Below, in pieces: positions 1-37,190 of a stretch of DNA of 37,190 bases. Origin of the DNA: Calditrichota bacterium (lineage in GTDB: Bacteria; Calditrichota; Calditrichia; Calditrichales; J004); NCBI GenBank assembly GCA_024277115.1, contig JAJRVW010000096.1:1-37190 (forward strand). The letters are read 5' to 3'. Within the stretch, counting starts at the first letter, position 1. Each line of letters begins with the position of its first letter. A model generated the notes under the pieces. The model was given only the letters and a program-made list of their open reading frames with translations, was not told the DNA's origin and ran no database searches. A program made the position numbers and the translations under genes.

Positions 1-2
1 CT

Positions 3-380
3 GAGAACAATAAAAAAATCAGCGGGTTAAGTAAGGAAGCCAATGACTATTTGATGCGCTACCACTTTCCCGGGAATGTACGCGAGCTTGAAAATATTAT
101 CAAACGGGCCGTTGTTATGGCACGGGAGGAAATTATTACCACCGCCGATTTACCAAACGGGCTTGCCTCGGCAACTGAAAATGAAATCCTTGACCCGCTT
201 AATTTTTCTGTGCCTTATCCCGATAAAGTGGCCGCCTTCGAAAAAGTAATGATTGAAAAGGCCCTGGAGCAAAAACAAGGCAACCAAAGCCGCGCCGCAG
301 AATTATTGGGCATTTCCGAACGGCATATCCGGTCGCGGATGCAAAAACTTGAAATTATAAATACCAAGCGTTTAAGCTAA
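3..380 (+). CDS. Sigma-54-dependent response regulator (NtrC family), C-terminal fragment
   Basis: The window starts inside this gene; the frame is open from base 3, so only about the last 125 residues are visible. The piece contains the end of the AAA+ sigma-54 interaction domain, with the characteristic FPGNVRELENII segment, then a linker and a C-terminal Fis-type helix-turn-helix (NQSRAAELLGISERHIRSRM). Such proteins use ATP to open sigma-54 RNA polymerase promoters. The missing N-terminus normally carries a receiver or other sensory domain, so the signal cannot be read here. The next gene begins 18 bases downstream on the same strand and could be co-transcribed. The family call is firm; its target genes are unknown. 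Confidence 0.93.
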   Translation, partial: ENNKKISGLSKEANDYLMRYHFPGNVRELENIIKRAVVMAREEIITTADLPNGLASATENEILDPLNFSVPYPDKVAAFEKVMIEKALEQKQGNQSRAAELLGISERHIRSRMQKLEIINTKRLS

Positions 381-398
381 ACTACAAAGGTTATCATT

Positions 399-806
399 AT
401 GAGCACAAAACTTACTCTCATTTTATCTATCCTCATAGGCGGAAGTATATTTTCCACAAACCTTTTGGCGCAGGATTCCACAAAACACAAACCTAAAAAC
501 GCCAATCACGGTCAGTTTTTTATTGACGAGGATGGCGATGGCTATAACGACAATGCTCCGGACCATGATGGTGATGGAATCCCCAATGGCCTGGACCCGG
601 ACTGGCACAAAATGAAAAAAGAGATGGCCCATAAAAAGAAAAAGCGCTTTATCGATCTTGATGGCGATGGCGTAAACGACATTATTGGAATGGACGATCC
701 CAAAAACATGAAAATGGAAAAACACTATAATAAAAAAGGGGGCTCCATGGAAGGTAAAGAGAAGGGCCATCAAGGACATGGCAAGAAAAAGCACGGGAAG
801 AAATAG
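399..806 (+). CDS. Secreted DxDGDG calcium-binding-type protein with Lys/His-rich tail
   Basis: The protein has 135 residues. An N-terminal signal peptide (about residues 1-24, ending LLAQ) predicts export. The mature part holds three acidic loops of the DxDGDGxxD type (DEDGDGYND, DHDGDGIPN, DLDGDGVND), as in EF-hand-like and thrombospondin type 3 calcium-binding repeats. The C-terminal third is rich in Lys, His, Gly and Met, which could also bind metal or polyanions. A purine-rich AAAGG precedes the ATG at 399. No enzyme domain is visible. The function is unknown; a calcium-binding secreted or periplasmic protein is the safest description. A long opposite-strand reading frame over this gene is its antisense shadow. 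Confidence 0.8.
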   Translation: MSTKLTLILSILIGGSIFSTNLLAQDSTKHKPKNANHGQFFIDEDGDGYNDNAPDHDGDGIPNGLDPDWHKMKKEMAHKKKKRFIDLDGDGVNDIIGMDDPKNMKMEKHYNKKGGSMEGKEKGHQGHGKKKHGKK

Positions 807-849
807 CTATCGACCAATTTAAAGGATGGATACCTTCCAGTTTACGGGC

Positions 850-879
850 AAGACGTTCCAGCTATAGCTGGAACGTCTT
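850..879. terminator. Perfect 30-bp palindrome between convergent genes
   Basis: Bases 850-879 form an uninterrupted perfect inverted repeat (arm AAGACGTTCCAGCTA, then its complement). It lies between the stop of the plus-strand gene at 806 and the stop of the minus-strand gene at 942, where a bidirectional transcription terminator would be expected. It is followed on the plus strand by AT-rich sequence but not by a strong T-run, so termination is an inference. The outer arm sequence recurs at 14628-14657, which suggests a dispersed repeat. Confidence 0.6.
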
Positions 880-941
880 AATTTAATCTTTGCACCTGAA
901 TCATAGAAAATCCATAGAGCGAGGCAACCTTCCTTATTACC

Positions 942-1313
942 CTATTGGGTCTTAACAACTCCCCTTCGTATAACCAGAAACAAAGCCACCCAAACCACCG
1001 AACGAAAAATCATGGCCATGATACTTTGATGGGCCACATCTGAAACAAAAACCGTTCCAAGTAAAAGGAGCACGGTAATATGGGCCACGGTAATAATCCC
1101 TGCCAGCAGTGCCCCTTTGGCCTTCTCCTTCCAGATCAATACCCCGGCTACCAGCGATACAATCCCCATAAAAACATTATAAGATATAAGCCAAATATGC
1201 GTGGCATACCCAGGATCAAACACACCTAACAAGACCCTGCTTCCTGTAATTACTGCCATCAGGCCAAGTATCCCGGCGACGGTGGCAACAATTTTTAATG
1301 AAATATTTTTCAT
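942..1313 (-). CDS. Small membrane protein with four predicted TM helices
   Basis: The start is placed at the ATG at 1313 (MKNISLKIVATVAG). It is preceded by GAGGA at good spacing, whereas an upstream in-frame ATG at 1373 would add 20 poorly hydrophobic residues. The resulting 123-residue protein has four hydrophobic segments, near residues 4-28, 41-62, 68-92 and 100-118, with short loops and a basic C-terminus. No family was recognised. It stands alone, convergent with the upstream plus-strand gene. An integral inner-membrane protein of unknown function is all that can be supported. Confidence 0.75.
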   Translation of the reverse strand: MKNISLKIVATVAGILGLMAVITGSRVLLGVFDPGYATHIWLISYNVFMGIVSLVAGVLIWKEKAKGALLAGIITVAHITVLLLLGTVFVSDVAHQSIMAMIFRSVVWVALFLVIRRGVVKTQ

Positions 1314-1405
1314 TATCTTTTCCTCAAAATAACACAGGGATGTCACTGATTTCAACTCGACATCCCTATTCAAATATATTTTTATTTATCAAAAAGCTCT
1401 TTATT

Positions 1406-2632
1406 TTAAAAGCTGTATTTTACTTTGGTATAAAGCATATCATTTTTATCATATTGGCCAAAACTGCCCTGATTGCCGGTAAAAATATTGGCACCAAGCA
1501 AAATTTCAAACCCATCGGTTAAGTCGTAATACAAACGTGGACGGATCAAAGCATCCTCATTATTAAGTCCGATGTATGTAAACAACTCCAAAGTCAATGT
1601 CTCGCGTAAGAAATCCCTTCTTGCCAAAAAGGTGACAGTATTATCATATTCATCTTGTGTGATGTTTTCATCATAATCCACGATAGCCTGCTGAATAAAC
1701 TGGCTGCTTAATCGGACATCCCAGAGTGAATAATCTATGCCAAGCAAATAATGGGCATAATCTTTTTTAACGACGGCATCACCATCAAAAGGGTCGGTCG
1801 AATTAAAATATTTACCCTGATAATATGCACCTTCGCCCCGTACAACCCATCCGCCAAGTGTAGTGCTGAAACTACCGCCACCAATGGTCAAACGGTGATG
1901 TCTTGGTGTAACTGTAAGCCCGGTTAACTGCTTTGTTTGCGGGTCAATCGTTCGTGTAATGTGCATCGTCGGGTCATCGTCCCAGGCGTACCCGGCCATG
2001 ATTTCAAAATCCACAAGCGATGTGAGGGCCGAATATTTTGCAAATACCTCGCTGTTTTCCAACGATCCTTTGACTTCTTTTTTAGAGTTATCAAAAACAG
2101 GCTGAACAGGGAAATTAAGGTCAGGGAACCAAAGTGAACCCATTTCAGGAAGGGCCGTTGGAGTAAAAGTAGGAATCCAGACAAATTCCAACGTGTTATT
2201 CCCCCGATAATAGTTGGCTTTTACCGCGGTTACCCCGGTGCGGATTTCATCAAAATCCTGCAAAAGGAATTCACGCAAATCTTTGGGTGAAATTATATCG
2301 GTAATAAAAACACCGTCAGCCTTGCCCCAAATTATCTGTTGCTTTCCGATACGCAAATCTATGCTATTAAAAAATATATCCATATAAACTTCGCGCAGGC
2401 CAATTTCCAGATTATTGTCATCATAATAATACATATACGGATTGGCCTTAAATGACACCATATCCTGGCTGTGTTCAACATTAAGGTTCAATGTATTTTG
2501 CAGGATTGAATATTCATTATCACCCTGTGTTAGTACACCCACATAGTTCCGCACATAGCCGTTAATACTAAGTGACTGGGCGGGTAAGGAGGAAACGAGC
2601 ATAATGGCCAAAAAAAATAATTTTGTTGTCAT
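1406..2632 (-). CDS. Outer-membrane beta-barrel protein of the RND-associated (DUF1302-like) type
   Basis: With the ATG at 2632 the protein has 408 residues: a signal peptide (MTTKLFFLAIMLVSSLPAQ), a mature chain rich in alternating hydrophobic/aromatic strands, and a C-terminal aromatic residue (KVKYSF), as in outer-membrane barrels. The segment around IGKQQIIWGKADG resembles DUF1302-type proteins, which are often encoded beside MMPL transporters and LolA-like proteins, as here. The frame is also open upstream to an ATG at 2770 that overlaps the previous stop (ATGA). The extra 46 codons are translated hairpin and repeat DNA and would bury the signal peptide. No good Shine-Dalgarno precedes 2632. 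It is the last gene of the envelope operon and probably the outer-membrane component. Confidence 0.8.
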   Translation of the reverse strand: MTTKLFFLAIMLVSSLPAQSLSINGYVRNYVGVLTQGDNEYSILQNTLNLNVEHSQDMVSFKANPYMYYYDDNNLEIGLREVYMDIFFNSIDLRIGKQQIIWGKADGVFITDIISPKDLREFLLQDFDEIRTGVTAVKANYYRGNNTLEFVWIPTFTPTALPEMGSLWFPDLNFPVQPVFDNSKKEVKGSLENSEVFAKYSALTSLVDFEIMAGYAWDDDPTMHITRTIDPQTKQLTGLTVTPRHHRLTIGGGSFSTTLGGWVVRGEGAYYQGKYFNSTDPFDGDAVVKKDYAHYLLGIDYSLWDVRLSSQFIQQAIVDYDENITQDEYDNTVTFLARRDFLRETLTLELFTYIGLNNEDALIRPRLYYDLTDGFEILLGANIFTGNQGSFGQYDKNDMLYTKVKYSF

Positions 2633-2703
2633 TCTGAGCGAGACGCAGTGGAGAGAAGAATCCCTTTTGCCACAAGGGATACTTCGCTGGCGCTCAGTAT
2701 GAT
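2628..2703. repeat. Dispersed hairpin repeat (family R1) at the 5' end of the barrel gene
   Basis: The left arm GTCATTCTGAGCG...GAAGAATCCC is followed, after a short spacer, by a right arm GGGATACTTCGC...CAGTATGAT that is largely its reverse complement, so the unit can fold into a long imperfect hairpin. The same left arm recurs at 25245, 25351, 29335 and several times at 33238-33590. The minus-strand ATG proposed for the barrel gene lies inside the left arm (2630-2632). Confidence 0.85.
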
Positions 2704-2719
2704 AGGAATATTGTTTAGG

Positions 2720-2748
2720 ACTTTCCAGGTCTCGAAGACCTGGAAGGT
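2720..2748. repeat. Hairpin with 10-bp perfect stem and 3-nt loop
   Basis: TTCCAGGTCT at 2723-2732 pairs with AGACCTGGAA at 2736-2745 around a CGA loop; the stem extends by about three more pairs including a G-U. It lies between the stop of the LolA-like gene and the probable start of the barrel gene. It could be an intra-operon attenuator or RNA-processing signal, or simply another dispersed palindrome. Confidence 0.75.
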
Positions 2749-2766
2749 ATTTCTGAATTATCGTTC

Positions 2767-3555
2767 TCATTTCAAACCTCGCTTCATCATCCGTTCTGTA
2801 AATTTATTATCCGCAATGCCACCATCGATGGTAATATTTTGTAGCTTCATATTTGTGGTATGATTTTTTTGTTCATTGTGCATTTCAGATTCTGTGATTA
2901 TCCAAAACCCTTTAATCTGCTCATATTTTTTTACAGAAAGTGTTTTTAAAAATTCACCATCTTCGTCATAAAACTCTTTTTTTAGGCCAATCCATTTATC
3001 CTTTATAATCCAGGTGATGGTTTTGGAATACATGTATTCTTCATCTTTCGGGATACTTTCAACAACGTAACAATCTTCACCGTTCAGTTTTTCTTCACGC
3101 AATAATTTATGCGTATCATCACTTGGATGACGGTCGCCCAAATCATCATAGGTAAAGTCTGAACCCATAAAACTATCGCTTTTACTGTCACTGGAAATCC
3201 GCTTTGTTTTTTTCAACGCAGGGAGATAGATCCACTGATCGTCGTCTTTGTTTTTTTCATCATAACTCCAGTTCATAAACGATGTATTACGCACATCCGC
3301 CGGGGCCATAAAAAACATGATTTTCTTTTCGACCTTTTTAAACTCCTTACTAAACTGTTTAATCTCACGCACACGTTCATCGCCTCTGGAGTTAATCAGA
3401 GTCATAGTTAATTCCGACTGGATGTTATTGCCTTCCGGCCTGTTATAAACATTCTGGATTATTTCCAGCCCACTAGGCTTATCCTGTCCAAGTGAAAATA
3501 GCGGCAACATTAAAAAAAGCATTGCTAACAGGGATTGAATTTTTAGATTCTTCAT
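2767..3555 (-). CDS. LolA-like outer-membrane lipoprotein-sorting protein
   Basis: The protein has 262 residues with a signal peptide (about residues 1-24, ending SLGQ) and no lipobox, so it should be periplasmic. The body matches the LolA-like family encoded with RND/MMPL exporters: the N-terminal region around TMTLINSRGDERVREI, the central WIYLPALKKTKRISS, and the later GSDFTYDDL. The fold is a half-barrel that shields a lipid or other hydrophobic ligand. AAGGAG lies just before the ATG. It is 11 bases downstream of the ytfJ-like gene, and its stop overlaps an ATG in the barrel frame. The likely role is to carry a hydrophobic cargo between the transporter and the outer-membrane partner; the cargo is unknown. 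Confidence 0.85.
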   Translation of the reverse strand: MKNLKIQSLLAMLFLMLPLFSLGQDKPSGLEIIQNVYNRPEGNNIQSELTMTLINSRGDERVREIKQFSKEFKKVEKKIMFFMAPADVRNTSFMNWSYDEKNKDDDQWIYLPALKKTKRISSDSKSDSFMGSDFTYDDLGDRHPSDDTHKLLREEKLNGEDCYVVESIPKDEEYMYSKTITWIIKDKWIGLKKEFYDEDGEFLKTLSVKKYEQIKGFWIITESEMHNEQKNHTTNMKLQNITIDGGIADNKFTERMMKRGLK

Positions 3556-3566
3556 CTTAATTCTCC

Positions 3567-4103
3567 TTAGTTTATTATCTGTTTAATTTTGTTTATTACT
3601 TGATTTATTTCATTTTGTGTTACTGCCCCGGCATGTTGAAAGAGAATGCTTCCCTCTGCATCAAATAACAGGATATTTACATCATCATCGATTAAACCCC
3701 ATTTTTTAACAAGAACCCTTTCCTGGTCCAGGACATAGGTTTTATTTTTTTCAACCTCTGCCCGGTCTGCTATTTTCTTGCGTAAAATAAAATCTGGTAC
3801 AAAAGTGGCCGATGTATTTACCACAAAAACCATCCCAAATTTATTCTTATCGAGCTGTAAGGAATCGAGTGTATCGATTAAAAGGCTTACCTCGCCTTTT
3901 TTATCCGGATCTACATAAAACAGAATATTTGTTTTTTCACGCATCGAAAGACTTTCCCATCCGGTTCCATCGGGCATGCCGCCTGCTTCACCGCTTATTT
4001 TTACATCAGGCAAGGTTGCTGTTTCGCCCTCAATGGATAAAGCTTGCTCTGCAAAGCTAAAGTAGAATAAAAATGGAATAAGCTTTAAAAATCTATTTCG
4101 CAT
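3567..4103 (-). CDS. YtfJ-like periplasmic thioredoxin-fold protein
   Basis: The protein has 178 residues, beginning with a signal peptide of about 23 residues. The rest resembles the YtfJ family: NILFYVDPDKKGEVS, VVNTSATFVPDFILRKK, NKTYVLDQERVLVKKWGL and FDAEGSILFQHAG. The family has a thioredoxin-like fold, but this copy has no CxxC and no cysteine in the expected active site, so ordinary disulfide redox chemistry is unlikely. It sits 17 bases downstream of the MMPL transporter and 11 bases upstream of the LolA-like gene in the same orientation. A periplasmic accessory role in the transport operon is inferred. Confidence 0.75.
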   Translation of the reverse strand: MRNRFLKLIPFLFYFSFAEQALSIEGETATLPDVKISGEAGGMPDGTGWESLSMREKTNILFYVDPDKKGEVSLLIDTLDSLQLDKNKFGMVFVVNTSATFVPDFILRKKIADRAEVEKNKTYVLDQERVLVKKWGLIDDDVNILLFDAEGSILFQHAGAVTQNEINQVINKIKQIIN

Positions 4104-4120
4104 CGATAGCCGCCTTGTTA

Positions 4121-6409
4121 TTATTTTTTCTTAAAATAAATATTTGATACATATAATATGATAAACATGATCGTTACAGTCCCTAAAAAGCTGGTAAACA
4201 TATTCAGGGAAACCAATGCGCCCAGCGAACGGTTTGGCGGAAAAACAGATGCCAAAAGTACAAGGAAACCGGCTATCACTACAAAGGCATTAAATATAAT
4301 TGCCCGGCCGGAGTGCAACATTGTTTCACGGATCGTGATTGCCTTATCCTGCGTTTTAAGGGCGTATATTTTATAGCGCTCGATAAAGTGCACCGCATAA
4401 TCAATCCCTATCCCGATGGCAATACTGGACACCAACGCAGTGGTCGTGCTTAATGGAATGTTCATAAGCCCCATAATCCCGAAGCTGATCAGCGCCGTAA
4501 TAACAATTGGTACCGCGCCAATTAGCCCGATGTAAAAATTCTTAAACATCAGAGAAAGCAGCACGACAATTATAATCAGCGAGAGTACTAAACTTTTTAT
4601 CTGCCCTTCCAGGATCAGATCGGTAAAAACCAAACCTTTATACCCCGAACCGGCATATTTAATTTCGATATTCTCTGCGGCCAATGGCGCTTTAAATTTC
4701 TCAACAACGGCGATGGCTGCATTAATGGCCTTCGAATTATCACTTTTTAACTGGAGTGTTACATTGGCCTTATTATATTTGTAGTCAACCACTTTCCATA
4801 GATTTTCCGGATCACCGGACATCTCGTATAAAAGCAGGTACTGGGCAACTAGCTCGTTGGATCCAGGGATGGCATCAAATTCTGCGCTGTCGGCGTGCAT
4901 TACTTTGTTCATCCGTTTAAGATAGTCGGCCAAAGAAAAGCTATTGCCAACCACGGCCAGTTTTTCTGCTTCGTCCTGCATTTCATCAATAAGCCTAAGG
5001 GCTGCGGGTTGTTTAAAGGTATCTTCATCTTTGCCTTGCAGGATTATGTTTAAGGTGCTTGTCCCGCCAAAATTTTGATTGATAAACTCATCGGTCAACA
5101 CGATATCACTGTCTTTTTCAAATTTTTCGAGAAAGCTGGAATTTATCCATACTTTGCCAATTCCAATTATGGAAATCACAGCAATAAGCGCTACAGCTAT
5201 AATCGTGATATATTTATAGCGCATCAGGTTTTCAGCTAATTTAAATGCGATATGATCACGTTCTTCGTCTTCCTTTACAACAACCTTTTTACGCTTTGGC
5301 AAACCAAAAAGCAATACACCGGCCGGAATCAGAACCAGAGAAAATAACATCGCGGCCATCACGCCAAAAGCTGTAAACAGTCCAAAATATTTAATCGGGT
5401 AAACCTCGGATGTTAAAAGAGAAATGAACCCAACAGCGGTTGTTACAGATGTCATCACAACGGGTTTCCACATGCCGTGGATCATATCACGCACTGCTTC
5501 CAACCGGGTAGCTTTTGGATGACCCAATAAATAAAGGTCGAGATGACTGTAGAGGTGGATCCCGTCGGCGACACCAATGGCTATCAGCATAACCGGTATC
5601 ATTGTCGAAACTGCATATATCGGGATATTTACCACGGCCATCAAACCAAATGTCCAAACTGTACTAAACAGCACAACCAGCATGGTAAACAGCGTATTTT
5701 TAAAACTGCGCATAACCCAAAGCAGCACAAGAATAATCACGACAAGGACGATTGGCACCATGCGTTTCATATCGGCCGGGCCAAGCAAGGCCATAGTCCC
5801 TTCGACAATCGGGCGTCCGGCTACATGTAAAATTTCGGGCCCTTCAAAACTTTTAGCCAAATTGAGGATATTATTATAAAATTCCTGCGAGAAAACATCG
5901 TCCTTTATTTCGGCAATTATCACGGTTACTTTTTCATCTTCCGAAACCAGGCGTTTATAGATCATTTCATTGGAGCGTACTTTTTGTTGCAACTCCTGTA
6001 ATTTTTCCTCTGATTTTGGCACCCGCTTATAAAAAGCCTTAACATCCATGCCGTCATCGGTCCCGATAATATTATCAGCCGTATATAAAGATGTGACATC
6101 CTCTTTTTCAATCTCATCCATTTTTTGCAGGGCTTTGGTTAAATCTTTTACCTTTTTGAGAGTGCCGCTGTTATATATGCCCTCTTTATTCTCTACGGCG
6201 ATGATAATCCCATCATTGATATTAAACCATTCTTCTGCCTGGTTGCTGTAAACAAAAGCGGGATGCTCTTGCGGCATATATTTATCGAGGTTTGTTTCCA
6301 TGTGCGAATTTGCCGTCATTGCCTTAAAGAATAAGGCCGAGATGACCAGAATGACCACCATAATAAGCCAAGGGAAATTAAGTACCCTGTTTAAAAACTT
6401 CTCCATCAT
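4121..6409 (-). CDS. RND-superfamily (MMPL) transporter
   Basis: The 762-residue protein shows the internal duplication of MMPL/RND permeases. There is one TM helix near residues 13-30, a large periplasmic loop, and a cluster of TM helices about 215-370. A second copy follows, with a TM near 400-420, a loop, and TM helices about 615-760. Acidic and glycine-rich residues in the TM clusters (GVADGIHLYSHL, GIGIDYAVHFIERY) are typical of the proton relay region. The start is ATG 6409 (a second ATG follows directly) with GGAAAGGA upstream. It is preceded by an operator-like site and a TetR gene and followed by ytfJ-like, LolA-like and barrel genes. Proton-driven export or envelope trafficking of a hydrophobic molecule is likely; the substrate is unknown. 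Confidence 0.93.
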   Translation of the reverse strand: MMEKFLNRVLNFPWLIMVVILVISALFFKAMTANSHMETNLDKYMPQEHPAFVYSNQAEEWFNINDGIIIAVENKEGIYNSGTLKKVKDLTKALQKMDEIEKEDVTSLYTADNIIGTDDGMDVKAFYKRVPKSEEKLQELQQKVRSNEMIYKRLVSEDEKVTVIIAEIKDDVFSQEFYNNILNLAKSFEGPEILHVAGRPIVEGTMALLGPADMKRMVPIVLVVIILVLLWVMRSFKNTLFTMLVVLFSTVWTFGLMAVVNIPIYAVSTMIPVMLIAIGVADGIHLYSHLDLYLLGHPKATRLEAVRDMIHGMWKPVVMTSVTTAVGFISLLTSEVYPIKYFGLFTAFGVMAAMLFSLVLIPAGVLLFGLPKRKKVVVKEDEERDHIAFKLAENLMRYKYITIIAVALIAVISIIGIGKVWINSSFLEKFEKDSDIVLTDEFINQNFGGTSTLNIILQGKDEDTFKQPAALRLIDEMQDEAEKLAVVGNSFSLADYLKRMNKVMHADSAEFDAIPGSNELVAQYLLLYEMSGDPENLWKVVDYKYNKANVTLQLKSDNSKAINAAIAVVEKFKAPLAAENIEIKYAGSGYKGLVFTDLILEGQIKSLVLSLIIIVVLLSLMFKNFYIGLIGAVPIVITALISFGIMGLMNIPLSTTTALVSSIAIGIGIDYAVHFIERYKIYALKTQDKAITIRETMLHSGRAIIFNAFVVIAGFLVLLASVFPPNRSLGALVSLNMFTSFLGTVTIMFIILYVSNIYFKKK

Positions 6410-6443
6410 TTTTCCTTTCCAATTATTAATATTGTTTTAATTA

Positions 6444-6459
6444 GTGAGCACTCACTCAC
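6444..6459. promoter_or_regulatory. Probable TetR operator in front of the MMPL operon
   Basis: GTGAGCACTCACTCAC contains the dyad GTGAG-NN-CTCAC and lies between the tetR stop and the MMPL start. It matches a site upstream of tetR (7081-7096) at 13 of 16 positions. Two matching dyads, one in front of each transcription unit, point to repression of the operon by the adjacent TetR protein. Confidence 0.7.
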
Positions 6460-6476
6460 TTTGGTTACAAAAAAAG

Positions 6477-7061
6477 TTATAATTCTATCATTTTTCTAAT
6501 ACCGCTCCATAAAATGGCACCCTCTTGTTCGAGATCAAAACTAAAACCGGAAAGATGCCAACGTGTAACAATAAAACGCAAAGTACCGATCAGCATGGTT
6601 GAGATGGCAATGGCGGAAATATCGTTTCGGATAAGATTGTTCTCTTGTCCTTTTCCAATAATTCCCTGAATCGTAGCCTGGCTTGCCTCCATGATTGAAT
6701 ATACTTCGGCCGCCAACCTTTTGTCATTTTGGAAAATCTCTTCAGCGAAAATTACAGCCGTTAAAGCAGGATTATCGGCAAATTGTTTAAAGCGTTCTGT
6801 AAAAATCATTCCAAGTTGTTCAATCTGGGATTGATCCGATGATTGAATATGACCCAGTGCCAACGTTTTATTGGAACGAAACTGCTCCAGAACCCCTAGC
6901 AGAATATCCATTTTACCTTTGAAATGCCGATAAAGGGCACCTTCTGCCAGACTTATTTTTGCCGCTAAATTTTTAATTGTAAATTGCTGAATCCCTTTTT
7001 CGGCGATTAATTCAATCGCGGCTTTAATAATCTGCTGTTGTCTTACTGATAACTGTTTCAT
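6477..7061 (-). CDS. TetR/AcrR-family transcriptional repressor
   Basis: The protein has 194 residues. The N-terminal DNA-binding domain is clear (about residues 10-56, with AAIELIAEKGIQQFTI and the recognition helix region LAEGALYRHFKGKMDIL). The C-terminal domain is helical and diverged, as expected for ligand binding, so the inducer cannot be named. It lies upstream of the MMPL operon on the same strand with a gap of about 67 bases that contains an operator-like dyad. A second dyad lies about 20 bases before its own start, so autoregulation is likely. Confidence 0.92.
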   Translation of the reverse strand: MKQLSVRQQQIIKAAIELIAEKGIQQFTIKNLAAKISLAEGALYRHFKGKMDILLGVLEQFRSNKTLALGHIQSSDQSQIEQLGMIFTERFKQFADNPALTAVIFAEEIFQNDKRLAAEVYSIMEASQATIQGIIGKGQENNLIRNDISAIAISTMLIGTLRFIVTRWHLSGFSFDLEQEGAILWSGIRKMIEL

Positions 7062-7080
7062 CTTAGAAATCCATAAGTAT

Positions 7081-7096
7081 GTGAGCGTTCACTCGC
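7081..7096. promoter_or_regulatory. Probable TetR operator in front of tetR
   Basis: GTGAGCGTTCACTCGC, about 20 bases upstream of the tetR ATG at 7061, is a close relative of the dyad at 6444-6459. The position fits autorepression. Confidence 0.65.
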
Positions 7097-7298
7097 AATA
7101 TACGAAATAAATTTCAGATGTCAAACAACAGAAAAAATTTAATCAAAAAACTGAAGGGGATTGTTTAATTCGGTGGGAATGATTTTATAAAATAGCAAAG
7201 CCGGACAAGTAAAATATTTGAAAAACTATCACGGACCTTAAGCGGATAAATCGCCAAGCAAAACAGAGAGACAATTTCAAATTTCCGGGCTATAAAAA

Positions 7299-7736
7299 TT
7301 AGCTATCGCCTTTCCGCTCCGTAAAAAAAATTCTGTAATACATAAAACTAGAAGCAAACAAGGCCGAACCAATACCAATGTAAAATGGAGCTAAAATATA
7401 TTTGGGAACATAAGCCGAGTTGCGAATATAAATCCCCATACTCATCATTAATAGAATAAGTGGATACATTTGCCAGCGCTGAAAAGCAAAAGCACATACA
7501 TGCCTGGAATATGCAAGGATACGCGATGCATTCTTTTTTGCAAGCCTCATAAAACCAAACCGGCTTATAACAACGCCTAACAATAATCCAAGGATTATAT
7601 CAACAAGAATGATCTTTTCCGAAAACAAAACAAACCATTTTGAAGCTATAAGTAAAAGTATAACTCCCGCAGAGCTCCAGAAAAGACCGGAAATAATAAG
7701 TAAATAAGATTTTAAAATAGCTGGTTTCTTGAGCAT
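7299..7736 (-). CDS. Membrane protein with about four TM helices, unknown function
   Basis: The protein has 145 residues. Hydrophobic segments lie at about residues 8-32, 38-60, 90-106 and 115-133, with a basic cytoplasmic-type loop (RLAKKNASRILAYSR) between the second and third. AAGG precedes the ATG at 7736. It is transcribed on the minus strand toward tetR but is separated from it by 237 bases, so it need not belong to that operon. No family was recognised. Confidence 0.75.
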   Translation of the reverse strand: MLKKPAILKSYLLIISGLFWSSAGVILLLIASKWFVLFSEKIILVDIILGLLLGVVISRFGFMRLAKKNASRILAYSRHVCAFAFQRWQMYPLILLMMSMGIYIRNSAYVPKYILAPFYIGIGSALFASSFMYYRIFFTERKGDS

Positions 7737-7948
7737 ATCGCCTTAGCCCACTTTCCGTATCACTATACTACCATATTAATATATTTTAAAGAAACGACAA
7801 TATAAAAAATTAATTATTTTATTTCATACTTATCTTCGATAAATTACCCGCAAACAGAAATGGCACAGCAGAAATTTATTAAAATCTTCTCGACCTAAAC
7901 AAAACATAAATTAAATCTTTAAAAGTTACAGCGCAAAGGGGGTTTGGT

Positions 7949-8401
7949 ATGAATAAAAAACTTATGATTATAATTGGCCTGCTTTTAGTAATCCAGCTTT
8001 ATCCGGTTAACCGGGATAACCCGCAATCTGATCCTCAATTAGAGATAAAATTGCAGCCAGAGGTTAAACAAATCATAGAAAAAGCGTGCTACGATTGCCA
8101 CTCAAATAAAAGCAATTGGCCATGGTACAGCTATGTTGCACCAGTCTCCTGGTTTGTGGCCAGCCATGTGCAAGAAGGCCGGCATGAAATGAATTTTTCA
8201 GTTTGGCAGGATTATACCCAAAAACGCAAAAGCAAAAAACTGGGCGAGATTGTTGAAGAGATCGAAGAAGGTGAAATGCCTCTACCGCCTTACAAAATTA
8301 CCCACTCTGAGGCTAACCTGAGCGATGAGGAGATCGCAACAATAATAAATTGGGCCAAATCTGATTCGCTCTATCGTCCCGAAAAAGATCATAAGGAATA
8401 G
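7949..8401 (+). CDS. Haem-binding-domain protein with one CxxCH motif
   Basis: The protein has 150 residues: an N-terminal hydrophobic segment (residues 5-20) for export or anchoring, then a domain with CYDCH at residues 47-51 followed by SNKSNWPWYSYVAPVSW and GRHEMNFSVW. This pattern matches the haem-binding domain family PF14376 (Haem_bd). One covalently attached c-type haem is predicted, with the histidine of CxxCH as an axial ligand. A role in periplasmic electron transfer is inferred; the partner is not evident. GGGGG lies about 8 bases before the ATG. It converges on the regulator gene ending at 8451. Confidence 0.88.
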   Translation: MNKKLMIIIGLLLVIQLYPVNRDNPQSDPQLEIKLQPEVKQIIEKACYDCHSNKSNWPWYSYVAPVSWFVASHVQEGRHEMNFSVWQDYTQKRKSKKLGEIVEEIEEGEMPLPPYKITHSEANLSDEEIATIINWAKSDSLYRPEKDHKE

Positions 8402-8450
8402 ACTTTAATCGCGTAGAGCCTGTTGCAGCACACCATTCTAAAATAAACCA

Positions 8451-9956
8451 TCAGTCCTCTTCCATAAACCGGGCGAGGGCTTTCTCCCTTTCGGAAAATT
8501 TTTGGTCTTTTAAGAATTGCGTAGCGGGTGCAACCCTTACATTGCACTCATTTTTTGTTAAGGGACAGCGCTCGCATGTTTCGTTTACTTCCACGCTCAG
8601 AATTTTAGGATCATCGCAAAACTTTACAGTCCGCCTAATTTGCTTATTGAGCATAAACCCGATGGTCATCGCAGAATGTTTATTATTGTCCAATGCCAGC
8701 GGCCGTGCCAGGCTTATTAAAAGAAACTCATTTCCGCTCCCCATAAACCGCGCTTTCTGAATATCGATAAATGGCAGGTTGGCCGGCCCTACCTTGCTTT
8801 TTTTTCCCAAGCGGCCAAGCAGGTTAAACGGAAGCCAACGCCTGCAATAATGCTCATTTAGCCCCAGGCTGTAGGGAACAAGTTCATCGGTCATATTCAG
8901 CTCTTTAGTAAGTTTAAAACGCCCCGAGCCTGCCTGTGTGGTAAACCGCAAATAAAATAATTTTTCAAGATTAAATAATCCGGGCAAAAGTTGGCTCATC
9001 CGGTATAAAAACATTTCCGGGGTGGCATCATATTTTCTTAGCAAACCCAGTAACAAAGAACTGTCCCACTTATTTAACGCGGCAAATTTTTGTAAATCCG
9101 GTTTCAGCCTTTTTTGGGGCAGCATCAAGGCGCCGGAAAAATAAGAGGCCTTGAAATTATTTAATAATTGGTCAAATGATTCCACCTTTAACCAGGATGA
9201 GGTTTTTGCCCTTTCTTTTAATTTTAGGTGCTCATATCCCAACTCACGGCCAATAATAAAGATTTTTTGTGACTCTGTAAGCCTGTCATTTATAAAAAGT
9301 GACTTTGTCTTCCCCGCCTTATAAATAGAGCGATAGCCCGATAAATCAGGATTATTACGAATTTTCCCTTCGTCGATTATATAGCCATATTTTTCTTGCA
9401 GGATTGTTTTAAGCTGCAAAAAATTAAGCCCACGATTAGCAAGGTTTTCTTGCCGGATAAATTTATCTGCTTCCTTTTCAATTTCAGGAAAATAATTTTG
9501 GTTTAATTTCTGAAAAGTTCGCAACGCCGCAAACAGGAAATTCTCAACATTCATGTTATAAGCCCTGCTTATCTCCAAAAAAGTTTGTAAAAAGGCTGTG
9601 GCTTCTGTTGGGGAATTGCTAAATAAATTAAGAAATGTCCGGGCCGAGATTCCAAACAGGTCAAAAGGGAACTCTTTTATAAAAGATGAATCCATCAACG
9701 CCGTTAACGGATCGAGGGACTTATCAACCTGTGTAGAAACGAGTTGGTCAAATTCAACATCCAATGCCTCGGCAAGTCGGAACATCTTTTCAGGCTTGGG
9801 ATATTTTTTTCCCTGCTCAATCTCACTGATATAAGAAATGGCCACACCTGATTTTTCAGACAATTGTTTTAATGAAAGTTTTTGCCCAAGACGAAAGTTC
9901 TTAAGCTTTAGCCCGAAGATTATACGTAACTTATTACTGGTTACTTTTGTTTTCAT
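8451..9956 (-). CDS. RamB/ScfR-type XRE regulator with IrrE-like domain, next to glyoxylate-shunt genes
   Basis: The 501-residue protein begins with an XRE helix-turn-helix (about residues 14-68, SLKQLSEKSGVAISYISEIEQ). An ImmA/IrrE-like middle region follows (about 180-310), whose metalloprotease motif is degenerate (RELGYEH instead of HExxH). The long C-terminal domain ends in a cysteine cluster (CERC...C, Cys461, 464, 471) followed by RVAPA. This layout is that of short-chain fatty acid regulators (ScfR), including mycobacterial and corynebacterial RamB, which control isocitrate lyase and acetate genes. It is divergent from malate synthase and isocitrate lyase, which fits that role. The shared 316-bp promoter region carries three ATTTCGC copies, one in front of this gene. 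Confidence 0.88.
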   Translation of the reverse strand: MKTKVTSNKLRIIFGLKLKNFRLGQKLSLKQLSEKSGVAISYISEIEQGKKYPKPEKMFRLAEALDVEFDQLVSTQVDKSLDPLTALMDSSFIKEFPFDLFGISARTFLNLFSNSPTEATAFLQTFLEISRAYNMNVENFLFAALRTFQKLNQNYFPEIEKEADKFIRQENLANRGLNFLQLKTILQEKYGYIIDEGKIRNNPDLSGYRSIYKAGKTKSLFINDRLTESQKIFIIGRELGYEHLKLKERAKTSSWLKVESFDQLLNNFKASYFSGALMLPQKRLKPDLQKFAALNKWDSSLLLGLLRKYDATPEMFLYRMSQLLPGLFNLEKLFYLRFTTQAGSGRFKLTKELNMTDELVPYSLGLNEHYCRRWLPFNLLGRLGKKSKVGPANLPFIDIQKARFMGSGNEFLLISLARPLALDNNKHSAMTIGFMLNKQIRRTVKFCDDPKILSVEVNETCERCPLTKNECNVRVAPATQFLKDQKFSEREKALARFMEED

Positions 9957-9999
9957 ATTGACATCAATAATTAATATACTAAATAGAATTTCTCATATA

Positions 10000-10006
10000 G
10001 CGAAAT
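10000..10006 (-). promoter_or_regulatory. ATTTCGC motif upstream of the regulator gene
   Basis: Read on the minus strand this is ATTTCGC, 44-50 bases before the regulator ATG at 9956. The same heptamer occurs twice in front of malate synthase, read in that gene's direction. It is a candidate autoregulatory binding site. Confidence 0.4.
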
Positions 10007-10209
10007 TTTACAAAAGGATTAACTAAATGTCAAATTTCTAAAAAAACAATTTTTATTAAAGAATATTTTCATTCAAAACTCAATATCTCTTGATATATAA
10101 GGGTTTACAATTCTGCAAGTCATCTAGTTCCTATAATAAAGATTTATTTGCCCGTGTTTGACAAGGTGATCTAAGCCAATAAAAATATTATTTTTTCTCT
10201 TTTAGCGTA

Positions 10210-10234
10210 ATTTCGCTTGACAAGCCTATTTCGC
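10210..10234 (+). promoter_or_regulatory. Two ATTTCGC motifs 18 bp apart over the malate synthase promoter
   Basis: ATTTCGC occurs at 10210-10216, directly before the -35-like TTGACA, and again at 10228-10234, inside the -35/-10 spacer. A protein bound here would block or modulate RNA polymerase. The divergent RamB-like protein is the natural candidate. Confidence 0.45.
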
Positions 10235-10246
10235 ATTTAATATATT
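10217..10246 (+). promoter_or_regulatory. Sigma-70-like promoter for malate synthase
   Basis: TTGACA (10217-10222) and TATATT (10241-10246) are separated by 18 bases. An AAGGAAA ribosome-binding-like stretch lies just before the ATG at 10273. This is a strong match to the general consensus, though the promoter preference of this phylum is not established here. Confidence 0.55.
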
Positions 10247-10272
10247 GCACCGTCACCAAGAAAAGGAAAACT

Positions 10273-12174
10273 ATGTCTGCCACACAAAACCATACCAATG
10301 GCATTACCATCCGCGATAACCTTGCCGGATTATACAGCGATGTTTATACCAAAGAAGCGCTCGATGCAATAAACTTTCTTGCACAGTTCAATAACGAACG
10401 CCTGGCGCTCATGCAGCGGCGCAGCCAAAGACGATTAAACCGTTTCGACAAAAAAGAACAAATTAATTTCCTCGATCCCACTGAAAACATACCGGGCACA
10501 CAAATTTTAGTAAAAAACGCGCGGGACGGGAAATTTGATGGATCGACAATTCCCCATGACTTAAAGCGGCAATGGATTCAGGGAACAGGCCCGGCGGCCA
10601 AACCTAACAGCCCTGTGGAGAAAAGCATCCGCAATGTGGCCTATGCCCTGCTCTCCGGTGCGGATGGCTGGATGTTTGACGGTGAAGATGCTTTGGGCCA
10701 GGTTACGGCCATGTCCCTGGACAACCAGCGAAATTTAAAACTGGCAATCGATAAGGCCCCTGTTTTTTTAGAAGCGGCCAAAAATGTTTCGCTTGAAATG
10801 AACCGCTGGGCAAAAAGCTTTTTTGGGCACGAAATTATCAAAGATTGGAAAGAACAGCTCAATTTTACTACAAAAATCTTCAGGGCACGCGGCTTGCATT
10901 TGGATGACCGCCACATTCGTGATAAAAACCATCTGGCCCTTTCAGCATCAATTGTTGATATGGCGCTCTATGTGACCAATAATTATAAAAAACTGCAATC
11001 GGAAAACGCCTCAATCGTTTTATACCTGCCTAAAATCCAAACTGCCGAGGAAGCCGCCTTTTGGAATAAAATGATCAGCGCGTTGGAGGGCCACCTGCAA
11101 CTTAAAATGGGCACAATTAAAGTCTATGTCCTCCTGGAGCAACTCGAAGCCACTTTCCAGATAATGGAAATCCGCGCCGCATTGGGCACACATTTTGTCG
11201 GGTTTAATACCGGCCGTTGGGATTATATCAACAGCGTTTCCGATGCCCTTGCCTGGGATAAAGATTTTATCAACCCCAATATCGAAGAAATTGGCATGAC
11301 TTATGGCTATATGCGCAATTATGAAAACCGGGTGCGCTGCTGTGTTAACACGCCGGATATAAATGGCAATTTTGCTTTGTGGCAAGGCGGGATGGAACCC
11401 AATATTCCAGTTGGTTCGGAAAAGGGTGTTGCCAATAGTATGGAAAAAGCAGTCGCCGGTGCGATCCGTGAGCAACAGGAAGGTGCAAGCGGTAAGTGGG
11501 TGGCGCATTGGAAAATGGTACATATTGTGCGGCCGGTTTGGGAAAAAACAGGTAAAGCAAACCAGCTTGGCAGAAACTTCCCGCCCCTTAGCTACACACA
11601 AAAAGATGCAGAAGGATTGATGCTTTTGGAACCTGCCGAACGCTCCATCCGGGGCGCGCGCAATTTACTTAGCGTGGCTTTGCAGTATGGCAATGCTTTT
11701 GGTCAGGGGTTGCAGGCGGCGGCTTTAAAACCTGCTGATTTCTTCAGCAACGATGATATTTTATACCTGATGGAAGACATGGCCACGGGGGAAATCCGCA
11801 TGAGTATTCTATGGGAATGGCTCCATAAAAAAGCAAAATTAAACAGGGATGATCCCGGTACAAGTATAAAAACAGGCGATACTTTTACGCTGAAAGTTTT
11901 TAACCAACTAATGGACGAAGAGTACCAAAAACTTTTAGATGCAAACTCCAGAGACGTATATGAAGAATCTAAAACCACAACTTTACCCATAGTGAGGGAA
12001 ATAGTAAGCCGCTATATTTTGGATGAGGTCAAAATCCCCTGGTATATCGATTTACTCAATATTAACCTGAACAACCCGAATTTTGAAACCGCCAAAGAGC
12101 GAATCGAAAAATACATTAATGCTTATAAAAAGGACGGGACACGGATTACGGAAAATCTTGATTTTGAATCATAG
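10273..12174 (+). CDS. aceB: Malate synthase (long variant of the A type)
   Basis: The enzyme condenses glyoxylate with acetyl-CoA to give malate, the second step of the glyoxylate shunt. The 633 residues carry the family landmarks: GWMFDGEDAL, the catalytic arginine in FRARGLHLDD, the metal-ligand glutamate in VLLEQLEATF, the metal-ligand aspartate in GFNTGRWDYI, and the catalytic-base aspartate in LMEDMATGEIRMSILWEW. It is about 100 residues longer than typical A-type enzymes of about 530 residues; extra length is visible in the N-terminal part and late C-terminal part. Isocitrate lyase follows 188 bases downstream, so the pair forms a complete shunt. Control by the divergent RamB-like regulator is inferred. 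Confidence 0.92.
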   Translation: MSATQNHTNGITIRDNLAGLYSDVYTKEALDAINFLAQFNNERLALMQRRSQRRLNRFDKKEQINFLDPTENIPGTQILVKNARDGKFDGSTIPHDLKRQWIQGTGPAAKPNSPVEKSIRNVAYALLSGADGWMFDGEDALGQVTAMSLDNQRNLKLAIDKAPVFLEAAKNVSLEMNRWAKSFFGHEIIKDWKEQLNFTTKIFRARGLHLDDRHIRDKNHLALSASIVDMALYVTNNYKKLQSENASIVLYLPKIQTAEEAAFWNKMISALEGHLQLKMGTIKVYVLLEQLEATFQIMEIRAALGTHFVGFNTGRWDYINSVSDALAWDKDFINPNIEEIGMTYGYMRNYENRVRCCVNTPDINGNFALWQGGMEPNIPVGSEKGVANSMEKAVAGAIREQQEGASGKWVAHWKMVHIVRPVWEKTGKANQLGRNFPPLSYTQKDAEGLMLLEPAERSIRGARNLLSVALQYGNAFGQGLQAAALKPADFFSNDDILYLMEDMATGEIRMSILWEWLHKKAKLNRDDPGTSIKTGDTFTLKVFNQLMDEEYQKLLDANSRDVYEESKTTTLPIVREIVSRYILDEVKIPWYIDLLNINLNNPNFETAKERIEKYINAYKKDGTRITENLDFES

Positions 12175-12240
12175 TATAGCATCATGGCTCGTTCAAAAGG
12201 AACCAGAAATAAATCAGGTTGATGGCCAGCCACACCAAGC

Positions 12241-12265
12241 GTCATGTTGAACTTGTTTCAACATC
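12241..12265. repeat. Dispersed hairpin repeat (family R2)
   Basis: GTCATGTTGAACTTGTTTCA and the following bases form a stem of TGTTGAA with TTCAACA. The same element recurs truncated at 14848-14865, and in reverse orientation at 33291-33315 and 33377-33401. It lies between the malate synthase and isocitrate lyase genes, where it could affect read-through or transcript stability. Confidence 0.75.
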
Positions 12266-12362
12266 CCCAACCGGTTTGTGTAAGCAAGATAAATCCAGGG
12301 CGATTGAATCTGACAAAAAATGCATCAAAAGCAGAACAAGTTTATAAAACAGGAGAATCAAA

Positions 12363-14618
12363 ATGGACCAATTTAAGAGCGATGTGTTAGAAATGAAGGA
12401 ATGGATGGCGCAAAAACGGTTTAAAGGAATCCAGCGTCTCTACTCGGCACAGCAGGTAGTGGAACAACAAGGGACAATTTTTAATGATTATTCCATTGCT
12501 AAAAATGCGGCAGGCGCCTTTTACGAAGTCCTGCGTGAGCTGTACGCAAAAAAAGAATCCATCACTACTTTTGGCCCTTACACGCCCGGCCAGGCGGTAA
12601 TGATGCGTCGCCTTGGATTAAAAGGCATTTATCTTGGCGGTTGGGCCACTTCGGCAAAAGGCTCAATTACTGAAGACCCCGGCGCGGATTTGGCTAGTTA
12701 TCCTTTAAGCCAGGTTCCTGATGAAGCCGCTCCCATCGTCCGTGCCTTGATTGCCGCCGATAAAAACCAAAAATACCTGCGTTCACGCATGACCGAAGAA
12801 GAATTAAAAAATACACCTGAATTTGATTATCGCCCCTTTATTATTGCCGATGCCGATACCGGCCATGGTGGTGATGCACATGTCCGTAACCTGATCCGCC
12901 GTTTTGTGGAAGTTGGGGTGACCGGGTATCATATCGAAGATCAGCGTTCCGGCACAAAAAAATGTGGACATCAGGGCGGAAAAGTTTTGGTGGCCATCGA
13001 TGAACAAATCAAACGATTAAATGCCGCCCGTTTCCAGTTGGACACTATGCGTGTAGCCGGTATAATCGTAGCCCGTACGGATGCCGAAGCAGCGACTTTG
13101 CTTGACAGTAACAGCGATGGACGCGACCATCCTTTTATTTTAGGTGTAACCAACCTGGCCATCCCAAGCTATAGAAGCTGTACACTTGCCATTTTAAAAA
13201 TGTTTTTTGAGGCTGGGGTTGAAGAAATTAACGGCCACCTGCTTTATAATTTGTCGGACAAGGAATACGCTTTGGCCAACAAATGGTTCGAGCAAGCAGG
13301 CCTTGCAGGGAAAATAACCTCGGAGATAAAAGCGTTTGTAGAAGGGAAACAACCTTTGGTGGACAGAAGCCTGAATGCCGCGCTTGATTTATTTATAGAG
13401 GCTTGGGAGAAAGATTCCGGCTTAACAACCTTGCCCGAAGCGGTGGCCGAAGTGATGCATTTTCATAATGAAGAAGGACTTGAGTATGCGCTTTCTATAG
13501 ATGCGTGGCTTAACTTTTCTAAAAAGGCTTCATTTTTTGAAATGGAACAAAAAATCAATGAATTAGGGATTGATGTTACCTGGAACAGTGAACTTTCCCG
13601 CACACCGGAGGGCTACTATCAGGCACGTGGTGGTTTGGAATATGCCATTGCCAAATCCCTTGCTGTAGCGCCCTTCTGTGATTTGATCTGGATGGAAACA
13701 AAAACAGCAAACCTGGAATATGCCAAAAAATTTGCCGATGCCATCCATGCGGTTTACCCGGACAAAATGCTGGCTTATAATTTATCGCCTTCTTTTAACT
13801 GGGACACAACCGGCATGAACGATGAAGAAATGCGCCAGTTCCCAATCGAGATGGGTAAGATGGGTTTTGTGTTTAATTTTATTACTTATGGTGGCCACCA
13901 GATTGACGGCCTTGCTTCGGAAGAATTTACAACCGCGCTGCAAGAGACCGGCATGTTGGCATTGGCAAAATTACAACGCAAATTCAGGCTATTGGAGTCA
14001 CCATACAAAACACCGCAAACCCATGTGGGCGGGCCACGTTTGGATGGCGCTTTAGCCGCATCATCCGGGCGGACGGCAACCACCAAGGCTATGGGCAAGG
14101 GCTCAACCCAATCACAGCATCTTGTACAGACCGAAGTGCCTGTTAAGCTTTTGGAAAGCTGGTTGGAGATTTGGACAAAGCAGTACAATATCAGCAGCAC
14201 ACTCTCTGTTAAATTAAGACCACACAGCGCCGGTTCCGGTTTGCTGGAGTTGAGTACCTGGGACGAATACGGCAATAAAATGTCGGATATTGTTTTTGCC
14301 AACATCCAGGACCGTCGTGGAAACAATATTTTATCCGTGCGTGACCAGAACACGCTTAACCCCGATTTTAGGATGAAACGTTTTATGACCCTCAACCAAA
14401 TATTTTTAATGCACCGTTATAAAACAAACTCCTTCCATTATGTTACACCGAGCGAAGATAATAAGCGTCAAACCGAGGGGATGAAAAAGCTGGGGATTTT
14501 TAAAGATGTAAGCAAAGAGATTGGTGATATTATTGTAGCGACTGTTGATACGCAAAAAGTAAACGCGTTGTTGGCCGAAGACAAAGAAAAGCTAAAGAAG
14601 TTGATTGCTAAAAAATAA
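12363..14618 (+). CDS. aceA: Isocitrate lyase, long ICL2-type
   Basis: The enzyme cleaves isocitrate to succinate and glyoxylate. The 751 residues match the long ICL2 form rather than the roughly 430-residue short form. Landmarks are [32 protein letters not shown], the catalytic-cysteine motif KKCGHQGG (Cys near residue 200), and [13 protein letters not shown] helical insertion lies in the middle (about residues 280-430). The last 150 or so residues form the extra C-terminal domain, which in mycobacterial ICL2 binds acyl-CoA and regulates activity. A good AGGAG precedes the ATG. It probably belongs to the malate synthase transcription unit. A palindrome starts 10 bases after the stop. Confidence 0.94.
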
Positions 14619-14627
14619 AGTTTTGGT

Positions 14628-14657
14628 GACGTTCCAGGCTACTCGATCCCGAACGTC
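14628..14657. terminator. Inverted repeat just after isocitrate lyase
   Basis: GACGTTC (14628-14634) and GAACGTC (14651-14657) form a short stem with a 16-base loop, 10 bases after the stop codon. The arms and neighbouring bases (GACGTTCCAG, GAACGTCTT) match the perfect palindrome at 850-879, so this is a decayed copy of the same element. It may act as a weak terminator. Confidence 0.45.
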
Positions 14658-14698
14658 TTTACGGCATCATATAAAAAACCTGCGGAGCAAAGCACGGA

Positions 14699-14721
14699 TG
14701 CCATTGCTTGAAGCGATGGCA
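14699..14721. repeat. Dispersed hairpin repeat (family R3)
   Basis: TGCCATTGCTT pairs with AAGCGATGGCA around a single central base, with one T-G wobble. A perfect version lies at 29286-29314 and a collapsed remnant at 33207-33217. Confidence 0.75.
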
Positions 14722-14847
14722 CCCTTTTCAAGTGCGAAGGTCATCCTTCCTCTGCGCTCTCCGTGCCTCCGTGGTATAAAAGAACAGCCAGAATAAAAGG
14801 ACTTTCCTCCAAAGAACGGCTCAGAATAAAAGCTATGTGTACTGATC

Positions 14848-14907
14848 GTCATGTTGAACTTGTTTGTCCTGAAAAAGGTTTACTAAATCAACAACTTTTT
14901 TCAGGAC
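14848..14907. repeat. Truncated R2 element abutting a second hairpin
   Basis: GTCATGTTGAACTTGTTT (14848-14865) is the first part of R2. It stops abruptly where GTCCTGAAAAAGGTT (14866-14880) begins. That segment pairs with AACTTTTTTCAGGAC (14893-14907) across a 12-base loop, with one mismatch. The junction suggests that one repeat inserted into, or recombined with, another. Confidence 0.65.
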
Positions 14908-15224
14908 ACTTCAGAAAATAAAAAAAAAATTAAGTATAAAATGATGGTTTAAAATTATTCGAAAGAACTTTCGTTAAAGATTGCTCTTTTTTTTCAGATT
15001 CTCTATTCCAATATCACTGATACTTTTTAATTGAGGTGCCATATACCTACAATTCAGGTAGGTCACATTATGCGGGATATTAAATAAAGCTTTTTAATTG
15101 GAAATCATTTTACTCTAATATTTGTTTAAATTGAAAGCTATACTTAGGGCATTTGTTTTAAATAACTTATACTTATCTATAAATTTCCCTGTATAAAACA
15201 TATCCTCCTTAATATAAATTAAAA

Positions 15225-15261
15225 CAAACCCCAAAAGTAAAGAAGACACTTTCGGGGTTTG
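15225..15261 (-). terminator. Rho-independent terminator of the lipoprotein gene
   Basis: CAAACCCC and GGGGTTTG close a stem that extends inward with AAAGT/ACTTT after one mismatch, leaving a 9-base loop. On the minus strand the stem is followed by TTTTAATTT. It lies 64 bases after the stop of the minus-strand gene ending at 15325. Confidence 0.8.
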
Positions 15262-15324
15262 ATAATACTTTCCTAAATAGAATTAAATAATTTTTTTAAC
15301 CACTTACGAAAAAAAATTCCAGTT

Positions 15325-15810
15325 TTATATATCCGCTTTTGCTATCTGCCTGGATTCTTCTTCACTTAATACATTAATTGGTATCGACTTGAGAGTTTCC
15401 TCGTTCGAAACACCGCTAAGGCTGTGATATAGAATTTTTTTCCCAGCACTAATACCTTTTATCTGATTAGTCTTAATCGGGGTACCTTCAACTTTATACC
15501 CCATTACACCAACAATAAAAGCATATTGATAATAGGATACGACACCGTCAATTAGTGCATCATACCCAGGCCCGGCACTTTCAATAGCCCTGTCAACAGC
15601 CTCTTTTAAGTTTGGAACTCCAAAGGGAATAACAAAAACAACAACTTCATCTTTTCCCTGAACACGTTGTGCTGTTTTGTCAACATTCATCGTAACATTT
15701 TTACTGCTAATCACGGTAAAGTCTATAATCCGCTGAGTACATCCATTAAGAACAAGCAGCAAAAAAGCACCAATTAACCATACCAAAACTATTTTATTCG
15801 TCTTTCCCAT
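15325..15810 (-). CDS. Small lipoprotein of unknown function
   Basis: The 161-residue protein has a basic N-terminus, a hydrophobic stretch and a lipobox (LVLNGC, Cys24), so it should be lipidated and membrane-anchored outside the cytoplasm. The mature part has a repeated small/hydrophobic pattern (VVVFVIPFGVPNLKEAVDRA, YDALIDGVVSYYQY, AFIVGVMGYKVEGTP). This is faintly reminiscent of TRL-like lipoproteins, but the match is not firm. A strong AAGGAGG lies before ATG 15810, and a clear terminator follows the stop. It appears to be a single-gene transcription unit. Confidence 0.82.
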   Translation of the reverse strand: MGKTNKIVLVWLIGAFLLLVLNGCTQRIIDFTVISSKNVTMNVDKTAQRVQGKDEVVVFVIPFGVPNLKEAVDRAIESAGPGYDALIDGVVSYYQYAFIVGVMGYKVEGTPIKTNQIKGISAGKKILYHSLSGVSNEETLKSIPINVLSEEESRQIAKADI

Positions 15811-16007
15811 ACTTATGCCTCCTTATAAGAATATTAATTGAACCAACTATTTAGGAATTTAAATCAAAATCTTTTAAATGAAATATAAATTAAGTTGAAA
15901 AAATATGCCAAACTAATAAAAATATAGAAATATAAATTTAGGTTCCTGTTGGTTATTTTGATTTTCATAAAAACCATTGACCATCATTCCGTCCTAAACC
16001 AGACAAG

Positions 16008-17012
16008 TTAGGCTCCCCCGAATTTTATGTGATAACCACAGTTCGGGCATTTGTTTTTTATTAGATTGTTTTTAATTACATCATGCCAGTTTCGCTGGAT
16101 AAGCAATTCATCACACGACGGGCAATAGGTGTTGCTGCCATCGCCCAAAACATTGCCTGTATAAACGTACAGCAGCCCACATTCATGCGCAACTTGCCTG
16201 GCTTGTTCCAATGTTTGGATTGGTGTCCGGCCAAGATGTGTCATTTTAAACTCGGGATGAAAGGCGCTAAAATGGACAGGAACTCCATTTCCCAAATTAT
16301 CAACAATCCATTTGCACATATCCGATATTTCCCCCATGTCATCATTTAATGTCGGGATTATTAGGTTCGTAATCTCGATCCACACATTTTGTTTTTGGAT
16401 TTCTTTAATAGCGGATAGCACGGGTTTTAAATGCGACAAAGTAATTTTTTTATAGAACATTTCTGAAAAAGATTTCAGGTCAATATTGGCCGCGTCTATG
16501 TTTTCGTAAACCTTCGGGATAACAGACGTAGTTATATAGCCGGCGGTCACCATCACATTTTTAAGATTTTTTTCTCGGGCAAGTTTGGCAATATCCATGG
16601 CATATTCCGCCCAGATGGTTGGGTCGTTATAAGTATAGGCAATACTCTTACAACCGTTTCTAAGCGCGCTTTGAACAGCAGCTTCCGGCATAAAATCACC
16701 TGCCCTGTTTTGGTCGTACTTCGCTTTGGAGATATCCCAGTTCTGGCAAAACTTGCATCCCAAATTACACCCGGCCGTCCCGATGGACAAAATATCTGTG
16801 CCTGGTAAAAAATGAAATAGGGGCTTTTTTTCGATGGGATCAATCTGAACAGCGTAAGGTTTGCCATAGGCCAGATTATATAAAGTACCGCCGATATTTT
16901 TACGGATAAAACAAAACCCGGTCTGCCCTTCGCCAATCATGCAATCGCGCGGGCAAAGGTAACAATGAAGTTTTTGATTGGGAAGTAATTTATAAAACTT
17001 TGCTTTTTTCAT
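16008..17012 (-). CDS. amrS: AmmeMemoRadiSam-type radical SAM enzyme (AmrS)
   Basis: The 334-residue protein contains the radical SAM cluster motif CNLGCKFC (Cys82, 86, 89), which binds a [4Fe-4S] cluster and S-adenosylmethionine. The spacing and the sequence TAGCNLGCKFCQNWDIS match the AmrS (pyruvate-formate-lyase-activating-like) family. Extra cysteines flank the core: Cys17, 20, 24 and 34 at the N-terminus, and CPSC (297-300) and CPNC (322-325) at the C-terminus, the latter like a zinc ribbon. The usual partners, AMMECR1-like and MEMO1-like proteins, are not in this window. No clear Shine-Dalgarno precedes the ATG. The physiological reaction of this family is not settled. Confidence 0.9.
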   Translation of the reverse strand: MKKAKFYKLLPNQKLHCYLCPRDCMIGEGQTGFCFIRKNIGGTLYNLAYGKPYAVQIDPIEKKPLFHFLPGTDILSIGTAGCNLGCKFCQNWDISKAKYDQNRAGDFMPEAAVQSALRNGCKSIAYTYNDPTIWAEYAMDIAKLAREKNLKNVMVTAGYITTSVIPKVYENIDAANIDLKSFSEMFYKKITLSHLKPVLSAIKEIQKQNVWIEITNLIIPTLNDDMGEISDMCKWIVDNLGNGVPVHFSAFHPEFKMTHLGRTPIQTLEQARQVAHECGLLYVYTGNVLGDGSNTYCPSCDELLIQRNWHDVIKNNLIKNKCPNCGYHIKFGGA

Positions 17013-17408
17013 AATAATTAACCACAGCTGTCCTAAATAAATCTATAAAAAGAGTTTTTTGTTGAAATTATTGAGGTTATGGGCAAAATAATTAGAAAAT
17101 TCATTTAAACTCCCAAAATTGATAAAAGTTATAATTAAGTATAAGCCCCAGGATGTACCTTCGTGAAATCGCTAAATGTATAGGAAAAACGACATTCGTG
17201 TACTAGTGGCGAAGAGCATTTTAACCTTAACCATTTTGTTTAGGAAAGATGTAATAATCAAACTAAAAAAAATGTGTATTCAATGAAAATTTGAAAAACC
17301 CGGACAAAGACAAACGAGGAAGATTTGTTTGATATAAATTAAACTAAGATATACTTTAAATCCCGCCATGCAATCAACATAACTAAACCTGTAAAGCGAT
17401 GAGAAACA
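17013..17408. other. AT-rich divergent intergenic region
   Basis: No gene, hairpin or dispersed repeat was recognised. A TATACT hexamer at 17350-17355 could be a -10 element for the hybrid sensor, but the best -35 candidate (TTGATA, 17329-17334) is too close, so no promoter is claimed. Confidence 0.4.
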
Positions 17409-20400
17409 ATGTTTTTAAAGATAAAAATTAATCTAATTTTTCATTTGCTCTTTCTACTAGCCAGCCTAGGATATTCGCAACAGCCGCCAGCCAAAGCACT
17501 CAATTTTAAACACCTTAATATAAATGACGGCCTGTCACAAAATGCTGTTTATGCCCTGGCACAAGATCATTCCGGGTTTATTTGGATTGGCACAAAAGAC
17601 GGACTAAATCGTTACGACGGATATAATTTTACAATTTATAAACATAACCCAGCGGATAGCCATTCCATCTCAAACAACTCGATAACCGATCTTTTTGTGG
17701 ACAGCCGCGGTATTTTGTGGGTTGGCACCTTGGAAAAAGGCCTAAACCGCTTTGACCGAATTAACGGGACTTTTGAGCGTTTTGAACATAACCCATCACA
17801 ACCCAATAGTATCAGCTCCGATCGCATCGAAGAAATAAAAGAAGATTCGCAAGGAAACTTATGGATTGGAACTTATGATGGTTTAAACATGATCCCATCA
17901 AAAGCAATTACTTCCGATTCTGTTTCATTTATCTCATTTAAAGTTGAGGGTACAATCCAAAACGGTTTTAGTCCCAATAATATCATCTCTATGCGGGAAG
18001 ATGCAAAAAATGTTTTTTGGATTGGCACCGCAAAAGGCCTTTACAAATTAAACCTTAAATCTGACTACAAGACCAACAGCAAATTTGAACACTTTCCCAT
18101 CAAATTGCCTTATCCGATGGAGCCGCTCGACAAAGCAGTTTATTCCCTTTTATTGGACCGGAAAAATATTTTATGGGCCGGTTTGGCCACAGGCCTTGTT
18201 AAGATTGATCAGGAAACAGGCGCCTACACATATTATCCCCATAAATATAAGGCTTTTCGCAAAGGCTGGGGCGCGATTGTGGAAATGACTGAAGACGAGA
18301 GTGGAAATTTATGGATTGCCACTCCTACCGAATTGATGGTCTTTAACCCATCCGAAATCAGCTGGACTTCTTACCTCCACGATCCATTAAACCCGGAAAG
18401 CCTGAGTAGTAATGGCCTAACCAAGATTTTACGTGACAGATCCGGCATAATCTGGATTAGCAGCAATGGCTTTGGCGTCAATATTTATGATCCCCGCATG
18501 AACAGGTTTCCTACTTTCCGACCAGCGCCCGATTTTCAGACCAGGCATAAACGGTTTAGTATTTATTCTATTTTCGAAGACAAAGACAAAACACTTTGGA
18601 TTAATGGTGATGGCCTTTATAAATGGGAGAGGGAGACAGGCGTATTTAAAAGTTTTGAAACCGATCCGTACCACCCTCAGGATTTCGGCAATACCGGTGG
18701 CTGGTCGACCATCCAGGATAGTAGTGGATATATTTGGGTTGCCGGGCATGAAGGCCTTTATCGCTATGGTCCTAAAAAGCAAACCGTTAAACATTACACC
18801 GTAAAAAACGGCTTAAAGGAAAAAGTGACCTATCAGGTTTTTCTTGAAAACCAACATACAATCTGGATTGCAAGCGAAAATTATTTTAGCAAACTGAACA
18901 TTAATACAGGAGCATTTACACATTATCGATACAGGCAAAATCCGCGAAGACGCTATGTGCCCATCACCCATATTATTAAGGGCAAGCAGGGTTTTTTCTG
19001 GCTTGCCACCGATGACGGACTTGTACGGTTTAATCCCGAAAAGGAACAGTTTAAATATTACAGACATATCCCAAATAAAATAAACAGCCTTTCCAACAAC
19101 ATCGTCCTCTCAATCACAGCCGATCCTTTAAGTGACAGTATTTTATGGTTGGGGACTGCAGGCGGTGGCTTAAACCGCTTTGATTATAAGGCCAACTCTT
19201 TTAGTAGTTTTAATGAAGAAGACGGTTTACCCAATGATGTGGTTTACGCCGCCCTGCCCGATAAAAATGGCAACCTTTGGCTAAGCACAAACAAAGGCAT
19301 TTCGTGTTTTAACCCCAAAGAAAAAAGCTTCCGAAATTATGATATCCGGGATGGCCTGCAAAGTAACGAGTTCAATACCAGCGCATCTTTTTTAAGCAAA
19401 TCGGGCGAGATGTTTTTTGGCGGTATAAAAGGGATTAATTATTTCTATCCCGATAAAATTATTGACAATCCATACAAGCCCAATGTTGTAATAACAGGGA
19501 TGCGCCTTTTTAACCGGTCTATTTCCCACAAGTCGCACCCGGAAATTCTTGACAGCCTGATCACCTCCAAAAAAGAAATCAATCTCTCATATTTAGAGAA
19601 TGTGTTTAGTTTTAATTTTTCAGCATTGGATTATTCCTCGCCCGATCGCAACCAGTACGCTTACAGGATGATTGGTTTTAATGATGAATGGATTCCCTCC
19701 GGAACAGAGAGGAACGCCACCTATACAAACCTGCCGGCCGGGGAATATATTTTTCAGGTGAAAGGCTCAAATAACGATGGCGTTTGGAACGAAGAAGGAA
19801 CAAGAATAAGAATCATCATCACGCCGCCGATCTGGAAAACCTGGTGGGCATACGCTTTTTACCTGATTGTATTTCTTGCCCTGCTCTTTTATATAAGAAA
19901 ATACGAGATGAACCGTTTACAACTTAAAAGCCGCTTACAGGTAGAACAAGTTGAGGCAGACGGTTTGCGTCAATTGGACCAAATGCGCTCGCAGTTTTTT
20001 GCCAATATTTCCCACGAGTTCCGTACACCGCTTACTTTAATCCTTGGCCCGTTGGAAAATTTATATGACAAGGTTAAAAACGAGCAGCTCAAATTAAGCA
20101 TCAAAACCATGCAACGAAATGCCGGGCATTTATTAAAACTGATCAACCAATTGCTCGATCTCTCAAAACTGGATGCCGGAAAAATGAGTTTGGATATCCA
20201 CAAAAATGATATTATCCCTGTTGTGCGTGGAACAATAATGGCTTATAAGTCCCTGGCCGAGATGAAAAATATCCACCTCGAATTTTCGACCGAGTACAAA
20301 AAGCTAATCGCTGATTTTGATAATGAAAAAATTGAGACCATTATCAACAACTTACTCTCCAACGCCTTTAAGTTTACACCAACCGACGGAGAAATTAAGG

Positions 20401-21581
20401 TGGCAATTACGGTTTCATTGCAAAAGGAAAACAGACTTCTCATTAAAATTTCTGATAGTGGGAGCGGTATTTCAGAAGATCAGCAAAAAAACATATTTAA
20501 CCGTTTTTACCAGGTTGACGGCTCATCGAAAAGGATGCAGGATGGTACGGGAATTGGCCTTGCCCTGGTTAAAGAATTAGTGGAACTGCACGGTGGAAAC
20601 GTTGATGTGCAGAGCAAGCCGAATAGCGGCGCAACTTTTTCCATAGCCCTGCCAATCCTAAAAGAAGATTTAAAAAAATCAGAAAAATATGAATCCCTTA
20701 ACAAAGTTCAAATCGATGCCCTTAATGAAAGTGCCGAAGAGCTGGATACGCAGCAAGAACCGGACATCATCGAACAGCCATCACCAACCCCGAAAGAAGT
20801 TAAGGACAGTTTGCCCATCGTGCTGGTTGTGGAAGATAATAACGATGTACGCGCTTATATCCACGAACACCTGCAACATAATTTTAATGTTGTCGAAGCA
20901 AATGACGGCCAGGTGGGGGTCAAGGCCGCTATCGAAATTATCCCCGACCTTATTATCAGCGATTTGATGATGCCCAAAATGGATGGCTATGGTTTATGCA
21001 AAAAGCTTAAAACAGATATGCGTACCAGCCACATCCCGATTATCCTGCTGACCGCGCGGGCAGGCAGTGAAGATAAAATTGAAGGGCTGGAAACAGGCGC
21101 CGATGATTACCTGATAAAACCATTTAATTTTAAAGAGTTGATCGTCCGGGTAAAAAACCTGATCGATAACCGGCGTAAGTTGCGTGAACGTTTTAGTAAA
21201 CAAACGGAACTTAAGCCAGCAGAAATAAGCGTCAATTCCGCCGATGAGGTTTTCTTAAAAAAAGTTTTAGCCAGCATTGAAAATAATCTCGCAAATGAAA
21301 AATTTAACCTCGAATCACTTTCAAAAGATACCGCCATGAGCGAGCGGCAACTTCAGCGAAAAATTAAAGCCCTCACCGATCAATCCCCAAAACAATTTAT
21401 CCGCACCATGCGCTTGCAACGCGCCAACGAACTCCTCACAAAAAACGCGGCCACCATTTCCGAAATCGCTTATATGTGTGGTTTTGGCAGTGTCTCCTAT
21501 TTTACCCGTTGCTTCCGCGAACAATTTGGTATTACACCTTCCTCCGTGACGGGGAACGCGAGTGGCAGGAAGAATCAGTAG
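17409..21581 (+). CDS. Hybrid two-component system sensor/regulator (beta-propeller, Y_Y_Y, HisKA, HATPase, REC, AraC)
   Basis: This is a complete one-protein signalling chain of 1390 residues. Signal peptide about 1-23. Periplasmic propeller about 30-710, with some 13 repeats of the W-[IVL]-G-T-x-x-G-L-x-R-[YF]-[DN] type (two seven-bladed propellers). Y_Y_Y domain about 735-805. TM helix about 812-835. HisKA with ANISHEFRTPL (His near 866). HATPase with NLLSNAFKFTP and GTGIGLALVKEL. Receiver about 1137-1255, with phospho-acceptor Asp in LIISDLMMPKMDG (near 1184) and the lysine in YLIKPF. AraC-type HTH about 1297-1385. Such proteins usually sense a periplasmic ligand, often an oligosaccharide, and switch on nearby genes; no polysaccharide-use genes lie here. 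Unlike the later tandem sensors it lacks the inserted domain. Confidence 0.95.
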   Translation: MFLKIKINLIFHLLFLLASLGYSQQPPAKALNFKHLNINDGLSQNAVYALAQDHSGFIWIGTKDGLNRYDGYNFTIYKHNPADSHSISNNSITDLFVDSRGILWVGTLEKGLNRFDRINGTFERFEHNPSQPNSISSDRIEEIKEDSQGNLWIGTYDGLNMIPSKAITSDSVSFISFKVEGTIQNGFSPNNIISMREDAKNVFWIGTAKGLYKLNLKSDYKTNSKFEHFPIKLPYPMEPLDKAVYSLLLDRKNILWAGLATGLVKIDQETGAYTYYPHKYKAFRKGWGAIVEMTEDESGNLWIATPTELMVFNPSEISWTSYLHDPLNPESLSSNGLTKILRDRSGIIWISSNGFGVNIYDPRMNRFPTFRPAPDFQTRHKRFSIYSIFEDKDKTLWINGDGLYKWERETGVFKSFETDPYHPQDFGNTGGWSTIQDSSGYIWVAGHEGLYRYGPKKQTVKHYTVKNGLKEKVTYQVFLENQHTIWIASENYFSKLNINTGAFTHYRYRQNPRRRYVPITHIIKGKQGFFWLATDDGLVRFNPEKEQFKYYRHIPNKINSLSNNIVLSITADPLSDSILWLGTAGGGLNRFDYKANSFSSFNEEDGLPNDVVYAALPDKNGNLWLSTNKGISCFNPKEKSFRNYDIRDGLQSNEFNTSASFLSKSGEMFFGGIKGINYFYPDKIIDNPYKPNVVITGMRLFNRSISHKSHPEILDSLITSKKEINLSYLENVFSFNFSALDYSSPDRNQYAYRMIGFNDEWIPSGTERNATYTNLPAGEYIFQVKGSNNDGVWNEEGTRIRIIITPPIWKTWWAYAFYLIVFLALLFYIRKYEMNRLQLKSRLQVEQVEADGLRQLDQMRSQFFANISHEFRTPLTLILGPLENLYDKVKNEQLKLSIKTMQRNAGHLLKLINQLLDLSKLDAGKMSLDIHKNDIIPVVRGTIMAYKSLAEMKNIHLEFSTEYKKLIADFDNEKIETIINNLLSNAFKFTPTDGEIKVAITVSLQKENRLLIKISDSGSGISEDQQKNIFNRFYQVDGSSKRMQDGTGIGLALVKELVELHGGNVDVQSKPNSGATFSIALPILKEDLKKSEKYESLNKVQIDALNESAEELDTQQEPDIIEQPSPTPKEVKDSLPIVLVVEDNNDVRAYIHEHLQHNFNVVEANDGQVGVKAAIEIIPDLIISDLMMPKMDGYGLCKKLKTDMRTSHIPIILLTARAGSEDKIEGLETGADDYLIKPFNFKELIVRVKNLIDNRRKLRERFSKQTELKPAEISVNSADEVFLKKVLASIENNLANEKFNLESLSKDTAMSERQLQRKIKALTDQSPKQFIRTMRLQRANELLTKNAATISEIAYMCGFGSVSYFTRCFREQFGITPSSVTGNASGRKNQ

Positions 21582-21639
21582 CAGTGGCAGTTTGCCTGCT
21601 GCAACTTTATAGCGATCATCTCATAACGGGAGTATAGTT

Positions 21640-21941
21640 ATGACCGGTAGTTTTAAGGATTAAAAGTATATAAATTGGCCTACCAATTGGCCATGGAAAT
21701 TTATGAGCTCAGTAAGTATTGGAGAAGGGTACAGAAAACGGCGCTACCCCATTTCACATCCAAAATGACTGATTCGGACGGAGAAGCAAGCGAGGTAACT
21801 TTTTTCCTGGATTTTGCTAAAGATTGCGGTTATCTCCAATCGGATATTCGCGCATCATTAATTCAGCGTTACTCAGAAGTTGGAAAAATGCTTGGCAGTA
21901 TGATAAATAATCCAGAAAAGTTTTTACCAAAAAGCAGCTAA
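21640..21941 (+). pseudogene. Degraded four-helix-bundle (S23-type) gene
   Basis: GGGAG precedes ATG 21640, which encodes MTGSFKD and then a stop. Adding one base at the stop restores the frame for KVYKLAYQLAMEIYELSK, the usual N-terminus of the family. The segment after that is missing (about 28 codons by comparison with intact members). The conserved SIGEGYRKRRYP is in another frame (about 21716-21752), and the first frame resumes with HFTSKMTDSDGEASEVTFFL and ends NNPEKFLPKSS. There are therefore at least two frameshifts and one internal deletion. Intact relatives are small helical bundles, sometimes inserted in 23S rRNA genes; their function is unknown. An apparent 88-residue reading frame from TTG 21675 is a chance join. 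Confidence 0.8.
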
Positions 21942-22195
21942 AACTGTAGCAGTTGGAAGCATACCAAATAATGGATACTGCCACTGCTCTCTTCAACTTG
22001 TTCCTTCTGCTTCTGCTGCTTACTTCTTTTTGTCGGATTTTTTATACAATTTGGCGTATTTGTTATAACAGCCCACGGTTTCATTTCCCTATCTTATTCT
22101 ACTTTTAATCCCACAAATAAATGTAATTTTCTAAAGGTGACTCGATGAAAAAGAACCAACGGATCGATTAAATCGATTGGCTGCGTGGATTTGTA

Positions 22196-23302
22196 ATGAT
22201 ACTGATGGCATTAGACCATGTCCGCGACTATTTTTCCGCATCCGGCCAAAACCCTATGACCGACCCTGATGTTGACCCCATGTTATTTTACACACGCTGG
22301 ATTACACATCTTTGCGCCCCAACTTTTGTTTTGCTGGCAGGTGTCTCTGCCGGGTTAATGGCCAAAAAGAAAACACCGTCGGAGCTAAGCCGGTTTCTAT
22401 TCACCCGTGGAATATGGCTGATTTTTCTTGAGATGACAGTGGTAACATTGGGCTGGAAATTTAATTTTTCAAATAATCCAGGTATTATATTACAAGTTAT
22501 TTGGGCCATTGGCGTGGCCATGGTTTTCTTAGCCGGCCTTGTACATCTTCCAAAAAACATTGTGGCATGGATCGGCATTATTATAATTGCAGGCAGCAAT
22601 TTATTGGATGGAATTTTCCCGCCATCAAGTTTCTCAGTTCCAGGGGAATTTTGGCAAGGAATCCACAGTCAGGTTTTATTGTTACCGGGCGGTATATCGG
22701 TAATAATTGCTTATCCTGTTCTTGCCTGGATTGGTGTAATTGCCGCGGGATACGGTATGGCGCCTGTTTTTAGCTGGGAAGTAAAGAAGAGACAAAACTT
22801 CTTACTTATACTTGGCGGAGGCTTACTCCTCTTATTTGTCTTGCTTAGGGCAACTAATTTTTATGGCGATCCACATCCGTGGCAACCTGGCAATAGCATG
22901 TCACGCACAATCATAAATTTCCTAAATGTAGAAAAGTATCCGCCTTCATTACTATTCCTTTCGGTTACGCTAGGGTTAACACTTCCGCTTTTGGCCGTTA
23001 TAGAAAAATGGCGGCTTCCCTTACATAATGCTTTGGTCACCATTGGCCGTGTGCCTTTTTTTTATTACATCGCCCACATTTATTTAATTCATTTTTTAAC
23101 AATCATTGGCGCCAGCTACCAGGGGTTTCCTATGGATGCCATGTTTGTATCTGTGATACACAAACCCGAAGGATACGGATTTGGACTGCCTGTTGTTTAC
23201 CTGGTTTGGATTGGGGTTGTAATTGCGCTTTATCCGTTATGTAAAAAATATAATCTGTACAAAACCAATAACCGCGATAAATGGTGGCTGAGTTATTTAT
23301 AA
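22196..23302 (+). CDS. DUF1624 / HGSNAT-like membrane acyltransferase, N-terminus cut by an in-frame TAA
   Basis: The longest open piece is 368 residues with about ten TM helices and belongs to the DUF1624 (heparan-alpha-glucosaminide N-acetyltransferase catalytic domain-like) family; MILMALDHVRDYF is a family landmark. The true start is probably ATG 22145, which has AAAGGTGA at proper spacing. From it the frame reads MKKNQRID, then TAA (22169-22171), then IDWLRGFVM and the rest. One base change (for example TCA to TAA) would explain this. Without it the conserved N-terminal helix is damaged. The gene is either newly inactivated, carries a sequencing error, or is expressed from ATG 22196, which has no ribosome-binding site. 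Confidence 0.8.
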   Translation: MILMALDHVRDYFSASGQNPMTDPDVDPMLFYTRWITHLCAPTFVLLAGVSAGLMAKKKTPSELSRFLFTRGIWLIFLEMTVVTLGWKFNFSNNPGIILQVIWAIGVAMVFLAGLVHLPKNIVAWIGIIIIAGSNLLDGIFPPSSFSVPGEFWQGIHSQVLLLPGGISVIIAYPVLAWIGVIAAGYGMAPVFSWEVKKRQNFLLILGGGLLLLFVLLRATNFYGDPHPWQPGNSMSRTIINFLNVEKYPPSLLFLSVTLGLTLPLLAVIEKWRLPLHNALVTIGRVPFFYYIAHIYLIHFLTIIGASYQGFPMDAMFVSVIHKPEGYGFGLPVVYLVWIGVVIALYPLCKKYNLYKTNNRDKWWLSYL

Positions 23303-23719
23303 AACAACAAATGCTAAACCGGATTTTATACAATCTACACTAATTTAAAGAAATACGATTACACCCGTTTTATGACTGGTCTTTAAAATTTTTATATTAG
23401 TTATTTTTATTATAGTTGGATGCAAAAATGATAAAAAAAAGCGGTAGAAAAAAGATCAAGTTACATGAATTTTATAGGAACTAAACGCATATCTGGGACC
23501 GTGAAAAGCTGGAAATTTGATGAGGAGCTTTGATGTGTAAGAATATAATACCAGCTTGAATATGGGATTCAGGCTAAGTGATTATTTTTTATCAACTAAA
23601 AGCATTCAGCAGAAATTCAAATTTGAATAAAATCATTCCTAAAAAAGTGTGTTAAAAATACTGGATAATTCGGGATAGATTAAAAGAAACAATTTTTTAT
23701 TAATCCCGGGAGAAAAATT
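23303..23719. other. Gene-free AT-rich spacer
   Basis: Only very short reading frames were seen and no hairpin or repeat was recognised. The last 20 bases hold the GGGAG ribosome-binding site of the next gene. Confidence 0.4.
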
Positions 23720-24532
23720 ATGGAAGCACTTAATCGACTGATGGAAATAGACCCAAACTATATTCTTGTTGGCCTTATTGTAACCTTTTTTGTGATGGAA
23801 ACGGCGTTCAACAAGCCTGCCCATAATGGGGATAAACTTAAACATTTAGTGCAAAATATTTTATTCCAGTTAATTGTTATTGCAATGGGCTCAGTCCTCG
23901 GCTATATGCTCGCAACCACATTTGACTGGATAGAACAAAACCGGTTTGGACTATTTTATTGGATAGCTGTCCCCTTTTGGTTCAAAATAATTGCCGGGGT
24001 TTTCTTACTTGATTTTGCAGATTATTGGTTTCACCGCCTGGACCATAAGGTGCCCTTACTATGGCGCCAGCATCGCGTACATCATAGCGATACCTCGATG
24101 GATGCTTCCACCGCCTTAAGGCAATTCCCGACCGAGTTGATTTATTTTAGTTTAGGTGAATTACTTATCTCAGTACTTTTTGGAATTGATATCTTCTCGA
24201 TGAACATCTTTCTCTTTTTAATCCTACCGGCGTTCTTCTTTCAGCATGCTAATCTCAACTATCCGGAGTGGTTGGATAAGCTGCTGGGCTGGCTCGTCGT
24301 TACACCCAATTATCATAAAGTGCATCACGAGCAAGATCAGAACTACACAGACACAAATTATGGAACGTTATTTATTATTTGGGACCGGTGGTTTGGGACA
24401 TTTAAAACTAAGCCTGTCCAAGAGATAAACTATGGCCTCAAGGAATTTGAAGGCGATAAAAAGCAATCCTTTTGGTATCTGGTACGAAGCCCTTTTATGC
24501 ATATTGAACGCAACCTGGAAAAAAAATCATAA
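23720..24532 (+). CDS. Sterol desaturase / fatty acid hydroxylase family membrane di-iron enzyme
   Basis: The 270-residue integral membrane protein carries the three histidine boxes of the fatty acid hydroxylase superfamily: HRLDH (105-109), HRVHH (118-122) and HKVHH (199-203), with a further His at 176. These bind a di-iron centre that uses oxygen to hydroxylate or desaturate a lipid. Four or so hydrophobic segments surround them. GGGAG lies upstream of ATG 23720. The bacterial substrates of this branch are varied (carotenoids, fatty acids, sterols or ether lipids), so no exact substrate is given. It requires oxygen, which is a clue to the lifestyle. Confidence 0.92.
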   Translation: MEALNRLMEIDPNYILVGLIVTFFVMETAFNKPAHNGDKLKHLVQNILFQLIVIAMGSVLGYMLATTFDWIEQNRFGLFYWIAVPFWFKIIAGVFLLDFADYWFHRLDHKVPLLWRQHRVHHSDTSMDASTALRQFPTELIYFSLGELLISVLFGIDIFSMNIFLFLILPAFFFQHANLNYPEWLDKLLGWLVVTPNYHKVHHEQDQNYTDTNYGTLFIIWDRWFGTFKTKPVQEINYGLKEFEGDKKQSFWYLVRSPFMHIERNLEKKS

Positions 24533-24661
24533 AAAGACAAGCGGAAAATTTAATCTATTTACGCTTAAAGCTTGCCACCATAAGAGAAGGCCTTGCGAGA
24601 CAGGCACTGGAAGAAACTGAAAAATTAAAAACAGTCTTAAAAACTACAAAAGGAGAACACC

Positions 24662-25021
24662 ATGTTACCAGAATCACCAACTTTACTCATCGCGGCCGGC
24701 ATAATTTTAGTGATTGTAGGCATTATCGGCGGAGGCCTGAAAGTAAAAGAAATCTCCATCCCGGCCATGGGTAAGTTTGCGCGCACAGCCGGATTGTTAA
24801 TCGGCATGATGTTAGTTATTCTTGGAATGGCCATGGAAGAACCGGCCACAGATGACCATCATGAGGACGGCCATACGGACGATCAGGAACAATATGAAGA
24901 CTCTGACGAGGAGGATTATGATACGTATGAAGATAACGAAAGTGATGAAGAATATGATGATAACCATGACATGGAAGATGGCACCGACGAAGATTATGAA
25001 GATGACGAAGACAACCACTAG
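24662..25021 (+). CDS. Two-TM protein with an extremely acidic C-terminal tail
   Basis: The 119-residue protein has two hydrophobic helices (about residues 8-28 and 41-57) joined by a short polar loop, so both ends lie on the same side. Residues 59-119 are almost entirely Asp, Glu, Tyr, His, Asn, Thr and Ser, with no hydrophobic core. AAAAGGAG precedes the ATG. Low-complexity DNA (GAT/GAA/TAT repeats) encodes the tail. No family was recognised. The tail could bind cations or basic proteins, but nothing in the context proves this. A hydrophobic reading frame on the other strand is its antisense mirror. Confidence 0.7.
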   Translation: MLPESPTLLIAAGIILVIVGIIGGGLKVKEISIPAMGKFARTAGLLIGMMLVILGMAMEEPATDDHHEDGHTDDQEQYEDSDEEDYDTYEDNESDEEYDDNHDMEDGTDEDYEDDEDNH

Positions 25022-25073
25022 AATCTAAAACATTAAGAATTGTTCAGCAAGGAGAGTAACATTGCAACAAGGT

Positions 25074-25244
25074 ATGAAAACAATCGGGCTTATATTTTTA
25101 TACGACCAAATGAGAGAATCTTCTTTTGTAATACAAAAGCTCGAAAGCACAATAACATTAGAGGGAAAAATAAATGAAGCAGCCTGGAAAAAAATTGATC
25201 CCCTGCCCTGGTAACACATTGGCCGGAGTTTGGCAATACCGCTT
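25074..25244 (+). pseudogene. Truncated remnant of a CBM9/DUF5916-like protein gene
   Basis: ATG 25074 opens a 46-codon frame that begins MKTIGLIFL and contains STITLEGKINEAAWKKIDPLP, the typical opening of carbohydrate-binding family 9/DUF5916-like proteins. After TAA (25212-25214) a shifted frame continues with VTHWPEFGNT, as expected for the family. The gene is then replaced by dispersed repeat DNA. It therefore has one frameshift and has lost nearly all of its sequence. Intact relatives are large outer-membrane-associated proteins. The identification rests on a short motif, so it is moderate. Confidence 0.55.
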
Positions 25245-25387
25245 GTCATTCTGAGGAAAACGCAGTGGAGAGAAGAATCCCATTGTTTTACAAAAAAACT
25301 CTGGATTCCGCAGAAGGGATCCTTCGTACCTAAGGATGACAATACCGCTTGTCATTCCGAGCGAAACGTAGTGAAGAGAGGAATCCC
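25245..25387. repeat. R1 repeat pair: one complete hairpin unit plus one left arm
   Basis: The complete unit (25245-25340) runs from GTCATTCTGAGG to AAGGATGAC with partly complementary arms. A second left arm starts at 25351. The 17-mer CAATACCGCTTGTCATT occurs at 25234-25250 and 25340-25356, so the complete unit is flanked by an exact direct repeat of at least AATACCGCTT. The cluster lies between the DUF5916-like remnant and the first sensor-phosphatase gene. Confidence 0.8.
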
Positions 25388-25437
25388 ATCCATAAAAAGG
25401 ACGGCTAAAAATTTGGAATCATCAAAAAGGAATCCAC

Positions 25438-28400
25438 ATGACAAGCTATATTAAACTTATCAGCAGAGATGTAATCCTGATACTGATTTTATCAGCCTTC
25501 ACATCCGGCGCACTGGCCCAGAAGGGTGAATCATTCAAATTTGAAAGTTTTACTACAACTGACGGACTCTCCAATAATGCCGTACAGGTGGTCTATCAGG
25601 ATAGCAAGGGCTACCTATGGATTGGAACAGACGATGGGTTAAACCGATACGATGGTTACACTTTTACAGTTTACCGCAATGACCCAACCGACAGTACCAG
25701 CCTTAGCCAAAACTCAATCTGGACAATCTATGAAGATAATAAAGACCAACTGTGGATAGGCACAAAGGATGGATTATGCCTGTATAACAGGGACCACGAT
25801 AATTTTATCGTGCACAAATACCGGACGCCGAACCAAGTTACAAGCATAGGTGAATGGACAAATTCGATACTAAGCATTTATCAGGAAAGCGATGATAAAT
25901 ATTGGCTTTCCACAGTGATGGAAGGGATGGTCCTATTTAATCCGCAAACAAGTCAGTATGAATTTTTTCCACCCGATTGGATGATGAAGGAAGGTACCAA
26001 TTCCAATGTACTGATCCGTATAATCCCCGATAAATTATCTGCCGGTACAAAATTATGGGTGGCACGCTGGGCTCACGGCCTGGTCAGTTTTGATTTAAAA
26101 ACAAGGGAATATAAACGTTTTAAACATAATCCCCAAAACCCCAATAGCCTGGGGCATAACGAGTTACGAACCATTTATCAGCAAGATAATGGCATCCTGT
26201 GGATAGGTTCCCTTGGTGGCGGATTGGATAAATTTGATCCGGCCACAAGTGAATTTACCCATTTCCGGCACCGGCCAAATGATCTGCACAGCCTTAGTGA
26301 TGACAAAGTGCGGGATATTGTAGAAGATATGGACGACAAAAATATTTTGTGGATTGCAACGGAAAACGGTTTAAATAAATTTAATATCAGGGAAGAAAAA
26401 TTCAATCGATTTATAGGAGAAATTAATGTTCCGGGCGTGCTGAACAACAACGTGGTTACCAGCCTGCAATGGGATCGTGCGGGCGTTTTATGGATTGGGA
26501 CAAACGGCGGTGTAAACAAGATGAACCCATCGCAGATTGTTTTTAATGAGTATCTAAAAAACAAGGACATCAGCCTAAAGAACACAGAAATTTATGCAGC
26601 AAAACAAGACTTGAAAAATCCGGATCACCTTTGGATAGCAACCTACGGCGCCGGGCTCTATCGCCTGGACAAAAAAAAGAATTCGCTTGAACAATTTAAC
26701 GGGAAAAATACAAACGACGGGATCGCCAATGACAGCATCCGTACCATATATCTTGACCCTAAAGAAAATAACCTGGTCTGGATTGGAACATGGGGCGGTG
26801 GGCTTAGCCGCTATAATACAGATACCGGGCAATTTACAACCTTTAAAAATGACCCTAAGGACCCGGGGACAATTAGCACCAACAAGATACGCCGTATCTT
26901 TAAAAGTCGCGCTGGCGATTTGTGGATTTCCACGACGGGCGGTTTAAATTATTTTGATCGAAACAAAGAAACTTTTACCCGTTATCTGCACCAGGATACA
27001 AGTTACACAAAAGCATTGATGGCTTTTATTGAAGACAAAATAAGTGACAACCCACCGCTGGCATCCATCACAAAAGCCAGGGATTTTGAAGACAAAACAA
27101 TTCCATTTTCTCTGGAGAAGAAAACACGAATACTACTCACCGCAACAGGTGAAGGCGAAGACAAAATGTATGATTATGGCCTGTTACTGGACGAGGAAGA
27201 TAAAACCCTTTGGAAGATGAATGTGCGTGAAACCCGGCATGCCGGCGGTGGAGAGAAAAACCGCATTCAACTTTGGCTGGGGCTTCTGGAGAAAGGCGAC
27301 TACAAATTAAAGTATCGTTCGGACGACAGCCATGCGTATAATAGTTGGAATGTCCCTGCGCCTTCGAACCCGGAATGGTGGGGAATACAAGCACTTGCCC
27401 TATCAGAAGAAGACCATAAATTTATAGAGGCCAATTTACAAAAATATGAAAAGCCAAACAGTATTATTGCCAGCAGCACTACGGCTATAGAAGAAGACAG
27501 CTATGGCATGTTATGGATTGGCACAATAGGAAAAGGGTTGAGCAGGTTCGACAGGCGCATCGGCAAATTTACCAATTACAGTTATCAGTTAAATGACCCA
27601 AAAAGTCTTAGCAATAATCAAATTAATGATATGCTTCTTGATAAAAACGGAATTTTATGGATTGCCACGCAAGAGGGTTTAAACCGCTATGTGTACGAAA
27701 CGGATTCCTTTATTCGCTACACCATAAAAGACGGATTGCCCAATAATCATGTTGTCTCCATTTTGGCTGATGCGGATCATAAAATTTGGCTGGCCACGCT
27801 GGACGGCATTGCCCGCTTTGATCCCAACGATGTGCAAAAGGGCCACATACCAACATTTGTGAATTATACCAACCAGGATGGCCTGCCCTTTATTCAATTT
27901 AAAAGCGCCGCGAAAGAACTTAGAAATGATGGCGCGCTAATGTTTTCAGGTGATGGCGGCATTGTTACATTTTATCCTGGTGAATCAAACGCTATAAAGC
28001 CACAAACTGTCATTTCCGTATTTTATCTTTCTAATAATAAAGTTAAACCCGGTTCAGACACACCTCTTTCAAAAGCGATCGAAGAAACATCTGAAATAAA
28101 CCTGCCTTATGATCAAAATATCATCGCCTTCGAGTTTACCGCCTTGCATTTCGTCCGGCCCGATAAAAATAAGTTTCTCTATAAATTAGAGGGCTTTGAA
28201 AACGATTGGATCGACGGCAATAGACGCTATGCGCCCTACACCAATCTTGATCCGGGCGAATATGTTTTTCGCGTCAAGTCGGCCAATAGCGATGGCCTGT
28301 GGGACGAGGAAGGCACTTCGATCACCTTAAATATCTTTCCGCCCTGGTGGCGCACCTGGTGGGCTTATGGCGGTTATGGATTACTGCTACTTGGGATCGT

Positions 28401-29271
28401 TTTTGGCATTGACCGTTTTCAACGCCGTAGATTAATGGCTAAAACAAAGGAAAGAATGCGTATCCGTGAGATGGAACTACGCGCCGAGGCCGCCGAGTTG
28501 CAGGCCAAAGCATCCGATGCTGAACGTCGTGCCCTGGAAGCTGAAAACAAACGAAAATCTGAAGAATTAGAAGAAGCGCGCCAATTGCAGCTTTCTATGC
28601 TGCCAAAGGAACTACCACAACTTCCCCACCTTGATATTGCCGTATATATGCAAACCGCCACAGAGGTCGGCGGGGATTATTATGATTTTCATGTCGGGCT
28701 GGATGGTACATTAACAGTCGTTATTGGGGACGCCACCGGCCATGGCATGAAAGCAGGTACCATGGTCACCGCAGCCAAATCGCTGTTTAACAGTTATGCG
28801 CCCAACCCGGATATATTATTTTCTTTTCAGGAAATTACCCGTTGCATAAAACAACTCAATATGGGCAAGATGTCCATGTGCCTGACCATGCTCAAGATCA
28901 AAGGTGGGAAAATGCAAATTTCCACTGCAGGTATGCCGCCCTCTTTTATTTTTAGAGAGGATACAAAAGTAGTGGAAGAGCATCTTTTTAAAGCCATGCC
29001 TTTGGGCACCATGATGAAATTCCCCTACGAGGTAAAAGATACCACGTTAAAAAAAGGCGATACTATTTTGCTGATGAGCGACGGCCTGCCCGAACTGCAA
29101 AATGAGAAAGAAGAGATGTACGGTTATAAACGCATCCGCAACGGTTTTGAAGATGTGGCCGAAAAAGCCCCGGAAGAAATTATTACTTTTTTAAAAAATG
29201 AAGGCAAAGCCTGGAACAACGACCAGGACCCGGATGATGATGTGACCTTTGTGGTTATTAAGGTAAAGTAA
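25438..29271 (+). CDS. Beta-propeller sensor with SpoIIE/PP2C phosphatase output (array copy 1)
   Basis: The protein has 1277 residues. Signal peptide 1-27. Propeller units with W-[IL]-[GA]-T-x-x-G-L motifs: ten before and three after an inserted domain (about 522-673). Y_Y_Y domain about 890-965. TM helix about 974-995. Coiled coil about 1000-1055, rich in Ala, Glu and Arg. SpoIIE/PP2C phosphatase about 1060-1277 with the metal-site motifs GGDYYDF (near 1078), GDATGHG (near 1097), MSDGLPE (near 1212) and PDDDVTF (near 1266). A periplasmic signal is thus likely to control cytoplasmic Ser/Thr dephosphorylation, typically of a STAS-type anti-sigma antagonist; no such partner gene is present here. 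AAGGAA precedes the ATG. It is the best intact member of the tandem array. Confidence 0.93.
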   Translation: MTSYIKLISRDVILILILSAFTSGALAQKGESFKFESFTTTDGLSNNAVQVVYQDSKGYLWIGTDDGLNRYDGYTFTVYRNDPTDSTSLSQNSIWTIYEDNKDQLWIGTKDGLCLYNRDHDNFIVHKYRTPNQVTSIGEWTNSILSIYQESDDKYWLSTVMEGMVLFNPQTSQYEFFPPDWMMKEGTNSNVLIRIIPDKLSAGTKLWVARWAHGLVSFDLKTREYKRFKHNPQNPNSLGHNELRTIYQQDNGILWIGSLGGGLDKFDPATSEFTHFRHRPNDLHSLSDDKVRDIVEDMDDKNILWIATENGLNKFNIREEKFNRFIGEINVPGVLNNNVVTSLQWDRAGVLWIGTNGGVNKMNPSQIVFNEYLKNKDISLKNTEIYAAKQDLKNPDHLWIATYGAGLYRLDKKKNSLEQFNGKNTNDGIANDSIRTIYLDPKENNLVWIGTWGGGLSRYNTDTGQFTTFKNDPKDPGTISTNKIRRIFKSRAGDLWISTTGGLNYFDRNKETFTRYLHQDTSYTKALMAFIEDKISDNPPLASITKARDFEDKTIPFSLEKKTRILLTATGEGEDKMYDYGLLLDEEDKTLWKMNVRETRHAGGGEKNRIQLWLGLLEKGDYKLKYRSDDSHAYNSWNVPAPSNPEWWGIQALALSEEDHKFIEANLQKYEKPNSIIASSTTAIEEDSYGMLWIGTIGKGLSRFDRRIGKFTNYSYQLNDPKSLSNNQINDMLLDKNGILWIATQEGLNRYVYETDSFIRYTIKDGLPNNHVVSILADADHKIWLATLDGIARFDPNDVQKGHIPTFVNYTNQDGLPFIQFKSAAKELRNDGALMFSGDGGIVTFYPGESNAIKPQTVISVFYLSNNKVKPGSDTPLSKAIEETSEINLPYDQNIIAFEFTALHFVRPDKNKFLYKLEGFENDWIDGNRRYAPYTNLDPGEYVFRVKSANSDGLWDEEGTSITLNIFPPWWRTWWAYGGYGLLLLGIVFGIDRFQRRRLMAKTKERMRIREMELRAEAAELQAKASDAERRALEAENKRKSEELEEARQLQLSMLPKELPQLPHLDIAVYMQTATEVGGDYYDFHVGLDGTLTVVIGDATGHGMKAGTMVTAAKSLFNSYAPNPDILFSFQEITRCIKQLNMGKMSMCLTMLKIKGGKMQISTAGMPPSFIFREDTKVVEEHLFKAMPLGTMMKFPYEVKDTTLKKGDTILLMSDGLPELQNEKEEMYGYKRIRNGFEDVAEKAPEEIITFLKNEGKAWNNDQDPDDDVTFVVIKVK

Positions 29272-29285
29272 AGTATTATTAGAAT

Positions 29286-29314
29286 CGATGCCATCGCTTT
29301 AAGCGATGGCATCG
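29286..29314. repeat. Perfect R3 hairpin after array copy 1
   Basis: Arms CGATGCCATCGCTT and AAGCGATGGCATCG are exact reverse complements around one T, 15 bases after the stop codon. This can act as a terminator stem, although no T-run follows. A related hairpin is at 14699-14721. Confidence 0.85.
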
Positions 29315-29334
29315 GGGAATAACAACAAGGCCCT

Positions 29335-29371
29335 GTCATTCTGAGCGGAATACAATGGAGCGAAGAATCCC
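29335..29371. repeat. R1 repeat left arm between array copies 1 and 2
   Basis: GTCATTCTGAGCGGAAT...GAAGAATCCC is followed by CATTGTTTTATA, which also follows the R1 unit at 25245 (CATTGTTTTACA). A degenerate right arm follows to about 29425. Confidence 0.8.
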
Positions 29372-29469
29372 ATTGTTTTATAAGAAGAATCCTGTGGATT
29401 TCGCTAACTCGTCAGGACGGACAAGCACGATCAAGATAATAAAAATAAATTAAGCAGAACAGGTAAAAA

Positions 29470-32400
29470 ATGAATTTTAGAATAGCAATTTTAGCACTTT
29501 TAATTTTAACATCTTCCAGGCTAAGCGCCCAACGAAGTTATCTCTTTGAAAATATTTCTATCCCGGAAGGGCTCTCAAGTGTTGAGGTTCAATACATATT
29601 CCAGGACAGTAATGGATTTCTTTGGATATCAACAACAGATGGATTAGACCGCTACGACGGCTATTCGATGAAAGAATTCAAAAATGATCCAAACGATTCA
29701 ACAAGCATTGCTAAAAATTATACTGGCGCGATAACAGAAGACAAAGATGGATATATCTGGATAGGTTTAAATGGCAGCAATATAGTTACAAGGTTTAATC
29801 CGAATACAGAAAGCTTTAAAAGTTTTCCTTTGGAAACAGGCAATATTACAAATCAATCTGAATTTTATTCGGCCAAAACGGATGCGAGAGGTATTGTATG
29901 GTTCGCAACTAATAACCATGGTATGCAACGATTTAATAGATCAACAAATGAATTTGAAAAAATATATCTTGATACTACTAAAACAAACAATTTACGATGG
30001 GGTCAGGTCTATGATATTATTGAATTAAGAAATGGCAACATTCTGGCTTCTGATTATCAAAACGGAATAATGATATATAATGAGGACAGAAACCTATTTA
30101 CACCTTATCATCTTAAAACAAATTACAGCCCAAATGGAGTTGTAAAAATATATGAAGATAAAACCGGGAATATTTGGTTTGGAGGTCTTAAAAAACTAAT
30201 AAAATACGCGCCTTCTTATTATACAACGGAGAATTATAATATAAGCGAATTGTTCGAAGGGCAAATTAAGTATAGATATATTACAGGGATTACGGATGAT
30301 GATGATGGTTTTTTATGGCTGACTGTTTATTCTACAGGATTGTTCAGGCTGGACCCCAAAACAAAAAGTCTAAGAAAATATGATTTCAGTTATAGTAAAA
30401 GTGATATGGGGCAAAACATAACCTGGAAACTTTATAAGGACAGATATGGTGTTATATGGATAGGCACCTGGTTTGACGGTTTAACAAAGTTCGATCCACT
30501 CAGGGAACCCTTTAAGTTTACAAAGCTTAAAACCAATGCAAGGGTTGCATCAGGCGTGAACAAAGTAACTGTAATTGCCGGTTCTCAACAAGGTCATGAA
30601 ATAATAGTGGGAACAGCTGCACGAGGCCTTTTTACATACAACCATAAAAACAAAAAATCTACACATCTAAATCTAAAATTAAACCCGGCTACCCTGCAAG
30701 ACGGTACTATCAATATCCAGGCGCTAGTAAAAGATGGCAATGAAAATATTTGGTTTTCATTCAATAACCAGGGACTTTTTAAGCTGGAAAAAAACAACGC
30801 GCTTACTTCCATTGAATCACCAAATAAAAATAAAGCGTCTGTTTATACTGCAAATGATATGAAGGTTGATCTGTCTGGCAATATCTGGATTGCTTCACGT
30901 CATGGATTTGAAAAATACAACCCGACGAATCATACATTCTCGCTTTTGCCTACCATAATGAATAAACAAATGAGTGAAAATTTTAAACAAAAGTTACGGG
31001 ATATTCCCGAAAAACATGATCCAATTGCAACCATCACAAAAGTCGGTGAAGCCTCAAATCTGGAAAAAAGTTTCACACTAAACCAGGATCAGAAAATGCT
31101 AATTATTTGTGTTGGTGAAGGACGAATGACAGGCGGAAATAATGTACTTTATGATAAAGGTGCGTTATCAACTTTGACAGGAGAGAATATCTGGGCAATG
31201 AATGATTTATCAAAAACATTCAATGTTGGCGGCGGGTTTAAAAATCGTATCGCGATTAAATGCCTTGAATTAAAAAAAGGCGAATATAAACTTAGATTTT
31301 CATCCGATGTAGGACACTCTTACGGAAATTGGAATGTCAGAGCACCGCAGGATTCATCATGGTGGGGCATTCAAATTTTTAAGATTAACGATTCCGAATT
31401 CAAGAATATTAAAACCATAAATGAAAATGAAATTAATTCAGGTAAATACATGCCAATGGAAGTAGGTAACAGTATTGAAATTAGTAAGCGGTTACAAAAT
31501 GTGCTTTGGTTAGGTTCCTTTGCTAATGGATTTTTTAAATACAATCTTGCTACAGGTGCATACAAACAATTTAACTTTAATAGTAAGAATGTATTTTCTA
31601 CAACTAATAATATTTCTTCTATAATTGAAGATAGGGACGGTATTGTTTGGATTGCCACCTCGAGCTCCCTGCTTAGATTTGATCCAGGAACAGAAAAAAT
31701 TGATACATTTGATAAAAAAAGTGGCTTGGTTTCAAATCAAATTAGCTCAATTATTGAGGACCTTCAAGGAAATCTTTGGATCAATACTTCATCCGGCCTG
31801 ACAAAATTGAATAAGAACGCCCCTAAAGAAAAATGGAGTTTTGTCAGCTTTAACACATCTGATGGCTTACCCGGTTACAGTTCCAGTAAAGCCAAATGGA
31901 TTACTGAAAAGGGTGAAATTATTTTAGGAAGTAATGACGGCTTAGTTTCATTCTTTCCGGGAAAGATTAATGTTACCCCGCCTGATATTGTTATTGATGA
32001 TATAAAAATTTCAGACATTTCCCTTAAATCAGATTCAGTAGACGTAAAGATTGAAACAAGCATAGCAAAACTAAAAGATATTGACCTTGCTTATAATCAG
32101 AACAATCTCGCATTTGAGTTTTCATCCATTCATTTTTCAAGACCGGCCAAAAATAAAATTTTATACATGCTGGAAGGTTTCTCCAATAACTGGAAAACTT
32201 CAGACAGAAACTTTGCATCCTTCACTAATTTGGACCCTGGCGCTTATACTTTCCGAGTTAAAGGGTCAAATGGCTATGGCATCTGGAATGATGAGGAGAG
32301 ATCAATGCAAATCAATATTTCTCCACCATGGTGGCTTACATACTGGGCCTATTTTGGATATTTTCTTATTGCAGTATTGATTATTTTTAGTATTGACCGG

Positions 32401-33192
32401 ATTCAACGGGCACGTGTTAAGGCGCAGGAAAAACACCGCGCTGAATTGGCCATCCTGGAAGCTGAAAATGAGCGCAAGTCCATAGAATTGGAAGAAGCAC
32501 GCCAATTGCAACTTTCTATGCTTCCAAAAGAGTTACCGCAACTACCCAATCTGGATATTGCCGTGTATATGCAAACCGCAACCGAGGTCGGCGGGGATTA
32601 TTATGATTTTCATGTCGGGCTGGATGGTACATTAACGGTCGTTATTGGGGACGCCACCGGCCATGGAATGAAAGCCGGGACCATGGTCACCACGGCCAAA
32701 ACCCTTTTTAAAAGTTACGCTTCCAATCCCGATATTCTGTTCTCTTTTCAGGAATTTACCCGCTGCATAAAAGAAATGAACATGGGTAAACTTTCCATGT
32801 GCCTGACCATGCTCAAGATCAAAGGTGGGAAAATGCAAATTTCCACCGCAGGTATGCCGCCCTCTTTTATTTTTAGAGAGGATACAAAAGTAGTGGAAGA
32901 GCATCTTTTTAAAGCCATGCCTTTGGGCACCATGATGAAATTCCCCTACGAGGTCAAAGATACCACACTCAAAGCCGGCGATACTATTTTGCTGATGAGC
33001 GACGGCCTGCCCGAACTGCAAAACGAGAAAGAAGAGATGTACGGTTATAAACGCATCCGCAACGGTTTTGAAGATGTGGCCGAAAAAGCCCCGGAAGAGA
33101 TTATTGCCTTTTTAAAAAATGAGGGAAAGGCTTGGAACAACGACCAGGCCCCGGATGATGATGTGACCTTTGTGGTAATTAAGGTGAAGTAA
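29470..33192 (+). CDS. Beta-propeller sensor with SpoIIE/PP2C phosphatase output (array copy 2)
   Basis: The 1240-residue protein has the same architecture as copy 1: signal peptide about 1-21, propeller units, inserted domain about 495-660 between units 10 and 11, Y_Y_Y about 875-950, TM about 955-977, coiled coil, and phosphatase from about 1020 with GGDYYDF near 1041, GDATGHG, MSDGLPE and PDDDVTF. The propeller is strongly diverged from copy 1, with several WIGT motifs altered (WFGG, WLTV, WFSF), and its DNA looks more AT-rich. The phosphatase part is nearly identical to copy 1 even at silent positions. This points to different ligands feeding one common output. Ribosome-binding sequence before the ATG is weak. 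Confidence 0.93.
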   Translation: MNFRIAILALLILTSSRLSAQRSYLFENISIPEGLSSVEVQYIFQDSNGFLWISTTDGLDRYDGYSMKEFKNDPNDSTSIAKNYTGAITEDKDGYIWIGLNGSNIVTRFNPNTESFKSFPLETGNITNQSEFYSAKTDARGIVWFATNNHGMQRFNRSTNEFEKIYLDTTKTNNLRWGQVYDIIELRNGNILASDYQNGIMIYNEDRNLFTPYHLKTNYSPNGVVKIYEDKTGNIWFGGLKKLIKYAPSYYTTENYNISELFEGQIKYRYITGITDDDDGFLWLTVYSTGLFRLDPKTKSLRKYDFSYSKSDMGQNITWKLYKDRYGVIWIGTWFDGLTKFDPLREPFKFTKLKTNARVASGVNKVTVIAGSQQGHEIIVGTAARGLFTYNHKNKKSTHLNLKLNPATLQDGTINIQALVKDGNENIWFSFNNQGLFKLEKNNALTSIESPNKNKASVYTANDMKVDLSGNIWIASRHGFEKYNPTNHTFSLLPTIMNKQMSENFKQKLRDIPEKHDPIATITKVGEASNLEKSFTLNQDQKMLIICVGEGRMTGGNNVLYDKGALSTLTGENIWAMNDLSKTFNVGGGFKNRIAIKCLELKKGEYKLRFSSDVGHSYGNWNVRAPQDSSWWGIQIFKINDSEFKNIKTINENEINSGKYMPMEVGNSIEISKRLQNVLWLGSFANGFFKYNLATGAYKQFNFNSKNVFSTTNNISSIIEDRDGIVWIATSSSLLRFDPGTEKIDTFDKKSGLVSNQISSIIEDLQGNLWINTSSGLTKLNKNAPKEKWSFVSFNTSDGLPGYSSSKAKWITEKGEIILGSNDGLVSFFPGKINVTPPDIVIDDIKISDISLKSDSVDVKIETSIAKLKDIDLAYNQNNLAFEFSSIHFSRPAKNKILYMLEGFSNNWKTSDRNFASFTNLDPGAYTFRVKGSNGYGIWNDEERSMQINISPPWWLTYWAYFGYFLIAVLIIFSIDRIQRARVKAQEKHRAELAILEAENERKSIELEEARQLQLSMLPKELPQLPNLDIAVYMQTATEVGGDYYDFHVGLDGTLTVVIGDATGHGMKAGTMVTTAKTLFKSYASNPDILFSFQEFTRCIKEMNMGKLSMCLTMLKIKGGKMQISTAGMPPSFIFREDTKVVEEHLFKAMPLGTMMKFPYEVKDTTLKAGDTILLMSDGLPELQNEKEEMYGYKRIRNGFEDVAEKAPEEIIAFLKNEGKAWNNDQAPDDDVTFVVIKVK

Positions 33193-33206
33193 AGTATTAT
33201 TAGAAT

Positions 33207-33217
33207 CGATGGCATCG
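33207..33217. repeat. Collapsed R3 hairpin after array copy 2
   Basis: The flanks match those of the perfect hairpin after copy 1 (AAAGTATTATTAGAAT before, ATAACAACAAG after). Only CGATGGCATCG remains, consistent with deletion of 18 bases between two CGATG direct repeats of the full element. Confidence 0.7.
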
Positions 33218-33237
33218 GGGGATAACAACAAGACCGT

Positions 33238-33590
33238 GTCATTCTGAGCGCAAAGCAGTGAAGCGAAGAATCCCCTTTTTTCAATGATAGGATGTTGAAT
33301 CAAGTTCAACATGACGGACAACTTTGTCATTCTGAGCGCAAAGCAGTGAAGCGAAGAATCCCCTTTTCACTGACAGGATGCTGAATCAAGTTCAACATGA
33401 CGGACAACTTTGTCATTCTGAGCGGAATGTAATGGAGAGAAGAATCCTGTGGCTGTCGCAGTAGGGATGCTTCGTTCCTCAGCATGACAAGCTTTACTTA
33501 AGAGAATGTTGATCCTTGATAAGGGGCATAGGGGGATGACAACAAGGCCGTGTCATTCTGTACCGAAAGTAGTTGAGTGATGAATCCTTA
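33238..33590. repeat. Tandem cluster of R1/R2 composite repeats between array copies 2 and 3
   Basis: R1 left arms (GTCATTCTGAGCG) start at 33238, 33326 and 33412, a spacing of 88 and 86 bases; a diverged fourth starts at 33552. The first two units end in an R2 element (GATGTTGAATCAAGTTCAAC, then ATGAC) instead of the R1 right arm. The third has a proper R1 right arm ending at 33488. No gene was seen from 33193 to 33710. The units are too few, too hairpin-like and not spaced by unique spacers, so this is not a CRISPR array. Confidence 0.85.
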
Positions 33591-33710
33591 AATAACCTAA
33601 TTTTGATAGAATAAATAATCATGCATATTTGTTATAGAACTTTAGTTTGTTTTATTTTGCCTTACCTTACCCAAAAAACCACATTGATCCCATCAATCGG
33701 AGCCAATTCT

Positions 33711-36700
33711 ATGAAACGTATTTTTTATATATTGATAATCATTTTTTTGATAGCAACCGGAAGCACCTTTGCCCAAAATGATGACCTAATCTTCGAGCGT
33801 ATCAATACCTCTCATGGCCTATCCAATAATACTGTAAAAAAAACCTTACAGGATAGCAAAGGTTATTTATGGATTGCCACACAAGACGGCCTGAATAAGT
33901 ATGACGGTTATTCATTTATCACTTATCGAAATGACCCACAGGATACCACAAGCCTAATCAATAACTCGGTCTGGGACATCCACTAAGACAAAAAAGGAAA
34001 TTTATGGATTGGCACAGAAGGGGGATTAAGCAAATACAATCCTGAAACGGAAAGTTTTAAAAATTATAAATATGTGCCTATTCCAAACATCCCATTATCA
34101 GCCCGGCAATGGGCAAATGCAGTACTCTCTATTTGCGAGATAGATAGTATCTATTTATGGTTGGGGACTATCTTTAACGGCTTAACAAAGTTCAATGTCC
34201 AATCCGGGCAATTTACACATTTTCTTCCGGACACGATTGCTGCCGACAATGTAGTTTTATGGATAATTGGTGACAACCATAATAAAAATTTATTATGGTT
34301 TGGGAATGGAAACAGGAATGATTATGGTTCTTTTAATATTTCTGAACAACGCTTTAGCATAACAGACGGGCTGGGTAAAAAGCTAAATGATGGCAGGACA
34401 TTTTCCATGTTTCAAGACTATAAGGGAATACTTTGGATAGGGACAGAAATGGGGGGGCTGATTAGCTACGATCCAAAAGAAAAACATTATATCCATTTTA
34501 AGCATGATCCGAAGAATCCTGAAAGTATAAGCACTGGTGGTATCTGGGACATTTTTAAAGACCCTGACAAAAAGGATATTTTTTGGATTGGCACACAAGG
34601 CGGTCTAAACAAATTTGATATAAAAAGCAAAAAATTCACCCATTATAACTCAATTATTCAGGATCCCACTACCCTAAGCTCTGATTTTGTCTGGAATACT
34701 TATAAAGACCGCGCCGGGGTTATGTGGGTAAGCACATCTGGCGGATTGAATAAAGTTGATCCGGGGCGCGTCCCCTTTCACAATTATAAGCAGATCGCAG
34801 GCAAGAACAGCCTTAATAATGATTTTGTTGCCGGGTTAACATCCTCCCTCGCCGATAAGAATTTAATCTGGATTGGCACACGAGGCGGTGGGCTTAACCG
34901 TTTTGACCGCAAAACAAACACATTCACTTATTATAAGCATGACCGTAAGAACCCAAGTTCAATTTCCGGCGATTCAGTCTTAGCTGTTTATGAAGACCCT
35001 GACGAAGCCGGTGACTTTTTATGGATTGGTACCTGGGGCGCCGGGTTAAACCATTTTGATATTAGAAACAACCGTTTTAAAAAATATAAGATGAATAGCA
35101 CTGACCCGACAACGCTAAACAGCAATGTAGTGCGACGTATTTATAAAACGCGCGATGGCGCTTTATGGTTGAGCACTTCATCCGGTGTAAGCAAATTTGA
35201 CCGCTCCAAAGGTAGTTTTACCCGTTACCTGCAACGGGATACCTCCTACGTGGACGAAATACAAAAGCTGCTTATCGATTTGGTTAATCAAAGAGAACCC
35301 GTCTCTTCAATATTAAAAGTTGGAGAAGATGCAAACCGGGTACAATCCTTCAATTTAACAACTACGCAAGAACTACTGATAATCGGGATGGGTGAAGGCC
35401 TAACCACTATGTACGATTTTGGCTGGCTTGAAGATGGTAATGGTAAAAAAATCTGGGAGATGGATTATAAGCAAAGCAAGCATGCCGGCGGTGGAGAAAA
35501 AAACAGATTGCAAGTTGGTTTGCTTTCTCTAAAACCCGGTACTTATAAATTACATTACAAGTCAGATATTGGACATTCCTACCAAAACTGGAACACACAG
35601 CCCCCAGAACATCCCAATATGTGGGGCATCCAGCTTTTCAGTTTAGATAAGCAAGAAAAGAACCTTGTAACCCGGAATATAAATAAAATTAATAAACCAA
35701 ATTCTATCGCCAGTGGCAACGTAACTGAAATTTTGGAAGATTCTTACGGAATGCTCTGGATGGCAACTTATGATGGCGGATTGAGCCGCCTGGACAGGAA
35801 GAGCGGTCTTTTTACAAATTTTATAAATAATCCTTCGCAAATGACCAGCATAAGCAGTAACCAGGTAACCAGTTTGTACGAAGATAAAATCGGTTCCTTA
35901 TGGATTGGTACAAATAACGGTCTGAATAAATATGATCCGGGAAGCAGAACGTTTAAGTCATGGTATGTAAAAGACGGCCTGCCCTCCAATACAATTATAA
36001 GTATCCTTGAAGATAGTGATGGAAACTTATGGCTGGCAACCGGTAATGGTATTTCAAAATTTGACCCGGAGGATGAAACGGATCATGGCGGTCTCACCTT
36101 TATCAATTATGGCATTCAGGATGGCTTGCAGTACAATCAGTACTTCAATAATTCAAAACACCGTGCAGCCAATGGCGAAATGTTTTTTGGCGGGTTTGGC
36201 GGGTTTGTCTCATTCTTTCCAGGTAAAAAGAACCCTTTGCCACCACGTACAATAATCTCAAAATTTTTATTATTTAACCAGGAAGTTCATCCCGGAGAAG
36301 ATTCCCCTCTACAAAAACCGATTAGCGAAAGTAAGGAAATTGAGTTGTCTTATAATCAAAATGTATTCTCGTTCGAGTTTACCGCCCTGCACTTTTCACG
36401 CCCGGAGAAAAACTTATATTTGTACAAAATGGAGGGTTTTGACAAAGACTGGATCGACGGCCATCGCCGCTTTGCACCCTACACCAATCTTGACCCCGGC
36501 CTGTATACATTTCGTGTAAAAGCGGCCAACAGCGATGGCGTTTGGAACGAGGAAGGGGCATTGGTTAAAATTAATATTTCGCCTCCCTGGTGGCGCACAT
36601 GGTGGGCCTATACCGGATATGTGCTTTTATTGGGCCTTCTTATTTTTGGATTCGATCGTCTTCAGCGAAAGCGCATGATAGCAAAGTCAAAAGAGCGTTT

Positions 36701-37190
36701 AAAAATGCAAGAGGCAGAGCATCGCGCGGAAGCAGCAGAATTACAGGCGCAAGTGGCCGAAGCGGAGAATGCACGTAAAACAAAAGAGCTGGAAGAAGCG
36801 CGTCAACTCCAGCTTTCCATGCTGCCCAAAGAATTACCACAATTGCCTAACCTGGATATTGCCGTATATATGCAAACGGCCACAGAGGTCGGCGGGGACT
36901 ATTATGATTTTCACGTGGGCTTGGATGGCACATTAACTGTTGTTATCGGAGATGCAACCGGCCACGGCATGAAAGCCGGGACGATGGTCACCACGGCCAA
37001 AACCCTTTTTAAAAGCTATGCATCCAACCCGGACATTCTGTTTTCTTTTCAGGAATTTACCCGCTGCATAAAAGAAATGAATATGGGCAAACTTTCCATG
37101 TGCCTGACCATGCTCAAGATTAAAGGTGGTAAAATGCAAATTTCCACCGCTGGCATGCCGCCCTCTTTTATTTTTAGAGAGGATACAAAA
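33711..37190 (+). pseudogene. Beta-propeller sensor with SpoIIE/PP2C output (array copy 3), in-frame TAA, cut by window end
   Basis: The start is placed at ATG 33711 (MKRIFYILIIIFLIATGSTFAQ, a clear signal peptide, with GGAG upstream) rather than at 33621. The frame stops at TAA 33984-33986 after SVWDIH. The same frame then stays open to the window end, more than 1000 codons. Copy 1 has Glu at the matching place (IWTIYED), so GAA to TAA is the simple explanation. Downstream are the remaining propeller units, inserted domain (about nt 35240-35700), Y_Y_Y (about 36355-36580), TM (about 36600-36660), coiled coil (about 36670-36800), and a phosphatase with GGDYYDF and GDATGHG, ending mid-domain. 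It is recently broken, misread in the sequence, or expressed as an internally started or read-through protein. Confidence 0.85.

Follow-up and report, generated by a model that had tools for sequence, protein, structure and literature searches.

The RsbU-RsbV-RsbW partner switch of Bacillus shares with the locus described here a PP2C fold, its catalytic motifs, a coiled-coil linker and linked genes for STAS and RsbW-like proteins. HTCS sensors of Bacteroidetes have in common with it an ectodomain of a Reg_prop propeller and a Y_Y_Y domain followed by a transmembrane (TM) segment; their outputs are a histidine kinase, a receiver and an AraC domain. A precedent for the pattern of divergence is provided by the paralogous receptors Tlp2, Tlp3 and Tlp4 of Campylobacter jejuni, which have identical signalling domains and sensory domains that are only ~30% identical (PMC9769880).

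The window analysed here, a stretch of 37,190 nucleotides from a Calditrichota bacterium (contig C36 of its assembly), ends downstream inside a tandem array of about nine genes encoding propeller-Y_Y_Y-TM-coiled-coil-SpoIIE phosphatases, of which it holds the upstream third. The array sensors match the solved Bacteroides HTCS ectodomains 4a2l, 3v9f and 3ott in sequence but differ from HTCS in that their output is a SpoIIE phosphatase and that most of them carry an inserted module of ~150 residues. Unlike RsbU/SpoIIE-type systems, the array has periplasmic sensors in tandem, no sigma factor alongside, and many inputs beside one switch in one genome. In contrast to the three Campylobacter chemoreceptors, it comprises up to nine tandem phosphatases beside a linked switch; its conversion tracts have been mapped, and its tree incongruence was examined by the AU test. 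Our literature search found no paper on propeller-SpoIIE arrays or on the pairing of propeller sensors with SpoIIE phosphatases, and these arrays seem to represent a form of many-input partner switch that has yet to be described. Altogether, we favour, at a probability of roughly 0.7, an account in which gene conversion has homogenised the outputs of older, separate sensors that feed such a switch.

Layout of the array

The original prediction described three genes. Genes A, B and C are indeed adjacent and on the same strand (Table 1), and the domain layout proposed for them agrees with Pfam, which finds Reg_prop, Y_Y_Y and SpoIIE in each; the array itself continues beyond the window to about nine propeller genes and one relative with a cytosolic sensor, as counted across joined contigs. 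Because the assembly broke where the phosphatase holds an exact 136-bp repeat, the remaining genes lie on other contigs, and the array beyond the window rests on contig joins, namely the exact 136-bp overlap, used twice, and an overlap of 347 bp at 99.1% identity between contigs C138 and C73. The Calditrichota host is a deep-branching bacterium.

Table 1 Features of the window
Feature	Coordinates	Strand	Remarks
HTCS gene near the array	17409-21581	+	Same propeller-Y_Y_Y chassis; histidine kinase, receiver and AraC outputs
Gene A	25438-29271	+	
Gene A sensor	25438-28569	+	Signal peptide, propeller repeats, inserted beta-sandwich module, Y_Y_Y, TM, coiled coil
Inserted module, gene A	26995-27453	+	~150 aa; predicted beta-sandwich (model built on gene B copy)
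Gene A output	28570-29271	+	SpoIIE/PP2C phosphatase; conserved catalytic Asp motifs GGDYYDF, GDATGHG, SDG, DDDVT
Conversion tract copy in A	28873-29033	+	One difference from 32794-32954
Hairpin	29287-29313	+	GATGCCATCGC-TTTAA-GCGATGGCATC; perfect 11-bp stem, directly 3' of gene A
Gene B	29470-33192	+	
Gene B sensor	29470-32490	+	Closest paralogue E on contig C63, 61-62% aa
Inserted module, gene B	30961-31434	+	~150 aa; structure predicted, pLDDT 96
Gene B output	32491-33192	+	SpoIIE/PP2C
Conversion tract copy in B	32794-32954	+	Partner of 28873-29033
Spacer repeat	33237-33446	+	TGTCATTCTGAGCG...GAAGAATC; three copies, at 33237, 33325 and 33411
Gene C	33711 to contig end	+	3' end cut off by contig end
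Gene C sensor	33711-36791	+	In-frame TAA at 33984-33986
Gene C output	36792-37190	+	Cut by contig end
136-bp exact repeat	37055-37190	+	Inside phosphatase, at contig end; same sequence at both ends of C63 and at the start of reversed C138

By Pfam, alignment and structure comparison, the output is a SpoIIE/PP2C domain with metal-binding aspartates, and its fold matches those of RsbU of Rv1364c, SpoIIE, RssB and SiaA. The alignment shows no variation between phyla at catalytic and core residues, and other phyla have SDGF at the catalytic SDG motif. HisKA, HATPase, receiver and AraC domains were absent from A, B, C, H and I by Pfam and present in the neighbouring HTCS gene. Structure prediction gives one continuous 64-residue helix running into the PP2C domain. 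The inserted sensor module matched no Pfam family above the cut-off, and its matches to known structures are weak (best TM-score by query length ~0.4), to jelly-roll or GOLD-like folds.

Exchange of the phosphatase ends

Uniform identity along the genes had been named in advance as evidence against conversion; instead, mean pairwise nucleotide identity among genes A-H rises from 0.47 before position ~28550 to 0.87 after it. The step is sharp, but it lies where the coiled coil ends and joins the phosphatase, ~50 codons past the TM segment, and not at the TM/coiled-coil boundary. For the 161-bp tract of A and B, the single difference seen by eye is exact (T/C at 28926). That the phosphatases match even at silent sites is true within such short tracts and not of whole outputs, which are 91-100% identical in amino acids among A-H and differ at 0.18-0.59 of four-fold sites (mean ~0.4; 0.60-0.79 for the sensors). 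Different pairs share different identical tracts, at codons 120-154 in A/B, 13-58 in D/E and 88-134 in C/F. The longest silent run of the A/B pair is at codons 120-154 (permutation p=0.009), and for 130 silent polymorphic codons permuted 2000 times the summed-squared-run statistic is 10475 against a permuted 6754 +/- 300 with a maximum of 8119. Gene I has array-like flanks on both sides of an unconverted phosphatase core.

Trees of the two halves disagree. The sensor tree pairs genes across genomes (A with G3_a, C with G1_a, H with G1_b, G1_d with G3_b, each 100/100), whereas the output tree groups them by genome (G3_a with G3_b, 99/96; the six G1 copies, 96/98), and not, as had been named as contrary to conversion, each with a different species. 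The output data reject the four sensor pairings in the AU test (p=2.6e-4, 0.031, 0.0014 and 1.7e-5; all four together, 2.4e-41). Outputs cluster within the genome in three Calditrichales genomes; G3_a and G3_b share 33% amino-acid identity in their sensors, and their outputs differ at 0.11 of four-fold sites, compared with 0.35 for the orthologous outputs of A and G3_a. Of 62 genes, all from multi-copy genomes, 26 have their nearest output within their own genome and two their nearest sensor, a discordance of 24 to 0. The converted part is more alike in paralogues than in orthologues, with tract-like identity, as in concerted evolution. The earlier suggestion that sensors diversify is misleading: most represent old lineages that have clear orthologues outside the genus and even outside the phylum, and their divergence is thus older than the array.

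The array neighbourhood is also present in Ignavibacteriota and Chlorobiota. In a pair from another phylum, L018_92/L018_3744, the sensors are 29% identical and the output DNA 97%, with 82.5% identity over the first 40 output codons and 100% over the remaining 193. Homogenisation is weak in G001 except in its c/d pair and absent from several Ignavibacteriota arrays.

These sequence comparisons show that, in each genome, array members have repeatedly overwritten one another's PP2C ends through short conversion tracts. The overwritten part reaches from the final turns of the signalling helix to slightly beyond the stop codon, and the sensors meanwhile retained their separate, older histories. 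Of the two origins first proposed for the similarity, conversion is strongly supported by the identity step, the genome-wise output trees, the pair-specific tracts and the AU tests. A very recent duplication, in which a single burst placed copies of one phosphatase end on several sensors, would also give a sharp step and outputs as alike in protein as those of A-H; we regard it as highly improbable, since the four-fold differences of whole outputs are far too large, tract positions vary between pairs, the core of gene I is unconverted, and outputs cluster within three genomes. Purifying selection and codon bias alone fit the invariance of catalytic and core residues across phyla, but they would neither make silent sites closer to a neighbour (0.11) than to an orthologue (0.35) nor yield the significant run structure, and the AU test contradicts them as well; we give this explanation hardly any weight. 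Collapse of repeats during assembly, which could make outputs look identical, has in its favour that contigs of this genome break exactly in the repeat and that the contig of G003 likewise stops within a phosphatase; its probability is nonetheless very small, because the A/B and D/E tracts sit within contigs, the sister genome holds its array in one 589-kb contig, and the converted Ignavibacteriota pair lies inside a 254-kb contig. We therefore reject all three on silent divergence, the AU test and within-contig tracts.

A stronger rival, though still an unlikely one, is that horizontally transferred propeller genes cross over within the conserved phosphatase, joining a new sensor to the resident output. 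For several sensors, the closest relatives are in a different genus or phylum, array composition varies between related genomes, and the sensors of A and G3_a are closer at four-fold sites (a difference of 0.51) than are the RsbW-like genes from these two genomes (0.83), suggesting that A was transferred; recombination of incoming sensors with a resident output would partly mimic the trace of conversion. However, after a single crossover all sequence beyond the one breakpoint is resident, and we see internal tracts with different partners and, in gene I, array-like sequence on both flanks of the unconverted core. Such capture probably acts alongside conversion, not in its place. The outputs have evolved in concert by repeated short conversion, rather than through one recent duplication. 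Sensor/output recombination in the evolution of signalling is usually inferred by comparing distant proteins; the array places the exchange boundary at base resolution within a predicted continuous signal-carrying helix, and the pattern recurs in another phylum.

A probable linked partner switch

The array end in G001 carries genes for RsbW (HATPase_c_2), STAS and GAF-SpoIIE proteins, and in the present genome contig C73 carries RsbW-like, STAS and GAF-SpoIIE genes. A STAS antagonist and an RsbW-like kinase are thus linked to the array in G001, on C73 and at other named loci; relatives of the array-type RsbW occur in 24 named loci, and L015 has a single propeller gene with the RsbW-STAS cassette. 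Further STAS and RsbW-like genes lie elsewhere in this genome, so array and switch are paired by neighbourhood only. A sigma factor or other target was sought as a conserved neighbour family of the cassette and not found; the three Sigma70_r3 matches are all on other contigs. Some known partner switches also have no adjacent sigma factor.

Most likely, judging from gene content, the array is a many-input partner switch. In our model, a ligand would alter the dimeric propeller; the analogy with HTCS sensors makes an extracellular polymer or oligosaccharide the probable ligand. The change would pass through the TM segment and the coiled coil to the PP2C domain, a transduction step supported by the published coiled-coil mechanism of RsbU-type phosphatases (PMC12143880). 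The phosphatase would then dephosphorylate the STAS protein of the array, which would capture the linked RsbW-like kinase and free the target of that kinase. Conversion would keep every output compatible with a single STAS/RsbW pair, and any sensor could then drive the same switch. The linked RsbW, STAS and SpoIIE genes outside the window lend support to the proposal that alternative inputs feed a common signal. The model predicts that the phosphatases of an array all have one STAS protein as their substrate, and that they may work poorly on the STAS protein of a different genome.

We more tentatively suggest, as a possibility we hold to be somewhat less than even, that in Calditrichota and Ignavibacteriota old propeller lineages move between genomes, dock into an array next to an RsbW-STAS switch and have their phosphatase converted to the local version. 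New inputs would then become suited to the switch already present, with no new mutations at the interface.

The spacers also hold shared elements. The hairpin after gene A recurs in the same or nearly the same form after E, F, G and H, diverged after I and as a half after B, and shared sequence thus extends past the stop codon. Further copies of the spacer repeat lie at 25244, 25350 and 29334; such common repeats, together with near-identical phosphatase DNA, probably drove growth and shrinkage of the array. At the in-frame TAA of gene C, its orthologue G1_a and its paralogue A have Y-E-D.

Sensors and outputs of the array genes

Genes A, B and C, which lie in an assembly of 4.97 Mb and 255 contigs, each encode a propeller of Reg_prop repeats, Y_Y_Y and, at the C terminus, a SpoIIE/PP2C domain. 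The sensor of A, the part up to the end of the coiled coil, matches solved ectodomains of Bacteroides hybrid two-component proteins (4a2l, 3v9f, 3ott); the phosphatase output matches RsbU of Rv1364c and SpoIIE in sequence, and the predicted structure of the B output matches the folds of RsbU, RssB, SpoIIE and SiaA.

Among genes A-H, mean pairwise nucleotide identity is 0.47 in sensors and 0.87 in outputs. The step, at 28550 and spanning about ten codons, is as sharp as the original prediction anticipated but falls at the end of the coiled coil, not at the TM/coiled-coil boundary, within a helix that, in the model of B (residues 7-70), is predicted to run unbroken from the membrane side into PP2C. 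The common sequence runs beyond the stop codon to a hairpin 3' of A, E, F, G and H; the hairpin after I is a diverged form. Pairwise differences at four-fold sites are 0.18-0.59 for outputs vs 0.60-0.79, near saturation, for sensors. The proposed silent-site match of the phosphatases thus holds for the 161-bp pair, with its one difference, but not for whole outputs.

Features of the window and of compared sequences
Feature	Location	Strand or orientation	Remark
Gene A	25438-29271	+	complete
Gene B	29470-33192	+	complete
Gene C	from 33711, off contig end	+	in-frame TAA 33984-33986
Compared sensor, A	25438-28569
Compared sensor, G3_a	G003 contig C79, L012 from 7873
36-bp repeat in array spacers	25244-33446; contigs C63, C138, C73	gene orientation
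Inserted beta-sandwich modules	26995-27453; 30961-31434
HTCS gene	17409-21581		upstream of array

Given its early in-frame TAA, gene C is either a pseudogene or carries a sequencing error; the phosphatase of C nevertheless has a 146-bp identical tract in common with F. A predicted beta-sandwich module of ~150 aa, inserted in the propeller, occurs in A-G but not in H or I, and in about half of 77 related sensors; its G-E, D-x-G, K-N and D/H/N positions are invariant, and it matches no Pfam family and gives only weak fold matches (model pLDDT 96). The HTCS gene has the same sensor chassis with an AraC output, and a 1396-aa ORF is similarly placed in G003, a genome of the same family.

Extent of the array

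The final 136 bases of the window (contig C36) are identical to the first and last 136 of C63 and to the first 136 of reversed C138. Contig ends meeting at one exact repeat in the phosphatase are what assemblers leave at near-identical tandem copies, and the simplest path through this repeat is C36-C63-C138; the single alternative leaves C63 as a separate circle. C138 and C73 overlap by 347 bp (99.1%). The array, originally described as three genes, extends past the window: on one strand throughout, the joined contigs carry A to G, two amidohydrolase-like genes, H and I. Beyond I lies J, a phosphatase whose front end is cytosolic and SnoaL/GAF-like, and then a cassette that encodes an RsbW-like HATPase_c_2 kinase, a STAS protein and a GAF-SpoIIE phosphatase. 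The sister species G001 has the same layout within one 589-kb contig (six propeller genes, one J-type gene, the same cassette), and in L015, which belongs to another family of the class, the cassette follows a single propeller gene. In a comparison of 40 Calditrichota genomes, only the window's family had multi-copy arrays whose outputs are closely similar.

The amidohydrolase-like genes, which break up the array on C138 (L002), include a second one split across two frames. An interspersed repeat of 36 bp, TGTCATTCTGAGCG...GAAGAATC, occurs 56 times in the genome at <=3 mismatches; 24 of the copies, all in gene orientation, lie in array spacers (expected ~0.5; as copies cluster, a formal p-value exaggerates this excess). 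It may aid array expansion.

Evidence for gene conversion

Recent output duplication and gene conversion had both been proposed. In a run test on codons varying silently only (2000 permutations), identical runs were far more clustered than permuted ones (10475 vs 6754 +/- 300, permutation maximum 8119), and the stretches in common differ by pair: codons 13-58 in D/E, 88-134 in C/F and 120-154 in A/B (pair p-values are nominal, uncorrected for 28 pairs). In gene I, which groups with J, array-like ends flank a phosphatase core just 40-60% alike.

Four pairs, each with 100/100 support, stand in the sensor tree: A~G3_a, C~G1_a, H~G1_b and G1_d~G3_b. In the output tree, G3_a pairs with G3_b, and the six G1 copies cluster together; copies group by genome, and not each with a different species, the pattern named as contrary to the original prediction. 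Forced on the outputs, the sensor pairs were rejected by the AU test singly (A~G3_a, 2.6e-4; C~G1_a, 0.031; H~G1_b, 0.0014; G1_d~G3_b, 1.7e-5) and together (p=2.4e-41). The more conservative SH test rejected A~G3_a, G1_d~G3_b and all four jointly, but neither C~G1_a nor H~G1_b alone. The contig path determines which 3' parts C and F contribute to these tests but has no bearing on the C/F tract. Four-fold output difference is only 0.11 between G3_a and G3_b, though their sensors are 33% identical; for the orthologues A and G3_a, output difference is 0.35.

Recurrence, signalling and precedent

Propeller-SpoIIE genes in Ignavibacteriota and Chlorobiota loci have this same cassette next to them. 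In DYHH01000003, two genes have sensors 29% identical and outputs 82.5% identical over 40 codons, then identical for 193 codons; this switch is a conversion breakpoint inside the phosphatase. L046_387 and L018_10823 have sensors 78% identical and outputs only 55%, each output having a 76-82% match in its own genome. The nearest output lies in the gene's own genome for 26 of 62 genes of multi-copy genomes, the nearest sensor for 2 of the 62, and all 24 discordant cases run in one direction (a sign-test p is only indicative, as genes of one genome are non-independent). Arrays L047, L055 and L046_4168 show no such within-genome unification. Sensors are therefore mostly old lineages, common to genera and phyla, and the outputs are the part that became unified locally.

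Architecture and gene neighbourhood are read directly from the sequence; every signalling step we infer. Through conversion, the outputs would each stay matched to their one linked STAS protein. No sigma factor or other target linked to the cassette was found beside it. The pattern of closely similar outputs and diverged sensors has a parallel in Campylobacter jejuni Tlp2, Tlp3 and Tlp4, which combine identical signalling domains with sensory domains of about 30% identity (PMC9769880). The new elements are the size of the array, its phosphatase output with the switch linked to it, the mapping of tracts and the recurrence of the pattern across phyla.

Finally, the A and G3_a sensors differ at 0.51 of four-fold sites and the RsbW-like genes of their two genomes at 0.83, a sequence comparison that suggests transfer of gene A between genera.
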